From assembly GCF_002188635.1 (NCBI RefSeq), contig NZ_NINX01000019.1:1-64000 (forward strand): a stretch of 64,000 bases of DNA, in the 5' to 3' direction. Positions 1-64,000 of this stretch are shown here, piece by piece; within the stretch, counting starts at the first letter, position 1; each line of letters opens with the position of its first letter. The notes under the pieces were generated by a model that was given only the letters and a program-made list of their open reading frames with translations, had not been told where the DNA came from and did not search any database. The position numbers and the translations under genes are program-made. This DNA comes from Pigmentiphaga sp. NML030171. Its GTDB lineage: Bacteria > Pseudomonadota > Gammaproteobacteria > Burkholderiales > Burkholderiaceae_B.

Positions 1-71
1 ATGCTCACATTGCCCCGCTGGCGAGGAAGGCAATGCTCTATCTGCTTGAATTGGGCTTCGCTGATTTCCAT
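1..71 (-). CDS. IS5-family-like transposase, N-terminal fragment (runs off the window)
   Basis: Only the first 23 codons are inside the window, starting at the ATG at 71-69 on the minus strand and beginning MEISEAQFKQIEHCLP. An N-terminus of this kind (Met-Glu-Ile-Ser-Glu, then Gln-Ile-Glu, Leu-Pro, Gln-Arg-Gly-Asn) is familiar from DDE transposases of the IS5 superfamily, where it precedes the helical N-terminal domain. The catalytic residues are not in view, so I cannot say whether the gene is intact. Family assignment rests on recognition of the N-terminus only. Confidence 0.6.
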   Translation of the reverse strand, partial: MEISEAQFKQIEHCLPRQRGNVS

Positions 72-123
72 CACCGAAGTATCTCTTAATTTTCATGATT
101 AACACCATTAGTGTTAACACGAC
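1..123 (-). mobile_element. End of an IS5-like insertion sequence (5' part of the element)
   Basis: The left edge carries the start of a transposase gene read on the minus strand, preceded by about 50 bp of low-GC DNA unlike the surrounding sequence. An inverted repeat (TTAACAC, loop CATTA, GTGTTAA) at 100-118 lies close to the probable element end. CTAG at 124-127 follows at once and is a known target for some IS5-group elements, so the junction may be at 123/124. The exact boundary is an inference, because the other end lies outside the window. Confidence 0.6.
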
Positions 124-468
124 CTAGACGAGCGCACGCCATTGGGGGCGTTCAGGCAGCGAGACGGGCGCCGCGGCCAGGAAGGCTGGCGACGCGGGAG
201 AAAGGGCGTGGGCGATGCCTGCCTTGGGCAGGTCCGGCGTGCCGGCCAGGACGGCCTGCAGCGCGATCATGTGGCAGACCACACAATCGGGATGCACGGC
301 TTTCTTGGCGTCGCCCTTGTCGCCGGTGTCCTGGTGGACGTGTTCGTGGTGGCCGAAGTGGGCCTGGGCCACCGTGCCGGTTTCGTGCTGGCAATAGGCG
401 GCCGCCGCCGCCCAGGTGAACTGGAACGGCAGGAAGGCGATCATCAGCAGGATGAACAGGCGGCGCAT
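124..468 (-). CDS. CzcI-like secreted protein of cobalt-zinc-cadmium resistance loci
   Basis: This is a 114-residue protein with a classic signal peptide (MRRLFILLM, hydrophobic core, FTWAAAAA) followed by a mature part starting YCQHE. It has a His-rich stretch, HFGHHEHVHQD, at about residues 38-48 and a CVVCH pair at about 62-66. This layout matches the CzcI family found beside czcCBA efflux genes, where the His and Cys residues suggest metal sensing or binding in the periplasm. The ATG at 468 is chosen because it starts the signal peptide; the frame stays open further upstream only as an overlap with the next gene. No efflux genes are visible: the gene points at the window edge, and an insertion sequence starts within a few bases of its stop codon. 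CzcI-like is probable from length and motif order. Metal specificity is unknown. Confidence 0.7.
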   Translation of the reverse strand: MRRLFILLMIAFLPFQFTWAAAAAYCQHETGTVAQAHFGHHEHVHQDTGDKGDAKKAVHPDCVVCHMIALQAVLAGTPDLPKAGIAHALSPASPAFLAAAPVSLPERPQWRALV

Positions 469-527
469 CTGGCCATTGTAGCCTCTGGCGCCGCTGCACG
501 CCTGCGGCCGCTTGTCGCGGGCCGGGC

Positions 528-567
528 CTGTTCCCGCCGGGAAGAGCCTCGCGCAGGCCGGGAACAG
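528..567 (-). terminator. Stem-loop after the Ser/Gly-rich protein gene
   Basis: CTGTTCCCG at 528-536 pairs with CGGGAACAG at 559-567 across a 22-nt loop, directly after the stop codon of the minus-strand gene ending at 570. There is no T-run, so this may be a Rho-assisted or mRNA-stabilising hairpin rather than a true intrinsic terminator. Confidence 0.35.
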
Positions 568-569
568 CC

Positions 570-992
570 CTAGCGCAGCAGCCGGCTGCCGCTGTTGCGC
601 GAGCCGGAACGGTCTCCGGTCCCCTGGGACTGCGTGCCCGTCGAGGAATCGCGCCCGCCGGAACCGGTGGCTCCACGGTTGGGCGGCTGGTTTTGCGCGC
701 CGCCCTGCGTGGTGCTGCCCGGATAGCCGGCCCCATCGGTGCCCTGGCCCTGCTTGCCGGCGGACGAACCGCTGCTCTGGGCGTTGCCCGACGATCCCGA
801 CGGTCCGCTGTTCGCGCTGCCTCGCGTCGGGCTGTCGGAGCTGGACCCGCTGGGCGCATTGCTGCCGCCGCTCTGGCTGCTGCTGCCGCTCTGGCTGCCG
901 CCGGCACCAGGTCCCGCCTGGGCCATGGCCAGCGGCGCCGCCAGGGCCATGCCCATGCAAAGCAGGATCTTTCTCGTAATGGGATGCGTCAT
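570..992 (-). CDS. Ser/Gly-rich low-complexity secreted protein
   Basis: A 140-residue protein. Residues 1-24 form a signal peptide ending PLAMAQA, so it is probably exported. The rest is almost entirely Ser, Gly, Gln, Asn, Thr and Pro in short irregular runs such as GGSQSGSSSQSGG, with no predicted fold and no cysteine in the mature part. Such a sequence is likely disordered. I recognise no family and propose no function. It sits just upstream of the CzcI-like gene on the same strand, separated by about 100 bp with a hairpin, so they are probably separate units. The reading frame is convincing because of the signal peptide and the abrupt change of composition after it. Confidence 0.65.
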   Translation of the reverse strand: MTHPITRKILLCMGMALAAPLAMAQAGPGAGGSQSGSSSQSGGSNAPSGSSSDSPTRGSANSGPSGSSGNAQSSGSSAGKQGQGTDGAGYPGSTTQGGAQNQPPNRGATGSGGRDSSTGTQSQGTGDRSGSRNSGSRLLR

Positions 993-1045
993 GTCATTCT
1001 CCTGAAAGCCCCTTTTCCAGCAGAAAACATGCCCGCCCTTCCTAG

Positions 1046-1080
1046 GGCCTGTTCACGCTGAAAGGAAGCGTGCACAGGCC
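1046..1080 (-). terminator. Strong hairpin downstream of the amidohydrolase operon
   Basis: The arm at 1046-1059 (GGCCTGTTCACGCT) pairs with 1067-1080 (AGCGTGCACAGGCC) with one mismatch and a 7-nt loop, starting 12 bp beyond the stop of the last gene of the minus-strand operon. No clear T-run follows. Position and stem strength make it the likely end of the operon transcript. Confidence 0.5.
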
Positions 1081-1091
1081 GGGAATGGGCG

Positions 1092-1934
1092 CTAGAGGCC
1101 CAGCACGCGCTCCGCATTGGCGTGCATGACTTTCTCCATCACCGCGTCGCTGTAGCCCAGTTCCTCCCACTCCTTGAGAATGCGCGCATAGGGCAGGCTG
1201 GGGTAATCGCTGCCGAACATGATCTTGTCCTGCAGACGGCCGCGGATGTCGACCTTGAGGTTGCCCGGGAAGTGCTTGGGCGCCCAACCCGACATCTCCC
1301 AATAGACGTTCCCCTTGTGCAGGGCCACGGCGGTGGTCTCGTCCACCCAGGGCCAGCCGGGATGCGCCATGATGATCTTCAGGTTGGGGAAATCGGCCGC
1401 CAGGTCGTCGATGGCGGCAGGATGGGCATGGCGTATGCGCGCGCCCATTCCTCCCGGCAGGCCGGCCCCCATGCCCGTGGTGCCGACGTCTATCATCACG
1501 GCCGCGCCCAGCGAGGCGATTTCCTCGAACAACGGGTAGTAGCGCGTGTCGTTGACCGCGAAGTGCTGCATGATGGGGTGGAAGTGAAAACCCATGAAGC
1601 CCAGTTCGCGCACCGCGGTTCGGGCCTGGCGTATCGCGATCTCGCCCTTGGCGGGCTCCAGCGCGCCCCAGCACTGGATGATGCGGCCGGGATGGCGTTT
1701 CCACATGCCGTGCACGTACTCGTTGGTGCAGGGCGGCGTGGCCACGGTGGTCTCCAGGTCCAGCGCGACCAGGCAGGCATCCACGCCGGCCGCGGCGAAC
1801 TCGGCCACGACCTCGTCCTCGGGCTTGCCGACCCAGTTCCGCTTCCAGTAGGTGGCCAGGGCCTCGACGTACGGACCCTGGGCGTCGATCCAGGTCTGGG
1901 TGCCCGGATAGCAATGCAGATCGATGATGCGCAT
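1092..1934 (-). CDS. Amidohydrolase of the ACMSD-like (Amidohydro_2) family
   Basis: A 280-residue metal-dependent hydrolase or decarboxylase of the TIM-barrel amidohydrolase superfamily, related to 2-amino-3-carboxymuconate semialdehyde decarboxylase and gamma-resorcylate decarboxylase. Visible landmarks are MRIIDLHCY at the N-terminus, GFHFHP near residue 116, IMAHPGWPW near 189 and the late metal Asp in FGSDYPS near 242. The usual HxH metal pair of strand 1 reads HCY here, so the second His is replaced by Tyr8, which is unusual and could alter metal binding. It is the last gene of an operon with an aryl-AMP ligase, an SDR and a solute receptor, which points to breakdown of a carboxylated aromatic compound. 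Substrate unknown. An alternative activity is lactone hydrolysis. Confidence 0.75.
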   Translation of the reverse strand: MRIIDLHCYPGTQTWIDAQGPYVEALATYWKRNWVGKPEDEVVAEFAAAGVDACLVALDLETTVATPPCTNEYVHGMWKRHPGRIIQCWGALEPAKGEIAIRQARTAVRELGFMGFHFHPIMQHFAVNDTRYYPLFEEIASLGAAVMIDVGTTGMGAGLPGGMGARIRHAHPAAIDDLAADFPNLKIIMAHPGWPWVDETTAVALHKGNVYWEMSGWAPKHFPGNLKVDIRGRLQDKIMFGSDYPSLPYARILKEWEELGYSDAVMEKVMHANAERVLGL

Positions 1935-1952
1935 CTCGCGTCTCTCCTTCGC

Positions 1953-3593
1953 TCAGGCCGCGGCCGCCCTGGAGGCCACCATCTCGGCCAGGGATTTCTT
2001 GGACACCTTGCCGAAGGTGGACACCGGAAAATCGTCCAGGACCTCCAGCCGCTCGGGCAGCTTGAACTTGGCGATCTCGCGCGCCTTCAGGAAATCCACC
2101 AGCTCGGGCAGCGTCAGCGATGCGCCCGCCCGCAGCACCACGCACGCGCACATGCGCTCGCCCATGTCGGGGTCCGGCATGGGGACGCAGGCCACGTTCT
2201 GCACCGCGGGATGCATGAGTATCAGGTTCTCGATCTCTTCCGCGCTGATCTTCTCGCCGCCGCGGTTGATCAGGTCCTTCTTGCGGCCCTCGACGATGTA
2301 GTTGCCCGAGGGGTGCTGGCGCATGAGGTCGCCGGACCGGTAGAAGCCGTCGGGCGTGAACTGCCTCGCGTTGTACTCGGGCACGCCGAAGTAGCCGCGC
2401 AGCGTGTAGGGCCCCCGGCAGGACAGCTCGCCCACCTCGCCCGGTCCGACCTCGCGTCCCTCGTCGTCGATCAGCTTGATTTCGTCGTCGGGGCAGACCG
2501 GTCGGCCGCACGTTTCCATCATCACGTCCTCGGGATCGTCGTGGCGCACGAACATCAGCACGCCTTCGGACATGCCGAAGTTCTCCTGCACCAGCGCGGA
2601 CGGAATGAGGCGACGGGTACGCGAGCGAACCTCGGGCTGCATGCGCTGCCCACCGCTCTGGATGAGCCGCAGCGAGGACAGGTCGTGGCGTCCGATGTCC
2701 GGATCGTTGATCAGGCGGATCAGCAGCGCCGGCACCACCTTGAGGTGCGTCACGCGGTGCTTCTCGATCAGCGCGAACATCTCGGTCGGACGGGTGTTCG
2801 CGTGCAGCACCACCTTGGCGCCGTTCAGCAGGAAGCCCTGTATGCCGGGACACGCCAGCGGCAGGTTGTGCGCGATGGGCAGCACCAGCAGCAGCACGGA
2901 ATCGCCGTCCACCCGCGTGACCTCCGACGCGACCTTGGAGTTATAGGCGTAGTCGTTGTTGGTGCGCGGGATCAGCTTGGGGATGCCGGTCGTGCCGCCC
3001 GACAACTGGAAGATGCAGGGGTCCTCGGGATCGATGCGTATGTCGCGCAAGGCGGCCCGGTCTCCCGGAGCGGGGGTCTCGATCAGTTCGGGCAGCGAGT
3101 GCTCTCCCGGGCCCGCCGGGCCCAGCACCAGCCGCAGCCGCAGGCAGTCGTTCTCGTGCTGGATGCGGTCCACCACCGGACCGAAGGCGAAGTCGCCCTG
3201 CGACACGGGATAGACGCAGCAGCGCGCCTGCGACAGCCTGACGAACTGGCTGATCTCCTGGTAGCGATGGGTGACCAGCGCGGCGATGGGAATGGCGCCG
3301 ATCTTCTGCAGCGCGAAATACAGGATCACGAACTCCGCCACGTTAGGCAGCGTGGGCACGACGCGATCCAGCGGCTTGAGCCCGAGCGCCAGCAGGTGCA
3401 ACGCCAGGTTGTCGCTCAGCCTGTCCAGGTCGGCGTAGGTATAGCAGCGGTCGCCGTCGACCAGCGCCACCTTTCCCGCATGGCGCGCGAACGCCTGCGC
3501 GAATTCCTGCGCCAGAGAACGATCCTGCCAGTAGCCGCGCTCGCGGTAGCGGCGGGCGAACTCGGGCGGAAAAGGAACGAATCCCTCGAGCAT
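1953..3593 (-). CDS. Aryl-acid AMP ligase, EntE/DhbE-like
   Basis: A 546-residue ANL-superfamily adenylating enzyme. The N-terminus (FPPEFARRYRERGYW) is typical of 2,3-dihydroxybenzoate- and salicylate-AMP ligases. The ATP loop reads LSGGTTGIPKLIPRT, the A5 region FGMSEG, the hinge YRSGDL, then INRGGEKISAEEIE, and a C-terminal catalytic Lys in FGKVSKKSL. Siderophore versions load an aryl carrier protein, but no carrier domain, EntB or peptide synthetase is present here. The neighbours are an amidohydrolase, an SDR and a solute receptor, so formation of an aryl-CoA thioester for degradation is more likely. It lies 18 bp upstream of the amidohydrolase and 9 bp downstream of the SDR, so is co-transcribed. 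The ligase family is secure; acceptor (CoA) and substrate are inferred. Confidence 0.85.
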   Translation of the reverse strand: MLEGFVPFPPEFARRYRERGYWQDRSLAQEFAQAFARHAGKVALVDGDRCYTYADLDRLSDNLALHLLALGLKPLDRVVPTLPNVAEFVILYFALQKIGAIPIAALVTHRYQEISQFVRLSQARCCVYPVSQGDFAFGPVVDRIQHENDCLRLRLVLGPAGPGEHSLPELIETPAPGDRAALRDIRIDPEDPCIFQLSGGTTGIPKLIPRTNNDYAYNSKVASEVTRVDGDSVLLLVLPIAHNLPLACPGIQGFLLNGAKVVLHANTRPTEMFALIEKHRVTHLKVVPALLIRLINDPDIGRHDLSSLRLIQSGGQRMQPEVRSRTRRLIPSALVQENFGMSEGVLMFVRHDDPEDVMMETCGRPVCPDDEIKLIDDEGREVGPGEVGELSCRGPYTLRGYFGVPEYNARQFTPDGFYRSGDLMRQHPSGNYIVEGRKKDLINRGGEKISAEEIENLILMHPAVQNVACVPMPDPDMGERMCACVVLRAGASLTLPELVDFLKAREIAKFKLPERLEVLDDFPVSTFGKVSKKSLAEMVASRAAAA

Positions 3594-3602
3594 GGCGCCT
3601 CC

Positions 3603-4376
3603 TCAGGTCGAGCTGGTGTAGCCGCCATCGATCACGACGATCTCGCCGGTGACGAAGCGGTTCGATTGCAGCAGGTTCAACATGGTCTCGGCCACGTCGT
3701 CGGCGGTCACGCAACGGCGCAACGGCGTGGCGCGGGCACGCTTGCCCATGAGATCGTCGTACCGGTCTCCCAGCATGCGCTGCATCCAGTCGCCTTCCAT
3801 CCAGCCTGGCGCGACGGCGTTCACGCGGATATCCGGTCCCAGGTTCCAGGCGAGGGTCTTGGTCAGGTTCACGACCGCCGCCTTGCTGGCGGCATAGGGC
3901 AGGGGCTGGGGCCCGGGCCTGAGCCCGACGATGCTGGCCGTGTTGACGATGGCCGGATCCGTGCCCTTCCTGAGCAGCGGCACCGCGGCGCGCGTGACCT
4001 GGAAAAGCCCCCGCACGTTCACGGCGAAGGTGCGGTCCCACTCGCCCATGTCCAGGCTGTCCAGGTCGCGGACCTTCCAGGCCGCCGTCGTGCCGGCATT
4101 GTTGACCAGGGCGTCCAGGTGGCCGAACCGGTCGCCGACGGCGCGCATCATCTCGCGCACCGCGGCATCGTCGGCCACGTCGCACTGGAGCAGCATCGTG
4201 CGGGCCCCCAGGGCAGCCGCCTCGCTGGCCACTTCGCCGGCGGCCTTCGCGCTGGATGCGTAGTTGATCGCCACGTCGTACCCGGCGCGCGCCAGGGCCA
4301 GGACCACGCTGCGGCCGATACCGGTCGCGCCGCCGGTGACCAGCGCCTTTCTTCTCTCGTTCATCTGCATTTCCAT
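3603..4376 (-). CDS. Short-chain dehydrogenase/reductase (classical SDR)
   Basis: A 257-residue Rossmann-fold oxidoreductase. It has the cofactor loop TGGATGIGRS, the NNAG motif (LVNNAGTT), an active-site Ser in NTASIVG and YAASK for the catalytic Tyr and Lys, and ends in the usual VIDGGYTS. It resembles FabG-type 3-oxoacyl reductases and EntA-type dihydrodiol dehydrogenases, which the sequence alone does not separate. Being next to an EntE-like ligase recalls entA-entE pairs, but the rest of a siderophore pathway is missing, so a step in aromatic acid degradation is more plausible. The start at 4376 (MEMQMNERRK) has an alternative Met four codons later. Confidence 0.8.
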   Translation of the reverse strand: MEMQMNERRKALVTGGATGIGRSVVLALARAGYDVAINYASSAKAAGEVASEAAALGARTMLLQCDVADDAAVREMMRAVGDRFGHLDALVNNAGTTAAWKVRDLDSLDMGEWDRTFAVNVRGLFQVTRAAVPLLRKGTDPAIVNTASIVGLRPGPQPLPYAASKAAVVNLTKTLAWNLGPDIRVNAVAPGWMEGDWMQRMLGDRYDDLMGKRARATPLRRCVTADDVAETMLNLLQSNRFVTGEIVVIDGGYTSST

Positions 4377-4400
4377 CGTGGTTTGATCGGACGGCCAGGC

Positions 4401-5396
4401 CTATTGCGGCTGAATCGCCAGTTCCTGCACCGTGTTCTTCCAGACCGCCTGCTGGCCGCGCACGAAGGCCTGGAGATCGGCCGCGCTGCCATGCATGGGG
4501 TAGACGCCCAGGTCGGCCAGGCGCGAGACCAGCTCCTTGTCATCCAGCAGGCGATTGATGTCGGCATTGATCCGTTCGACGACCGGGCCGGGCGTTCCGG
4601 TGGGCGCGAACAGCGCGAACCAACCCAGCGACTCGAAACCCGGCAGGGTCTCGGCCACCGTGGGCACCGACTCCAGGCCCGGCAACCGCTGCGGCGAGGT
4701 CACCGCCAGGGCTCGCATCTTGCCGGCCTTGACGTGCTGGACCAGGGCCGGGATGCCGTCGATGGTCAAGGCCGCCTCGCCCGCCAGCACCGCGTTGACG
4801 GCGGCGGGCGACCCCGCATAGGGCACGGTGAAGAGCTGGAAGCCGCCGGCCCGCGCCAGCATCTCGCCGGTCAGGTGCGGCACCGAGCCAGCCTGTGCCG
4901 CCGCGAAATTCAACGTTCCCGGCCTGGCCTTGCCTTCCCTCGCCAGGTCGGCCACCGAACGGATGGCGGACGTGCCGGGCACCACCACCATCATGGGGCT
5001 GGTGCCCACCGCGGCCACGGGCACGATGTCGCGATCCACGTCATACTGCGGCTGCTTGTAGAGCAAGGGCGTGAGTACCGCCGCGGCGGCGGGCACGAAC
5101 CCCACCGTGTAGCCGTCGGCCGCGGATCGCGCCAGCGTCGACATGCCGGGAATGCCACCGGCGCCGGGCTTGTTCTCGACATACACCGACTGCCCCCAGG
5201 CGTGCGAGAGCCGGTCCGCGACCAGCCGTGCCACGACGTCGGGCGCGGCCCCGGGCGGGAACGGCACGATCATCCTGACCGGCTTGACGGGCCAGGTCTG
5301 GGCCCGTGCATCCTGAATCAACGACAGGGCGACGGCGAACCCTGCCGCCCATGCCAGCAGCCGGCCGTGCCGGCCCAAGGCCATGATGCGTTGCAT
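4401..5396 (-). CDS. Bug/TctC-family tripartite transporter solute receptor
   Basis: A 331-residue periplasmic binding protein with a signal peptide ending DARAQ and the family opening WPVKPVRMIVPFPPG. The usual PGGGTD ligand loop reads PGAAPD here. Other family marks are VYVENKPGAGG and the WFALFAPTGTPG segment. Such receptors deliver carboxylates to TctAB-type membrane proteins, but none are encoded in the window, which is common for these greatly expanded receptors in Bordetella and relatives. It is the first gene of the minus-strand operon, 24 bp before the SDR. It probably binds the compound that the ligase and amidohydrolase degrade. Expression is probably controlled by the divergent LysR protein. 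Confidence 0.88.
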   Translation of the reverse strand: MQRIMALGRHGRLLAWAAGFAVALSLIQDARAQTWPVKPVRMIVPFPPGAAPDVVARLVADRLSHAWGQSVYVENKPGAGGIPGMSTLARSAADGYTVGFVPAAAAVLTPLLYKQPQYDVDRDIVPVAAVGTSPMMVVVPGTSAIRSVADLAREGKARPGTLNFAAAQAGSVPHLTGEMLARAGGFQLFTVPYAGSPAAVNAVLAGEAALTIDGIPALVQHVKAGKMRALAVTSPQRLPGLESVPTVAETLPGFESLGWFALFAPTGTPGPVVERINADINRLLDDKELVSRLADLGVYPMHGSAADLQAFVRGQQAVWKNTVQELAIQPQ

Positions 5397-5474
5397 GCTT
5401 GTCTCCTGCGCGTGCTATCAAGTTTTTCTGGTGAACGCGAAGTGACTGTAGAGAAGTGGCGGTGCTACGGACAA

Positions 5475-5511
5475 GATGTCAAAATCCCATGAGTGATTCG
5501 ATTTTGATATC
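5475..5511 (+). promoter_or_regulatory. Inverted repeat in the LysR/receptor divergent promoter (probable LysR operator)
   Basis: GATGTCAAAATC at 5475-5486 and GATTTTGATATC at 5500-5511 form an inverted repeat matching in 11 of 12 positions with a 13-nt spacer. It lies immediately before the ATG at 5513 and within the region shared with the minus-strand operon. Position and low GC suit an autoregulatory LysR site. An ATG at 5489 falls in the spacer, which argues for the later start codon. Confidence 0.55.
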
Positions 5512-5512
5512 C

Positions 5513-6424
5513 ATGAAACTCAATCAACTGCGGGATCTCGTGGCCATCGTCGAACATGGCGGATTGCGCGCCGCCGCCCGCCGGCTGGGCGTGGCGCAGC
5601 CGCTGCTCACCCGCAGCGTGCGCGGCCTGGAAAAGGAACTGGGCACGCCGCTGTTCGAGCGCCAGGCGCGCGGCATGGTCCTGACGCCGCTCGGCCGGCT
5701 GTTCCACGAACGCGCGCGCGGCATGGTCAACGAACTGCGCCGGGCGCGCGACGAACTGGCGCAGGCCCAGGGTTCGGGCGCCGGCACGGTCATCGCCGGC
5801 CTGTCCATCATGCCGCACATGGGCCTGCTGCCCCGCGCCCTGCCCGCCTTCCGGCGGCGCTATCCCCAGGTCTACCTGCAACTCATCGAAGGACTGTTCC
5901 CCGACCTCGAATCGCAGTTGCGCAGCGGCGCCATCGACTTCTACCTGGGCGCCGCGCCCGGCACCGTGCCGGCCGGCTTCATCGTCGAACGGCTGTTCTC
6001 CAATACCCGCGCCGTGGTCTGCCGCAAGGGGCATCCGCTGGCGCGCTCGCGTTCGCTCAAGGCGCTGGCCGGCGCCGAATGGGCCCTGCCCTCGACCGAC
6101 TACGACAATCAGGACGACCTGGCGCGGCTGTTCCAGGAATACGGCCTGCCCTCGCCGCGCGTGGCGCTCCAGGCCCGCACCGCGCTGTCGATGATGGTCG
6201 CGCTGGCCAACAGCGACCTGCTGGCGCTGCTGCCGGTGCAATGGCGGGAATTCGACCTGACGCGCGATTCGCTGCAGGTGATCGCCGTGCGGGAAAGCCT
6301 GCCCGCGCCCGACATCGTGCTGATCCGGCGAGCGGAGATGCCCATGACGCCGGCGGCCGAGCACTTGTGCGATCTCATGCAGCGCAATGCGCCATCCCTT
6401 CAGCCCACGCGGGGCCGCGCATGA
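5513..6424 (+). CDS. LysR-family transcriptional regulator
   Basis: A 303-residue regulator. The N-terminal winged helix (residues 1-60) begins MKLNQLRDLVAIVEHGG and contains the helix-turn-helix AAARRLGVAQPLLTRSVRGLEKELG, followed by LFERQARGM and the linker helix. The rest is a type 2 periplasmic-binding-like effector domain. The start at 5513 is preferred over ATGs at 5456 and 5489, because the winged helix starts there and the upstream bases form an inverted repeat. It is divergent from the ligase/amidohydrolase operon, the standard LysR arrangement, so it probably activates that operon in response to its aromatic substrate. Its stop overlaps the next gene by four bases (ATGA). Confidence 0.88.
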   Translation: MKLNQLRDLVAIVEHGGLRAAARRLGVAQPLLTRSVRGLEKELGTPLFERQARGMVLTPLGRLFHERARGMVNELRRARDELAQAQGSGAGTVIAGLSIMPHMGLLPRALPAFRRRYPQVYLQLIEGLFPDLESQLRSGAIDFYLGAAPGTVPAGFIVERLFSNTRAVVCRKGHPLARSRSLKALAGAEWALPSTDYDNQDDLARLFQEYGLPSPRVALQARTALSMMVALANSDLLALLPVQWREFDLTRDSLQVIAVRESLPAPDIVLIRRAEMPMTPAAEHLCDLMQRNAPSLQPTRGRA

Positions 6425-7308
6425 TACGCAGGCACATCGAAGCGCAGGTGCTGGGCCTGACCGGACTGGCGCTGGGCGGCATCGACTTCGAGCATCCGCG
6501 CGGCGATCCTGGCCTGTTCGGCCCCGGCTCGGCCTGCTGGAAGGTGCACGGCGATTTCACCTCCATGCTCATCGGCGGCATCGCCGCGCTGCTGATGCAG
6601 ATGCTGCATCCCCTCGCGCTCGCCGGCGTATGGGATCACTCCAACTTCCGCCAGGACATGCTGGGACGCCTGCGCCGGACCGGCCAGTTCATCTCGGGCA
6701 CCACCTATGCCGCCACGGCGGATGCGGAGCGGCTGATCGCGCGCGTGCGCGGCATCCACGAACAGGTGCGCGGCACGGCTCCCGACGGCCGTCCCTACGC
6801 GGCCGACGACCCCGACCTGCTGACCTGGGTCCACGTGGCCGAGGTCAGCAACTTCCTGGCGGCGCACCTGCGCCATCGCGACCCCACGCTGTCCGGCGCG
6901 GAACAGGACCGCTACTACGACGAGATCGCGCTGATCGCGCTGCGCCTGGGCGCCCGCGAGGTCCCCCGTTCACGCGCCGAAGTGGCCGCCTATCTCGCGC
7001 GCATGCGGCCACAACTGGTGTGCGACGACCGCACCCGCGAGATCGCCCGTATCCTGTTGTCGCATCCCCCGGCCGTCAGCCCGCTGGCGCGGCCGGTAAG
7101 CCGGTTCATGATGGAAGCCGGCACGGCCTTGCTGCCCGGCTGGGCCGCCGACATGCTGGAACTGCGGCGCCCCGCATGGCGCGTGCGGGCGGCCGGCGCC
7201 GCGATCGGCGGCATCGCGCCGGTCCTGCGCTGGGCCGTGCGCAACGGCTCGGCGCACCGGGCCAAGCGCCGCATGGGACTGCTTCCTCCCTCCTCCGACG
7301 GGCTTTGA
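6421..7308 (+). CDS. Oxygenase MpaB-like / DUF2236 family protein
   Basis: A 295-residue protein of the DUF2236 group, related to the latex-clearing and MpaB oxygenase fold. Recognisable segments are the early WKVHGDFTSMLIGGIAALL, MLHPLALAGVWDHSNF and the TTYAATADAERLI stretch, then LLTWVHVAEVSNFL. Conserved His residues in these parts are thought to hold a heme or metal in relatives. The ATG overlaps the LysR stop, so it is translationally coupled to that gene and may belong to the same regulon. No signal peptide is evident. The true reaction is unknown; the family contains enzymes acting on polyisoprene and mycophenolic acid intermediates as well as many uncharacterised proteins. Confidence 0.75.
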   Translation: MIRRHIEAQVLGLTGLALGGIDFEHPRGDPGLFGPGSACWKVHGDFTSMLIGGIAALLMQMLHPLALAGVWDHSNFRQDMLGRLRRTGQFISGTTYAATADAERLIARVRGIHEQVRGTAPDGRPYAADDPDLLTWVHVAEVSNFLAAHLRHRDPTLSGAEQDRYYDEIALIALRLGAREVPRSRAEVAAYLARMRPQLVCDDRTREIARILLSHPPAVSPLARPVSRFMMEAGTALLPGWAADMLELRRPAWRVRAAGAAIGGIAPVLRWAVRNGSAHRAKRRMGLLPPSSDGL

Positions 7309-7356
7309 CGGGCGGCACGCGAATGTCTAACATATATTCCATATAGAAATTTGCTT

Positions 7357-7371
7357 ATTTCTTTAAGAAAT
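7357..7371 (+). promoter_or_regulatory. AT-rich palindrome directly before the persulfide dioxygenase-like gene
   Basis: ATTTCTT-T-AAGAAAT is a perfect 7-bp inverted repeat ending two bases before the ATG at 7374. It lies in a strongly AT-rich 50-bp stretch (7322-7373) unlike the surrounding DNA. No Shine-Dalgarno sequence stands between it and the start codon. It could be a repressor site, for example for a BigR/SqrR-type sulfide sensor, but no such regulator is encoded nearby. Confidence 0.4.
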
Positions 7372-7373
7372 AT

Positions 7374-8078
7374 ATGATCTTCCGCCAGTTCTTCGATGCC
7401 GACTCCAGCACCTACACGTACCTCCTGGCATCCCGCCGCGGGGGCGAGGCGCTGATCATCGATCCGGTCAAGGAACGCCTGGACCACTATCTGCAAGCCA
7501 TCCGCGAACTGGACCTGCGCCTGGTTCACGCCATCGACACCCACACCCACGCCGACCACATCACCGCGCTGGGCGACCTGCGCGACGCCACCGCCTGCAC
7601 CACCATCATGGGCGAACGCTCGCGCGCCGAGTGCGTCTCGCGCCAGGTCGGCGACGGCGAGCTGCTGCGTGTCGACGGCATCACGCTGCAAGCGCTCTAT
7701 ACCCCCGGACACACCGACGAATCCTTCAGCTTCGTGCTGGAACCGACCGCGCCTCGTGCCGTCTTCACCGGCGATGTACTGCTGATCCGCAGCACGGGCC
7801 GCACCGATTTCCAGGCCGGCGACGCCGGGCTGTCCTGGCACTCCATCGTCGACCGCCTGTTCGCGCTGCCCGACGACACCACGGTCTACCCCGCGCACGA
7901 CTACAAGGGCTGGACCGCCTCCAGCATCGGCGAGGAAAAGCGGCACAACCCCCGCCTGGCGGGCAAGACGCAAGCCCAGTATGTCGAGATCATGGACAAC
8001 CTGAACCTGCCCAACCCGCGCCTGATGGACGTCGCCATACCGGCCAACCTGGCCTGCGGCCAGGCGCCGGCCGCCTGA
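7374..8078 (+). CDS. MBL-fold hydrolase, ETHE1-like persulfide dioxygenase
   Basis: A 234-residue metallo-beta-lactamase-fold protein of the ETHE1/glyoxalase II group. The N-terminus FRQFFDADSSTYTYLLAS is a hallmark of persulfide dioxygenases. The metal motif is THTHADHITALG, then a TPGHTDES loop, TGDVLLIRSTGRTDF and PAHDYKG. The single His-His-Asp iron site of ETHE1 enzymes is consistent with these. It would oxidise glutathione persulfide to sulfite in the cytoplasm, part of sulfide detoxification. No rhodanese domain or sulfide:quinone reductase is adjacent. The gene stands alone behind an AT-rich promoter with a palindrome touching the start codon. Confidence 0.85.
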   Translation: MIFRQFFDADSSTYTYLLASRRGGEALIIDPVKERLDHYLQAIRELDLRLVHAIDTHTHADHITALGDLRDATACTTIMGERSRAECVSRQVGDGELLRVDGITLQALYTPGHTDESFSFVLEPTAPRAVFTGDVLLIRSTGRTDFQAGDAGLSWHSIVDRLFALPDDTTVYPAHDYKGWTASSIGEEKRHNPRLAGKTQAQYVEIMDNLNLPNPRLMDVAIPANLACGQAPAA

Positions 8079-8195
8079 TCCGCCGGCTGGCGTCCCGGAG
8101 CCGGGCGATCCAGGGCCCCGGGGGCCGTGCCCCCCATGCCCATCCCGCAGGGCATCCATGAAGGCCTATCATGGGACGTCAACCGATCGAGTCCC

Positions 8196-8882
8196 ATGAC
8201 CACGCTGCTCGTCCACCATGAACTCAACCGCCACGGCCGCGACTTCGCGGTCGGGGACATCCATGGCCATTTCACGCGGCTGCGGACCGCGCTGGACCAT
8301 GCCGGCTTCGATCCCGCCATCGACCGGCTTTTCAGCGTGGGCGACCTGGTCGACCGGGGGCCGGAATCCGAGCAGGCGCTGGACTGGCTGGCCCTGCCCT
8401 GGTTCCATGCGATACGCGGCAATCACGAAGACATCGCGATACGCTACGCCAGGGGCAACCCCGTCGACCAGACCAACTACATCGCCAACGGCGGAGCCTG
8501 GTTCGTGACGCTGCCCCTGGCGCGGCGCCGGATCTACGCCGAGGCCTTCGCCCGCCTGCCGCTGGCCAGGGAGATCGAGACGCCGGCGGGGCTCGTGGGC
8601 ATCTTGCACGCGGACAGCCCGGTGCGGGACTGGAGCAGGCTGTGCTGGTCGCTGCGGCTGTGGCGCGCGGCGCGGGACCGCGCGATGTGGTCGCGCGCCC
8701 GGCTGCAAGACGAAGATGCCGGCGGCGTTGCCGGACTGCGCGCGCTGGTGGTGGGCCACACTCCGGTGGAAGATCCCGTCGTGCTCGGGAACGTCCATCA
8801 CATCGACACGGGCGGATGGATGCAGGACGGCCGCTTCACGCTGCTGGACCTTGCCACGCTGCGGGCCCCGGCCATGCGCTAG
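8196..8882 (+). CDS. Metallophosphoesterase of the PP2A/ApaH-like type
   Basis: A 228-residue calcineurin-like phosphoesterase with a complete metal-binding set: VGDIHGHF, VGDLVDRG, IRGNHED and VVGHTPVE. This pattern is that of small bacterial protein phosphatases related to PrpA/PrpB and the phage lambda enzyme. The substrate could be a phosphoprotein or a dinucleotide. The start at 8196 (MTTLLVHHEL) is chosen because the homologous core begins right after it; an upstream in-frame ATG at 8127 would add an unlikely leader. It precedes putA on the same strand by 42 bp, but nothing else connects their functions. Confidence 0.85.
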   Translation: MTTLLVHHELNRHGRDFAVGDIHGHFTRLRTALDHAGFDPAIDRLFSVGDLVDRGPESEQALDWLALPWFHAIRGNHEDIAIRYARGNPVDQTNYIANGGAWFVTLPLARRRIYAEAFARLPLAREIETPAGLVGILHADSPVRDWSRLCWSLRLWRAARDRAMWSRARLQDEDAGGVAGLRALVVGHTPVEDPVVLGNVHHIDTGGWMQDGRFTLLDLATLRAPAMR

Positions 8883-8898
8883 ACTGGTTCCTGCCGGA

Positions 8899-8910
8899 CG
8901 CCGTACGGCG
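8899..8910. promoter_or_regulatory. Perfect 12-bp palindrome in front of putA
   Basis: CGCCGTACGGCG lies just upstream of the putA Shine-Dalgarno (AGGAGGG at 8913-8919). It may be a regulator site or a small hairpin near the ribosome site. The PutA protein here has no DNA-binding domain of its own, so a separate regulator would be needed. Confidence 0.3.
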
Positions 8911-8924
8911 ACAGGAGGGCATCC

Positions 8925-11900
8925 ATGCAGTCGACGACTCCCTGCCCCTATTCCTTCGAGGCCTTCCCGCCGGGCATCGCCCCGCAGACCGGAACACGCG
9001 CGGCCATCACCTCGGATTACCGGCGGGCGGAACACGAGATGGTCGGACGCCTGCTGGACGAGATCGGCCCCTCGTCCGACGACGGACCGGTCATGGATCT
9101 CGCGTGGCGGCTGGCGTCCACGCTGCGCGACGAGTCGGCACGCCAGGCGACCGAAGGGCTGGCGCAGATGCTGCTGCAGGAGTTCTCGCTCTCGTCCGAG
9201 GAAGGCATCGCGCTGATGTGCCTGGCGGAGTCGGTCCTGCGCATACCGGACACCGCCACCCGGGACGCGCTCATCCGCGACAAGATCAGCAAGGGCCGAT
9301 GGTCGGCCCACCTGGGGCACAGTCCGTCGCTGTTCGTCAATGCCGCCGTCTGGGGGCTCCTGCTGACCGGCCGGCTGTATGCCGCCCACCAGGGATCGGG
9401 CCCGCAGGCGGCGCTGGCCGGCCTGGTCGAGAAAGGCGGCGAGCCACTGGTACGGCGGGCAGTCGATGCCGCCATGCGCCTGCTGGGCGACCAGTTCGTC
9501 GCGGGCCGCACCGTGGAACAGGCGCTGGACCGCTCGCGCGCCCAGGTGGCACGGGGCTACACCCATTCCTATGACATGCTGGGCGAGGCGGCCATGACCG
9601 AGGCCGACGCCCTGCGCTACACGGCCGCCTACGAACACGCGATCCACCGCATCGGCGCCTCGTGCCGGGACGGCACGCCCTACGAAGTCCCCGGCATCTC
9701 GATCAAGCTGTCGGCCCTGCACCCGCGCTACGCACGCAGCCAACAGGCACGGGTACAAGGCGAACTCTACCCCCGCCTGCTGTCGCTCGCGCGCGCGGCG
9801 CGCGGCCACGGCATGGGTCTCAACATCGACGCGGAAGAGGCCGCGCGCCTGGATCTGTCGCTGGACCTGCTCGAACGCCTGTGCGGAGAACCAGACCTGG
9901 AAGGATGGAACGGCCTGGGCTTCGTCGTGCAGGCCTACCAGAAGCGCAGCCTGCGCCTGATCGAACACCTGGTGACCCTGGCACGCCGCGGCGGCCGCCG
10001 GCTCATGGTGCGCCTGGTCAAGGGCGCGTACTGGGACAGCGAGATCAAGCTCGCCCAGGTCCAGGGCCTGCAGGACTACCCGGTGTTTACGCGCAAGCCC
10101 CATACCGACATCGCCTATCTCGCCTGCGCGCGCAGGCTGCTGGCGGCGCCCGACGCGGTGTTCCCGCAGTTCGCGACCCACAACGCCCATACCCTGGCGG
10201 CCGTCTACCATCTGGCCGGGCCGCAAGGCTTCCGCCCCGGACAATACGAATTCCAGTGCCTGCACGGCATGGGCGAGCCCCTGTACGACCAGGTCGTCGG
10301 CGCGGCGCGGGATGGCGGCCTGGGGCGTCCCTGCCGCATCTACGCGCCGGTCGGCCCGCACGACACGCTGCTGGCCTACCTGGTGCGGAGGCTGCTCGAG
10401 AATGGCGCGAACACCTCGTTCGTCCATCGCGTGGCTGATCACGTCCTGCCGCTGGAAGCCGTGATCGTGGACCCGGTCGCGGCCGCCCGCGACATCGGCG
10501 CCGGGGGCGGCTCCGTGGGTGCGCCCGACCCGCGCATTCCCCTGCCGCCGAACCTGTACGGCGCCGAACGCGTCAACTCGCGCGGGCTGGACTGGTCCGA
10601 CGAAGCCTGCCTGTTGCAACTGTCGCATCGGCTGGCGGGCGCGGCCGGACGCACCTGGCTGGCCCGCCCCCTGCTGGACGACCAGGCCGCGCCCGGGCCC
10701 CTCCTCGAGATTCGCAGCCCCGCCCATCGCGGCGATCTGGTCGGCCATGTGCAGGAAGCCTCGCCCGCCGATCTCGAACTCGCGCTCGTGCGCGCCGGCC
10801 ATGCCGCACGCCTCTGGCGCGACACGGCCCCCGCCGAGCGCGCGGCCATCCTGCGCCGCGCGGCCGACGGCATGGAGGACGAACGCGAGGCGCTGGCGGC
10901 ACTGATGGTGCGCGAGGCGGGCAAGACCTTGCCCAACGCCTTCGGCGAAGTGCGCGAGACCGTCGACTTCCTGCGCTACTACGCCGCGCGCGCCACCGAC
11001 GGCTTCGACGGCGCCCTTCACCGGCCGCTGGGTATCGTGGCCTGCATCAGTCCATGGAACTTCCCGCTGTCCATTTTCACCGGACAGGTGGCGGCCGCGC
11101 TGGCGGCCGGCAATACGGTGGTGGCCAAGCCGGCGGAACAGACTCCCCTGATCGCCGCCGAGGCCGTGCGCATCCTGCGCGCGGCGGGCGTTCCGCCGGG
11201 CGCGCTGCAGATGCTGCCGGGGCGCGGCGCATCCATCGGCGCCGGCCTGGTCGCCGACGCGCGCGTGCAGGGCGTGCTGTTTACCGGGTCGGTGGAAGTG
11301 GCCCGGGACATGCGGCGCGTGCTGGCCGAGCGGCTGGGCAGCGACGGCAGGAGCATTCCGCTGATCGCCGAGACCGGCGGACTGAACGCCATGATCGTCG
11401 ATTCGTCCGCCCTGCCCGAGCAGGTGGTCGCCGACGTGATGGAATCGGCATTCGACAGCGCCGGCCAACGCTGCTCGGCCCTGCGCCTGCTGTGCCTGCA
11501 GGAGGACGTTGCCGACCGGATCCTGGCCATGTTGCGCGGCGCCATGGACGAATACCGCATCGGCCGGCCCGACCGCCTCGAGACCGATGCCGGGCCGGTC
11601 ATAGACGAAGCCGCGCGGGACGACATCGAGCGCCACGTCGCGGCCATGCGCGATGCCGGCCGCCCGGTCCACCGCTCGGGCCGCCTGGACGCGGAAGAAT
11701 GCCGGCAGGGATGTTTCGTCGCGCCGACGCTGATCGAGCTGGAACGGCCGGACCAATTGCGCCGCGAGGTGTTCGGGCCGGTACTTCACGTGGTGCGCTT
11801 CGCGGGGCGGCATCTCGACAGCCTGCTGGAACAGGTGAACGACCTGGGCTACGGTCTCACGCTGGGCCTGCACACCCGCATCGACGACACGGTCGCGCGG

Positions 11901-12668
11901 GTGCTCGACCGGGCGCGCGTGGGCAACGTCTACGTGAACCGCAACATGATAGGCGCCGTCGTCGGCGTGCAGCCCTTCGGCGGCGAGGGCATGTCGGGCA
12001 CCGGCCCCAAGGCGGGCGGGCCGCTGTATCTTCCGCGCCTGTTGTCCTCGGCCCCGCCCGACATCGCGATACGCGCGCTGGCCCCGCATCCTCCGGCTCC
12101 CGCCTGGCTGCAACCCACCCGCCCCGCCCGGCCGCTTGCCGCCCTGTGGGACTGGGCCCGCGACCAGGGCATGGCGGAGCTGGCCGACCGCTGCGCGACC
12201 TACGCCGCGCGGCTGCCCGAGATCGCCGCGGCCACCCTGCCCGGCCCCACCGGACAACTCGACGTCTACGCGCTACGTCCGCGCGGCAGAGTGTTGTGCA
12301 TCGCGGACGAGACCTCCGACCTGCTGGCCCAGCTGGCGGCGGCGCTGGGCACGGGCAATGAAGCGCTCTGGCAGGCCGGCCACCAGACGGCAGCATTGCA
12401 CGCGTCGCTGCCGGCCGGCGTCGCCGGCCACGTGGCCGTGGCCGATCCCGCCGCATCGTCGTTCGACGCGGTCCTCGTCCATGCCGTGGGCAATCGCCTG
12501 AAATCCATCTTGCGCCAGCTTGCCCGCCGCGCGGGCGCGATCGTGCCGGTAGTGGACCTGGCTCCGGGAGACGCGGCCATTCCGCTCGAACGTCTGCTGG
12601 TCGAACGATCGGTCAGCATCAACACCGCCGCGGCGGGCGGCAATGCCAGCCTGATGACGATGGGTTAG
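8925..12668 (+). CDS. putA: Bifunctional proline dehydrogenase / L-glutamate gamma-semialdehyde dehydrogenase PutA
   Basis: A 1247-residue PutA that oxidises proline to glutamate in two steps, with FAD in the first domain and NAD in the second. The proline dehydrogenase barrel covers about residues 80-540, including IKLSALHPRY, VRLVKGAYWDSEIK and the late FVHRVADH. The aldehyde dehydrogenase domain runs from about 570 to 1050, with the catalytic Cys850 in FDSAGQRCSALR and the general-base region AETGGLNAM. A further C-terminal domain of about 200 residues follows. The N-terminal ribbon-helix-helix DNA-binding domain of E. coli PutA is missing: the protein starts directly with a short alpha region, so this is the long non-regulatory form. 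A good AGGAGGG precedes the ATG. Confidence 0.97.
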   Translation: MQSTTPCPYSFEAFPPGIAPQTGTRAAITSDYRRAEHEMVGRLLDEIGPSSDDGPVMDLAWRLASTLRDESARQATEGLAQMLLQEFSLSSEEGIALMCLAESVLRIPDTATRDALIRDKISKGRWSAHLGHSPSLFVNAAVWGLLLTGRLYAAHQGSGPQAALAGLVEKGGEPLVRRAVDAAMRLLGDQFVAGRTVEQALDRSRAQVARGYTHSYDMLGEAAMTEADALRYTAAYEHAIHRIGASCRDGTPYEVPGISIKLSALHPRYARSQQARVQGELYPRLLSLARAARGHGMGLNIDAEEAARLDLSLDLLERLCGEPDLEGWNGLGFVVQAYQKRSLRLIEHLVTLARRGGRRLMVRLVKGAYWDSEIKLAQVQGLQDYPVFTRKPHTDIAYLACARRLLAAPDAVFPQFATHNAHTLAAVYHLAGPQGFRPGQYEFQCLHGMGEPLYDQVVGAARDGGLGRPCRIYAPVGPHDTLLAYLVRRLLENGANTSFVHRVADHVLPLEAVIVDPVAAARDIGAGGGSVGAPDPRIPLPPNLYGAERVNSRGLDWSDEACLLQLSHRLAGAAGRTWLARPLLDDQAAPGPLLEIRSPAHRGDLVGHVQEASPADLELALVRAGHAARLWRDTAPAERAAILRRAADGMEDEREALAALMVREAGKTLPNAFGEVRETVDFLRYYAARATDGFDGALHRPLGIVACISPWNFPLSIFTGQVAAALAAGNTVVAKPAEQTPLIAAEAVRILRAAGVPPGALQMLPGRGASIGAGLVADARVQGVLFTGSVEVARDMRRVLAERLGSDGRSIPLIAETGGLNAMIVDSSALPEQVVADVMESAFDSAGQRCSALRLLCLQEDVADRILAMLRGAMDEYRIGRPDRLETDAGPVIDEAARDDIERHVAAMRDAGRPVHRSGRLDAEECRQGCFVAPTLIELERPDQLRREVFGPVLHVVRFAGRHLDSLLEQVNDLGYGLTLGLHTRIDDTVARVLDRARVGNVYVNRNMIGAVVGVQPFGGEGMSGTGPKAGGPLYLPRLLSSAPPDIAIRALAPHPPAPAWLQPTRPARPLAALWDWARDQGMAELADRCATYAARLPEIAAATLPGPTGQLDVYALRPRGRVLCIADETSDLLAQLAAALGTGNEALWQAGHQTAALHASLPAGVAGHVAVADPAASSFDAVLVHAVGNRLKSILRQLARRAGAIVPVVDLAPGDAAIPLERLLVERSVSINTAAAGGNASLMTMG

Positions 12669-12709
12669 GGCCGAGGGCTCAGGCGCGCATGTAGGCCCAG
12701 CCCTCGGCC
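12669..12709. terminator. Convergent stem-loop between putA and the DsrE-like gene
   Basis: GGCCGAGGGCT at 12669-12679 pairs perfectly with AGCCCTCGGCC at 12699-12709 across 19 nt. It starts one base after the putA stop and overlaps the last codons of the convergent gene. It could act in both directions. There is no T-run. Confidence 0.45.
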
Positions 12710-12978
12710 TGCCGCCGCGCGATGTGCAGCACCGCGGCCTCGACCACGGCGATGCCGGCCGGCGCCTCCAGCCCATTGGCCGCCAGCGTGTTTGCGCAAA
12801 GCCGAAGATGGACGTCGGTGGCATCGGGCTGGCCCAGGGCGGCCGCGACGGCGCCCGCGTTGGCCACCAGTTCGACCTGGGCCTGGCCGTCGGCCTTGAG
12901 CAGGTTGGCCAGGTTGCGCCGCCCCCGCTCCAGCGCCGCGGGCGTGGGCGCATGGATGACGAGCCTGAGGGCCGGCAT
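12679..12978 (-). CDS. DsrE/DsrF-like small protein
   Basis: A 99-residue protein with the alternating hydrophobic pattern of the DsrE/F/YchN fold (LRLVIHAPTPAALERGRRNLANLL, then VELVANAGAVAAAL, then VHLRLCANTLAANGL). The Cys in RLCANTL, about residue 60, is where related proteins carry a sulfur-relay or structural Cys. It follows the ABC ATPase gene by 2 bp on the same strand, so it is part of the importer operon. A small DsrE-like partner fits handling of reduced or organic sulfur. Family assignment is moderately sure, the role is inferred from context. Confidence 0.7.
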   Translation of the reverse strand: MPALRLVIHAPTPAALERGRRNLANLLKADGQAQVELVANAGAVAAALGQPDATDVHLRLCANTLAANGLEAPAGIAVVEAAVLHIARRQAEGWAYMRA

Positions 12979-12980
12979 GG

Positions 12981-13721
12981 TCAGTCCACTCCCAATTGCG
13001 CCGACAAGTGGGCCACATAGCGGCCGAAGTCGGCATGGCCGCGGTCGCGCGACCTGGGCAGGTCGATCACCAGGTTCTCGGCCACGTTCGCGGGACGCCC
13101 TCCCAGCACCACGACGCGGTCGGCCAGGAACACCGCCTCGTCGATGTCGTGGGTGACGAACATGATCGCCGCGTGCGTGGACTGCCAGATCCGCATCAGT
13201 TCGGCCTGCAGGTGGCGGCGGGTCAACGCGTCCACCGCGCTGAAGGGCTCGTCCATCAGCAGGATGTCGGGCTTGACCGCGAGCGCGCGCGCGATGCCCA
13301 CGCGCTGGGCCTGGCCGCCGGACAACTGGTGCGGCCAGCGGTCGGCGAACTCGGCCAGCCCCGTCATCCGCAGGGCCTCGTCCACCCGGCCGCGCTTTTC
13401 GTCGGCATCGATGTCCAGGGTCTCGAGGCCATAGGCCACATTGCCGGCCACGGTGCGCCAGGGCAGCAGCCGGCCGTCCTGGAACACCACGGCCCGGCGG
13501 CGCCGGCCCGCGCGCTGCGGCAGGCGGAAGTGCATCTGCCCCGCCGACGGCGCGATCAGGCCGGCGGCGGTGCGCAGCAGCGTGGACTTGCCCACGCCCG
13601 AGCCGCCGACCACGGCCAGGAACTCGCCCTTGGCGATGTCCAGGGACAAGTCCTGGATGACGGGCCCGGGCGCGCCGGGATGGGTATACGAGAAACGATC
13701 GAATTCGATTACGGCCGCCAC
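12981..13721 (-). CDS. ABC transporter ATP-binding protein, SsuB/TauB/NrtD-like
   Basis: A 246-residue ATPase. Walker A is GGSGVGKST, the signature LSGGQAQRVGIARAL, Walker B ILLMDEPFSAVD, and the switch His is in MFVTHDIDEAVFLADR. This combination is typical of the nitrate/sulfonate/taurine importer group. The start is placed at the GTG at 13721, because the fold begins at AAVIEFDRF, the upstream part of the frame overlaps the permease gene, and an AAGGG lies about 8 bp upstream. It overlaps the permease stop by 13 bp, which implies translational coupling. Confidence 0.88.
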   Translation of the reverse strand: MAAVIEFDRFSYTHPGAPGPVIQDLSLDIAKGEFLAVVGGSGVGKSTLLRTAAGLIAPSAGQMHFRLPQRAGRRRRAVVFQDGRLLPWRTVAGNVAYGLETLDIDADEKRGRVDEALRMTGLAEFADRWPHQLSGGQAQRVGIARALAVKPDILLMDEPFSAVDALTRRHLQAELMRIWQSTHAAIMFVTHDIDEAVFLADRVVVLGGRPANVAENLVIDLPRSRDRGHADFGRYVAHLSAQLGVD

Positions 13722-14476
13722 GACAGCACCCTTTTTTCCAGCCACCCGTAGCCCAGGTCGCAAATGGCGTAGACCAGCGATATGGCCAGCATGTAGACGA
13801 CGACCGCCTCGTAGGCGCCCACGCCCGCCGCGGCGTTCATTTCCTGTCCCATGCCCGGCACCCCCAGCAGTTCGGCCGCGATCAGCGTCATCCATGCCTG
13901 GCCGATGCCGGTGCGCACGCCCGCCAGCGTGCCGGGCGCGATGGCGGGCAGCGTGATGCTGACAGCGCGCCGCCAGTAGCTGCCCTGCCCGAAGCTGCGC
14001 GCCAGTTCATAGAAGCGGGGATCGATGTTGCGAACCGCGCTGTAGGTGGCGAAGTAGTTCACCCAGAACACGCCGATGGCGATGACGAAGGCGGCGCCGG
14101 CGTGGCTGACCTTGAACCAGGCGATGGCGAACACCACCCAGGCCAGCGGCGGAATGGGCCGCAGCACGCGGGCCAGGTAGGCCTGGAACAGGTCGAAGCG
14201 CCGTATCGTCGCAGCGGCCAGGCCGACGGCGATGCCGGACACGGTGCCCAGCGCCAGGCCCCAGAAGTAATGGATGAGGCTGGAGCCGACGGCGGGCAGC
14301 AGGCGGCCCGAGGTCCATTCCTGCGCCAGCGCGTCGGGCAGCGCGAACGGATCGGGCAGCGTACCGGGATTGACCCAGCGGAACACGCCCGCCGCCTTCC
14401 ACAACAGCACGAAGACGACGATGCCCGCCACGCCGTAGGCCGCGCGCACCGGCCACCCGGGATTCTTGACCATCAT
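13709..14476 (-). CDS. ABC transporter permease, SsuC/TauC-like
   Basis: A 255-residue inner-membrane protein with about six hydrophobic segments, starting with a first helix YGVAGIVVFVLLWKAAG. The EAA-type loop that contacts the ATPase is in the region ELARSFGQGSYWRRAVSITLPAIAPGTLAGVRTGIG. That segment is close to the sulfonate/nitrate permease consensus. Two Met codons open the frame (14476, 14473). It lies 15 bp after the binding-protein gene, in the same operon. Confidence 0.88.
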   Translation of the reverse strand: MMVKNPGWPVRAAYGVAGIVVFVLLWKAAGVFRWVNPGTLPDPFALPDALAQEWTSGRLLPAVGSSLIHYFWGLALGTVSGIAVGLAAATIRRFDLFQAYLARVLRPIPPLAWVVFAIAWFKVSHAGAAFVIAIGVFWVNYFATYSAVRNIDPRFYELARSFGQGSYWRRAVSITLPAIAPGTLAGVRTGIGQAWMTLIAAELLGVPGMGQEMNAAAGVGAYEAVVVYMLAISLVYAICDLGYGWLEKRVLSWRP

Positions 14477-14491
14477 GGACGGCGCGCCGGG

Positions 14492-15505
14492 TTAGCGCTT
14501 GCCGGCGACGGCGTCATAGAAACGCGTGTCGAACAGCTTGGTCACGTCCACCGCGGGCCCCTCCAGCGTGCCGGTCTCGGACTGGAACTTCTGCAGCACC
14601 AGCGTCGCCGGCACGATGACATTGGGATCGGCCTCGAACTGCCCCTTGGAATTGCGGATCGACTTCTCGACCAGGTCCACCGGCAGGCGGCCGCCGCCCA
14701 CGTATTTCTGCACCAGGGGCGCGGCCTTGGCCGGATCGGTATCCAGCAGCCGGGTCGCCGCGACGTGGGCGGCCACCAGCGACTTCACCAGTTCTGGCTT
14801 CTCGCTGATCAGCTTCTCGCGCACCAGCAGTACCGCGCCGGGCTGGCGCGGGAACAGGTCGGAGCCGCGCGCGACGACGCGGGCCTTGGGCGCGCGGGTC
14901 AGCACGGTGGTCACGGTGGGTTCGAGGATCACGGCGCCGTCCACCGCGCCGGTCAGCAGGGTCTGCTGCATCTGCGCCTCGCCCTGGTAGATCAGCTTGA
15001 AGGACGCGGGATCGACCTTGATGCGATTGCGCAGCCAGTATTGCAGGGCGGCCTCGGGCACCGCGCCCTTGGGATAGCTGGCGATGACGGGCTGGCGCCC
15101 CTTGTCCTTGGCGAAGCGGGAGAAGGCCGTGGCGGGATCGCCGGAGGCGAAATAGGGGGCGAGATCGCCCATGGCGACGAAGCTGACCTGTTCGACGATG
15201 TTGGAGGCGACGACCTTGATGTCGGCGCCCTTGCCGCGCGCCACCAGGGCTGGCCCGATGCCGACGTAGGCGATGTCGAGCTGCCCCGCCAGCAGGGCCT
15301 GCACCAGCGCCGGTCCGCTCTGGAACTGGACCAGCTTGGCCGGACCGCCGTCGGCCGGCAGGGTGCCCTGCTCGCGCGCGATGAACAACTGCGCGTCGGG
15401 CAGGATGGGCAGGTAGCCGATCTCCAGCGGCGCGGCCGCCGCCGTCTGGAGAGAAGCCGAGGCGAGGCCGACGGCCAGCGCGGCGGATGCGAAGAAACGT
15501 TTCAT
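14492..15505 (-). CDS. ABC transporter substrate-binding protein, SsuA/NrtA-like
   Basis: A 337-residue periplasmic binding protein with a signal peptide ending TAAAAPLEIGYLPI. The family segments are FIAREQGTLP, VQALLAGQLDIAYVGIGPALVARG and a late PDLVE-like helix region. It resembles aliphatic sulfonate, taurine and nitrate receptors. Without ligand-pocket analysis the substrate cannot be named; the DsrE-like gene at the operon end favours a sulfur compound. First gene of a four-gene minus-strand operon, behind an AT-rich promoter region. Confidence 0.87.
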   Translation of the reverse strand: MKRFFASAALAVGLASASLQTAAAAPLEIGYLPILPDAQLFIAREQGTLPADGGPAKLVQFQSGPALVQALLAGQLDIAYVGIGPALVARGKGADIKVVASNIVEQVSFVAMGDLAPYFASGDPATAFSRFAKDKGRQPVIASYPKGAVPEAALQYWLRNRIKVDPASFKLIYQGEAQMQQTLLTGAVDGAVILEPTVTTVLTRAPKARVVARGSDLFPRQPGAVLLVREKLISEKPELVKSLVAAHVAATRLLDTDPAKAAPLVQKYVGGGRLPVDLVEKSIRNSKGQFEADPNVIVPATLVLQKFQSETGTLEGPAVDVTKLFDTRFYDAVAGKR

Positions 15506-15950
15506 GGTGTTCAGAACCCGGAGTGATATCGAGCAGATTCTATATATTGTATTTAAATGTTTTTGACTGACTTAACAACTAAAAGAAATAAGCTTAAGCC
15601 CCTGCCGGCGTGGTATGTTGTGCTCATCACGCACCTTCTACATGCGGCCCCGCGCCGCTCGGGAGGAGGAAAGCCGGCCTGCCAGCCAGGCCGCGCCGAC
15701 CGATGGTATGAACGCGAAGGCTCGCACAGCGCATGCTCCTGCCGGCCCGCCCACCCGGGCCGCGCGACCATGCTTCGGCCCGGGCCGCGCCGCCGCCTCC
15801 TCCAGCCTGCCGCCTACCCCTTTCGCCGTTACGCGGCCCGTCCATCCGACCGGGCCTTCAAGGCGCCATGCGGACGCCATCCGCCGCCCCGCGCGGCCGG
15901 TTGCCCCGCGCTACCCCCTTGCGCGCCCAACCCTGGACAGCGAGTGCATC
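15506..15950. promoter_or_regulatory. 445-bp divergent intergenic region
   Basis: This gap separates the ABC importer operon (minus) from the oxidoreductase/leucine operon (plus). The first 100 bp is strongly AT-rich (15537-15598) and is the probable promoter zone. It contains TTGACT at 15563-15568 on the plus strand but no good -10 at the right distance. The remaining 340 bp is GC-rich and has no convincing gene on either strand, so it may be a long untranslated leader of the plus-strand operon. No known riboswitch is recognised. Confidence 0.5.
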
Positions 15951-18900
15951 ATGAGCGCACATCCCGTCGAGACCGTCCTGACCCTGGACGACAAATACAC
16001 ACGGCCGCGCGGCCGCGTCTACATGACCGGCACCCAGGCGCTGGTGCGCCTGATGCTGGCGCAGAAGCAGCGCGATGAAGCGGCCGGGCTGAACACCGCG
16101 GGCTTCGTCTCGGGCTACCGGGGCTCGCCGCTCGGGTCGGTGGACCTGGAGATGTGGAAGGCCGCCCGGCACCTGGAGGCCCATCGCATCAAGTTCGTGC
16201 CCGGGCTCAACGAGGAACTGGCGGCCACCGCGGTCTGGGGCACGCAGATGGTCAGCCTGGACGCCCGGGCCACCGCCGACGGCGTGTACGCGCTGTGGTA
16301 CGGCAAGGGCCCGGGCGTGGACCGCTGCGGCGACGTGTTCAAGCACGGCAACATCGCGGGCTGCTCGCGCCATGGCGGCGTGGTGCTGGTGGCCGGCGAC
16401 GACCACGCCTGCAAGTCGTCCACCCTGCCCCACCAGAGCGAACACGCGTTCATCGCGGCCATGATCCCGGTCCTGAATCCGGCGGGCGTGCGCGAGCTGA
16501 TCGAGTTCGGCCTGCACGGCTATGCGATGTCGCGCTACTCCGGATGCTGGGTGGGGCTGAAAGTCGTCAGCGACACGGTGGAGTCGTCCACCTCCATGGA
16601 CATCGATCCCATGGCGGTCGACATCCGCGTGCCCGACACCTATCCCATTCCGGAAGGCGGCTTCCACATCCGCTGGCCGGACCCGCCGCTGGAACAGGAG
16701 AACCGCCTGCAGCGCGAACGCCTGTACGCGCTGCTGGAGTACGTGCGGCAGAACGGGCTGAACCGCCAGGACTGGTTCGTTCCGCGGGCCAGGCTGGGCA
16801 TCGTGACCACCGGCAAGAGCTACCTGGACGTGCGCGAGGCCCTGGCCATGATGGGCATCGACGAGGAAGCCGCGCGTTCCATGGGGTTGCGGCTGCTGAA
16901 GATAGGCGTGTCCTGGCCGCTGGAGCCCGAGTGCATCTGCGAGTTCGCCGAAGGCCTGGACGAGATCCTGGTGGTCGAGGAAAAGCGCCAGATCATCGAA
17001 TACCAGATCAAGGAACATCTCTACAACGCCTCCATTTCCGCCCGCCCGCGCGTGGTCGGCAAATACGACGAGACCGGAGAATGGGTGCACGTGCCGCACG
17101 ACGGCATCCTGCTGTCGCCCAACGGCGAGCTGACGCCGGCCGCCATCGCCGGCGTGATCGCCTCGCGCATCGCCAAGGTGATCGGCCGCGAGGCCCTGGA
17201 CGCCCGCGCGCTGCCCTACCTGGACGCGCGCAAGCCGCCGGAGGGCTACACCCGCGCGGCTCCCGGCGCGCCGCAGCGGCTGCCCTACTTCTGTTCGGGC
17301 TGCCCGCACAACACGTCCACCAGGGTTCCCGAGGGCTCGCGCGCGGTGGCGGGAATAGGCTGCCACTACATGGCGCAGTGGATGAACCGCCATACCGAGA
17401 CCTTCACGCAGATGGGCGGCGAAGGCGCGACCTGGATCGGCCAGGCCTTCTTCACCGACACGCCCCATATCTTCGCGAACCTTGGCGACGGCACCTACAC
17501 GCACTCCGGGTCCCTGGCCATCCGGGCCGCGCTCGCGGCCGGCGTGAACATCACCTACAAGATCCTCGTCAACGACGCGGTCGCCATGACCGGCGGCCAG
17601 CCTGTCGAGGGCGCGCCCACCGTGCCGCAGATCCTGCAGCAGATGGTGGCCGAGGGAGTGCCCCACATCCATCTCGTGAGCGACGAACCGGATGCGCTGC
17701 GCGAGCTTCCGGGCCTGCCGGCGGGCATCGCCATCAGCCATCGCGACCGCATGGACGACATCCAGCGCGAACTGCGCGAGAAACCCGGCGTGTCGGTCAT
17801 CGTCTACGTGCAGACCTGCGCCGCCGAGAAGCGCCGCCGCCGCAAGCGCGGCAAGCTGGCCGACCCTGCGCGCCGCGTACTCATCAACGAGGAAGTCTGC
17901 GAGGGGTGCGGCGATTGCGGCGTGCAGTCGAACTGCGTGTCCATCCTGCCTCTGGAGACGCCGCTGGGCCGCAAGCGCACCATCGACCAGAGTTCGTGCA
18001 ACAAGGATTTCTCGTGCGTGAAAGGGTTCTGCCCCAGCTTCGTCACGGTCGAGGGCGGCGCGCTGCGCAAGCCGGCGGCGCGGCAGGTGACACCGCCGCG
18101 GGACCTGCCGGCACCGGACCTGCCCGGACTGGAACAGGCCTGGAACATCGTCGTGACCGGCGTGGGCGGCACCGGCGTGGTCACGATAGGCGCGCTGATG
18201 GGCATCGCCGCCCACCTCGAGGGCAAGGGCGTCATCGTGCTGGACATGGCCGGGCTGGCGCAGAAAGGCGGCGCGGTGATGTCGCACGTGCGGCTGGCCG
18301 CCACCCCCGCCGCGCTGCACGCCACGCGGGTTCCCGCCCGCCAGGCCGACGTCGTGCTGGGCTGCGACCTGATGGTCGCCTGCGGCCAGGACGCCATCGA
18401 CATGATGGCCAGGACCCGCACCCGCGCGGCGCTGAACCTGGACGTATCGCCCACCGGCGCCTTTACCCAGGACCCCGACTGGCACGCCTCGCCCGAGGCC
18501 ATGCTGCAACGCGTGCGCGATGCGGCCTGGCAGACCGACGCGGTGGATGCCACCGAGATCGCCACCGGCCTCCTGGGCGACGCGATCGCCACCAACGTCT
18601 TCATGCTGGGCTATGCATGGCAGAAGGGCTGGATCCCCCTGCGCGAGGACTCGCTGATGCGGGCGATCGAACTGAACGCCACGGCCGTGGAGATGAACAA
18701 GGCCGCGTTCGCATGGGGCCGGCAGGCCGCGCTGGACCTGCCGGCGGCCAGCGTCGCCGCCGGGCTCAAGCGGCCCGGCACGGTGGTGATGATGCCGCCC
18801 CGGCCGTACTCGCTGGATGCCCTGCTGGCCGACCGCACGCAGCGGCTCGCCCGCTACCAGAACGCCGCCTATGCCGCCCGCTACGAAACCTTCGTGCGCG

Positions 18901-19487
18901 AGATCGCCGCCCTGGAAGAGGAACGGGTCTCGGGCAACCGGCTGGCGCGCACGGTCGCGGCCAGCCTCTACAAGCTCATGGCCTACAAGGACGAGTACGA
19001 GGTCGCCCGGCTGTTCGTCGAAACCGGCTTCGCCGAACGCGTCGCGCGCCAGTTCGAAGGCGACTACCGCCTGCGCTTCCACCTGGCGCCGCCTCTGTTC
19101 GCGCGCCGGGACGCGCACGGCCATCTGGTGAAGCAGGCCTACGGCCCATGGGTGCTGACGGCCTACAAATGGCTGGCCCGGGCGCGCCGGCTGCGCGGCA
19201 CGCCTTTCGATCCGTTCGGCTACCTGCCCGAGCGGCGCGCGGAGCGGGCGGCGATCGGCGGCTACCAGGCCTTGATGCGGGAGATCGCCGCCACGCTTAC
19301 TCCCGAACGCCTGCCCGTGGCGCTCGAACTGGCCCGGCTTCCGCAGGAAGTGCGCGGCTTCGGACACGTCAAGGAGGAGAACGCGCGCGTTGCCCGCATC
19401 AAGCAGGAGCGCCTGCTGGCCCGGTACGCCGAGCCCCCCGGCTCGACCTCGCCGCAGGAGCGCCGGGTCCCCCACGCCGTGGCCTGA
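15951..19487 (+). CDS. Indolepyruvate ferredoxin oxidoreductase-family protein (fused 2-oxoacid oxidoreductase)
   Basis: A 1178-residue enzyme fusing the IorA-type and IorB-type parts. The thiamine-diphosphate site is in the middle ([19 protein letters not shown] followed by [12 protein letters not shown]). A ferredoxin-like segment [13 protein letters not shown], followed by [12 protein letters not shown], lies near residues 647-695. The gamma domain begins about residue 725 ([14 protein letters not shown]). It decarboxylates a 2-oxoacid to an acyl-CoA, passing electrons to ferredoxin or flavodoxin. The next gene is isovaleryl-CoA dehydrogenase, so its likely substrate is the leucine-derived 2-oxoisocaproate, in place of a branched-chain dehydrogenase complex. 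The start at 15951 ([10 protein letters not shown]) gives the normal family length; the open frame upstream looks non-coding. Confidence 0.88.
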
Positions 19488-19527
19488 CACATCCTTCCCG
19501 CAGCAAGACAAGAACCGGAGAACCTCC

Positions 19528-20703
19528 ATGATCCCGCTGCCTTCCCTGGACTTCGGCGTGAACGACACCACCGAGATGCTGCGCGAGGTCGTGCGCAGCT
19601 TCGCCTCCAACGAGATCGAACCGCGCGCCGCGGCCATCGACAAGGACAACGCGTTCCCCCGGGACCTGTGGAAAAAAATGGGCGACCTCGGGCTGCACGG
19701 CATGACGGTGGGCGACGACTACGGCGGCATCGCGCTGGGCTACCTCGCGCACGTGGTGACCATGGAAGAGCTGTCGCGGGCGTCGGCCGCGGTGGGCCTG
19801 TCCTACGGGGCACACTCCAATCTTTGCATCAACCAGTTGCACCGGCATGGCACGCCCGAGCAGAAGGCACGCCACCTGCCGGCGCTGGTCGCCGGGGATC
19901 ACGTGGGCGCGCTGGCGATGAGCGAGACGACATCCGGCTCGGACGTCGTGTCCATGCGGCTGCGTGCCACGCGCAAGGGCGCGCGCTTCGTGCTGAACGG
20001 CTCGAAGATGTGGATCACCAACGGCGGCGACGCCGACACCCTGATCGTCTACGCCAAGACCGACCCCGACGCCGGGCCGCACGGCATCACCGCCTTCATC
20101 GTCGAGAAAGGCTTCCCCGGCCTGGCCTTCGGCGAGAAGCTCGACAAGCTCGGCATGCGGGGCTCCAACACCTATCCCGTGTTCTTCGACGACTGCGAAG
20201 TGCCGGAGGAAAACGTGCTGGGCGGCGTCGGCAACGGCGTGGGCGTGCTGATGAGCGGACTGGACTACGAACGCGCGGTGCTTGCCGGCGGACCGCTGGG
20301 CATCATGGCGGCCTGCATGGACGTCGTGCTGCCCTACGTGCACGAGCGCAAGCAGTTCGGACAGAGCGTGGGCGAGTTCCAGCTGATGCAGGGAAAGCTG
20401 GCCGACATGTACACCACCTGGCAGGCCTGCCGCGCATACGTCTACGCCGTGGCCCGCAGCTGCGACCGGCCCGGCCACGGCCGATCGCTGCGCAAGGATG
20501 CCGCGGGCGCCATCCTGTATGCCGCCGAGAAGGCGACCTGGATGGCCGGAGAAGCCATCCAGGCGCTGGGAGGCAACGGCTACGTCAACGACTATCCGAC
20601 GGGACGCCTGTGGCGCGACGCCAAGCTGTACGAGATCGGCGCGGGCACCAGCGAGATCCGGCGCATGCTGATAGGCAGGGAACTCTTCGCCGAAACCCGC
20701 TGA
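19528..20703 (+). CDS. liuA: Isovaleryl-CoA dehydrogenase
   Basis: A 391-residue acyl-CoA dehydrogenase. The catalytic base is placed as in isovaleryl-CoA dehydrogenases: Glu248 in [14 protein letters not shown]. The position of the usual C-terminal catalytic Glu is Ala in [12 protein letters not shown], exactly the swap expected for this subfamily. FAD-binding segments [14 protein letters not shown] and [18 protein letters not shown] are present. It converts isovaleryl-CoA to 3-methylcrotonyl-CoA, feeding electrons to ETF. The ATG at 19528 follows the oxidoreductase by 40 bp, and the methylcrotonyl-CoA carboxylase beta gene follows by 22 bp. Confidence 0.95.
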
Positions 20704-20725
20704 CCCCTTGCCCAGGAGCCAGGCC

Positions 20726-22327
<1,602 letters not shown>

Positions 22328-22350
22328 CGCCCTTCAAGGAAAGCCCCATC

Positions 22351-24315
22351 GTGTTCGACAAGATCCTGATCGCCAATCGCGGAGAAATCGCCTGCCGGAT
22401 CATGGCCACGGCCCGGCGGATGGGCGTGGCGACCGTCGCGGTGTACTCGGACGCGGATGCCGGCGCGCGGCACGTCCGGCAAGCCGACGCGGCCCGGCGC
22501 ATCGGCCCCGCCCCGGCGCGCGACTCCTACCTGCGCGCGGACGCGCTGGTCGAGGCCGCGCTGGCCAGCGGCGCGCAGGCCGTCCATCCGGGCTACGGCT
22601 TCCTGTCCGAGAACGCGGCGTTCGCCGAGGCCTGCGAACGCGCGGGCCTGGTCTTCATCGGGCCGCCCGCCGGCGCGATCCGCGCGATGGGCTCCAAGTC
22701 CGCCGCCAAGGCCCTGATGGAAAGGGCGGGCGTGCCGCTTACCCCCGGCTATCACGGCGACGACCAGGATCCCGCGCTGCTGGCCCGCGAGGCCGCCCGC
22801 ATCGGCTATCCGGTGCTGATCAAGGCCAGCGCGGGCGGCGGCGGCAAGGGCATGCGCCGCGTGGACCGGGCCGAGGACTTCGATGCGGCGCTGGCCGCCT
22901 GCAAGCGCGAGGCCGTGGGGGCCTTCGGCGACGATCGCATGCTGGTCGAACGCTACGTCCTGCGCCCGCGCCACATCGAGATCCAGGTCTTCGGCGATCG
23001 CCACGGCAACATGGTCCATCTGTTCGAGCGCGACTGCTCGGTCCAGCGCCGCCACCAGAAGGTACTGGAAGAGGCGCCCGCGCCGGGCATGACCGCCGCG
23101 CGTCGCGAGGCCATGGGCCGGGCCGCCATCGACGCCGCGCGCGCCGTGGGCTACGTGGGCGCCGGCACGGTGGAGTTCATCGTCGATCCCGGGGGCGCCT
23201 TTTATTTCATGGAAATGAACACGCGGCTGCAGGTCGAGCATCCGGTCACGGAAATGATCACCGGGCTCGACCTGGTCGAATGGCAGTTGCGCGTGGCAAG
23301 CGGCGAACCGCTGCCGCGGGACCGCCGGCCGACGGCCCCGTCCGGCCATGCGCTGGAAGCGCGTCTTTACGCCGAGGATCCCCATCAAGGCTTCCTGCCC
23401 GCGGCGGGGCGGCTGCGGCGCTTCGTGCCGCCTCCCGCGGCCCCCTGGCTGCGCCTGGACGCGGGCGTCGACGAAGGCGACACCATCTCCCCGCACTACG
23501 ATCCGATGATCGCCAAGCTCGTCGTCCATGGCGCCGATCGGCGCGAGGCACTGGCCCGCATGCGGCAGGCCTTGTCCGCCTGCCGCATCGTGGGCCTGCC
23601 CACCAATCTCGCCTTCCTGTCGCGGCTGGTCGCCACGCCCTCGTTCGAACAGGCGGACCTGGACACCGGCCTGATCGAACGCGAACACGATCGCCTGTTC
23701 GGGCCCGACGAACCGCCGCCCCGGGAAGCGTGGCTACTGGCCGCGCTGGCCGAAATGCGGCACGTCGCCGGCACGACGCCGGCCGGTTCGCCGTGGCGCG
23801 CGGACGGCTGGCGCCTGAATGGCGACGCCGCCACGGCATTCCTGTTCGCGTGCGGCGGCGATCGCCGCGAAGTCTCGGTCAAGCCCGGGCCCGGAGGAAT
23901 GATCGCCGTGCTGGACGGCTCGACGGTCTCCGTCTGCGTGCGCGGGGAAGATCCGCGACTGGAAGCGGCCCTGCCCGATCGCACGCTGCGGGCGGACGTC
24001 TACCGGGACGGGGCCCACCGCATCGTGTATTGCGACGGCTCGGCATGGACGTTCACACGGGTCGATCCGCTACTGGCCTGGAAGCAAGGAGCAGACACCG
24101 GCGGCGCCCTGACCGCGCCCATGCCGGGCCGGATGGCTGCGCATCTGGTGCCACCCGGCGCACGGGTAACCGCCGGCACGCCGCTGCTGGTGCTTGAAGC
24201 CATGAAGATGGAACACACGATCGGCGCCCCGTCGGACGGGCGGGTGAAGGCCTTCCGCTTCGCGGTGGGCGACGCGGTGAACGACGGCGACGAACTGGTG
24301 GACTTCGAGACCTGA
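22351..24315 (+). CDS. liuD: 3-methylcrotonyl-CoA carboxylase, alpha (biotin-containing) subunit
   Basis: A 654-residue protein: biotin carboxylase (FDKILIANRGEIACRI, the ATP lid with GGGGKGMRRV, and EMNTRLQVEHPVTE), a linking beta-rich domain, and a C-terminal biotin carrier domain with the attachment Lys619 in EAMKMEH. The start is a GTG at 22351, with AAGGA 10 bases upstream, giving the normal N-terminus. It carboxylates 3-methylcrotonyl-CoA with the beta subunit. The usual liuC (hydratase) and liuE (HMG-CoA lyase) genes are absent after it; the next gene is convergent. Confidence 0.95.
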   Translation: MFDKILIANRGEIACRIMATARRMGVATVAVYSDADAGARHVRQADAARRIGPAPARDSYLRADALVEAALASGAQAVHPGYGFLSENAAFAEACERAGLVFIGPPAGAIRAMGSKSAAKALMERAGVPLTPGYHGDDQDPALLAREAARIGYPVLIKASAGGGGKGMRRVDRAEDFDAALAACKREAVGAFGDDRMLVERYVLRPRHIEIQVFGDRHGNMVHLFERDCSVQRRHQKVLEEAPAPGMTAARREAMGRAAIDAARAVGYVGAGTVEFIVDPGGAFYFMEMNTRLQVEHPVTEMITGLDLVEWQLRVASGEPLPRDRRPTAPSGHALEARLYAEDPHQGFLPAAGRLRRFVPPPAAPWLRLDAGVDEGDTISPHYDPMIAKLVVHGADRREALARMRQALSACRIVGLPTNLAFLSRLVATPSFEQADLDTGLIEREHDRLFGPDEPPPREAWLLAALAEMRHVAGTTPAGSPWRADGWRLNGDAATAFLFACGGDRREVSVKPGPGGMIAVLDGSTVSVCVRGEDPRLEAALPDRTLRADVYRDGAHRIVYCDGSAWTFTRVDPLLAWKQGADTGGALTAPMPGRMAAHLVPPGARVTAGTPLLVLEAMKMEHTIGAPSDGRVKAFRFAVGDAVNDGDELVDFET

Positions 24316-24328
24316 CATGCCACCGGGT

Positions 24329-25708
24329 TCAGGATGCGCCCTCACCCTGCGGCCCCGCCTTGTGCCGTTGCCTGGCCGCCAGCACGGCGCCCCACGCCAG
24401 CCCCGCCGTGGCCGCCACGGCCGATGCCGTCAGCACGCCCAGCTTCGCCGCCCCCAGCAGACTTTCGTCGCCGAACGCCAGATTGGCGATGAAGATGGAC
24501 ATCGTGAAGCCTATGCCCGCCAGCAAGCCTACCAGCACGACCCCGCCCCATGTCGCGCCGGCAGGCAACCTGCACCATCCCAGACGGACCGCGATCCAGC
24601 TGGCAGCGACGACGCCCAGCGGCTTGCCGATCACCAGCGCCGCCGCCACGCCCAGCATGACGGCCTGCGACGAGGACACCGACAGGTCCACGCCGTCCAG
24701 CGTGACGCCGGCGTTGGCCAGGGCGAACAGGGGCATGACGACATAGGCCACCCACGGATGCAGGGCCATCTGCACGCGCGTCACGGGCGCGACCAGCTCG
24801 CGCTGCGCCCATCGCAGCCGCCGCGCCTGCGCCGCCGTGCCACCGGTATCGGCGGCGCCCTCGCGCACCAGGAAATCCGCCGCGCGGCGCACGATGTCCA
24901 GCGGATGCTCGTGGCGCGGCGCGGGCAGCACCGGCGTCATCAGCCCCAGCACGACCCCCGCCAGTGTGGGATGCGCGCCCGTCTGCAACAGGCCGATCCA
25001 CAGCACCGCGCCGGGCAACACGTAGGCGTAGGCGGTCCCCACGCCCATCCGTTGCAGGGCCAGCACCATCACGATGCCCACGGCGGCCACGAGCAATCCG
25101 CTGAGGTCCAGCCCGCCGGAATAGAACATTGCGATGATCAGCACCGCGACGATGTCGTCGATGATCGCCAGCGCCAGCAGGAAGATGCGCACGCTGGCGG
25201 GAATGGACCGGCCCAGCAGCGCCAGCACGCCGACCGCGAACGCGATGTCGGTGGCGGTGGGCACGGCCCAGCCCTGGCTTTGCGGCGCCTGGCCGTTGAA
25301 CGCAAGATAGATCAGCGCGGGCACCGCCACGCCGCCCAGGGCGGCCGCCAGCGGCAGCGCCGCCTGGGCCAGGCTGGCCAGCGCGCCCTCGTGGATCTCG
25401 CGCCGTATCTCCATCCCGACCACGAGGAAGAACACCGTCATCAACGCGTCGTTGATCCAGAAATGCAGCGACTGCGAGACGACGTGGCTGCCCAGGCCGA
25501 AAGTCAGCGGCGCATGCCACAGCGCGTGGTAGACGGAGGCGTAGGAGGAATTGGCCCAGACCAGGGCGGTGGCGGCGGCCGCCAGCAGCACGATGCCGCT
25601 GACGGCTTCGATGTGAAGAAATCTTTCCACCGCGAGCAGGGCTCGAGCGGCAAGATCCTGGGCGCGCGGAACGGGCCGGCGAGGGGCGTGTCGGTTCATC
25701 TGGATCAT
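24329..25708 (-). CDS. nhaA: Na+/H+ antiporter NhaA
   Basis: A 459-residue inner-membrane antiporter that exchanges Na+ for H+ in pH and salt homeostasis. Typical NhaA segments are [18 protein letters not shown], the functional [22 protein letters not shown], the twin-Asp region [17 protein letters not shown] and the later [16 protein letters not shown]. Start codons at 25708 (MIQMNRHAP) and 25699 are both possible; the GTG at 25723 is less likely. Convergent with the carboxylase genes with only 13 bp between. Confidence 0.94.
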
Positions 25709-25831
25709 CCAAGAATCCCGCACCGGCGGCCCGACCGGTGCCCAGAACCTGCCCCCGCGTATACAGCGAGGACACCCGGCGTTATTTTATACGAACACGC
25801 GCCACATCCATCCTGCCCAGGAGAGTCCCTC

Positions 25832-26863
25832 ATGAAAGCCGTTGTGCTCGGAGCCCCAGGCGGGCTCGACCATCTCCAGTTCGTCGACCTGCCCGACCCC
25901 GGATCCCCGGCGGCCGGGGAGATCCGCGTGCGCCTGCACGCGAGTTCCCTGAACTACCACGACTACCTCGTCGCCCTGCGCACGGACGAGCGCTACTTCG
26001 GCCGCATTCCGATGGCGGACGGCGCCGGCGTGGTCGAGGAGGTGGGCCCGGGGGTCGAGGAGTTCGCGGAAGGCGACCACGTGGTGTCCACTTTCTTCCC
26101 GCACTGGCTGGACGGCGAGGCGCGGGTGGGCAATTTCTCCACGGTTCCCGGCGACGGCGTGGACGGCTATGCGCGCGAGGCCATCGTCCGCCCGGCGACC
26201 TGGTTCACGCACGCTCCCCGCCATCTGGACCACGCCGAATCGGCCACGCTGACCACGGCCGGACTGACCGCCTGGCGCGCGCTGGTCGGCGACGGCCGGC
26301 TCAAGGCGGGCGACACGGTGCTGGCGCTGGGCACGGGCGGCGTCTCGATCTTCGCGCTGCAACTGGCCAAGGCCATGGGCGCGTCCGTCATCATCACCTC
26401 GTCGTCGGACGAGAAGCTGGCGCGCGCCCGCGCGCTCGGCGCCGACCACGTCATCAACTACCGCGACGATCCGCAGTGGGGCGACACGGTGCGCAAGCTT
26501 ACCGGAGGCGGCGTGGACCACGTCATCGAGGTCGGCGGCCCGGGTACGCTGGCGCAATCCATCAAGGCGGTGCGCGTGGCGGGCCACATCTCGCTGATCG
26601 GCGTGCTGACCGGCGGCAGCGGCGAGATTCCCACGGCCGCGCTGATGGCCAAGCAGGCTCGCCTGCAAGGCCTGATCGTGGGCAGCCGCCGGCAGCAGCA
26701 GGAGATGGTGCGCGCCCTGGAGGCCATCGGCCTGCATCCCGTGATCGACCGTCGCTTCCCCCTCGAGAAGATCGCCGACGCCTTCCGCCACGAGGCCGCG
26801 CACGCCCATTTCGGCAAGATCTGCCTGGAGTTCCAGGCGCAAGACACGAAGGAGCCCGCATGA
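25832..26863 (+). CDS. Zinc-independent medium-chain alcohol dehydrogenase / quinone reductase-like
   Basis: A 343-residue MDR-superfamily protein with the NAD(P)-binding motif LALGTGGVSIFALQLAKA and no catalytic zinc ligands at the usual Cys/His places (LNYHDYLVAL instead). The start is preceded by AGGAGAG. It overlaps the downstream glutathione transferase gene by ATGA, so the two form an operon and probably act on the same reactive carbonyl or electrophile. Exact substrate is unknown. Confidence 0.85.
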   Translation: MKAVVLGAPGGLDHLQFVDLPDPGSPAAGEIRVRLHASSLNYHDYLVALRTDERYFGRIPMADGAGVVEEVGPGVEEFAEGDHVVSTFFPHWLDGEARVGNFSTVPGDGVDGYAREAIVRPATWFTHAPRHLDHAESATLTTAGLTAWRALVGDGRLKAGDTVLALGTGGVSIFALQLAKAMGASVIITSSSDEKLARARALGADHVINYRDDPQWGDTVRKLTGGGVDHVIEVGGPGTLAQSIKAVRVAGHISLIGVLTGGSGEIPTAALMAKQARLQGLIVGSRRQQQEMVRALEAIGLHPVIDRRFPLEKIADAFRHEAAHAHFGKICLEFQAQDTKEPA

Positions 26864-27570
26864 CCTACGAGTTCTGGTACTGGAACGGCATACCCGGACG
26901 CGGCGAGTTCGTCCGCCTGGCGCTGGAAGCCGGCGGAATCCCCTACCGGGAATGCGCGCGCGAGCCGGGCGTCGATGCTTCGGACCTGGTGGCCGACATG
27001 CGCGCCGACCGCGACAGCCCTCCCTTCGCACCGCCGTACCTGGTCGCAGGAGACATGACGATCTCGCAAACGGCCAACATCCTGCTCTTCCTGGGAGAAC
27101 GCCACGGCCTCGCGCCGAGCGACCTGGCGGGCCGGCTGTGGATCAACCAGATCCAGCTGACCATCGCCGACATGGTGGCCGAGGCCCATGACGTCCATCA
27201 CCCCATCGCCTCCGGCCTGTATTACGAGGAGCAGAAGGCGGAAGCGCTGCGGCGCGCCAGCGATTTCCGCGCCCAGCGCATGCCCAAGTTCCTGGGCTAC
27301 TTCGAACGCGTGCTGGCCCGCCGTGGCGACTGGATCGGCGGCGGCGGCCGCTGGACCTATGCCGACCTGTCGCTCTATCACCTGGTCGATGGCCTGCTGT
27401 ATGCGTTCCCCCGGCGCATGACGACCCTGGCGCGCGACCATCCACGGGTGATGGCGCTGCACGCGCGCGTCGGCGGCCTGCCGGAACTCCAGGCCTACCT
27501 GGGCAGTGGACGGCGCCTGCCCTGGGGTGACGGCATCTTCCGCCACTACCGAGAACTCGACGGCGATTGA
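26860..27570 (+). CDS. Glutathione S-transferase family protein
   Basis: A 236-residue protein with an N-terminal thioredoxin-like domain (EFWYWNGIPGRGEFVRLALEAGG; PPYLVAGDMTISQTANILLFLG with cis-Pro) and a helical C-terminal domain. The opening Tyr-x-Tyr-Trp and sigma-like helical part with YADLSLYHLVDGL resemble the sigma/alpha-type transferases. It conjugates or reduces electrophiles with glutathione in the cytosol. Translation is coupled to the reductase gene upstream. Confidence 0.85.
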   Translation: MTYEFWYWNGIPGRGEFVRLALEAGGIPYRECAREPGVDASDLVADMRADRDSPPFAPPYLVAGDMTISQTANILLFLGERHGLAPSDLAGRLWINQIQLTIADMVAEAHDVHHPIASGLYYEEQKAEALRRASDFRAQRMPKFLGYFERVLARRGDWIGGGGRWTYADLSLYHLVDGLLYAFPRRMTTLARDHPRVMALHARVGGLPELQAYLGSGRRLPWGDGIFRHYRELDGD

Positions 27571-27614
27571 GGCGCGTTTGCGGAGAAACGGCGGCAGCCT
27601 GTACGCTTGGGGCG

Positions 27615-28487
27615 ATGTCTTCTCCCGCCCTTCCCATGCCCGCCATGCTTGCCCGTTGCCTGCTGTGGACGGCCGCCCTGTGCGCCGCCTTGCCCGCCCA
27701 TGCCGAAAGCTTCATCACCCGTCTTCTGAACAAGCCCGTGCCCGGCGGCGTGGCCGTGATTCCGCTGGGGGACGGCCCCGCCGCCCCCGTGGCCACCTAT
27801 CTGGGCCGCAGGACGATGGTGCTGCGCGACGACGGCGGGCAGTGGATCGCCGTCGTCGGCATACCGCTCGGCACCAGGCCGGGCACGCAACGGCTGGCGG
27901 TGCAGGAGGAAGCGGGAACGCGCACGCTGGATTTCCAGGTGGGCAGCAAGACCTACGTCGCCCAGCACATCAAGCTCAAGAACAAGCGCCAGGTCAACCC
28001 GGACCCGGCCGACCTCGCGCGCATCGAGAAGGAAACCGCCGAACAACTGGCCGCCTACCGCGCCTTCCGCCCCCAGGGCCCCAGCAACGTCATGCTGGAC
28101 CGCCCCGTTGCCGGCGGCCGGCTTTCCAGCCCCTTCGGCCTGCAACGCTTCTTCAACGGCGAACCCCGCAACCCCCATTCCGGCCTGGACTTCGCCGTGC
28201 CCGCGGGCACGCCGGTCAAGGCTCCCGCCGCGGGACGCGTGGTCCTGGTGGGCGACTACTTCTTCAATGGCAGGACGGTATTCGTGGACCATGGCCAGGG
28301 CTTCATCAGCATGTTCTGCCATCTGTCCGAGATCGGGGTGCGCGTGGGCCAGGAAGTGGCGCGCGGCGAGCAAGTCGGACGAGTCGGATCGACCGGCCGC
28401 GCCACCGGTCCCCACTTGCACTGGAACGTCAGCCTGAACGACGCGCGGGTGGACCCCGCCATCTTCATCGGCGCCTTCAAGCCCTGA
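27615..28487 (+). CDS. Secreted M23-family peptidase
   Basis: A 290-residue protein with a signal peptide ending LPAHAES and a C-terminal LytM/M23 domain. The zinc site reads [13 protein letters not shown] (His and Asp) and [10 protein letters not shown] (His-x-His). It has the family [19 protein letters not shown] segment. An N-terminal beta-rich domain (about 45-130) covers the catalytic part in this family. It probably trims peptidoglycan cross-links in the periplasm. The start at 27615 is preferred because it gives the signal peptide directly. Confidence 0.88.
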
Positions 28488-28584
28488 GAAGGCGCAACAC
28501 TTCATTACACATCTTCCGCTTGCGCGCCGGCCGGGCGTATGGGATGAATACCTGGATCGCCCACGCCGCGTCCAAGGAGGTTCC

Positions 28585-29184
28585 ATGAGCAAGGTCCTGG
28601 TTCTCTATTACTCGTCATACGGCCACATCGAGAAAATGGCCGAGGCCGTCGCCGAGGGCGCGCGCAGCGCGGGCGCCCAGGTGGACATCAAGCGCGTGCC
28701 GGAAACCGTGCCGCCCGACGTCGCCAAGAATGCCCACTTCAAGCTGGACCAGGCGGCTCCCGTGGCCACGGTGGCCGATCTCGAGCACTACGACGCCATC
28801 GTCATCGGCACCGGCACGCGCTACGGGCGCATGTCCTCGCAGATGGCGGCCTTCCTGGACCAGACCGGCGGCCTGTGGGCGCGCGGAGCGCTGAACGGCA
28901 AGGTGGGGGCCGCGTTCACCTCCACCGCCACGCAGCATGGCGGCCAGGAGACGACATTGTTCTCCATCATCACCAACCTGCTGCATTTCGGCATGGTGGT
29001 GGTGGGCCTGCCGTACAGCTACCAGGGCCAGATGACCCTGACCGAGATCGTGGGAGGCGCGCCCTACGGCGCGACCACCATCGCGGGAGGCGACGGCTCG
29101 CGCCAGCCCTCGGCGGCAGACCTCGCCGGCGCGCGCTTCCAGGGCGAACTGGTGGCCCGCACCGCCAACAAGCTGTTCGGCTGA
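28585..29184 (+). CDS. wrbA: NAD(P)H:quinone oxidoreductase WrbA
   Basis: A 199-residue flavodoxin-like protein. The flavin loop is [18 protein letters not shown], followed by [25 protein letters not shown] and [14 protein letters not shown]. It fits WrbA, a tetrameric FMN enzyme that reduces quinones by two electrons. AAGGAGG precedes the ATG at a good distance. Stands alone between convergent and divergent neighbours. Confidence 0.95.
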
Positions 29185-29195
29185 TCGCGCGCGAA

Positions 29196-29219
29196 CATCG
29201 CGGGCATGCGCCCGCGATG
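29196..29219. terminator. Perfect hairpin between convergent wrbA and the DUF4168-like gene
   Basis: CATCGCGGGC and GCCCGCGATG form a perfect 10-bp stem with a 4-nt loop (29206-29209). It begins 12 bases after the wrbA stop and ends just before the stop of the gene on the other strand, so it can serve both. A real T-run is lacking on either side. Confidence 0.55.
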
Positions 29220-29221
29220 CC

Positions 29222-29614
29222 TTACTTGGCCATGTCGCGGGCGCGCTGGGCCAGGCTGGGATTCTGCTCGACGGCCTGGCCGATGCCGTTGAACTCGTCC
29301 ACCGTCAGGCCTTCGCGGTGCACGGCGTCGACCATCTTGTCATCGGCCTCCTTGTGCACCTGCTGCTGCGACGCGGCGTCCGTCGCGGCGTTGAGCCGCG
29401 GCGTGTACTCCTGCGAAATCATGGCCACCTTCTGCGCGGCGCTCACGAACTTGCGCAGTTGATCGTCCGACACATTGGCCGCGGGCTGGGGCTGCGTGGG
29501 CATCGCGCCCTGCGCGGGATCCGGCGCGGGCGCCTGCTGCGGGGCCTGCGCCATCGCGGCCGACGCCATCGCGATCAGGCAGGCGCCCACGGCGGGGACA
29601 TAGCTTCGTTTCAT
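29222..29614 (-). CDS. Secreted DUF4168-like protein
   Basis: A 130-residue exported protein: signal peptide to AMAQA, a Pro/Gln-rich hinge (QAPQQAPAPDPAQ), then a helical domain with DDQLRKFVSAAQKVAMISQEYTP and, later, VHREGLTVDEFNGIGQAVEQNP. The pattern of helices with a conserved FN.I motif matches the DUF4168 family, which has no known function. The start at 29614 is the first Met of the signal peptide; the frame upstream is only an overlap. Confidence 0.75.
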   Translation of the reverse strand: MKRSYVPAVGACLIAMASAAMAQAPQQAPAPDPAQGAMPTQPQPAANVSDDQLRKFVSAAQKVAMISQEYTPRLNAATDAASQQQVHKEADDKMVDAVHREGLTVDEFNGIGQAVEQNPSLAQRARDMAK

Positions 29615-29850
29615 GGCAATCTCCAAATGGGGTTCCTGGTGCCACCATCCTGCCAAAACCAGGCCGGGCGCCGGGTTGCCGTATGTATGCGAGAAAGCGC
29701 CACGGGCCTCACAGGCCGTAACATCCACGCCCCGCGCGGCCGTCATCCTTGCCATGGACGAGCCCCGGGGTGCCGCCGCACCAGGGTCTGGGGCCGGCAC
29801 CTTCCGACGCCCCCGGCGCCGATGCGGGCCGCCGGCCGCGATGCCGACGC
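29615..29850. other. Intergenic region, no gene seen
   Basis: This 236-bp gap lies between the DUF4168-like gene start and the end of the DHA2 exporter gene, both on the minus strand. I find no convincing frame on either strand. It should carry the promoter for the secreted protein; a small dyad (GGCCTCACAGGCC) is present near 29705. Confidence 0.4.
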
Positions 29851-31317
29851 TTACATCTTGGCGGCGGGACGGCTCGCGCGTCCCACGGTAGTGGGCGGTA
29901 TCCAGACCGTGGCGGCCATGACCAGCAACGAGATGACCAGCACCGCCCAGAACGTCATGTGCAGGGAGTCCTGCATGGCGGCCTGGATGACGGGATTGGC
30001 GCCGGCGGATTCCAGCGCGCGCTTGAGCTGCTCCGAGGAGATGGGCGCATCGCTGGTGGCCCGGGCCAGTCCGAAGTTGAACACCGCGCCCAGCGCGGTC
30101 GCTCCCAGGGTGCTGCCCAGGTTGCGCGCGAAGATGTTGGAGGCGGTCGCGCTGCCGCGGTCGGACACGTCCACGATCTCCTGGATCAGCACCAGCGAGC
30201 AAACGCCCATGAAGCCCATGCCCAGGCCCACGATCAGCGAGCCCGCTCCCGCCAGCACCGGCGAATTGTCCGGCGACAGCAGCAGGAATGCGCAGGCCCC
30301 GATCGGCACCAGTATGCTGCCCAGGAGCAGCATGGGGCGCAGGCCGTAGCGGGGAAACGCCTTGGCCGCCACGGTGGACCCCAGCGGCCAGCCCACCATG
30401 ATCATGGTCAGCGCCAGCCCCGCCACCACCGGCGTGCGGTGCTGCACGCTCTGCACGTACATGGGCAGGAAGGTCGTCAGCCCCATGATCACCATGCTTC
30501 CCAGCAGCATCGCCACGTTCGCCGCCGCCACCGGACGCCGGCTCCACAAGGCGAAGGACACCACGGGATGCTCGGCGCGCCGCTCCTGCAGCACGAACAG
30601 GACCAGGCAGACGACGAAGGCGCCGGCCGCCATCCACGCGCGCGAGGCCTGGCCGTCGCCGGCGTCGGTCAGGGCGATCATCAGTGCCGCCACGGTGGCC
30701 GTGAACAGCGCGGCGCCGGTCACGTCGATGGACATCGGCCGCCGCTCACGCTGTTCATGCAGGAAGAACACGAAGCCCGCCGTGGCCAGGAGGCCCAGCG
30801 GCACGTTCATCCAGAAGATCCAGGCCCACGAGAACTGGTGGATGATGAGCGCCCCCAGCATGGGGCCCAGCACGCCGGAAATCGCCCATACGCTGGCCAG
30901 GTATCCCTGGACCTTGCCGCGCTCGCGCACCGGATACAGGTCGGCCACGATGGTCATGCCCACCGGCTGTATCGCGCCCGCCCCTATGCCCTGGATGAGC
31001 CGGAAGACGATCATCGAGGGCATGGACCATGCGAAGCCCGCCAGTATCGAGCCCAGCAGGAACGCGGCGATGCCGGCCAGCATCATCGGCTTGCGGCCAT
31101 AGATGTCGGAAAGCTTGCCGAACACCACGGTCATCGCGGTCTGGGTCAGGAGGAAGGACGCGAACACCCAGCTGTACAGCTTCAGTCCGCCCAAGTCCCC
31201 GGCTATCTGCGGCATGGCGGTCGCCACGATGGTGGCCTCGATGGCGATCATGAACATGGAGGCCATCACCGAGGCAATGACGAGGGGGCGCGAGGAACGT
31301 GATACGGCGGAAGACAC
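29851..31317 (-). CDS. MFS multidrug exporter, DHA2 (EmrB/QacA) type
   Basis: A 488-residue protein with about 14 hydrophobic segments. Motif A between helices 2 and 3 reads GKLSDIYGRKPMML, and motif C-like GVLGPMLGALIIH follows in helix 5, both typical of DHA2 drug-proton antiporters. N-terminal helix 1 reads MASMFMIAIEATIVATAMPQ. The start is uncertain: GTG at 31317 gives a normal short N-terminus; GTG at 31374 is also in frame; the first ATG (31266) would cut helix 1. No membrane-fusion partner or adjacent regulator is seen. Confidence 0.82.
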   Translation of the reverse strand: MSSAVSRSSRPLVIASVMASMFMIAIEATIVATAMPQIAGDLGGLKLYSWVFASFLLTQTAMTVVFGKLSDIYGRKPMMLAGIAAFLLGSILAGFAWSMPSMIVFRLIQGIGAGAIQPVGMTIVADLYPVRERGKVQGYLASVWAISGVLGPMLGALIIHQFSWAWIFWMNVPLGLLATAGFVFFLHEQRERRPMSIDVTGAALFTATVAALMIALTDAGDGQASRAWMAAGAFVVCLVLFVLQERRAEHPVVSFALWSRRPVAAANVAMLLGSMVIMGLTTFLPMYVQSVQHRTPVVAGLALTMIMVGWPLGSTVAAKAFPRYGLRPMLLLGSILVPIGACAFLLLSPDNSPVLAGAGSLIVGLGMGFMGVCSLVLIQEIVDVSDRGSATASNIFARNLGSTLGATALGAVFNFGLARATSDAPISSEQLKRALESAGANPVIQAAMQDSLHMTFWAVLVISLLVMAATVWIPPTTVGRASRPAAKM

Positions 31318-31553
31318 GATGCGGAATCCGTTGCGTAAGAGGTGGCCCGGTCGGGCCCGACGAGTGTAGAGCACGAGGCTGGATCCCGGAAATGCGGCAT
31401 GTCAGCCGCTTGTCAGGATCGTGATCGGCAACCCGTTGTCAGCAGCGGTATCGGCCATTGGTTCGCGTCGCCAACCTGGTATACGCTTGAGCAGCATCCG
31501 GCGAGCGGCCCCGGCCCTTCACCGGACCATCCAAGCCGTCAAGGAGATCAAAC

Positions 31554-32012
31554 ATGTCGACCGCTGCCCCCCGTCTTGCCGCCATCGCCCTGGGCCTGTT
31601 CCTGGGAGCCTCCACCGCCGCCCAGGCCCAGCTTCTGGATTCCGTCAAGGGCGCGCTGGGCGGCGGCGGCCAGCAATCGTCGGGCGGCGGAGGATCGCTG
31701 CTGGGCGGCCTGGGCGGCGCGTCCATGCCCTCGCTGGGTTCGGTCGGCACCGGCAACATCACGGGCATCCTGACCTATTGCGCGAAGAACAATTATCTCG
31801 GCGGCGGCGCGTCGTCCGTCAAGGACAAGCTGCTGGGCAAGCTGGGCGGCGAACAGCAGGCCCAGTCCGATCCCGGCTATCGCGAGGGACTGAGCGGCAT
31901 CCTGGGCGGCAACAGCGGGCAGAAGATGGAGCTGGGAGGCGGCGGGCTCAAGCAGCAGATCACCGAAAAGGTCTGCGACCAGGTGCTGGAATACGGCCAG
32001 TCGCTGCTGTAG
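31554..32012 (+). CDS. Secreted DUF2501-family protein (YjjA-like)
   Basis: A 152-residue exported protein with a signal peptide ending AQAQ, then a Gly-rich stretch (about 36-56) and a conserved C-terminal part with ILTYCAKNNYLGG, SVKDKLLGKLGG and KVCDQVLEYGQSLL. The two Cys residues could form a disulfide. The pattern matches the DUF2501/YjjA family of unknown role. AAGGAGA precedes the ATG. The 236 bp before it hold its promoter and nothing else I can support. Confidence 0.82.
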   Translation: MSTAAPRLAAIALGLFLGASTAAQAQLLDSVKGALGGGGQQSSGGGGSLLGGLGGASMPSLGSVGTGNITGILTYCAKNNYLGGGASSVKDKLLGKLGGEQQAQSDPGYREGLSGILGGNSGQKMELGGGGLKQQITEKVCDQVLEYGQSLL

Positions 32013-32064
32013 GGCCGGCACGAAAGGCCTGCTCCATGCCTTGACTCACGCCGAGGCACGAAAA

Positions 32065-32093
32065 ATGCGGGAGGGCGCGGCACCATCCCGCAT
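32065..32093 (-). terminator. Minus-facing intrinsic-terminator-like hairpin
   Basis: ATGCGGGA at 32065-32072 pairs with TCCCGCAT at 32086-32093. Read on the minus strand, the stem is followed by five Ts, the form of an intrinsic terminator. Yet both neighbouring genes are on the plus strand. It may stop antisense transcription from the long gene that follows. Confidence 0.4.
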
Positions 32094-32117
32094 GACTCGT
32101 CCCGGAGCCGGCCGTCA

Positions 32118-34235
32118 ATGGAACATGCCTGGCAATTCTTCCGCGCGGGCGGCGTCGATCAGGTATCGATCCGCTCGGGCGCCGATGTATGCCATCTCGA
32201 TCAGCTGGATCAGAAATTATGGGTGGCGCTGGCCTGCCCCACGCGCGGCATCGAGTTCGACCCCCGCACCCTCGACCTGATCGATACCGATGCGGACGGC
32301 CGCATCCGCCCCCCCGAACTGCTGGCCGCGTGCCGGTGGACATGCGAGCGGCTGCGTGATCCGGACCGGCTGCTGCAAGGCGGCGACACGCTGGCGCTGG
32401 ACGCCCTGTCCAACGGCGAAGCAGGCATACAACTGGCCGAGGAAGCCCGCCACATCCTGCAATTGCTGGGCAAGCCGGGCGATACCATCGGCCTGGCCGA
32501 CGTCGCCGATCGCAGTCGCCTGCTCGCGGCCATGCGCTTCAACGGCGATGGCGTCATCACGGAAGACACGGCGGAAGCGCCCGCGGTCCGCGCCGCGATC
32601 CGCCGCATCATGGAGACCCATGGCGGCGTAGAGGGGCTGGACGGCAAGCCTGGCACGGACCGGGCGCGCGCCGACGCCTTCTTCGCCGAGGCCGCGGCGA
32701 TCCGCCAATGGCGCGACAAGGTGTCGGGAGACCGCTCCGTCGTGCCGCTGGGCGACGACACCCCTGCGGCGATCCAGGCCGTGAACGCGGTACAGGCCAA
32801 GATCGAGGACTATTACGCGCGCTGCCGCCTGGCGGGCTACGACCGCCGGGCGGCTTCCGCACTGAACCCCTCGCAGGAGGAATACCGCAAGCTGTACGAC
32901 GAGGCGCTGACCCTGGGTTCGGATCACATCGCCCGCCTGCCGCTGGCGGCCATCGCGGCCGATCGTCCGCTGCCGCTGCGCGACGGCGTCAATCCCGCCT
33001 GGGCGCAGGCACTCGAGACCTTCCGTACCCGTGCCGCGGAACCCCTGCTGGGCACGCCGCTCGACACCCTGCCGGAGCCGGCGTGGCGGCAGTTGATGGC
33101 GCGGCTGGAACCGGCCCGGAACTGGCTGGCCGCCAAGCCGCAGACACGGCTCGACGCCGTGGCCGTGGCCGACCTCATGGCCATGCTGGAGGACGGCACC
33201 GAAGCAGCGGTCAAATCCCTGCTCGACGCCGACGAGAAGATCGAGCCGCGCACCACGCGCATGGGCGATCTGGAAAAACTGCTGCGCTTCCAGCGCGACC
33301 TCGCGCACCTGCTCGACAACTTCGTCTCGTTCAAGGACTTCTACCGCCGCGAAGGCGCGATCTTCCAGGCCGGCACCCTGTACCTGGACGCGCGCAGCTG
33401 CGAGCTGACGGTGCGCGTCGAGGACGCGGCCCGCCATGCGGCCCTGGCTGGCCTGGCCAAGGCCTACCTCGTCTACTGCGATTGCCGCCGCCAGGCGGAG
33501 AAAATCACCATCGTCGCGGCGGTCACGGCCGGCGACGTGGACTTTCTTTTCGTCGGCCGCAACGGCGTGTTCTACGACCGCCAGGGCCGCGACTGGGACG
33601 CCACCATCGTCAAGATCATCGAGAACCCCACCAGCATCGCGCAGGCCTTCTTCTCTCCGTACAAGAAGTTCGTACGCATGATCGAGGAACAGGTCGCCAG
33701 GCGCGCCGCCGCCAGCGACGAGGCGGCGCAGGGCAAGCTGGGCTCGCTCGCGGCCAACCTGGTCACCGCCGACAGGAAGGACGGGACGGCACGGCCAGCC
33801 ACGCCGGGCAAGGTCGACGTGGGCACCGTGGCCGCGCTGGGCGTCGCGCTCGGCAGCATCAGCACGGTCCTGGTGGCGGTCTTCACCAAGTTCGTGGACC
33901 TGGGCTGGTGGATACCGGTGGCGCTGCTGGGCATCGTCCTGAGCATCTCCGGCCCCAGCGTGCTCATCGCCTGGCTCAAGCTGCGCCAGCGCAGCCTGGG
34001 CCCGCTGCTGGACGCCAGCGGCTGGGCCATCAATGGCCGCATGAAGATCAACGTCAAGCTGGGCGGCTCGCTCTCCCGCATGGCGCGCATCCCGCCGGAC
34101 GCGGGACGCAACCTGCGCGATCCCTTCGCCGAGCGGCACGGCAAGGCCTGGGGCCTGGCCATCGTCCTGGCCCTGGTCGCGCTGGCCTGGCTGGCCTGGC
34201 GCGCGGGACTGCTGGATACGGTCCCGGCGATATAA
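32118..34235 (+). CDS. Uncharacterised membrane protein with an EF-hand calcium-binding loop
   Basis: A 705-residue protein I do not recognise. Near the N-terminus residues 56-67 form a textbook EF-hand loop: Asp56, Asp58, Asp60, Gly61, Ile63 and Glu67 at the exact canonical positions. A second, degenerate loop (FNGDGVIT) follows at about 141-148. A large soluble region of about 420 residues, helix-rich by eye, follows, including the conserved-looking segment FLFVGRNGVFYDRQGRDWD. Near the C-terminus are two hydrophobic segments (about 572-600 and 605-630) and a last one at about 678-698. No signal peptide, so the long N-terminal part is probably cytoplasmic. It stands alone between the DUF2501 gene and the ABC importer operon. 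Confidence 0.8.
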   Translation: MEHAWQFFRAGGVDQVSIRSGADVCHLDQLDQKLWVALACPTRGIEFDPRTLDLIDTDADGRIRPPELLAACRWTCERLRDPDRLLQGGDTLALDALSNGEAGIQLAEEARHILQLLGKPGDTIGLADVADRSRLLAAMRFNGDGVITEDTAEAPAVRAAIRRIMETHGGVEGLDGKPGTDRARADAFFAEAAAIRQWRDKVSGDRSVVPLGDDTPAAIQAVNAVQAKIEDYYARCRLAGYDRRAASALNPSQEEYRKLYDEALTLGSDHIARLPLAAIAADRPLPLRDGVNPAWAQALETFRTRAAEPLLGTPLDTLPEPAWRQLMARLEPARNWLAAKPQTRLDAVAVADLMAMLEDGTEAAVKSLLDADEKIEPRTTRMGDLEKLLRFQRDLAHLLDNFVSFKDFYRREGAIFQAGTLYLDARSCELTVRVEDAARHAALAGLAKAYLVYCDCRRQAEKITIVAAVTAGDVDFLFVGRNGVFYDRQGRDWDATIVKIIENPTSIAQAFFSPYKKFVRMIEEQVARRAAASDEAAQGKLGSLAANLVTADRKDGTARPATPGKVDVGTVAALGVALGSISTVLVAVFTKFVDLGWWIPVALLGIVLSISGPSVLIAWLKLRQRSLGPLLDASGWAINGRMKINVKLGGSLSRMARIPPDAGRNLRDPFAERHGKAWGLAIVLALVALAWLAWRAGLLDTVPAI

Positions 34236-34358
34236 GCTTATTAGTAACAATACGTTGATGTTTTATTGACGAAAGCATAACGTTTACCTCCATCCACAGC
34301 CCCGCCGGCCTTCGCGCCGCCGCGGAGCCGTTCCTCCACCATCGACCCGAGAACCGAC
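34236..34358 (+). promoter_or_regulatory. AT-rich promoter region of the ABC importer operon
   Basis: The first 50 bp (34236-34285) is strongly AT-rich and includes ATAAGCTTAT, TTGATG at 34255-34260 and CATAAC at 34276-34281 with a short 15-bp spacing, plus TTGACG at 34266-34271. One of these probably forms the promoter for the long operon starting at 34359. No firm -10 can be assigned. Confidence 0.4.
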
Positions 34359-35486
34359 GTGCCGACGCGACTCCCCTTCCGCCGCCTGCTGGCGGCCACC
34401 GCTGCCTCCGGCCTGTTGTCCGCCCCCGCCCTGGCCGCGGAACCGCCGATCACCGTCGGCCTGTTCACCCACTTGTCCGGCAACTTCGCCGAATACGGCG
34501 CGAGCTTCAAGAACGCCATCGAGCTCTATCTGGACAAGGTCAATGCCGACGGCGGCATCAATGGCCGCCCGATCAGGCTGGTGGTCGAGGACGACCGCAA
34601 TTCGCCGCAGGAAGCCGCCACCGTGGCGCGCAAGATCGTGGCCACGCCCGGCGTGGTGCTGGCCATCGGTTCCTGGTCGACCACGGCGTCGCTGGCGGCG
34701 GCGCCCATCTTCACCGAGGCGAAGATCGCGCAGATCAGCCCCACCTCGTCGCACCCGGACTTCAGCAAGCAGAGCCCGTATCAGTTCCGGCAGAACAATA
34801 CCGACGACGTGCTGGCCCAGTACAACGCCGACACCATCCACAAGCAGCTCAAGGCCAACCGCATCGTCATCCCGTACTCGCAGGACGACTGGGGCCTGTT
34901 CACCGTCAAGGCCACCTCGGCCGCCATCGAGAAGGACGGCGGCAAGGTGCTGCTGACCGAGGCCGTGATGCCCAACGCCCGGGACTTCCGGCCGCTGGTC
35001 AGCAAGATCAAGTCGCTCAAGCCCGACGGCGTCTTCCTGGCCCTGCCCTACCAGGAAGCCTCGATCTTCATCCAGCAGCTGCGCCAAGCCGGCGTCGACA
35101 TTCCGGTGGGCGGCGGCGTGCCGCTGACCTCGCCCAAGTTCATCGAACTGGCGGGCAAGGCCGCCGAGGGCGTGGTCGTCCACAGCATCTTCTTCGCCGG
35201 CGATCCGTCCAAGAAGGCCTTCGTCGACGCCTACCGCGCCAAGTACAACCGTACGCCCGACCAGTTCGCCGCGCTGGCCTACGACGCAGCCGGCGTGGGC
35301 GTGGCCGCCATCCGCCGCGTCGTGCAATCGGGCAAGCCGCTGACCGGGCAGAGCGTGCGCGACGAACTGGCGGGCGGCCCCGCCTACGAGGGCGTCACCG
35401 GCGTGACCAAGTACGAGAACGGCAACGTCCGCAAGGCGCCCACTTTCCTGGTGATACGCAACGGCGAATTCCAACTGAACAAGTAA
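34359..35486 (+). CDS. ABC transporter substrate-binding protein, LivK/branched-chain type
   Basis: A 375-residue periplasmic binding protein: twin-Arg-poor signal peptide (LPFRRLLAATAASGLLSAPALA) then EPPITVGLFTHLSGNFAEYGASFKNAIELYLDKVNADGG, typical for the type 1 branched-chain amino acid receptor family. The later CCC-like hinge segments IGSWSTTASLAAAPIF and FAALAYDAAGVGVAAI fit. The start is a GTG at 34359. These receptors also bind amides, aromatic acids and other small organic acids, so the name says little about the substrate. First gene of the 11-kb operon ending at 45,495. Confidence 0.88.
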   Translation: MPTRLPFRRLLAATAASGLLSAPALAAEPPITVGLFTHLSGNFAEYGASFKNAIELYLDKVNADGGINGRPIRLVVEDDRNSPQEAATVARKIVATPGVVLAIGSWSTTASLAAAPIFTEAKIAQISPTSSHPDFSKQSPYQFRQNNTDDVLAQYNADTIHKQLKANRIVIPYSQDDWGLFTVKATSAAIEKDGGKVLLTEAVMPNARDFRPLVSKIKSLKPDGVFLALPYQEASIFIQQLRQAGVDIPVGGGVPLTSPKFIELAGKAAEGVVVHSIFFAGDPSKKAFVDAYRAKYNRTPDQFAALAYDAAGVGVAAIRRVVQSGKPLTGQSVRDELAGGPAYEGVTGVTKYENGNVRKAPTFLVIRNGEFQLNK

Positions 35487-35562
35487 TTTCCTTCAGCGCC
35501 TGCCGCCGGCCCGCCTCACGGCGCGGCCGGCGCAGCCTTTTCCGGCCACCGCACTCATTCCC

Positions 35563-37443
35563 ATGCTCGAATTATTCGCCAGCCAGATTCTGAACGGCCT
35601 GGCCATCGGCCAGGTCTACGCCCTGATCGCGCTCGGCTTCTCGCTGGTGTTCGGCGTCTCCAATCTCATCAATTTCGCGCAGGGCGCGCTGTTCATGCTG
35701 GGCGCCTTCATCGCCTTCACCGGCGTGGCCGTGCTGCAACTGCCGCTGCCGGTCGCGGCCACCGGTTCGGTGCTGATCGTCGCGCTGCTGGGCATGCTGC
35801 TCGAACGGGTGGCGCTGCGGCCGCTGGAGAACGCGCCGTACATCGCCCCGGTGCTGTCCACGCTGGCGATCAGCCTCATCATCGAACAACTGGCCGAGAT
35901 CATCTGGTCTCCCGAGAGCCAGTCCTTCCCGGTGTCGTTCGACGAAGCCACCTACTACTTCGGCAACGCCTACATCACCAGCACCGACCTGCTGATCTTC
36001 GGCTTCGGCGCGCTGGCCACGCTGGCCCTGACGCTGTTCCTGTCGCGCTCGTGGTGGGGCCGCGCGCTGCGCGCCACCGCGCAGGATCGCGACGCGGCGG
36101 CACAACTGGGCGTGCGCACCGGCAGCGTGCGGCAACTGGCCTTCGCCCTGGCTGGCGCCCTGGGCGCCTTGAGCGGCGTGCTGGTCGCGCTGTATTTCAA
36201 GAGCGTATTCCCGCAGATGGGGCTGCCCTTCGGCCTGAAGGGCTTCGCCGCGGCGCTGCTGGGCGGGCTTACCAGCACGCCGGGAGCGGTGCTGGGCGGC
36301 CTGCTGCTGGGCGTGGTCGAGACGCTGGCCAGCGCCTACGTCGGCGAAGGATCGCGCGACCTGGTGGCGTTCTGCCTGGTGCTGGTCTTCCTGGTGTTCC
36401 GGCCGCACGGGCTGCTGGGCGACCGTCGCCTGGACGCGCTGGGCGGCGCCAGCGGCGCGGCGGGCGCCATGCCGACCACCAGCGTGCTGGCCTCGTTCTC
36501 CAGCCAGCGCGGCGCCGTGCGCGCCTGGGAACTCCCGCCCTGGGGCTTCCTGGCGGCAGCAGCCGTGCTGGCGCTGCTGCCGGCGCTCACGCAGAACGCC
36601 TATTTTCTGCAGGCCGTGGTCTACGCCATGATCTTCGCCCTGCTGGTGGCCAGCGTCACGCTGGTCTCCGGGGCGCTGGGCGTGCTGTCCATCGGACATA
36701 CGGCCTTCTACGGCGTGGGCGCCTACGCGGTCGGGCTGCTGGCCCGCAATGCCGGCTGGCCGGCCGAGGCCGCGCTGATCGGCGCCGCCGCGGCCACCGC
36801 CTGTGTGGCGGTGGTGGCTGCCCTGCCGCTGCTCAAGCTCAGCGGCCACACGGCCGCGCTGGGCACGCTGGCCGTCGGGCAGATCGGCTATCTGGTGTTC
36901 ATGAGCTGGCTGGACGTCACGCGCGGCCCCATGGGGTTCATCGGCATCCCGGCGCCCAGGCTGGCGCTGCTGGGCGGACTGCCGCTGCCGAGCCTGGCCG
37001 GCAAGTTCTGGCTGGTCGCGGCCGTGGCCGGGATCGCCCTGTTCCTGGCGCAGCGCCTATTGGACTCCGGCGTGGGCCGGGCCTGGCGCGGCATACGCGA
37101 GGACCGGCTGGCGGCGCATACCGCCGGACTGCCGGTGCGCCGCTACCTGCTCGTGGGCTTCGCGTGTTCCGGCCTGCTGGCGGGCCTGGCGGGCGGCCTG
37201 TTCGCCTACGTGCAGAGCGTGGTCAGCCCCGAGAGCTTCACCGTCAGCGCCTCCATCCTGCTGTTGACCATCGCGGTGCTGGGGGGGCTGGGCAACCTGA
37301 CCGGCGCGGCGCTGGCCGGCTTCGCGCTGACCCTGCTGCCGGAACTGCTGCGGCCCTTCGCCGAATGGCGCATGGTCGCCTACGGCCTGGCGCTGCTGAT
37401 CATGCTGCGCCTGCGTCCGCATGGCCTCCTCGGAGCAAGATGA
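35563..37443 (+). CDS. Fused LivH-LivM branched-chain-type ABC permease
   Basis: A 626-residue inner-membrane protein that joins two permeases usually encoded separately. The first half (about 1-290) is LivH-like, opening LNGLAIGQVYALIALGFSLVFGVSNLINFAQGALFMLG and containing the late LGGLTSTPGAVLGGLLLGVVETL, here split in two parts by my reading. A soluble linker of about 35 residues (GGASGAAGAMPTTSVLASFS) follows. The second half is LivM-like (SVTLVSGALGVLSIGHTAFYGVGAYAVG, later RAWRGIREDRLAAHTAGLPVRRY). Fusion fixes the subunit ratio. It is followed by a 130-bp gap with palindromes, then the ATPase genes. Confidence 0.9.
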   Translation: MLELFASQILNGLAIGQVYALIALGFSLVFGVSNLINFAQGALFMLGAFIAFTGVAVLQLPLPVAATGSVLIVALLGMLLERVALRPLENAPYIAPVLSTLAISLIIEQLAEIIWSPESQSFPVSFDEATYYFGNAYITSTDLLIFGFGALATLALTLFLSRSWWGRALRATAQDRDAAAQLGVRTGSVRQLAFALAGALGALSGVLVALYFKSVFPQMGLPFGLKGFAAALLGGLTSTPGAVLGGLLLGVVETLASAYVGEGSRDLVAFCLVLVFLVFRPHGLLGDRRLDALGGASGAAGAMPTTSVLASFSSQRGAVRAWELPPWGFLAAAAVLALLPALTQNAYFLQAVVYAMIFALLVASVTLVSGALGVLSIGHTAFYGVGAYAVGLLARNAGWPAEAALIGAAAATACVAVVAALPLLKLSGHTAALGTLAVGQIGYLVFMSWLDVTRGPMGFIGIPAPRLALLGGLPLPSLAGKFWLVAAVAGIALFLAQRLLDSGVGRAWRGIREDRLAAHTAGLPVRRYLLVGFACSGLLAGLAGGLFAYVQSVVSPESFTVSASILLLTIAVLGGLGNLTGAALAGFALTLLPELLRPFAEWRMVAYGLALLIMLRLRPHGLLGAR

Positions 37444-37573
37444 AACCCACCCCCTACGCGCTACGCGCGCCCCCTCAAGGGGGCGGCACTGGCGGACCGG
37501 CAAAGCCGGATCCGCTGTGTCCTCGATCGAAACACGCGTCGCAACGGACTCCTCTTTGCCATGAACGACTGAT
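37444..37573. repeat. Palindromic intergenic repeat (REP-like)
   Basis: The gap between the permease and the first ATPase gene holds TACGCGC twice in tandem (37455, 37462), the hairpin GCCCCCT-CA-AGGGGGC (37469-37484) and a second hairpin CCGGC-AAA-GCCGG (37497-37509). Elements of the form CCCCCTACGC...CGCCCCCTCAAGGGGGCG are familiar to me as dispersed repeats between genes in Bordetella and Achromobacter. It may stabilise the upstream permease message or separate its expression level from the ATPases. Copy number could not be checked here; only one copy is in the window. Confidence 0.55.
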
Positions 37574-38434
37574 ATGACGACTCGCGATGAACAACGAGGA
37601 CTGCGGGTGGAGCGCCTGAGCCGCCATTTCCGCGGCGTCAAGGCGGTGGACGATGTCAGCTTCGCCGTCGCCCCGGGCCAGACCGTGGCGCTGGTGGGCC
37701 CCAACGGCGCCGGCAAGTCGACCCTGATCCAGTTGCTGAGCGGAGTCGAGAAACCTTCGTCGGGACATGTCTTCCTGGATGGCCGCCGCATCGACGGACT
37801 GGCCCCCGAGCACATCGCCCGGCTGGGCCTGGGCCGCAGCTTCCAGACCTCGCGCGTGTTCCCCGCCCTGAGCGTATGGGACAGCGTGATGCTGGGCACC
37901 CAGGCCGGGCTGCTCGGCCGCGCGGGGTCCGCGCGGCTGGTCGATCCGCTGACTGAGATCGCCGGCGAACTGCTCGGCCTGCCCGTCTGGCGCCGCCGCC
38001 GGGCCGAGGCAGAGGAACGCGCCCGCGCGGCCCTGCAACGCTTCGGCGAACGGCTCTGGCCGCGGCGCGACCAGCCGGCCTACAGTCTTTCGTACGCGAA
38101 CCGCCGGCGCCTGGAACTGGCGCGCGTGCTGGCTGCCCGGCCGCGCTTCGTGCTGTTCGACGAACCGGCCGCCGGCATGAACCCCAGCGAAACCGCCGAA
38201 CTCACCGATCTGTTGCTCGCGCTGCGCGCGGAACAGCCGCAGCTCGGCATCCTGGTCGTCGAGCACAAGCTGTCCCTGGTCCGGCGCATCGCCGACCAGG
38301 CCATCGTCCTCAATCAGGGGCGGATACTGGCCACCGGCACCCCGGCCGAGGCGCTGGACCATCCCGAAGTCGTCGAAGCCTACCTCGGCCGCGCGCGCAG
38401 GCGGCCGGTCAACTCGGATGCCCATCTTGGCTGA
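37574..38434 (+). CDS. ABC transporter ATP-binding protein, LivG-like
   Basis: A 286-residue ATPase with Walker A GPNGAGKST, Walker B FVLFDEPAAGMNP and the switch His in VVEHKLSLV. The signature region reads SLSYANRRRLELARVL instead of the usual LSYGQQRRLEIAR; the signature Gly is replaced by Ala, which is unusual and may lower activity. The LivG-specific insertion between Walker A and signature (about 90-150) is present. It overlaps the LivF-like gene by 17 bp. Confidence 0.88.
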   Translation: MTTRDEQRGLRVERLSRHFRGVKAVDDVSFAVAPGQTVALVGPNGAGKSTLIQLLSGVEKPSSGHVFLDGRRIDGLAPEHIARLGLGRSFQTSRVFPALSVWDSVMLGTQAGLLGRAGSARLVDPLTEIAGELLGLPVWRRRRAEAEERARAALQRFGERLWPRRDQPAYSLSYANRRRLELARVLAARPRFVLFDEPAAGMNPSETAELTDLLLALRAEQPQLGILVVEHKLSLVRRIADQAIVLNQGRILATGTPAEALDHPEVVEAYLGRARRRPVNSDAHLG

Positions 38435-39209
38435 GCTGCCCTCTTCCTCCCCCCTGCTGCAACTGGACGCGGTCGACGTGCACTACGGCGCCGTCCAGGC
38501 CCTGTTCGGCGTCAGCCTGCGTGTCCAGGCCGGAGAAGTGGTCTCCGTGCTGGGCGGCAACGCGTCGGGCAAGTCCACGACCCTCAAGTCGGTGCTGGGC
38601 CTGGCCCGCCCGTCCAACGGACGCGTCCTGCTGGACGGCCGCGAGATCCAGGGCCTGGCGCCCGCCGAGGTCATCGGGCTGGGCGTGGCCAGCGTACCCG
38701 AGGGGCGCCGTGTGTTTCCGGACATGACGGTGCGCGAAAACCTGCTGCTGGGGGCCTACCCGCGGCGCCACGACAAGTCCGCCGTGGCCGCCGACCTCGA
38801 CGAGGTGTTCCAGGCCTTCCCGCGCCTGGCCGAGCGCCGGGGCCAGCTGGCCGGCACGCTGTCGGGCGGGGAACAGCAGATGCTGGCCCTGGGCCGGGCG
38901 TGGCTGCGGCGCGGGCGCCTGGTCTGCATCGACGAGCCGTCGATGGGCCTGTCGCCGAAATTCGTCGATGCGGTCTACGAGGTGCTGTTCCGCTGGAAGG
39001 CGTCCGGCCAGACCATCCTGCTGGTGGAACAGAACGCCCGCATCGCGCTGGAGCTGGCCGACCGGGCCTATGTGCTGCAGCACGGCCACGTGGTGCTGCA
39101 AGGCAATGCCGCCGATCTCGCGGCGGACCCCGCCGTGCAGCAGGCCTACCTGGGCGCGGAAGCCCCGGCCCGCGAATTGGAGGGGGCGCTGGCCCCCAAC
39201 GGAGAATGA
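38418..39209 (+). CDS. ABC transporter ATP-binding protein, LivF-like
   Basis: A 263-residue ATPase with Walker A GGNASGKST (GxNGAGKTT in most LivF proteins), signature LSGGEQQMLALGRAWL, Walker B LVCIDEPSMGLSP and switch His replaced by Gln in LVEQNARIAL, which is normal for LivF. It begins inside the end of the LivG-like gene. Its stop TGA overlaps an ATG at 39206; the downstream flavoprotein starts either there or at 39212. It is unusual that the transport genes run straight into metabolic enzymes. Confidence 0.9.
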   Translation: MPILAELPSSSPLLQLDAVDVHYGAVQALFGVSLRVQAGEVVSVLGGNASGKSTTLKSVLGLARPSNGRVLLDGREIQGLAPAEVIGLGVASVPEGRRVFPDMTVRENLLLGAYPRRHDKSAVAADLDEVFQAFPRLAERRGQLAGTLSGGEQQMLALGRAWLRRGRLVCIDEPSMGLSPKFVDAVYEVLFRWKASGQTILLVEQNARIALELADRAYVLQHGHVVLQGNAADLAADPAVQQAYLGAEAPARELEGALAPNGE

Positions 39210-39211
39210 AC

Positions 39212-40927
39212 ATGTCCCATCCCACCCTGCACACGCTGGAAACCGACGTGCTGGTGATAGGCGCCGGCGGTGCCGGCATGAGCGCGGCCATCGCCGCCTC
39301 GCAGGCCGGCAAGCGGGCCCTGCTGGCCGACCGCAGCCTGATCGGGCGCGGCGGCGCCACCATCATGGCCCAGATGACCGTGGCCGCCGCCCTGGGCGAA
39401 CAAGGGCCGGACCACTGGCAGCATCACCTGCGCGACACGCTGACGGCGGGCCGCGGCCTGTGCAGCGAACCCCTGGCCCGGCTGCTGTGCGAGGAAGGCG
39501 TGGACGCGATCCGCCTGCTGGACCGCTGGGGCGTGGGCTGGGCCCGCGACGGCGAGCGGATGGCACAGACCCGGGCCCCCGGCCACGACCGCCCCCGCTG
39601 CGTCTACGTCGACTACCTGAACACCGGCCCCGCGGTGGCCAAGACCCTGCGCGCGCAGGCCGCGCGCGAGCCCGGCGTGCGGCGCGTGGGCGACCTGCTG
39701 GTGGTGGAACTGCTGCGCAAGGACGGCCGCGTCACCGGCGCCGTGGCGCTGCACCTGGGCTCCGGCGACCCGGTCCTGATACGGGCCGGCGCCACCATCA
39801 TCGCCACCGGCGGCCTGACGCGCCTGTACCGCCGCAACAGCGCCTCGCTCAACATGGGCGGCGACGGTTTCGCGCTGGCCCTGCGCGCGGGCGCCCGGCT
39901 GATCGACATGGAGTTCGTGCAGTTCTTCCCCATCGGCCACCTGGCGCCGCGCCTGGTCGGCTTCGACCCCATCATGTGGGATCCCTTCCGCTACAAGCTG
40001 GGCGGCAAGCTGCTGAACAACCAGGGAGAGGAATTCGTCGAACGCTACGGCAACGCCGCCGAAGGCCAGGGCTACACCACCACCCGCGACGCCGCGACCT
40101 ACGCCATCCTGAAGGAGGTCGAGGCCGGCCGCGGCACGCCGGCCGGCGGCGCGTGGCTGAGCTTCCGTCACGTGCCGGAAGACACGCTGCGCGCGGCGTT
40201 CGGCCCCATCATCAACAAGCTGGCCAAGGCCGGCATCGATCTGACGAAGCAGATGATAGAAGTGGCGCCCATCGCCCACTATCACATGGGCGGCATCCGG
40301 GTGAACACCGACCTCGCCACCGACGTGCCCGGCCTGTATGCCGCGGGCGAGGCCGTGGGCGGCGCCAACGGCGCGAACCGGCTGTCGGGCAACGCCATCA
40401 CCGAGGCGATCGCCTTCGGACTGCGGGCCGGCCGCGCCGCGGCCGCCGACTGCCCGGAGCCGCCCTCGCTGGAAGCACTCGAGGCCCTGGCCCGCCCCTG
40501 GCTGCAACGGCTCGCGCCGCGCCACGGCGAGCCGGACGCGCTCAATGCCGCGTCCCTGATCGAGGAATTGCAGGCGCTCATGCAGGCGCACGTCGGCCCC
40601 TTCCGCACCGAGGCGGGCCTGCGGCAGGCTCTGGACGGGCTGGACGCATTGCGGACACGGGCCGGCAGCGACCTGCCGGGCGGCGGGCCGCAGGACCCGG
40701 TGCGGCTGGACACGCTGGACCTGCGCAACATGCTGCTGGTGGCCGAGGCCGTGACCCGCTGCGCGCTGGCGCGGCGCGAGAGCCGCGGCGCGCACCAGCG
40801 CGAAGACCATCCCGGGCAGGAAGACGCCTGGACGCTGAACCAGACCATCGCCTGGCGCGACGGCCAATGGACGCTGGCCACCCAGCCCGTCCAGCGCCTC
40901 GAGGCCACGCAGGAGGACATCGCATGA
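39212..40927 (+). CDS. FAD-dependent fumarate reductase/succinate dehydrogenase-like flavoprotein
   Basis: A 571-residue flavoprotein. FAD site near the start: VLVIGAGGAGMSAAIAASQAG, then GRGGATIMAQM. The later part contains HYHMGGIRVNTD and GANRLSGNAITEAIAFG, the active-site and FAD-contact parts of the SdhA/FrdA/L-aspartate oxidase family. The substrate is probably a small carboxylic acid or imide-derived acid; real succinate dehydrogenase is unlikely because no membrane anchor genes are present. The ATG at 39212 has GGAG seven bases upstream; the ATG at 39206 is too close. Its stop overlaps the ferredoxin-like gene (ATGA). Confidence 0.88.
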   Translation: MSHPTLHTLETDVLVIGAGGAGMSAAIAASQAGKRALLADRSLIGRGGATIMAQMTVAAALGEQGPDHWQHHLRDTLTAGRGLCSEPLARLLCEEGVDAIRLLDRWGVGWARDGERMAQTRAPGHDRPRCVYVDYLNTGPAVAKTLRAQAAREPGVRRVGDLLVVELLRKDGRVTGAVALHLGSGDPVLIRAGATIIATGGLTRLYRRNSASLNMGGDGFALALRAGARLIDMEFVQFFPIGHLAPRLVGFDPIMWDPFRYKLGGKLLNNQGEEFVERYGNAAEGQGYTTTRDAATYAILKEVEAGRGTPAGGAWLSFRHVPEDTLRAAFGPIINKLAKAGIDLTKQMIEVAPIAHYHMGGIRVNTDLATDVPGLYAAGEAVGGANGANRLSGNAITEAIAFGLRAGRAAAADCPEPPSLEALEALARPWLQRLAPRHGEPDALNAASLIEELQALMQAHVGPFRTEAGLRQALDGLDALRTRAGSDLPGGGPQDPVRLDTLDLRNMLLVAEAVTRCALARRESRGAHQREDHPGQEDAWTLNQTIAWRDGQWTLATQPVQRLEATQEDIA

Positions 40928-41295
40928 CATCGACCAACGACTCCATCCGCCTGAAGATCCAGCGCGCCGGCGCCGGCACCGAGGCCCGCGTCGTCGAATA
41001 CGACGTACCTCCCCAGGCTGCCGCGTCGCTGCTGGACGCGCTGCGCTGGGTGCGCGCGCACCAGGACGATACGCTGGCTTTCCGCTATGCCTGCATCAAC
41101 GCCAATGCCTGCAAGGAATGCATGATGCGCCTGGACGGCAAGGTCGTGTACGCCTGTCTGGCCAAGCTCGAGCCGGGCACCTCGCACACGGTCGAACCCC
41201 TGCCGAACAAGCCGCTGGTACGCGATCTCGTGACCGAGATCGCGCCGCCCAAGGAACGCCTGTTCGCCGGCGAGGGCGACGACGATGACGAATGA
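40924..41295 (+). CDS. Minimal 2Fe-2S (SdhB N-terminal-like) electron-transfer subunit
   Basis: A 123-residue protein resembling only the first domain of SdhB/FrdB. The beta-grasp domain starts SIRLKIQRAGAGTEARVVEYDV, as in SdhB, and the cluster Cys residues are C57, C63, C66 and C78 in the segment FRYACINANACKECM and VVYACL. The spacing is C-x5-C-x2-C-x11-C, one residue longer at the first gap than SdhB. The second domain, with the 3Fe-4S and 4Fe-4S clusters, is absent. It ends with an acidic tail (GEGDDDDE). It probably shuttles electrons from the flavoprotein upstream, with which it overlaps by four bases. Confidence 0.85.
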   Translation: MTSTNDSIRLKIQRAGAGTEARVVEYDVPPQAAASLLDALRWVRAHQDDTLAFRYACINANACKECMMRLDGKVVYACLAKLEPGTSHTVEPLPNKPLVRDLVTEIAPPKERLFAGEGDDDDE

Positions 41296-41833
41296 CGGCC
41301 GGCGCCCGGACGCGTCGGACGAGGCCGGCGAACGTCTGCGCATCCTGTCCTCGGCGCACCTGGCCACGGGTCCGCATGCCGAGCTGTCCGAGCTCGAGTT
41401 CGGGTTGATCATCGCCCACAATGCGTTCAGCCGCTGGATCGTGCGCTGCATGGCGGCGGCCGGCGCGGCCGACCTCGCGGTCACGGACGTGCTGGTGCTG
41501 CACCACGTCCACCATCGGAAGCGGGGCAAGAAACTGGCCGACATCTGCTTCACCCTGAACTACGAAGACACGCACGTCATCAACTACTCGCTGAAGAAAC
41601 TGGCTGGCATGGGCCTGGTGCGCGGCGAAAAAAGCGGCAAGGAAGTGCTCTACGCCACCACCGGGGAAGGCGCGGCGCTGATCGATCGCTTCCGCGCCGT
41701 CCGGGGCCGCTGCCTGCTTGCCAGCGTCGAAGGCGAACTGGCCGACGGCGCCTCCCTGTCCGACGTGGCCCGGCGCCTGCGCATGCTGTCGGGCCTTTAT
41801 GACCAGGCCGCCCGCGCGGCCTCATCGCTATGA
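41285..41833 (+). CDS. MarR-like winged-helix regulator within the operon
   Basis: A 182-residue winged-helix protein. It shows helix residues [24 protein letters not shown], then a DNA-binding region [25 protein letters not shown] and [38 protein letters not shown], with a wing like MarR proteins. It begins inside the end of the ferredoxin-like gene (11-bp overlap) and overlaps the hydantoinase gene by ATGA. A regulator buried in the middle of the operon it may control suggests direct feedback. Operator unknown. Confidence 0.82.
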
Positions 41834-44800
41834 ATACAACCTCCTCTTCCCCCGCCGACGATGCCCGTTGGGAATTCTGGATAGACCGCGGCGGCACCTT
41901 CACCGACGTGATCGGACGCCGCCCCGACGGCTCGCTGGCGACGGCCAAGCTGCTTTCCGAGAACCCCGGACGCTACGACGATGCCGCCGTCGAAGGCATA
42001 CGACGCCTGCTGGGGCTGGCTCCCGGCGAACCGGTACCCGCCGATCGCATCGAGGTCGTACGCATGGGCACCACGGTCGCCACCAACGCGCTGCTGGAAC
42101 GCAAGGGCGAACGCGTGTTGCTGGCCGTCACCCGGGGCTTTCGCGACGCCTTGCGCATCGCCTACCAGAACCGGCCGCGCCTGTTCGACCGCGAGATCGT
42201 CCTGCCCGAACAGCTCGCCAGCCTCGTGGTCGAGATCGATGAGCGCCTGGCCGCCGACGGCGCCATCGTCGCCGAACTGGACGAGGCGCAGGCCCGGTCG
42301 GCCCTGGCCGAAGGCCGGGCGCAGGGCTACCAGTCCATCGCCATCGCGCTCATGCACGGTTACCGCAACCCGGCGCACGAACTGCGGCTGGCGGCGATCG
42401 CGCGTGAACTCGGCTATGCGCAGGTCTCCGCCTCGCACGCCGTCTCGCCGCTGATCCGCTTCGTCGCGCGCGGCGATACCACCGTGGTCGACGCCTATCT
42501 GTCGCCCGTGCTGCGCCGCTACGTGGACCGTGTATCGTCCGCCCTGCCCGGCGTGCGCCTGCAGTTCATGCAATCGAGCGGCGGCCTGACCGACGCCCGC
42601 GCCTTCCAGGGCAAGGACTCCGTGCTGTCCGGCCCCGCCGGCGGCATCGTCGGCATGGCCGGCGTGTCGGCCGCCGCCGGCTTCGACCGCATCATCGGCT
42701 TCGACATGGGCGGCACCTCGACCGACGTATCCCACTATGCCGGCGAATACGAACGTACCTTCGACACGCTGGTGGCGGGCGTGCGGCTGCGCGCGCCCAT
42801 GATGAGCATCCACACGGTGGCCGCCGGCGGCGGATCCATCCTGCGCTTTGACGGCACGCGGCTGCGCGTGGGCCCCGAATCGGCCGGCGCCGATCCCGGG
42901 CCCGCCTGCTACCGGCGCGGCGGACCACTGACCGTCACCGACGCCAACGTCATGCTGGGCCGCATCCAGCCTGCGCACTTTCCCGCCGTGTTCGGTCCCG
43001 GTGGCGACCAGCCGCTGGATGCCGACGTGGTCCGCGCGCGCTTCGCCGAACTGGCCGGCGAAGTCGAGCGCGGCACCGGCCGCGCCACCACGCCCGAGGC
43101 GCTGGCGCACGGCTTCCTGGAGATCGCGGTCACCAACATGGCCAACGCGATCAAGCTGATTTCCGTGCAGCGCGGCTACGACATCACCCGCTACACCCTG
43201 ACCACCTTCGGCGGCGCGGGCGGCCAGCATGCCTGCGCCGTCGCGGACGCGCTGGCCATGCCGCGCGTGCTGATCCATCCGCTGGCCGGCGTGCTGTCCG
43301 CCTACGGCATGGGCCTGGCCGTCGCCACCGCCGTGCGGGAACGCTCGGTGGAGCGCCGCTTCGACGACGACGGCCGCGCCGAGGCGCGCCGGGTGCTGGA
43401 CGAACTGGGCGCCGCGGCCAAGGGCGAACTCCAGGCCCAGGGCTGCGAGGCGGCCGACATCCGGATCGCCGAGCGAGCCTATCTGCGCTACGAGGGTACC
43501 GACACCGCGCTGCCGGTGCCGCTGGGCGAGACCTCGGACATGCTGGCCGAATTCGAGCGCGCCTATCGCCAGCGCTTCGCCTTCCTGATGCCCGGCCGCG
43601 CGCTGGTGATCGATTCCGTGATGGCCGAGGCCACCGCCGGGCAAGGCCCCCAGAGCGCGCGCGCCGCCTGGTTCGGCCGCCCCGCGCGCGAGGCCGGCAC
43701 GCAACTGCAGGCCCGCGACAGCGTCGCCATCCATGCCGGCGCATGGCAGGACAGCCCCCTTTACGCCGCCGCCGACCTGCGGGCCGGCGACGTCATCGCC
43801 GGCCCCGCCATCATCACCGATGCCAACGCCACCACCGTGGTCGATCCCGGCTGGCGGGCCACCGCGACCGCGAACGGCGACATCGTGCTCGAACGCGCCC
43901 AGCCCCGGCCCCAGCGCCGCGCCGTCGGCACCGAGGCGGATCCGGTGATGCTGGAGATCTTCAACAACCTGTTCATGTCCATCGCCGAGCAGATGGGCTG
44001 GCGCCTGCAGAACACCGCGCACTCGGTCAACATCAAGGAACGCCTGGATTTCTCGTGCGCGATCTTCGACGCACAGGGCGACCTCGTCGCCAACGCCCCC
44101 CACATCCCGGTGCACCTGGGGTCCATGGGCGCCAGCGTCCGGGCCGTCATCGACAGTACCCAGGGCACGCTGCGGCCCGGCGACGCCTACGTGCTCAACG
44201 ACCCCTACGCCGGCGGCACCCATCTGCCCGACGTCACGGTCATCACCCCCATCTTCGACGAGGCCGGCACCCGCGTGCTGTTCTACGTGGGCTCGCGCGG
44301 CCATCACGCCGACATCGGCGGCCTGACGCCCGGCTCCATGCCGCCCGACTCGCGCACCATCGACGACGAGGGCGTGCTCATCACCAGCTTCCTGCTGGTG
44401 CGCGACGGACATCTGCGCGAGGCCGAGATGCGGCAGTTGCTGGCCGGCGCGCGGCATCCCGCGCGCAACATCGACCAGAACATCGCCGACTTGCGCGCCC
44501 AGGTGGCCGCCAACGAGAAAGGCCGCGAGGAACTCATGGCCATGGTGCGCTACTTCGGCCTGGACGTCGTGCAGGCATACATGGGCCACGTGCAGGACAA
44601 CGCCGAGGAATCCGTGCGCCGGGCCATCAGCCGCCTGCGCGACGGGAGTTTCGCGGTATCGCTGGACAACGGCGCGCAGGTGCGCGTGGCGGTCACCGTG
44701 GACCACGCCACCCGCAGTGCCACGCTGGATTTCACCGGCACGTCCAGGCAGTTGCCCAACAATTTCAACGCGCCGCGCGCCGTTACCTCGGCCGCCGTGC

Positions 44801-45495
44801 TGTACGTGTTCCGCACGCTGCTGGACGAGGACATTCCCATGAACGCGGGCGGCCTGAAGCCGCTCACCATCGTGGTCCCCGAAGGTTCGATGCTGAACCC
44901 GCGCTATCCGGCCGCCGTGGTGGCCGGCAACGTCGAAACCTCCACCTGCGTGACCAATGCGCTGTACGGCGCGCTGGGCATCATGGCCAGCAGCCAGCCG
45001 ACCATGAACAACCTGACCTTCGGCAACGCCCGCCACCAGTACTACGAAACCATCTCCGGCGGCTCGGGCGCGGGCGGCCGCTTCGATGAAAACGGCAGCC
45101 TGGCCGGCGGCTTCGATGGCACATCGGTCGTGCAGACTCACATGACCAATTCGCGCCTGACCGATCCGGAGGTACTGGAACTGCGTTTCCCGGTGCGGCT
45201 GGAACGCTACGAGATCCGACACGGTTCGGGCGGCGACGGACGCTGGCGCGGCGGCGACGGCGGCGTGCGCACGCTGCGGTTCCTGGAACCCATGACGGTA
45301 TCGCTGCTGGCCAACGGCTGGCACCATCCGGCCTTCGGCCTGTGCGGCGGGCAACCCGGCGCGCCCGGACTGGCTCGCGTGCTGCGCGCCGACGGACGGA
45401 TCGAGCCGCTGGACCACGCGGATCGGGCCGAACTGCGGGCGGGCGACCGGGTGGAGATCGAAACGCCCGGCGGCGGAGGCTACGGGCCCGCGTGA
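41830..45495 (+). CDS. Fused hydantoinase/oxoprolinase (HyuA-HyuB) enzyme
   Basis: A 1221-residue ATP-dependent amide hydrolase of the hydantoinase/5-oxoprolinase/acetone carboxylase superfamily. The first part (about 1-690) is HyuA-like with actin-type nucleotide sites [14 protein letters not shown] near the start and [12 protein letters not shown] near 295. The second part (about 700-1221) is HyuB-like, opening [18 protein letters not shown] and containing [16 protein letters not shown] and [17 protein letters not shown]. It would open a lactam, hydantoin or cyclic imide using ATP; relatives also carboxylate ketones. Fusion in one chain is as in 5-oxoprolinase. Context favours a ring-opening of the imported substrate. 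Its start overlaps the regulator stop. Confidence 0.9.
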
Positions 45496-45514
45496 CGGCC
45501 AGGGGCCGCCGGCC

Positions 45515-47896
45515 TCATCCTCCCTGGCACGTCGAGTAGATGCTGGCCAACTCCCTCGTCACGAGCGCCTGCCAGCGCATGATGATGTAGCCGCAGACGG
45601 CCGACGAATGGATCCCCTCGCACGGCCAGTTCAACGGCAACGTGCCGCCATCGGCCTTGGCGATGCTGTTGCCGCCGCCGTCGCTCTGGTTGGCGGTGGT
45701 GGCCGCGTCGCGCGCCGCCCGGTCGAACTGGTCCGCCTGCTCGCGCAGCATGGCGGCCGTTCCGCCCCCGGCCTTTACCTTGGCCAGGGTCGACGCCACG
45801 TTGATCTCCAGGATTTCCTTGCGGGTGTCGGCCAGCATGGGCGTGGTATAGGGGCGTAGCTGGGGCGCCAGGTGCGCCATGGTTCCCGTGCAGCGCCCCC
45901 CTTGCGCGCCGGCCGTGGCACGCGCGGCCGCCGCGCCGGCCACCGGGCCGGCCCCTTCCCCCTGGCGCACGGCCTGGGGCCGCGGCTGGATCTTCGGGGC
46001 GGGTCCATCCGGCAGCGCCAGCTTCACCACCTGTCCGCCTGGCGTGGTCACGCTGGCGTTGCGCAGTTCCAGGTAATCCTCGTCGATCGCGCGCAGGTCG
46101 CCCGTCATGCTCATTTCCTTCGCGTCGGCGAACTGCCGGGCCTGCGCCGGCGGCAGCGGCACCGAGACCTGCACGTTGCGCCAGGTGCCGATGAACATGC
46201 CCCGGTCGGCGTCGTAGTCCCGCAGCGCGACCTTCATCGTATGTGGCATGGTCAGCGTGGCCAGCCGCTTCTGGTACTCGGCCGAGGTCTCGAACTTGTC
46301 CTTCTTCAAGGCGGCCAGGAACGCCGTGGTCGCCTTGCCGGCGCCGTCGTCGTAGGCGAGGCGCCAGAGACGCGAGCGCCAGCTGAATGACTGGCCGGTC
46401 AGCAGGTCCTGCTGGATGATGTACCCCGCCTGGAACCGGCCGGGCGGCAGGGTGCGCAGCAACTGGCCCGTCTTCGTGTCGAACAACTGCGCCGGTATCT
46501 GGGACTCGGTCGCATACGACGTCACCAGCACCTGGTCCGGGTGGCCCGGCAGCTCCTGGAACACGCCGGAGAACGACCGGTCCTGTGGAGACCTGCGGTG
46601 CAGCGTCTGCAACGTGATGCGGCGCTGCCACGTCGACGGATCCATGACGTCGACCTTGCCGGTCTGCTCATCGTGCAGGTAGGCGATCTCCCCCCAGCCC
46701 ATCAGCCGCTTGTTGCCGTTGCTGACGCGCACCATCGAACAATCGGGCAGACTCACCCTGACGGGCGGCTGTGCCGTCAGGATATTGCCCCGCTTGTCGG
46801 CATACGGTATCCCGGCGACATGGCCGGGCAGCTCGCACAGCATCTTCCCCTGGGCCACGTCCCACACCCTCAGCCGATGCGACGGGTTATCCCATTCCCC
46901 GATCTCGGAGTAGGCATACGGCGTGTTGCCTATCCATTGATAGCCGAGACGCTTGTACTGCTCCGCCGGACGCCGGTCGTCGCCGCGGAACTCGCCGGTC
47001 TTGACGCCATTGACGTAATAGCTGACCACGCCATCCTTGTGGGCGAGGAATTCCTGCCGGCCCTTGTCGTCGATGCGGGCAGCGCAAGCCTCGGCATCGT
47101 CCACCGACACGCCGCCCAGGTCGACTCCCCTGGCGTCGTAGTAGCTCACCCCCAGGCAGCGCAGTCCCTTGTCGGAATCGCTCATCCGCAAGTGCTGGAC
47201 GATGTAGCGGCCGCCCACCTCCTTCGACCACGGAAAGTACGCGCTCGGCGGCAACGTGCGCAGCGAATTGCCTTGCAGGTCGACCACTTCGGAACCGTTC
47301 TTCAGGCCGCTTACCAGCAGCGCCTCGTTGCCGACGAAGGCCAGCGAGCGGGAAGACTGGCCGGGCGGCACGCGGGTCGGCACCACCCTGTCCTTGCCCG
47401 ATGCCGTATCGCGCAGCATGATCCGCCCGTCCGTTGCCTCGAAGGCCAGCCAGGCGCCGTCGGGGGAGATACTGATGGTGGTGCGCGCCGTGATGTCGAA
47501 ATCCGGCCGCGCGTTGCCGGTTTCCTGCATGCCGAGCAGGCTTTTGTGAATCACGATGCGGTCCTGGTACTCGGGCGGCGGCGCCAGCGCCCGCAGGGCC
47601 CGCTCCTGTTCCTGCCTGGCCGCTTCCCGCTGCTCCCGCTGCCGGGCCGCCGCCTCGCGTTCCCGCTGCGCCTGCAGCTCCTGCTCGCGGCGCGCGTTCT
47701 CGGCGGCACGCTGCTCCTCCTCTTCCTGCCGCCGCTGATCCTCGGCGAGGGCCCGGCCGGTCTGCTCGATGATCTGGCCGAGCTGGCGGAACAGCGCGCC
47801 GGAATCTGCCGCCCGGGCCGGCGCCAGGCCGCCCGCGCAGGCAAGCGCGACCAAACCGCCCAGCATGCGAGAGCGGCAAGAAGAAGTGATATCCAT
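45515..47896 (-). CDS. Uncharacterised secreted coiled-coil / beta-propeller-like protein
   Basis: A 793-residue protein I do not recognise. A signal peptide ends APARAAD (about residue 30). Residues 35-105 are a charged Glu/Gln/Arg repeat region typical of a coiled coil (EDQRRQEEEEQRAAENARREQ). Then about 115-540 carries beta-strand-rich repeats with Trp/Tyr-Gly and SPDGAWLAF, LAFVGNEALLVSG, RLRVWDVAQGKML motifs, like a WD40-type or TolB-like propeller. The C-terminal 250 residues hold a conserved-looking helical end with WPCEGIHSSAVCGYIIMRW. Four or more cysteines suggest disulfides. The start at 47896 gives the best signal peptide; a longer frame begins at 47926. Confidence 0.75.
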   Translation of the reverse strand: MDITSSCRSRMLGGLVALACAGGLAPARAADSGALFRQLGQIIEQTGRALAEDQRRQEEEEQRAAENARREQELQAQREREAAARQREQREAARQEQERALRALAPPPEYQDRIVIHKSLLGMQETGNARPDFDITARTTISISPDGAWLAFEATDGRIMLRDTASGKDRVVPTRVPPGQSSRSLAFVGNEALLVSGLKNGSEVVDLQGNSLRTLPPSAYFPWSKEVGGRYIVQHLRMSDSDKGLRCLGVSYYDARGVDLGGVSVDDAEACAARIDDKGRQEFLAHKDGVVSYYVNGVKTGEFRGDDRRPAEQYKRLGYQWIGNTPYAYSEIGEWDNPSHRLRVWDVAQGKMLCELPGHVAGIPYADKRGNILTAQPPVRVSLPDCSMVRVSNGNKRLMGWGEIAYLHDEQTGKVDVMDPSTWQRRITLQTLHRRSPQDRSFSGVFQELPGHPDQVLVTSYATESQIPAQLFDTKTGQLLRTLPPGRFQAGYIIQQDLLTGQSFSWRSRLWRLAYDDGAGKATTAFLAALKKDKFETSAEYQKRLATLTMPHTMKVALRDYDADRGMFIGTWRNVQVSVPLPPAQARQFADAKEMSMTGDLRAIDEDYLELRNASVTTPGGQVVKLALPDGPAPKIQPRPQAVRQGEGAGPVAGAAAARATAGAQGGRCTGTMAHLAPQLRPYTTPMLADTRKEILEINVASTLAKVKAGGGTAAMLREQADQFDRAARDAATTANQSDGGGNSIAKADGGTLPLNWPCEGIHSSAVCGYIIMRWQALVTRELASIYSTCQGG

Positions 47897-48120
47897 GATG
47901 TGACTCTGCCAGCAGGAAAATCCCAAGCACGGGCAGCAACTGTCCCCCTTGTCTCAGGATATCGTCATGGCAGAACCATCACATCACTCAAATGGGGCAT
48001 CCGCGGCCATGAGGACGAGCCACGAAGCCAAATCCTATTGCCACGTTTCGTTTAATCAATTGGCGAAATATGGAAGCGCCCACTATCATCAAGAAGCATT
48101 CGCTCTAACTTCGATGTCGG
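47897..48120. other. Intergenic region with a candidate promoter
   Basis: The gap between the beta-propeller gene (minus) and a small plus-strand frame contains no convincing larger gene. Frames that cross it have rare-codon-like composition and no homology I recognise. It includes the promoter described separately at 48060-48089. Confidence 0.4.
48060..48089 (+). promoter_or_regulatory. Candidate sigma-70 promoter for the small plus-strand ORF
   Basis: TTGGCG at 48060-48065 (4 of 6) and TATCAT at 48084-48089 (5 of 6) lie 18 bp apart. The predicted start of transcription near 48096 is about 25 bases before the ATG at 48121. Confidence 0.45.
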
Positions 48121-48225
48121 ATGGAATCCATGCTTCTGGAAGTCCTGCTGGTCTGGCTGGCCTGTGCGCTGCTGGTGGTGTACAGCGTGGAACGCAAGAG
48201 AAGAAAACGCGGCTCGGCCAAATGA
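48121..48225 (+). CDS. Small hydrophobic protein, 34 residues (candidate)
   Basis: A short frame too small for usual gene calls. It reads MESMLLEVLLVWLACALL, then VVYSVERKRRKRGSAK: one hydrophobic segment followed by a strongly basic tail, the standard look of a one-pass small membrane protein with a cytoplasmic C-terminus. An alternative Met is at codon 4. It sits 25 bases behind a plausible sigma-70 promoter, but the ribosome site is weak. I know no family. It could be a chance frame; shape and promoter raise the odds. Confidence 0.45.
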   Translation: MESMLLEVLLVWLACALLVVYSVERKRRKRGSAK

Positions 48226-48259
48226 GCGCGCCGTGCGGCGGCGCGATGGATCCGTACCT

Positions 48260-48430
48260 TTACAGGCACCCCACGGCGAAGCTGGACAGCAGCCGGGATT
48301 CCGGGACGCCGCCCGCATGGCAGGCGATGCGGAGGATCGCGGCGTTCAGGAAACAGACGGCCAGGAAGGCGACGAGGACACGCAGGAACCGCTTGAGCAG
48401 CGGCCTTTCCGTCTCGCTGTAATAGCTCAT
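48260..48430 (-). CDS. Small hydrophobic protein, 56 residues (candidate)
   Basis: A minus-strand frame from ATG at 48430 to TAA at 48260, too short for standard calling. It starts MSYYSETERPLLKRF, then a hydrophobic helix LRVLVAFLAVCFLNAAILRI, then CHAGGVPESRLLSSFAVGCL. Codon use is strongly G/C in third positions, like real genes here, and basic residues precede the helix as expected for an inner-membrane protein. No good ribosome site is seen before the ATG. It faces the 34-residue candidate convergently. Function unknown. Confidence 0.55.
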   Translation of the reverse strand: MSYYSETERPLLKRFLRVLVAFLAVCFLNAAILRIACHAGGVPESRLLSSFAVGCL

Positions 48431-48485
48431 ACGACGATGTGCAATTGATTCTAATTGCTAAACACGTTACAGCATCCTCCTTTTA

Positions 48486-48501
48486 TTCGCAATTATGCGA
48501 A
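48486..48501. promoter_or_regulatory. Palindrome upstream of the 56-residue candidate gene
   Basis: TTCGCA-ATTA-TGCGAA is a perfect 6-bp dyad with a 4-base centre in an AT-rich 60 bp (48431-48505). It lies between the FabG-like gene stop and the small minus-strand gene. On the minus strand AAAGGAGG follows it, then a two-codon ATG-CTG-TAA mini-frame. It may be an operator or end-of-transcript hairpin. Confidence 0.35.
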
Positions 48502-48535
48502 CGATGTAGCCGTGATATGAACCGCCGGCCATAGG

Positions 48536-49282
48536 TCAGACGGACATCCCCCCCGACACCTCCAACGCCACGCCATTGACGTAGCTCGCCTCGTCGGAAG
48601 CCAGGAAGGCGTACACATTGGCGATTTCCTCCGGCGCTCCCAGCCGCCTCATCCAGCAGGAGGTGCGGAACCCGTCCAGCACCTTCTCGGGCATGCTCTT
48701 CAGGATGTCGGTCTCGACGAAGCCCGGGCAGACCGCGTTCACCCGTATCCCCTTGGGGCCCAGTTCGCGGGCCCAGGTCTTGGTGAAACCGATCACGCCG
48801 AACTTGCTGGCCGCATAGTTGGTCTGCCCGAAATTCCCGTACAGGCCGACCACGCTCGATGCGTTCAGGATGACGCCGCGCTGCTGTTCCAGCATGGTAT
48901 CGACGACGGCCTGGGTGCAATTGAACACGCCCTTCAGGTTCACGTCGATGACCTGGTCGAACTGCTGTTCGGTCATGCGCGCCAGCCGCGCATCCTGCGT
49001 GATGCCCGCGTTGTTGACCAGGATATCTATGCGGTGGAACCTGGACTTGATGGCTGCGACGACCGCGTCGATTCCCTCGCGGTCGGTCACGTCCAGCGCA
49101 TGGGCCACGGCCTGGTGGCCGGCCTCCTGCAGCGCCCGCGCCTGTTCCCGCGCGGCGTCGGCCGCCCGGTCGCACAGGATCACCGTGGCGCCCTCGCCGG
49201 CGAATTTCCATGCGGTGGCCCGCCCGATGCCGGCGGCGGCTCCCGTGATGATGGCTACTCGGTCTTTCAGCTTCACTGACAT
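48536..49282 (-). CDS. FabG/PhaB-like 3-oxoacyl reductase (SDR)
   Basis: A 248-residue classical [15 protein letters not shown] cofactor loop, [14 protein letters not shown] (the AGITQD form is common to acetoacetyl-CoA and 3-oxoacyl-ACP reductases), catalytic NASSVVG...YAASK, and the PGFVETDI loop. NADPH-dependent reduction of 3-oxoacyl thioesters is likely. No fatty acid or PHA genes are adjacent, so its pathway is unclear. Ends [10 protein letters not shown], as usual. Confidence 0.88.
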
Positions 49283-49437
49283 CCCCTCTGTATGGAATCC
49301 GGCCTCTTCCGGAACGCCGGGCCGGGCACCGGTTCGGCGCCAGTGTGTTTTTACCCTGTCCGGCGGAGTCCCGCATCCGCAGCAATGACGCGGTCATATC
49401 GACCCCCTAATCTGCGCCGCTTTCGGGGGAACAAACG

Positions 49438-51381
49438 ATGTCCATACGTATCGCCAAGACCGGGCGCGGGGCGGCCGCCGCCCTGGCGCTCGCCGTGCTG
49501 TCCACGCTGGCCGCCTGCGGCGGTGGAGACGGCTCCGCTTCGACCGGCCCCGGCACGCCGACCGGCCCCAGCACACCGACGGATCCGGTCACGCCCACGC
49601 TGCGCGTCGGCATCCTGCCCGACACCCAGGGCGGCGACTCCGGCGTCGCCCTGCATCCCATGAAGGCCATCCTGGACCTGTACGCGAAGTCGGGGGTCAA
49701 CGTGGTCCTGGCGGTGGGCGATCTCGTGGAAAACGGCACCCCGGCCGAATACGCGCTGTGGCGCGGCCTGGCGGAGCAGTACAAGGGCAGGATGACCATC
49801 CTGCCCATCATGGGCAACCACGACCCCAAGGGCATAGACCAGGACTGGTACGACACGGTGGAAGGCTTCATCCCCACCGACGCATGGCACATGCCCGGCT
49901 CGGCCTACAAGAACTACGCGCTGGTGCGCGACAACGTGCTGTTCATCAACATCTCGTACGGCTGGCTGGAACGGGCCTACGACTTCGTGGAAGGCATGGT
50001 CAAGGAACACGGAGGCAAGGTCGACCACATCATCCTCCAGACCCACAACTCCTTCGCCGGCAACCGCTACGGCCTGGTACGGGAGAACATCGTCGACGGC
50101 AGCCTGGCCATCGTCAACGACACCAAGTTCCGCGAAGCCTACGACAAATACCGCAAGCTGTTCGCCGAACACGACGTGATCTACGTCTCGGGGCACGAGC
50201 ACCACTATGCCCGCAGCCTCATCCGCGACGATTCCGACCTTGGCTTCCAGCAGATCATCTCGGGCGACGCCGCCTACAAGGGCTACGAGACGCGCTTCGG
50301 CGAACACGAACGCATCCAGAGCGTGCTGATGCACAAGGTGCAGCACGAGGACACGGGCTTTGTCGATGCCAACGCCTCGATCTTCACCATCCAGGGCGGC
50401 ATGCTGGACTACCGCTCGTACTTCGCCACGCATTCCGTCACCCGCAACGAGGACGGCCCCAAGGAACTCGCCACGCCGCAGTGGAAACTGCTGGACCGGT
50501 TCGTCCGCTCCACGCAGCGCTGTGAAAAGGTGGTGTTCCCTGGCAGCGTGCCCGCCGACATCCAGCGCAACAGCGCCTACGATCCGTCCTATCGCACCAG
50601 CTATTGCGCCTCGGCCAGCGGCCATCGCGCGCGCCTGCTGGACGGTACGAACCGCAGCTTCAACCGCTACGACACCCGCACCCGCGGCATGAGCGCCACG
50701 CCCGGCTACTCCTACGCCGGCAGCAACATGGAGATGCTGTCCATGATGTACCGCTACATGTTCATCAGCGACGAGAGCTTCAGCCGCAACCTCAACAACA
50801 GCCAGCGTGCGCGGCTGGTGAACGAGGGCACCGGGGACGAGGAGATCGAGGTCCGCGCGACCACCATCGACCTGAAGAAGCTGGTCGCGCTGAACTGGCA
50901 GGAGCGCGGCAAGGACACGGTGTCCGACGTGCTGTGGATAAGCGGCATCGCGGGGCAGACCGGCACCTACATCGATCCGTGGGGACGCGCCAAGGACATC
51001 ACGGCCACCACCGGCCTGCCGGGCAGCTACGGCGACGGTTCGGAAAGCGGCAAGCTGCCGGTGCAGTTGCCGGCGCATGCCACGCGCCAGTGGGAACTCA
51101 GCGCCGACCAGGGCGGCGACACCTATGTGCTGGAGTTCGCGCTGCCCTCGGGCGCCGACGCCACCGCCACCACGCTGGCGCGCCGCGACGCGGACGGCAA
51201 GTGGGTCGCGCTGGCCTCCGCCGCGTGCATCAGCAAGCAGCCCTACCAGGCCGCGTTCTTGACCGCCCTGCCCGCCGACGTCGATGCCTCGTGCGCCGTG
51301 GCCGTGGGCTATGACGCCACGAAATCGGCCTACTGGGCACGGGTCGACAAGGAAGGGGCGTTCGCGGTGGTGGCGCGCTAG
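49438..51381 (+). CDS. Metallophosphoesterase lipoprotein
   Basis: A 647-residue calcineurin-like phosphoesterase with a lipobox (LSTLAAC, lipid Cys about residue 22) and a Thr/Pro/Gly-rich linker (about 30-52) that probably holds it off the membrane. Motifs: ILPDTQ, VGDLVENG, IMGNHDP, LQTHNSF and SGHEHHYAR. The first is DTQ rather than the usual DxH, seen in extracellular family members. A large C-terminal part (about 330-647) of unknown fold follows. GGGGGAA precedes the ATG. Probably faces the periplasm or outside. Confidence 0.85.
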   Translation: MSIRIAKTGRGAAAALALAVLSTLAACGGGDGSASTGPGTPTGPSTPTDPVTPTLRVGILPDTQGGDSGVALHPMKAILDLYAKSGVNVVLAVGDLVENGTPAEYALWRGLAEQYKGRMTILPIMGNHDPKGIDQDWYDTVEGFIPTDAWHMPGSAYKNYALVRDNVLFINISYGWLERAYDFVEGMVKEHGGKVDHIILQTHNSFAGNRYGLVRENIVDGSLAIVNDTKFREAYDKYRKLFAEHDVIYVSGHEHHYARSLIRDDSDLGFQQIISGDAAYKGYETRFGEHERIQSVLMHKVQHEDTGFVDANASIFTIQGGMLDYRSYFATHSVTRNEDGPKELATPQWKLLDRFVRSTQRCEKVVFPGSVPADIQRNSAYDPSYRTSYCASASGHRARLLDGTNRSFNRYDTRTRGMSATPGYSYAGSNMEMLSMMYRYMFISDESFSRNLNNSQRARLVNEGTGDEEIEVRATTIDLKKLVALNWQERGKDTVSDVLWISGIAGQTGTYIDPWGRAKDITATTGLPGSYGDGSESGKLPVQLPAHATRQWELSADQGGDTYVLEFALPSGADATATTLARRDADGKWVALASAACISKQPYQAAFLTALPADVDASCAVAVGYDATKSAYWARVDKEGAFAVVAR

Positions 51382-51467
51382 GCTCAAGCAAGGCCGTCCG
51401 GCGTTTTCAGGAGCCGGCCATCCCTATATCATTCCCGGGAACATGGCCACGATTCCTCTTTCCTGAC

Positions 51468-52790
51468 ATGCCGGCGGCGGCCAGCGGCCCCACCCCGGCC
51501 CCCGTCATCTCGCGCGGATCCCTGACGATCGCCGCCCTGTCGACGATCGTCGAATGGTACGACTTCACGCTGTACCTGTACTTCGCGACGGTCCTGTCCC
51601 GCGTCTTCTTCGGCGGCGGCGAGCTCTCCCTGCTGGCCACGCTGGCCGGCTTCGCCGTCTCGTACTTCATGCGTCCCCTGGGCGCCCTCGTGTTCGGCCA
51701 CATCGGCGATCGCCACGGCCGCCGCCGTACGCTGCTGCTGTCCATGGCGCTGATGACGGCCGCCATGCTGGCGACCGCGCTGCTGCCCGCCTACGGCAGC
51801 CTGGGCGCCACGGCCGGCGTGCTGCTGCTGGTCCTGCGCTGCCTGATGGCCTTCTCGGTGGGCGGCGAATATACCAGCGTGGTGGCTTACCTGCTGGAAG
51901 GCGCGCCTCCCGGTCGCCGGGGCTTGGTCACGTCGCTCGCCTCGGCCGCCAGCGAAGTCGGCGCGCTGCTGGCGGTGGCGGTGTCGGCCGCGACCGTGGC
52001 GCTGCTGGATACCCCCCGGCTCGACGCCTGGGGATGGCGCATTCCCTTCTTCGTCGGCGCTGCCCTGGCGGGCAGCATCTGGATCGCCCGCTCGGCCATG
52101 CAGGAGTCGCCGGACTTCGAAAGGCAGCAGCGCCAGCGCACCATACCCGCCTCGCCCATCCTGCATACGCTCACGCATCACCGCACCGCCGTGCTGAGGA
52201 CCTTCGCGATCTCGGCGCTGGGCTCCATCACGTATTACGTCGGCATCACCTACGTGCCCGCCTTCCTGTCCTCGAACGGAGGCCGCGGGGAAGCCGAATC
52301 GCTCTGGCTATCGACCGTCGCCGCCGTGGCGGTCATCGCGGCCACGCCCGTGGCCGGCGCACTGTCGGACCGCCTGGGACGCCGGCCCATGCTGATCGGG
52401 CTCGCCGTCCTGGGCGCGGCCCTGCCGCTGTTCATGTTCACCTACATGGCACACGGCACCACCGTCCAGGTCGCCCTGGGCGCTGTCGCGCTGGCGCTGG
52501 TCGCCGGCGGCGTCAGCGCCGTGGGCGCTCCCGCCACGGCCGAGCAATTCCCGGGCGAAGGCCGGCTGAGCGGACTCGCGCTGGGCGCGACCGCGGCCAC
52601 CGCGCTGTTCGGGGGAATGACGCCTTTCCTGGCGGAATGGCTGGTACAGGCCACGGGCTGGACGGCCGCGCCGGGCGCGATGATCGCGGTGGTCGCGCTG
52701 GCGGTGCTGCCCGTCCTGCGGCAAATGCCGGAGACCGCGCCTCGGGCGGCACATGAGCGGGCCTCGCCGGCCACCGAGTCTTCCCGCTAG
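51468..52790 (+). CDS. MFS transporter, metabolite:H+ symporter (MHS) type
   Basis: A 440-residue protein with about 12 hydrophobic segments. The start of helix 1, STIVEWYDFTLYLYFATVL, and motif A (GHIGDRHGRRRTLLLSM) are typical of the MHS subfamily, which includes proline/betaine, citrate and shikimate symporters. It therefore likely imports an organic acid or zwitterion with protons. Substrate cannot be named. It stands alone; the downstream HxlR gene is convergent. Confidence 0.85.
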   Translation: MPAAASGPTPAPVISRGSLTIAALSTIVEWYDFTLYLYFATVLSRVFFGGGELSLLATLAGFAVSYFMRPLGALVFGHIGDRHGRRRTLLLSMALMTAAMLATALLPAYGSLGATAGVLLLVLRCLMAFSVGGEYTSVVAYLLEGAPPGRRGLVTSLASAASEVGALLAVAVSAATVALLDTPRLDAWGWRIPFFVGAALAGSIWIARSAMQESPDFERQQRQRTIPASPILHTLTHHRTAVLRTFAISALGSITYYVGITYVPAFLSSNGGRGEAESLWLSTVAAVAVIAATPVAGALSDRLGRRPMLIGLAVLGAALPLFMFTYMAHGTTVQVALGAVALALVAGGVSAVGAPATAEQFPGEGRLSGLALGATAATALFGGMTPFLAEWLVQATGWTAAPGAMIAVVALAVLPVLRQMPETAPRAAHERASPATESSR

Positions 52791-52834
52791 TGCCGGGCGC
52801 CAGGCGGTTCGGGTGAACGGCGCCGCCCTGCCCG

Positions 52835-53284
52835 CTATTCCTCGGGCACCCTGAGCAGCACCGTGTCGTCCGGCCCCACCGACCGCCCGTCCGGCGCACG
52901 GATGTCCAGCCGGACCGGCAGGCCGGTCTCGCGGTCGACCAGTTCGGAATGCGCTTCGCCCGGCTTGAACAGATGGCGCTCGCCGAACTGGCGCAGGGCA
53001 ACCATCACCGGGAACAGGTCCCGGCCCATGGCCGTCAGGCGGTACTCCATCCGCGCGCCGCTGTCCCCCACCGGGACGGCCTCCAGGATGCCGCGCGACA
53101 CCAGGGTGCGCAGGCGCTCGGTCAGGATGTTCTTCGCGATGCCCAGGCTTTTCTGGAACTCGCTGAAACGCGTCAGGCCATCGAACGCGTCGCGCACGAT
53201 CAACAGCGACCACCAGTCGCCGATCACGTCCAGCGACCGGGCGCTGGGGCAGTAATCCCCCTTCAGGCTTTTTCGTCCGACCAT
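52835..53284 (-). CDS. HxlR-family transcriptional regulator
   Basis: A 149-residue winged-helix protein with the HxlR opening DYCPSARSLDVIGDWWSLLIVRDAFDG, where the conserved Cys could be redox- or ligand-responsive. The recognition helix is in GIAKNILTERLRTLVSRGIL. It is divergent from the MFS gene at 53384; two near-identical inverted sites lie between them, so it probably represses both its own gene and the transporter. Confidence 0.88.
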   Translation of the reverse strand: MVGRKSLKGDYCPSARSLDVIGDWWSLLIVRDAFDGLTRFSEFQKSLGIAKNILTERLRTLVSRGILEAVPVGDSGARMEYRLTAMGRDLFPVMVALRQFGERHLFKPGEAHSELVDRETGLPVRLDIRAPDGRSVGPDDTVLLRVPEE

Positions 53285-53307
53285 GGTCCGCGCTCCATCG
53301 ATTATTA

Positions 53308-53362
53308 GGTTGCATTATAAAACTAAAACCCTTATCCTCCCGAACGGTTTTGTAATGAAACC
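53308..53362. promoter_or_regulatory. Two inverted HxlR-type operator copies in a divergent promoter
   Basis: GGTTGCATTATAAAACT at 53308-53324 and, in reverse orientation, GGTTTTGTAATGAAACC at 53346-53362; 14 of 17 positions match. A perfect TATAAT on the minus strand (53319-53314) lies within site 1, and TTGCAT (53310) with TATCCT (53333) may serve the transporter. Binding here would block both promoters. Confidence 0.55.
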
Positions 53363-53383
53363 AAATTATCGGGAGTTTCAACC

Positions 53384-54613
53384 ATGGGTTCTACAGCAAG
53401 CGCGGCGCCATCGCCGCTCACGCGTCCGGTCACGCTGCTTTTCGCGGTCGCCAGCGGCCTGGCCGTCGCCAACGCCTATTTCGCCCACCCCTTGCTGGAC
53501 GTCATGGCGGACGACCTCGGCCTGTCGCACGCGGTGGCCGGCCTCATCGTGGGCGCGACCCAGCTCGGGTACGGGCTGGGCCTGGTCCTGCTGGTGCCGC
53601 TGGGCGACCTGCTCGATCGCCGCATGCTCATCATCGGGCAGTCGCTGCTTTCCGTGCTGGCCCTGGCCTGCGCAGGACTCTCATCGACGGCGGCCATGCT
53701 GCTCGCCTCCATGGCGGCCGTGGGCCTGCTCGCGGTCGTCACCCAGGCGCTGGTCGCCTACGCGGCCACGCTCGCCCGGCCATCCGAACGAGGCCAGGTC
53801 GTGGGCGTGGTCACCAGCGGCATCGTGCTCGGCATACTGTTGGCGCGCACCGCCGCGGGCCTCCTGACCGACCTGTCGGGATGGCGGACGGTGTACCTGG
53901 TGTCGGCGGCGCTGACGCTGGCGATCGCCGGGCTGCTCTACAAGGCCCTGCCCCGCCAGCGGCGCACCGGGACCCGGATTTCCTATCCGCGCCTGATCGC
54001 ATCGGTGTTCACGCTGTTCCTGGAAGAACCGGTCTTGCGCATCCGCGCCATCATCGCGATGCTGATCTTCGCCGACATCACGACGCTGCTCGCGCCCATG
54101 GTGCTGCCGCTCGCCGCGCCACCCTTCTCGCTCTCCCATACCGAGGTCGGCCTGTTCGGACTGGCCGGGGCCGCCGGCGCGCTGGGCGCCGCGCGCGCCG
54201 GCCGCTGGGCCGATCGCGGGCACGGCCAGCGCACGACCGGCATCGCGCTCGCCCTGATGCTGGCCGCCTGGCTGCCGATCTCGATGCTGCCGCATTCCAT
54301 CCTGTGGCTGGTCCTGGGCGTCCTGGTGATCGACTTCGGGCTGCAGGCGGCGCACGTCACCAACCAGGGCATGATCTATCGCGTGCGGCCCGAAGCGCAG
54401 AATCGCCTGACCGCCGCCTACATGGTGTTCTACTCCATCGGCAGCGCGGCCGGCTCATCGATCTCGACCATGGTCTATGCCCACGCGGGCTGGAACGGCG
54501 TGTGCCTGATGGGCGCGGGCATCGGCGCTGCGGCCCTGCTCTTCTGGGCGGCCACCCTGCGCGCCACGCCGGCGGCGGCTACCGCCCGGACGGCCGGTTC
54601 CGCCCCCGGCTAG
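53384..54613 (+). CDS. MFS exporter controlled by the divergent HxlR protein
   Basis: A 409-residue protein with about 12 hydrophobic segments. N-terminal helix VTLLFAVASGLAVANAYFAHPLLDVMADDLG and motif A region LLVPLGDLLDRRMLII are typical for DHA1-like exporters of the YdhP/AraJ kind. It has a good CGGGAG 8 bases before the ATG. Most likely exports a toxic compound sensed by the HxlR protein. Its stop overlaps the convergent kinase gene by four bases. Confidence 0.85.
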   Translation: MGSTASAAPSPLTRPVTLLFAVASGLAVANAYFAHPLLDVMADDLGLSHAVAGLIVGATQLGYGLGLVLLVPLGDLLDRRMLIIGQSLLSVLALACAGLSSTAAMLLASMAAVGLLAVVTQALVAYAATLARPSERGQVVGVVTSGIVLGILLARTAAGLLTDLSGWRTVYLVSAALTLAIAGLLYKALPRQRRTGTRISYPRLIASVFTLFLEEPVLRIRAIIAMLIFADITTLLAPMVLPLAAPPFSLSHTEVGLFGLAGAAGALGAARAGRWADRGHGQRTTGIALALMLAAWLPISMLPHSILWLVLGVLVIDFGLQAAHVTNQGMIYRVRPEAQNRLTAAYMVFYSIGSAAGSSISTMVYAHAGWNGVCLMGAGIGAAALLFWAATLRATPAAATARTAGSAPG

Positions 54614-55434
54614 CGCCGGTCCGGACCGAGCTCGGCCTCCGCCAGCTCCGCGATGCGCAAGGTCGGCGCCACGAGCTCGTCCTCGCCGTCCTCGATGAGC
54701 CAGGTGGCGGACAGGCCGGCCCAGGCCAGGATCCATTGCAGCAGGCGCTGGCGCTCCAGCCCCGCCGCCCGGGCGACGATGTCCGCCTGCCGCGCCAGGC
54801 GCCCCGGGGCCAGGGCGATCGCGTGGTCCGGATTGCAGAACAGGTTGGCATAGTCGAAGCCACGCTCGCCCTCCAGCCGTTTCGGATCGATGGCCAGCCA
54901 GCCCCGCTCGCCGAAGTCCAGGACGTTGCCGTGGTGGATGTCCCCGTGCAGCGGCACGACGTCCCTAGGCTCGGCCAGCAGCGCCCGGGCCGCGCCGGCC
55001 GACCTGGTCAGGATGCCGCCCAGGCGGGCCGCCACCGGTTCGAGCGCCCGGAACCGCTCGGCCAGCGGCACCAGTGCCGGCGCGGGTTTGCCGCGCGGGG
55101 CATGCAGCGCGGCGACGGTCCGGCAGATGATGCGGCTGGCTTCGTCGTCCTGCCCCGCCCGCGCCATGCCGGCCAGCGACCGCGTCCCCAGGGCGCGCTC
55201 GAGCAGGATCGCGTCGCCCTCGTGCTCCAGCACGCGCGCCGCGCCCACGCCGTCCCACCACACCATCAGGCCCGCGCCCCAGCGCTCTTCGGGTTCGGTG
55301 GAGATCTTCAGCATGGCGGCCTTGCCGTCGCGCCGCACCGGCAGCAAGAGGCTCGAATGCGTGGTGCACGGATCGCCGTCGGGCTCCAGGCTCCAGCGGG
55401 CAAGCCAGGCGTCGAAAGCTTGGGGGCGAGTCAT
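54610..55434 (-). CDS. Aminoglycoside phosphotransferase APH(6)/hydroxyurea kinase-like
   Basis: A 274-residue kinase-like protein. The catalytic loop is LHGDIHHGNVLDF (Asp base and Asn) followed by AIDPKRLEGERGFDYANLFCNP, as in streptomycin 6-kinases and hydroxyurea phosphotransferases. The N-lobe Lys-containing strand (AAMLKISTEPEE) is present. It phosphorylates a small hydroxylated molecule; resistance to streptomycin is possible but not shown by the sequence. Chromosomal context without mobile elements suggests an intrinsic gene. Confidence 0.82.
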   Translation of the reverse strand: MTRPQAFDAWLARWSLEPDGDPCTTHSSLLLPVRRDGKAAMLKISTEPEERWGAGLMVWWDGVGAARVLEHEGDAILLERALGTRSLAGMARAGQDDEASRIICRTVAALHAPRGKPAPALVPLAERFRALEPVAARLGGILTRSAGAARALLAEPRDVVPLHGDIHHGNVLDFGERGWLAIDPKRLEGERGFDYANLFCNPDHAIALAPGRLARQADIVARAAGLERQRLLQWILAWAGLSATWLIEDGEDELVAPTLRIAELAEAELGPDRR

Positions 55435-55483
55435 GGAGGAATGCTCTCTACGTGGAACAACGTGTCAAACTAGCACACCGACA

Positions 55484-55495
55484 TTGTCCTAGGAC
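55484..55495. promoter_or_regulatory. MocR promoter palindrome
   Basis: GTCCTAGGAC at 55486-55495 is a perfect 10-bp palindrome ending three bases before the MocR start codon; its AGGA also serves as the ribosome site. The 8-mer TTGTCCTA (55484-55491) occurs inverted as TAGGACAA at 57399-57406 before yggS, so it is a candidate shared regulator site. Confidence 0.4.
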
Positions 55496-55498
55496 GAC

Positions 55499-56791
55499 AT
55501 GAGAATACGAGGAAAGAGCGCGGCCGAGATCTTCGACAGCGTTCGCGCGCAAGTCCAGTCCCAGCAACTCCTGCCCGGCCAGGGCCTGCCGCCCGTGCGC
55601 GAGCTGGCGGCGCAGCTGGACGTCAACCGCAATACCGTGGCCGCCGCGTACAAGCGCCTCGTGGCGGCGGGCATCGCCACCGCCCAGGGCCGGCGCGGCA
55701 CCACCATACGCGGCCAGGGGCCCGGAGAACAGGAAGGCGCGCTGCCCGATTCGCCGCTGGTGGACCTGGCCAGCGGCAACCCCGACCCGGCCTGGCTGCC
55801 GGACCTGGCCGCGGCGCTGCACGCCAGGCCCTACCGGCCCCGGCTCTACGGCGAACCGCTGATCAACGCGGGACTCGAGGCCCATGCCCGCGCCTGGTTC
55901 GCCCAGGACTGCCCGGCTCCCTTCGAGGTCGACTTGGCCCATGGCGCGGTCGACGCCATCGAACGCCTGCTGGGCGCCCTGCTCGTTCCGGGCGACAAGG
56001 TCGCGGTGGAAAACCCCTGCTTCCTGAGCAGCATCAACCTGCTGCGCGTGGCCGGCCTGCAGGCGGTGGGCGTACCGGTCGACGCCGAGGGCATGCAGGC
56101 GCCGGCGCTGGAAGCCGCGCTGGCCAAGGGAGTCCGGGCCGTCATCCTGACGCCCCGTGCGCACAACCCCACCGGCTGCAACCTGAGCGCCAGGCGGGCG
56201 CGCGCGCTATCGCGCGTCCTGGCGAAACATCCGCACGTCGCCGTGATCCTGGACGACCACTTCGCCTTGCTGGCGACCGCCGCCTATCACTCCGCGCTGC
56301 CCGCGGGCACGCGGCGCTGGGCCCTGGTGCGTTCGCTCACCAAGGCACTGGGGCCCGATATCCGGATGGCACTGGTGGCCAGCGATGAAGCGACTTCCCG
56401 GCAATTGCGCCTGCGCCTGGCATCGGGCACGAACTGGGTCAGCCACCTGCTGCAGGACATGGCGGAAACCACGCTGGGCAGCCCCGACGCCATCCGGCTG
56501 ATGTCCCGCGCCCGCAAGGACTATGCCGTGCGCAGGAAGCGCCTGGAGGATGCCCTGGGGAAACGGGGCATCGCCTGCCTGGAAGGCGGGGACGGACTCA
56601 ATCTGTGGGTGCCGCTGGCCACCGACGACCAGGCGGTCGCCCAGGCCCTGGCGCGGCGGGGCTGGCTGGTCCGCCACGGGCAGCCCTTCGGCGTGCACGA
56701 AGCCGTGCCCGGGCTGCGCATCACCGTGTCGGGCATCGAGCCGGCGCAATGCCGGCGGATCGCCTCGGACCTGCGGCACTGCCTGGGCTAG
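55499..56791 (+). CDS. MocR-type GntR/aminotransferase regulator (PtsJ/PdxR-like)
   Basis: A 430-residue protein: N-terminal GntR winged helix (AEIFDSVRAQVQSQQLLPGQGLPPVRELAAQLDVNRNTVAAAYKRL is the classic pattern, given here in parts) and a C-terminal class I aminotransferase domain. The PLP-binding Lys is Lys282 in SLTKALGPDIR. It likely senses pyridoxal phosphate. Genes for PLP homeostasis (yggS) and pyridoxal kinase (pdxY) lie just downstream, so regulation of vitamin B6 salvage is likely, as for PtsJ and PdxR. Confidence 0.88.
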   Translation: MRIRGKSAAEIFDSVRAQVQSQQLLPGQGLPPVRELAAQLDVNRNTVAAAYKRLVAAGIATAQGRRGTTIRGQGPGEQEGALPDSPLVDLASGNPDPAWLPDLAAALHARPYRPRLYGEPLINAGLEAHARAWFAQDCPAPFEVDLAHGAVDAIERLLGALLVPGDKVAVENPCFLSSINLLRVAGLQAVGVPVDAEGMQAPALEAALAKGVRAVILTPRAHNPTGCNLSARRARALSRVLAKHPHVAVILDDHFALLATAAYHSALPAGTRRWALVRSLTKALGPDIRMALVASDEATSRQLRLRLASGTNWVSHLLQDMAETTLGSPDAIRLMSRARKDYAVRRKRLEDALGKRGIACLEGGDGLNLWVPLATDDQAVAQALARRGWLVRHGQPFGVHEAVPGLRITVSGIEPAQCRRIASDLRHCLG

Positions 56792-57354
56792 GACGCCGGC
56801 GCCACGCAGGCATCCGGGCCGCATCCCGCGCCGGCCCGTCCGCTTGCGGGCGTGCCGGCGCCACCGCCTTCCTCGCCTTCCTCCAGCAGACGGCCGATGG
56901 CCGAGCCCAGGGCCAGGTCGTCGATGCTGCCCAGGTGATGCAGGCGGATGTGACCGCGGCGGTCCAGCAGCACCACGCTGGGCGTGCCGCCCAGGGCGTA
57001 GTCCCGCATCGTCATCGGAATGTTCCCATCCGGCGCGGGACGGTCGATCCCGATGGGGAAGCTCCAGCGATATTCCTGCGTGAAGGCCCGCAGCGCGGCC
57101 GGCCCCGTCACGTCGTGGTGCTCGAACACCGTATGCAGTCCGATCACTGCCACGTCGTCCTCGCGGAACATGCGATGCACGCGCTCGGCCTGCGGCAGGC
57201 CATGCGCCAGGCAGGCCGGGCACAACATCTGGAAGGCGTACAGCAGCACCACCTTCCCACGCAGGCCGGCCAGGTCGATGGGCGCGGAGACGTTCAGCCA
57301 CTCGTCCACCTGCAACGGCGGCGCTTCCACGGTATGGGGCTTGGGTCGGGACAT
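56788..57354 (-). CDS. Thioredoxin-fold redoxin (peroxiredoxin/TlpA-like)
   Basis: A 188-residue protein. The active-site segment is LLYAFQMLCPACLAHGLPQAERV with CPAC, as in thioredoxin-like reductases, and the later GTPSVVLLDRRGHIRLHHLG holds the cis-Pro loop. The start is at 57354 (MSRPKPHTVE), since the frame upstream overlaps the divergent yggS gene. It has no signal peptide, so a cytoplasmic thiol reductase or peroxidase is likely. Its stop overlaps that of the MocR gene. Confidence 0.8.
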   Translation of the reverse strand: MSRPKPHTVEAPPLQVDEWLNVSAPIDLAGLRGKVVLLYAFQMLCPACLAHGLPQAERVHRMFREDDVAVIGLHTVFEHHDVTGPAALRAFTQEYRWSFPIGIDRPAPDGNIPMTMRDYALGGTPSVVLLDRRGHIRLHHLGSIDDLALGSAIGRLLEEGEEGGGAGTPASGRAGAGCGPDACVAPAS

Positions 57355-57398
57355 GTCGGACTCCTGTAGTCGTGCCTGAACATGATACTCTTTTGGCA

Positions 57399-57406
57399 TA
57401 GGACAA
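57399..57406. promoter_or_regulatory. TAGGACAA element before yggS
   Basis: Inverse of the TTGTCCTA element in front of the MocR gene, 16 bases before the yggS start codon and in the region shared with the divergent redoxin gene. The match is only eight bases and could be chance. Confidence 0.3.
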
Positions 57407-57421
57407 ACCGATGAGCCGGAC

Positions 57422-58246
57422 ATGAACGCGGACAGCGAAGCCCCCCGGGCCGATACCCCCACCCAGCACGACCAGCACGGCCGCTGGCCCCAGGCCGCCT
57501 CGGTCGAGGATTTCCGCCGCAACCTGGCGGCGGTGCGCGAACGCATCGCCGCGGCATGCCGGCGCGCCGGCCGCGACCCGGCCGGCGTGCGGCTGCTGCC
57601 GGTCAGCAAGACCGTCGACGAAGCGCGCATCCGCCTGGCCTACCAGGCCGGCTGCCGCTTCCTGGGCGAGAACAAGCTGCAGGAGGCGGCCCGCAAATGG
57701 GAAGCGATGTCCGATCTGGCCGACCTGAAGTGGTCCATCATCGGCCACCTGCAGACCAACAAGGCCAAGCTGGTGGCGCGCTTCGCCGCCGAGTTCCAGG
57801 CGCTGGACAGCCCGCGGGTGGCCGAGGCACTGGACCGCCGGCTGCAAGCCGAGGGCCGCGCGCTGGACGTATTCGTGCAGGTCAACACCTCGGGCGAGGC
57901 CAGCAAGTACGGCCTGCATCCGGATGACGTCCAGGACTTCCTGCGCCAGATGCGCGCCTACTCCGCCCTGCGCGTGCGCGGGCTGATGACGCTCGCCCTG
58001 TTCTCCGCCGAAGCCGAGCGGGTCCGGCGGTGCTTCGTGCTGCTGCGCACGCTGCGCGACCGCCTGCGGCAGGGCGCGCCGGCCGGCATCGGCCTGGACG
58101 AACTGTCCATGGGCATGTCGGGCGACTACGAGATCGCCATCGAGGAAGGCGCAACCGTGGTGCGCGTGGGCCAGGCCATCTTCGGCGCCCGCAGCACGCC
58201 GGACGCCTACTACTGGCCCACCGCCGACCCGCAGCCTGCATCATGA
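57422..58246 (+). CDS. yggS: YggS-family PLP homeostasis protein
   Basis: A 274-residue PLP-binding barrel protein of the YggS/PROSC family. The PLP Lys is Lys63 in [13 protein letters not shown], followed by [14 protein letters not shown] and [12 protein letters not shown], the defining segments. An N-terminal extension of about 30 residues is longer than usual (E. coli protein is 234). It handles PLP transfer and homeostasis and has no catalytic reaction known. It overlaps pdxY by ATGA, a tight pairing with the PLP-forming kinase. Confidence 0.93.
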
Positions 58247-59070
58247 ACGATCCCGGCCCCCTCCCGCTGGACGTGGTCTCCATCATGTCCCAGGTCGTCT
58301 ACGGCCACGTCGGCAACTCGATCGCGGTGCCCAGGCTGTGCCGCGCCGGCCTGCACGTCGCCGCCGTGCCCACCGTCGTGCTCAGCAATACTCCCCACTA
58401 CCCCACGATGCACGGCGGCGCCCTGCCGCTGGACTGGTTCCAGGGCTACCTGGACGACCTGACGGCCCGCGACGCGCTGCGCCGGTTGCGGGCCGTGGTG
58501 GTGGGTTTCCTGGGCAACGCCGCGCAGGCCCAGGCGCTCGGCCGCTGGCTGGAAAGGATACGGCCGGACCACCCGGACCTCATGTTGATCGTCGATCCCG
58601 TCATCGGCGACCACGACCATGGCATCTACGTCGACCCGTCGCTGGTGGATGCCTACCGCGACCACCTCGTCGGCCAGGCCCGCGGCTTGACGCCCAACGG
58701 CTTCGAACTCGCGCAGCTGACGGGCATGCCCGTGGACGGCATCGACGACGCCATCCGCGCCGCCCGCCGGCTTCTGGCGGGCGATACCGAATGGGTGGTC
58801 GTCACCAGCGCGGCGCCCGCGACCTGGACGCCGGACGACATGAAGATCCTGGTCGTGACGCGCACCGACACGGCAACCATCGTCCATCCCCGGCTGGCCC
58901 TGACCCCCAAGGGCACCGGGGATCTCTTCACCGCGTCGCTGGCCGCGCACCTGCTGGAAGGCGCGGCTATCGAAGCCGCGGCGCGGCAGGCCGCCGATGA
59001 CGTCCTGGCCGCGCTGCGGGAAACGCAACGCGCCGGCTGCGCCGAACTGCTGCTGCCGCCCCACCCCTGA
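58243..59070 (+). CDS. pdxY: Pyridoxal kinase PdxY
   Basis: A 275-residue ribokinase-fold kinase. It opens [20 protein letters not shown], the PdxK/PdxY signature, then [12 protein letters not shown] and the catalytic anion-hole [15 protein letters not shown]. It makes PLP from pyridoxal and ATP. Its start overlaps the yggS stop; the two genes are an operon and the amidotransferase gene follows 22 bp later. Confidence 0.94.
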
Positions 59071-59092
59071 ACGCCGGACCGGAACCCCGACA

Positions 59093-59788
59093 ATGAACCG
59101 CCAAGCCCTGATCGTCCGCCACGTCGCCTTCGAAGACCTGGGCACGCTGGCCCCGCTGCTGGCCGGGCGCGGCTACCGCGTGCGCTACCTGGAAGCCGGC
59201 GTCGATGCGATCGCCCCCGGGCCGCTGGCCGCGGCCGACCTGGTCGTGATCCTGGGCGGCCCGATCGGCGTCTACGACACGGACCGCTATCCCTTCCTGG
59301 AAGCGGAACTGGCGGCCATTGCCGAACGGCTGAAGCAGGACCGGCCCACCCTGGGTATCTGCCTGGGCGCGCAACTGATGGCCAAGGCGCTGGGCGCGGA
59401 CGTCAAGCCCACCGGGCGCGCCGAAATCGGCTATGCGCCGCTTACCCTTACGGACGAGGGGCAGGCCTCGGTTCTACGCGGCATCGGATCGGTGCCCGTG
59501 CTGCACTGGCACGGCGACCAGTTCGACATCCCGCCCGGCGCCGCCAGGCTGGCGCAAACGCCCGGCTTTCCCAACCAGGCCTTTGCCCTGGGGCCTCGCC
59601 TGCTGGGCCTGCAGTTCCACCTGGAAGCGCAGGCCACGCACATCGAACGCTGGCTGATCGGCCACGCCTGCGAGCTGGCGGCGCACCGGATCGACGTCGC
59701 CGCCGTCAGGCGGGACGCGGCGCGCCATGGCGCCGAGCTCGAACGCGTGGCCCGCCAGGTCTTCGGCGACTGGCTGGACGGCTGCTGA
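59093..59788 (+). CDS. Class I glutamine amidotransferase-like protein
   Basis: A 231-residue GATase domain. Nucleophile Cys in LGICLGAQLMAKALGA, catalytic His-Glu in GLQFHLEAQATHIERW and the oxyanion segment VILGGPIGVYDTDRYPFL. It is close to the stand-alone GMP-synthase-like amidotransferases rather than to PdxT, despite lying beside pdxY. Some relatives act as gamma-glutamyl hydrolases. The start at 59093 follows pdxY by 22 bp. Confidence 0.85.
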   Translation: MNRQALIVRHVAFEDLGTLAPLLAGRGYRVRYLEAGVDAIAPGPLAAADLVVILGGPIGVYDTDRYPFLEAELAAIAERLKQDRPTLGICLGAQLMAKALGADVKPTGRAEIGYAPLTLTDEGQASVLRGIGSVPVLHWHGDQFDIPPGAARLAQTPGFPNQAFALGPRLLGLQFHLEAQATHIERWLIGHACELAAHRIDVAAVRRDAARHGAELERVARQVFGDWLDGC

Positions 59789-59803
59789 CACCCGGCCACC
59801 TCT

Positions 59804-61282
59804 TCAGATCCGCGCCGGCCCGGCTCCGCCCGTGGCCGCCTCGGCCGCCTCGGCCGCCTGTATGCCCGACAGGATGGCGGACGGCACGCCGTAGCCTGGA
59901 AACGTGGTCTGTCCGGCCAGATACAGGCCGCGCAGCGGCGTGCGATGCGGGAAGAAGCGGTCGGGCGAGGCGCCGGGCGCCACGCCATACAGCGCCCCCT
60001 CGTACAAATGCCGCTGGCGGACGAAGTCCCGCGGGTCCAGCACGCGGACGGCATCGATCTCCAGCCCCGGAACCCGCTGCCGCATGGCCGCCAGATAGCG
60101 GTCCACGGCGGACCGCGTCATGTCGGGCGTCCACTCGTCGGCCGAGGCGATGCCGGAGACAGGCGCGTACAACTCCAGGATGGAGCGTCCCGGCGGCGCC
60201 AGATCCGGCAGGACCTGCGTGGGGCATGTGTAGGCCAGCCAGCGCGGCGCGTCCGGCGGCATCACATGCAGCCGGCCCTGCTCGCGCATGAGAGGCACGT
60301 GGTTGACGATGAACGCGCCCGGCCCCTCGGCGACCGCGCCGCCCAGCTGGATCGATATCGCGCGATGGGATAGCGGCGCACGCCGCGCGCGCCGCGCCAG
60401 CGTCCATGGCACCGCGTCGGCGGGCAGCAGGCGGTGGACCACGTCGAAGCCTGAACAGGCCGCGATCACGCAATCGGCCTGGATGCGTTCCCCGCCCGCC
60501 AGCGCGACACCGCGCGCCACGCCGCCGGCCACCGTTATGCGTTCCACCGGCCGGCCGCACAGGATGCGCACGCCGTGGCGCTGCGCCGCGCGGTACAGCG
60601 CCTGGCTGATGGCTCCCATCCCGCCCCGGGGAAGGTGGAAGCCCTCTTCCAGCAAGGCCACCAGCCCGATGATCTGCGTGGCGGGAAGCCGTTCCGGCCC
60701 CATGCCGGTGTACAGCAGGGTGGATGCGACGGCGGCCTGCAGCCCGGCATCCGGGAAATGCCCGGCGATGAGACGATCGGCCCGCCCCGACAGGGCAGGC
60801 AGGTAGCGCCACAGCCGCCCCAGCGTCCTTGCCAGGGCCGGCTCGAACGGCAGCACTTCCTGGACCAGCGTGCGATAGATCGGCGCCCAGCGGCGCCGCA
60901 GTGCGTCCAGTCCATCCCGCAACATGGCGGTCCGTGCCGCGTCTCCCTCGACCAGGGAATCCTCCACGCCCGCCAGCCGCACCACCGTGCCGTCGTCCAG
61001 GTGCGTCGCATGCGGCCGCGCGATGGCGGCCAGCTCGATCTCGCGCTCGACGTCCATGCCCAGCCGCGCGAACCCCGATCTCAGCAATGATGGAACCGCC
61101 ACGTACACGGCGCCGTTGTTGAAGGTGAAGCCTTGTTCGCTGACGGTGGAGCAGCAGCCTCCGACCTCCTCGCCGGCTTCGGCCAGGACGACGTCGACGC
61201 CTTGCCGGGCCAGCGCCACGCTGGCCGCCAGGCCCGACAGCCCCGCGCCGACGACCATCGCCGACCGTATCGACCTTCCCAT
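59804..61282 (-). CDS. CrtI/phytoene desaturase-like FAD-dependent oxidoreductase
   Basis: A 492-residue flavoprotein. FAD loop MVVGAGLSGLAASVALARQGVDVVLAEAG and the late GLYLAGQTTFPGYGVPSAILSG are typical for CrtI-type desaturases and carotenoid isomerase-like oxidoreductases. No other carotenoid genes are present, so the substrate may be another polyunsaturated or isoprenoid compound. Divergent from the TetR gene at 61349; the promoter region between them carries a dyad. Confidence 0.83.
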   Translation of the reverse strand: MGRSIRSAMVVGAGLSGLAASVALARQGVDVVLAEAGEEVGGCCSTVSEQGFTFNNGAVYVAVPSLLRSGFARLGMDVEREIELAAIARPHATHLDDGTVVRLAGVEDSLVEGDAARTAMLRDGLDALRRRWAPIYRTLVQEVLPFEPALARTLGRLWRYLPALSGRADRLIAGHFPDAGLQAAVASTLLYTGMGPERLPATQIIGLVALLEEGFHLPRGGMGAISQALYRAAQRHGVRILCGRPVERITVAGGVARGVALAGGERIQADCVIAACSGFDVVHRLLPADAVPWTLARRARRAPLSHRAISIQLGGAVAEGPGAFIVNHVPLMREQGRLHVMPPDAPRWLAYTCPTQVLPDLAPPGRSILELYAPVSGIASADEWTPDMTRSAVDRYLAAMRQRVPGLEIDAVRVLDPRDFVRQRHLYEGALYGVAPGASPDRFFPHRTPLRGLYLAGQTTFPGYGVPSAILSGIQAAEAAEAATGGAGPARI

Positions 61283-61313
61283 GACAGCTAGCCTCCATGA
61301 CCGGAAAAATTAG

Positions 61314-61337
61314 ACAATGTACAAAATTCTACACTGT
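61314..61337. promoter_or_regulatory. TetR-type operator overlapping both divergent promoters
   Basis: ACAATGTACAAAATTCTACACTGT is an imperfect 24-bp dyad. It overlaps the first base of a perfect TATAAT (61337-61342) on the plus strand and touches TCTAAT (61314-61309) on the minus strand. A transcript from the TATAAT would start at about the ATG (61349), so the tetR message may be leaderless. Confidence 0.5.
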
Positions 61338-61348
61338 ATAATTCTTTC

Positions 61349-61942
61349 ATGATCACGGCCGCCCTTCCCTCCAAGCGCCAGCGCACGCGCGAACATATCG
61401 CGACGGTGGCGGGCGACCTGTTCGAACGCCACGGCTACGAGGCCGTGACGATGGAACAGATCGCCGTCGAGGCGGGCGTCGTGCGGGGAACGCTATACAA
61501 CCACTTCGCGGTCAAGGAAGCGGTGCTTGCCGAATGGATGCATGCGCGCCTGGCGCGCGACTTGGCGCCGCTGATGCAGGCCGTCATGAAGCGCAAGACC
61601 TTCGCCTCCCGCATCCCGGTGGTCCTGGACGCCTCGGCCCGATGGTGGGAGGAACATCGGCAGTACGCCGCGCCCTACATCCGCTTCCGCTTCCAGCAGG
61701 TAAGCGATGGATCGGGCGAGCAGGCGTCGTCCGACATGGTCACCGCGTACACCGCGCTGATCCACGCGGCGCAGCAGGCCGGGGAAGTCCGCGACAACGA
61801 ACCTCCTGAACGCCTGGCCAACTACCTGCATTTCCTGTACCTGTCGGCGCTGATGAGCTGGCTGGGCGACCCGAAGGTTTCCCTGCGCAAGGCCTTCGCG
61901 CGCGCCTTCGACTTCTTTCTTCAGGGCGCGTCGCGCCCCTGA
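61349..61942 (+). CDS. TetR-family transcriptional regulator
   Basis: A 197-residue regulator with the TetR helix-turn-helix IATVAGDLFERHGYEAVTMEQIAVEAGVVRGTLYNHFAVKEAVLAEWM, read in parts, and a helical ligand domain. It is divergent from the CrtI-like gene and probably represses it and itself through the dyad at 61314. No Shine-Dalgarno precedes the ATG; the mRNA may be leaderless. The last 22 bases overlap the convergent transporter gene. Confidence 0.87.
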   Translation: MITAALPSKRQRTREHIATVAGDLFERHGYEAVTMEQIAVEAGVVRGTLYNHFAVKEAVLAEWMHARLARDLAPLMQAVMKRKTFASRIPVVLDASARWWEEHRQYAAPYIRFRFQQVSDGSGEQASSDMVTAYTALIHAAQQAGEVRDNEPPERLANYLHFLYLSALMSWLGDPKVSLRKAFARAFDFFLQGASRP

Positions 61943-63150
61943 GGCTCGCCGCCGTCCCCGCCCCGCGCGCCGACCGCGATCCGGAAAGCCCCCAGGGCCA
62001 CCACCGTCAGGAAGATCTGCACCACCGCGCAGGAGATGGCCGGATCCGAGCCGTAGCCCACGAGCTTGGTACCCAGCGCGCCGGCCGCCATCTGCCCGAA
62101 CCCGTACAGGCCCGCCGCGGACCCCGTCAGCCCCGGTGCCGAGGACAGCGCGCGCGACAGCCCTGCCGGACTGGCCATGCCGCATCCCGTCGTCAGCAGG
62201 AAGGTGATGGCGATCAGCACGGGCACATTCAGCCAGCCCATGGCCTGCACGCCCAGGAACACCAAGGCCATGGCCAGGCTCAGCCCCGCCCCCATGTAGA
62301 GAAACAGCTCCGTGTTCAAGCGCCCCACCAGCCGCCGGGTCGTGGCTGACCCCACGCTGGCCCCGACGATGGTGATCGCCGCGAACCAGCCGATCTGGGA
62401 AATCGGCAACTGCAACTGCCCGTGCACGATGTAGGGTGCCGTCGCCAGATAGGGATAGAGCGCCGTGCTGGAACAGGCCCCGCCCACCATGAACCCCAGG
62501 AATCGCCGGTTGCCGACCAACTGGCCGTAGTCCCGCGCGATCTTGCCGAAGGCCAGCGGCGAGCGGTCCAGGTTGGTCTCGGGCAGCAGCCGCCACGCGC
62601 ACAGCACCATCGCGGTCGCCATGCACACCAGGAACACATAGATGGCCCGCCAGCCAAAGCCGTCGGCCAGGTACGAGCCCAGGATGGGCGACAGCCCCGG
62701 CCCCACCAGCGTCAACAGGTTAAGCAGCGCCAGGTCCTTGGTGGCCCGCTCGGGCGTGGAGATGTCGCGGACGATGGAGCGCCCCAGCGTGATGCCCGCC
62801 GCGCCGCCCAGCGCCTGCGCCAGGCGGGCGGCCAGCAGCCATTCGAGCGTGGGCGCGAACAGCGCGAACACGCTCGCCACCAGATAGATGCCCAAGCCCA
62901 GCAGCAGCGTGGGCCGGCGCCCGATGGTGTCCGACACCGGCCCGTAGATCAGTTGTCCGAACGCCAGCCCCACCACGTACAGCGTGATGGTCTGCTGCAT
63001 GCCGGCCGGGCTCGCGCCCAGGTCGGCGCCCGCCAGCGGCAGCGCCGGCATGAAGATGTGCATGGCCATCGTGCCGCTGAGCGTCACCAGCACCAGGAGC
63101 CACAAGGGCGCCCGGATGGACGGGGCAGGGGACGGATGCGCGCGGGTCAT
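61921..63150 (-). CDS. Bcr/CflA-type MFS drug exporter
   Basis: A 409-residue inner-membrane exporter. The first helix region LVLVTLSGTMAMHIFMPALPLAGADLG, then QQTITLYVVGLAFGQLIYGPVSDTIGRRPTLLLG (motif A) are characteristic of the bicyclomycin/chloramphenicol family. It lies 13 bp after the MarR gene on the same strand, so it is the probable target of that repressor. Exports a toxic compound, possibly an antibiotic. Confidence 0.9.
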   Translation of the reverse strand: MTRAHPSPAPSIRAPLWLLVLVTLSGTMAMHIFMPALPLAGADLGASPAGMQQTITLYVVGLAFGQLIYGPVSDTIGRRPTLLLGLGIYLVASVFALFAPTLEWLLAARLAQALGGAAGITLGRSIVRDISTPERATKDLALLNLLTLVGPGLSPILGSYLADGFGWRAIYVFLVCMATAMVLCAWRLLPETNLDRSPLAFGKIARDYGQLVGNRRFLGFMVGGACSSTALYPYLATAPYIVHGQLQLPISQIGWFAAITIVGASVGSATTRRLVGRLNTELFLYMGAGLSLAMALVFLGVQAMGWLNVPVLIAITFLLTTGCGMASPAGLSRALSSAPGLTGSAAGLYGFGQMAAGALGTKLVGYGSDPAISCAVVQIFLTVVALGAFRIAVGARGGDGGEPQGRDAP

Positions 63151-63163
63151 GGAGGTCTTTCGT

Positions 63164-63631
63164 CTAAAGCGTATCGAACCGGCGCGCGATCTTTTCCAGG
63201 GCCTGGCGGGTGATGCGCAGTTCCTGCGCGGTCAGGTCGTCCAGCAGGCTGGCCTCGATCTCCAGGCTCTTGGCCACGATACGCTCGGCCAGCGCGCGCC
63301 CCTGCCGCGTCAGGCGGATGGACTTCGCGCGGCGATCCTCTTCCGCCGTTTCCCACTCGATCAGGCCCAGCTCGCGCAACTGCGACAGGATGCGGACCAG
63401 CGAGGACTTCTCCAGCGACAATGTCTCCGCCAGGTCCTTCTGGCGCACCACCGGCTCGCTGGATTCGTACAAGGCCAGCAGCGGCGCGCGCGTGGCGTCC
63501 GAGAGACCCATTTCCTTGAAATGCTGATCGACCGCCCTGCGCCACTTGCGGTAGACCGCGCCGACCAGCCGTCCGAAGCGGGCCCGGACGTGTTCGTCGA
63601 GCTGCGGCGGGGTCCTTAAATTAGGTTGCAT
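63164..63631 (-). CDS. MarR-family repressor of the adjacent exporter
   Basis: A 155-residue winged-helix regulator, with the recognition segment QKDLAETLSLEKSSLVRILSQLRELGLIEWETAEEDRRAKSIRLTRQG in parts and the DRRAK wing of MarR proteins. The ATG at 63631 lies within one arm of the operator dyad. It is the first gene of a two-gene operon with the Bcr/CflA exporter. Binding of a ligand should release repression of both. Confidence 0.9.
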   Translation of the reverse strand: MQPNLRTPPQLDEHVRARFGRLVGAVYRKWRRAVDQHFKEMGLSDATRAPLLALYESSEPVVRQKDLAETLSLEKSSLVRILSQLRELGLIEWETAEEDRRAKSIRLTRQGRALAERIVAKSLEIEASLLDDLTAQELRITRQALEKIARRFDTL

Positions 63632-63672
63632 GCGAACTATTTTCCCAGGAAATTAGTTCGCATGCAACCTAA
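63621..63672 (-). promoter_or_regulatory. MarR operator pair and promoter: perfect 19-bp inverted repeat
   Basis: TTAGGTTGCATGCGAACTA at 63621-63639 is repeated inverted at 63654-63672, separated by 14 nt. Each arm is itself a near dyad (7 of 9 pairs). On the minus strand the right arm fills the spacer between TTGCGT (63680-63675) and ACTAAT (63657-63652), 17 bp apart, and the left arm contains the marR start codon. Both transcription and translation start could be blocked. Confidence 0.6.
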
Positions 63673-63747
63673 GTACGCAAACACTCCGCTGCTTGATTGC
63701 CCTATATTCTCTAGCTCGGATGACAACCTCTCTGCCCCCCCCTGCCC

Positions 63748-64000
63748 ATGTTGATACGCCCGGAACAACCGCACGACATCGCGGCCATCGACCGCGTGAT
63801 CACCCGCGCCTTCGCCACCGCGCCGCATGCGAGCGGCACCGAGGCACGGATCGTCGACGCGCTGCGCGAGGCCGGCGCATTGACCCTTTCGCTCGTGGCG
63901 GAATCCCATGGCGAGGTCGTGGGCCACGTGGCCCTCTCTCCCGTGGCGCTTTCCGACGGCACACCCGGCTGGTACGGCCTCGGTCCGCTCGCCGTGGCGC
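63748..64000 (+). CDS. GNAT-family N-acetyltransferase (N-terminal part, runs off the window)
   Basis: The first 84 codons are visible from the ATG at 63748: MLIRPEQPHDIAAIDRVITRAFA at the start, then LSLVAESHGEVVGHVALSPV and GWYGLGPLAVA. The pattern (VGHVALSPV, then the LGPLAV strand) matches YhbS-like acetyltransferases; the acetyl-CoA loop lies beyond the edge. Its promoter adjoins the MarR operator; regulation by MarR is possible but unproved. Confidence 0.8.
   Translation, partial: MLIRPEQPHDIAAIDRVITRAFATAPHASGTEARIVDALREAGALTLSLVAESHGEVVGHVALSPVALSDGTPGWYGLGPLAVA

Follow-up and report, generated by a model that had tools for sequence, protein, structure and literature searches.

The gene block occupies positions 34359–45495 of the 64-kb window (the whole stretch of DNA analyzed, to whose positions all coordinates refer), and open reading frames and their translations placed all of its genes on the plus strand, in the order LivK, LivH-LivM fusion, LivG, LivF, SdhA-like flavoprotein, mini-ferredoxin, MarR-like regulator, and HyuA-HyuB fusion. 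The first four encode a LivK-type periplasmic binding protein of 375 aa (34359..35486; Peripla_BP_6, 5.6e-67), a fused LivH-LivM permease of 626 aa in a single ORF (35563..37443; two BPD_transp_2 stretches, the LivH model having its best stretch in the first half and the LivM model in the second), a LivG-type ATPase of 286 aa (37574..38434; ABC_tran and BCA_ABC_TP_C), and a LivF-type ATPase of 263 aa (38418..39209; ABC_tran). The Liv-type (HAAT) ABC set is complete, with a binding protein, two permease domains, and two ATPases. These are followed by an SdhA/FrdA-like flavoprotein of 573 aa (39206..40927; FAD_binding_2, 1e-67; Succ_DH_flav_C, 3.4e-23), a 2Fe-2S mini-ferredoxin of 123 aa corresponding to the SdhB N-terminal domain only (40924..41295; Fer2_3, 2e-18), a MarR-like winged-helix regulator of 182 aa (41285..41833; HTH_27, 4.7e-20), and a fused HyuA-HyuB of 1221 aa (HyuAB; 41830..45495; Hydantoinase_A, 1.1e-107; Hydantoinase_B, 2.3e-199), probably a eukaryotic-type 5-oxoprolinase as judged from its site residues and tree position. 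A putative operator of the in-operon regulator (34253..34280, plus strand) lies in an AT-rich stretch 5' of LivK.

The first-pass annotation had described a compact block at 38418–45495 with a Liv-type ABC importer directly upstream on the same strand, and both descriptions were borne out: Pfam supported every gene, and all junctions from LivG onward overlap (LivG/LivF by 17 bp, LivF/flavoprotein by 4 bp, flavoprotein/mini-ferredoxin by 4 bp, mini-ferredoxin/regulator by 11 bp, and regulator/HyuAB by 4 bp). The gene block is thereby confirmed. The importer part is packed more loosely than the remainder, with gaps of 76 bp between LivK and LivHM and 130 bp between LivHM and LivG. The latter gap (37444..37573) looks to be mostly a REP-like insertion, because the corresponding gap measures 2 and 8 bp in two genomes of the same genus (G190 and G135); the insert is present in the genomes G151, G199, and G179.

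The block order was found again in several Alcaligenaceae genera, at 55–86% protein identity, and this repetition indicates more than a chance arrangement and rules out an oddity of the strain. Conserved co-occurrence outside the strain had been set beforehand as the test of the block, and this recurrence excludes the refuting outcome of no conservation. The arrangement is not strictly obligate, the importer, regulator, or HyuAB being absent or located elsewhere in some genomes. Relatives of the fused HyuAB occurred in 92/200 genomes of the family and 73/300 genomes of the order (the own genome and other block-type genomes counted in). Among the 200 family genomes, fused HyuAB was present in all 20 that carry the mini-ferredoxin, compared with 72 of the 180 others; the co-occurrence is weaker once genome size is considered (12/12 versus 51/71 for genomes of at least 4 Mb, p 0.028). 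Four of the five non-self mini-ferredoxin genomes in the order sample contained it.

HyuAB is a single chain in which the A half precedes the B half (Pfam Hydant_A_N, Hydantoinase_A, Hydant_A_C, and Hydantoinase_B, with Hydantoinase_A at residues 214–499 and Hydantoinase_B at 704–1220). The ATP motifs DxGGTxTD, DMGGT, and GxxPGP, as stated in PMC8453981, are kept as DRGGTFTD (Asp19), DMGGTSTD (Asp292), and GADPGP (353), and a metal tetrad of Asp740, His798, Asp801, and His825 aligns with Asp41, His99, Asp102, and His124 of CapB. Caprolactamase CapAB and the ATP-dependent hydantoinases share the superfamily and catalytic residues with HyuAB, but consist of two separate subunits; a CapA/CapB identity was rejected, at 337.8 and 166.5 bits against an NCBIfam cut-off of 1000, as was that of acetophenone carboxylase, which also scored under its NCBIfam cut-off. 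In a quick tree with SH-aLRT support only, restricted to copies with >800 aligned residues (which excluded L197, L198, and the own-genome loci L002–L005) and omitting three loci that have no ORF spanning the whole match (L188, L192, and L173), the HyuAB copies of the block formed one clade, which groups with, and stands apart from, the copies beside a pyroglutamate-type TRAP receptor.

Those relatives, in family genomes (L192–L196 and L206), combine a related regulator (58–63% identity), a fused HyuAB (66–68%), and a similar promoter element. The TRAP receptor at L206 is identical at 273 of 300 positions (91%) to 2PFZ, which we take to be Bordetella DctP7. This proximity of close HyuAB copies to the related regulator and to such a receptor makes it very likely that HyuAB belongs to the fused, eukaryotic-type 5-oxoprolinase group. 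According to PMC5812351, PMC12344293, and PMC13274462, the structures of the Bordetella receptors were determined with pyroglutamate, and the receptors are encoded near a gene for a eukaryotic-type 5-oxoprolinase; for B. pertussis itself, the papers state that no use of 5-oxoproline could be shown and that the TRAP membrane parts seem mutated. A receptor at least 59% identical to that of L206 was present in 7 of 28 chosen genomes, in five of them within 2 kb of a fused HyuAB, and in only 1 of the 20 mini-ferredoxin genomes. The present operon thus resembles the Bordetella-type pyroglutamate cluster (DctP6/DctP7) in its related regulator, fused HyuAB, and similar promoter element, but comparison suggests that the TRAP importer has been replaced by a Liv-type ABC and that a flavoprotein-ferredoxin pair, absent from those loci, has been added. 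Within the own genome, hydantoinase genes at four other loci are organized as split pairs and match HyuAB at 27–39%, leaving HyuAB as the only fused member of its group found there, and a search for PxpA (PF03746) returned no match, compared with positives in 5 of 14 control genomes.

The operator-like element was found 5' of LivK in 13/13 examined genomes with the block-type regulator and in 0/3 without it; thus, 13 of 16 LivK upstream regions have a similar element, and in 16/16 genomes its presence or absence matches that of the regulator. The matrix was built from six promoters of other genera with sites picked by eye, representing six of nine distinct regulator-first loci; two loci from another family of the order (L197 and L198) and one from an alphaproteobacterium (L128), in which no similar site was seen by eye, were left out. 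When the 64-kb window was scanned, the two best-scoring places were 34244 (minus strand) and 34253 (plus strand), and the derived pattern, allowing up to three mismatches, had a single match in the own genome. In shuffle tests, 0 to 59 of 1000 shuffles scored as high as the 13 positive regions, so some of these are weak on their own; the corresponding numbers for the three negative regions were 539, 871, and 999. These comparisons support a pairing of regulator and element, and the sign of regulation by the MarR-like protein would be a matter of prediction.

The flavoprotein is of the same family as that of FrdAB/SdhAB and shares with it the catalytic Arg and one of the carboxylate sites; the mini-ferredoxin shares the N-terminal 2Fe-2S domain. 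An alignment of 18 sequences and a PDB profile search showed Arg294, His358, and Arg392, presumably the FrdA catalytic Arg and first carboxylate site, to be invariant. By contrast, the position of what we take to be the covalent-FAD His of SdhA/FrdA is held by an invariant Ala51, and Phe241 and Trp258, likewise invariant, replace the His and Thr that presumably bind the second carboxylate in those enzymes. The flavoprotein scored 331.2 bits against the NCBIfam sdhA_frdA cut-off of 567.3. The mini-ferredoxin, in which Cys57, 63, 66, and 78 are invariant in 19 sequences, has a C-x5-C spacing that differs from FrdAB/SdhAB and contains Fer2_3 only, without the C-terminal cluster domain (dhsB, 60.8 bits versus 88); the block contains no membrane anchor gene. 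An ordinary succinate dehydrogenase was ruled out by the replaced second-site residues and covalent-FAD His together with the truncated iron-sulphur subunit. Inspection of translations by eye suggested that other neighbors of the flavoprotein include genes resembling those for molybdenum hydroxylases, UbiD, and HpaB. A substrate was also sought from these neighbors, and the mixed contexts gave no single answer; substrate, reaction, and direction of the flavoprotein are accordingly treated as predictions in what follows.

Taken together, we consider it somewhat better than an even chance that the operon serves the import of a lactam carboxylate of the 5-oxoproline (pyroglutamate) type and its conversion to glutamate, with a redox step and regulation included. 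The Liv-type ABC would take up the lactam carboxylate, the A half of HyuAB would activate the lactam using ATP, and the B half would open the ring at its metal site to give glutamate. The flavoprotein-ferredoxin pair may act on this compound, or on a closely related derivative, in a two-electron reaction, of which the simplest would be to dehydrogenate or reduce the ring bond beside the carboxylate, with electrons moving between FAD, the 2Fe-2S cluster, and a further partner; forms unusable by HyuAB could thereby enter the L-5-oxoproline pool. The regulator would act from the element 5' of LivK. The gene block, its conservation, the HyuAB grouping, the catalytic residues, the regulator-element pairing, and the importer swap are supported by comparison, and the exact substrate is predicted. 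The first-pass annotation had proposed a dedicated route for a cyclic amide, imide, or lactam-like compound; the lactam-like route fits and is narrowed here to the 5-oxoproline type by the HyuAB clade, the element-regulator pairing, and the alphaproteobacterial linkage described below, so that the reading as a whole is supported in part. Among the points that count against the 5-oxoproline pathway, besides the genome-size effect and the B. pertussis statements given above and the flavoprotein loci without HyuAB given below, are that L-5-oxoproline itself requires no redox step and that the analysis turned up no Liv-type receptor known to bind pyroglutamate. In favor of the pathway, LivK, whose best-scoring solved chain is 3hut, has Val254 (Ile in 8 of 12 aligned sequences) where 4n0q carries a Glu; in amino-acid binders, an acidic residue at this position presumably contacts the alpha-ammonium group, and its replacement argues against an alpha-amino acid as the ligand.

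The separate HyuAB clade of the block and its departure from the TRAP importer would also fit an alternative to which we give rather low probability, namely that the Liv-flavoprotein-ferredoxin genes are a catabolic unit for another cyclic compound (a substituted lactam, imide, hydantoin, or 2-oxothiazolidine-4-carboxylate), whose oxidized or reduced product HyuAB opens, the 5-oxoproline ancestry being only history. In alphaproteobacteria, the pair adjoins fused HyuAB at 7 of 80 loci in a different order and with a different importer, a separate linkage that counts for the 5-oxoproline pathway. The HyuAB-flavoprotein-ferredoxin genes of L106 and L147 stand next to NMT1-type importers and TauD dioxygenases, with a cysteine dioxygenase also nearby in L106, and these surroundings favor the alternative. 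Against it, the HyuAB beside the pyroglutamate-type TRAP receptor shares the similar promoter element and related regulator, and searches of the own genome found neither PxpA nor a second fused HyuAB of this group. It is less probable still, and on the whole improbable, that the Liv-flavoprotein-ferredoxin and regulator-HyuAB genes serve two unrelated functions on one transcript, the latter being ordinary 5-oxoproline salvage: 56 of the 80 flavoprotein loci have no fused HyuAB within the fetched flanks (some of which end at contig ends), and L072–L074 have importer and pair with none seen alongside, but the trees, quick ones with SH-aLRT support only, show two separate arrangements that link HyuAB to the pair, L146 has a divergent one, and the element paired with the HyuAB regulator is located 5' of LivK. 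Fused HyuAB was also missing at E 1e-200 in 9 of 48 genomes with flavoprotein loci (drawn from 50 of the 80 loci, one of which was left out and two of which share one genome), and so, with the 56 loci above, the pair can work without HyuAB.

Under the favored 5-oxoproline-type pathway, the pair is notable as an uncharacterized redox enzyme and an extra part relative to better-known pyroglutamate systems. Whether it is a new enzyme type for two-electron oxidation or reduction of the 5-oxoproline ring, serving as a general 5-oxoprolinase partner across Proteobacteria, is doubtful, and we offer this only tentatively; 5-oxo-D-proline or dehydro-5-oxoproline would be candidate substrates, and unusable ring forms would be made available to the eukaryotic-type 5-oxoprolinase. 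Among the best matches by title and opening abstract lines in the open-licence literature, there was neither a bacterial enzyme for such forms of pyroglutamate nor a description of the gene order of the block. The N-methylpyrrolidone (nmp) genes were considered as a lead only; judged by title, none of the five open-licence papers listed concerned them.

The eukaryotic 5-oxoprolinases (OPLAH and OXP1) likewise have one chain, A then B, with ATP and metal motifs kept, whereas HyuAB is a member of a bacterial operon; common membership with these enzymes is presumed from the literature, and the collections searched yielded no eukaryotic enzyme of this kind. The operon also recalls PxpTABC of Corynebacterium glutamicum, which, according to PMC13274462, combines transporter, oxoprolinase, and regulator for pyroglutamate, but belongs to unrelated enzyme and transporter families and has a GntR regulator. 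The operon is probably of the pyroglutamate type with a 5-oxoprolinase, and it differs from its better-known relatives in its importer and its extra redox enzyme. Fused HyuAB is widespread in the order and usually carries only a generic name; the operon links one branch of it to pyroglutamate-type substrates through regulator, promoter element, and relatives, and brings to light an uncharacterized FrdA-like enzyme that, together with its truncated 2Fe-2S partner, accompanies HyuAB in two classes of bacteria. Should the redox reaction take place on the 5-oxoproline ring, it would represent a bacterial enzyme for further forms of pyroglutamate.

The block consists of eight plus-strand genes (34359..45495) according to its ORFs and their translations, and Pfam assigns each protein as the first-pass annotation had named it: LivK, a fused LivH-LivM (LivHM), LivG, LivF, an SdhA/FrdA-like flavoprotein (573 aa), a 2Fe-2S mini-ferredoxin (123 aa), a MarR-like regulator (182 aa) and a fused HyuA-HyuB (HyuAB). 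Gaps of 76 bp and 130 bp flank the LivHM gene, and all junctions downstream of the 130-bp gap are overlaps of 4–17 bp, bearing out the compactness described for the stretch from 38418 to 45495. A REP-like insertion with a GCCCCCTCAAGGGGGC hairpin lies between LivHM and LivG (37444–37573) and might split the expression of the importer subunits; it is common to the window and genomes G151, G199 and G179, and the same gap measures 2 bp in G190 and 8 bp in G135. A 705-aa ORF upstream of LivK (32118–34235) gave no match in the Pfam search; it adjoins LivK in G151, and no match to it was seen in loci L037–L040.

To follow the block across genomes, the mini-ferredoxin was used as query. Close matches were present in 20 of 200 family genomes, the source genome (5.86 Mb in 57 contigs) included (21 matches, 52–100% identity, E ≤ 1.9e-33), and the best family match beyond this set had an E value of 1.8e-13. 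At E 1e-16, close non-self matches occurred in 5/300 order, 0/369 class and 1/398 phylum genomes, these three samples overlapping in part. The full order of importer, flavoprotein, ferredoxin, regulator and HyuAB was found in 13 of the 20 non-self family loci, three of them lacking the regulator. Among the others, L041 has importer, flavoprotein and ferredoxin without a close HyuAB; L044, L053 and L054 run from flavoprotein to HyuAB and show no importer in the retrieved flank, which spans 3.5 kb in L044; contig ends interrupt L048 and L043, the latter with a regulator not followed by HyuAB; and L055 is a second, distant copy. G043, of the same genus, retains a 27-residue ferredoxin remnant, and its locus L187 (10341–14677) carries these last ferredoxin residues with regulator and HyuAB, the fetched stretch giving no match to importer or flavoprotein.

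A scan of named genomes returned 324 flavoprotein relatives, and loci were fetched for the best 80. All but one have the ferredoxin after the flavoprotein (79/80), the exception (L108) being interrupted; a close importer is present in 18, and fused HyuAB lies in the fetched flanks of 24, namely 17 in the window arrangement and seven alphaproteobacterial. Comparison supports the genes, their order and the conservation of the block outside this strain. A record named Serratia marcescens (L088) contains the entire block at 55–78% identity, which is a transfer or a mixed assembly. An NHL-repeat gene stands between ferredoxin and regulator in L071 (11107–12048; Pfam on this copy) and in L073, and L075 has a similar-sized gap there. 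In L074 and L118, split hyuA/hyuB genes (33–37% identity to HyuAB) lie beside the flavoprotein–ferredoxin pair.

In the family sample, HyuAB was present in 20/20 genomes with the ferredoxin versus 72/180 without (p 5e-8), in 8/8 versus 16/35 when counted by genus (p 0.005), and in 20/20 versus 59/122 among genomes of at least 3 Mb (p 2e-6); the association was weaker among those of at least 4 Mb (12/12 versus 51/71, p 0.028). Four of five non-self ferredoxin genomes in the order sample had HyuAB, G462 being without it. Fused HyuAB (E 1e-200) occurred in 39 of 48 genomes with the flavoprotein pair; in the flavoprotein tree, five of the nine genomes without it (L120, L123, L124, L130 and L139) fall within a single clade of Nitrobacteraceae.

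In the alphaproteobacterial HyuAB-linked loci, HyuAB precedes flavoprotein and ferredoxin in 6/7 and is divergent in L146, and the importer, wherever one was seen, is of NMT1 type (Pfam on L106 and L147). In a quick tree, the window-type flavoproteins group in a single clade of 23 rows, and the six HyuAB-linked flavoproteins from alphaproteobacteria fall in a different one; an equally quick HyuAB tree gave the same separation. The separate clades and arrangements imply either that the linkage arose repeatedly or that it is ancient and has frequently been lost. In L106 (354–5200) the genes lie beside cysteine dioxygenase, TauD and an NMT1-type importer. 2-Oxothiazolidine-4-carboxylate is a 5-oxoprolinase substrate that yields cysteine, and this gene company offers it as a lead for a candidate substrate. 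Molybdenum-hydroxylase-type genes occur near the flavoprotein pair in L143, L120, L139 and others, with UbiD-like or HpaB-like genes in some (named by eye), which suggests heterocycle catabolism.

The best-scoring solved relatives of both flavoprotein and ferredoxin are succinate dehydrogenases and fumarate reductases. Invariant Arg294, His358 and Arg392 of the flavoprotein align with the FrdA catalytic arginine and one carboxylate site, whereas Phe241 and Trp258 replace the second-site histidine and threonine, and Ala51 the covalent-FAD histidine. Judging from the alignment, the substrate should have a single carboxylate, with the remainder bulky or planar, and FAD should be bound non-covalently. 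The 5-oxoproline ring would fit such a site, as would other lactam acids. The mini-ferredoxin corresponds to the SdhB N-terminal 2Fe-2S domain only (Pfam), with Cys57, Cys63, Cys66 and Cys78 invariant in 19 aligned sequences and a C-x5-C spacing one residue longer than in three aligned solved chains; it can exchange electrons only with an outside partner.

An AT-rich stretch upstream of LivK contains a conserved element (34253–34280), a putative operator. With a matrix built solely from six regulator-HyuAB promoters of other genera, the window's two top scores (24.8 and 24.5) fell upstream of LivK, the best elsewhere in the 64 kb being 16.9, and a pattern of the element occurs once in the source genome. 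Thirteen of 16 upstream regions scored at least 22; L046, L051 and L052 scored at most 14.2, and their genomes held no regulator copy at E 1e-10. Achromobacter aloeverae has the element and a block without regulator, with a regulator copy (84% identity) 34 kb away. The element thus accompanied the regulator in 13/13 cases versus 0/3 without it (Fisher p 0.0018, in related genomes and with the split noticed after scoring). This comparison supports the regulator–element pairing; the sign of regulation is something we infer.

HyuAB has the ATP motifs in its A part and the family's four metal ligands in its B part. Fused relatives occur in 92/200 family and 73/300 order genomes, own and block-type copies counted. 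The source genome has no PxpA (PF03746, of the PxpABC 5-oxoprolinase), and its four further hydantoinase loci are all split pairs, matching HyuAB at 27–39% identity. At L206, a family locus, fused HyuAB lies beside a TRAP receptor; this receptor type was found at ≥ 59% identity in 7/28 chosen genomes, within 2 kb of fused HyuAB in 5/7. The L206 receptor is identical at 273/300 positions to 2PFZ, presumably Bordetella DctP7. According to published accounts, two Bordetella TRAP receptors were solved with pyroglutamate, a eukaryotic-type 5-oxoprolinase gene lies near both, no use of 5-oxoproline by B. pertussis could be shown, and the TRAP membrane parts are seemingly mutated there (PMC5812351, PMC12344293, PMC13274462). 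Relatives of the window regulator adjoin HyuAB in L192–L194, L196 and L206 (60–63% identity, among the matches listed). Comparison supports the grouping of the block's HyuAB with such TRAP-linked copies. Of the 20 mini-ferredoxin genomes, G148 alone has the L206-type receptor, matches in G151 and G179 being at 29–30%.

The simplest account is descent from a regulator-HyuAB unit in which a TRAP importer was exchanged for the Liv-type ABC system and the redox pair was gained. The dedicated route for a cyclic amide or lactam-like compound first proposed for these genes is right in outline and narrows to a pyroglutamate-type substrate, which, like the flavoprotein reaction, we infer. The operon can be narrowed to one of pyroglutamate type in which the importer has been exchanged and a redox step, itself uncharacterised, has been added.
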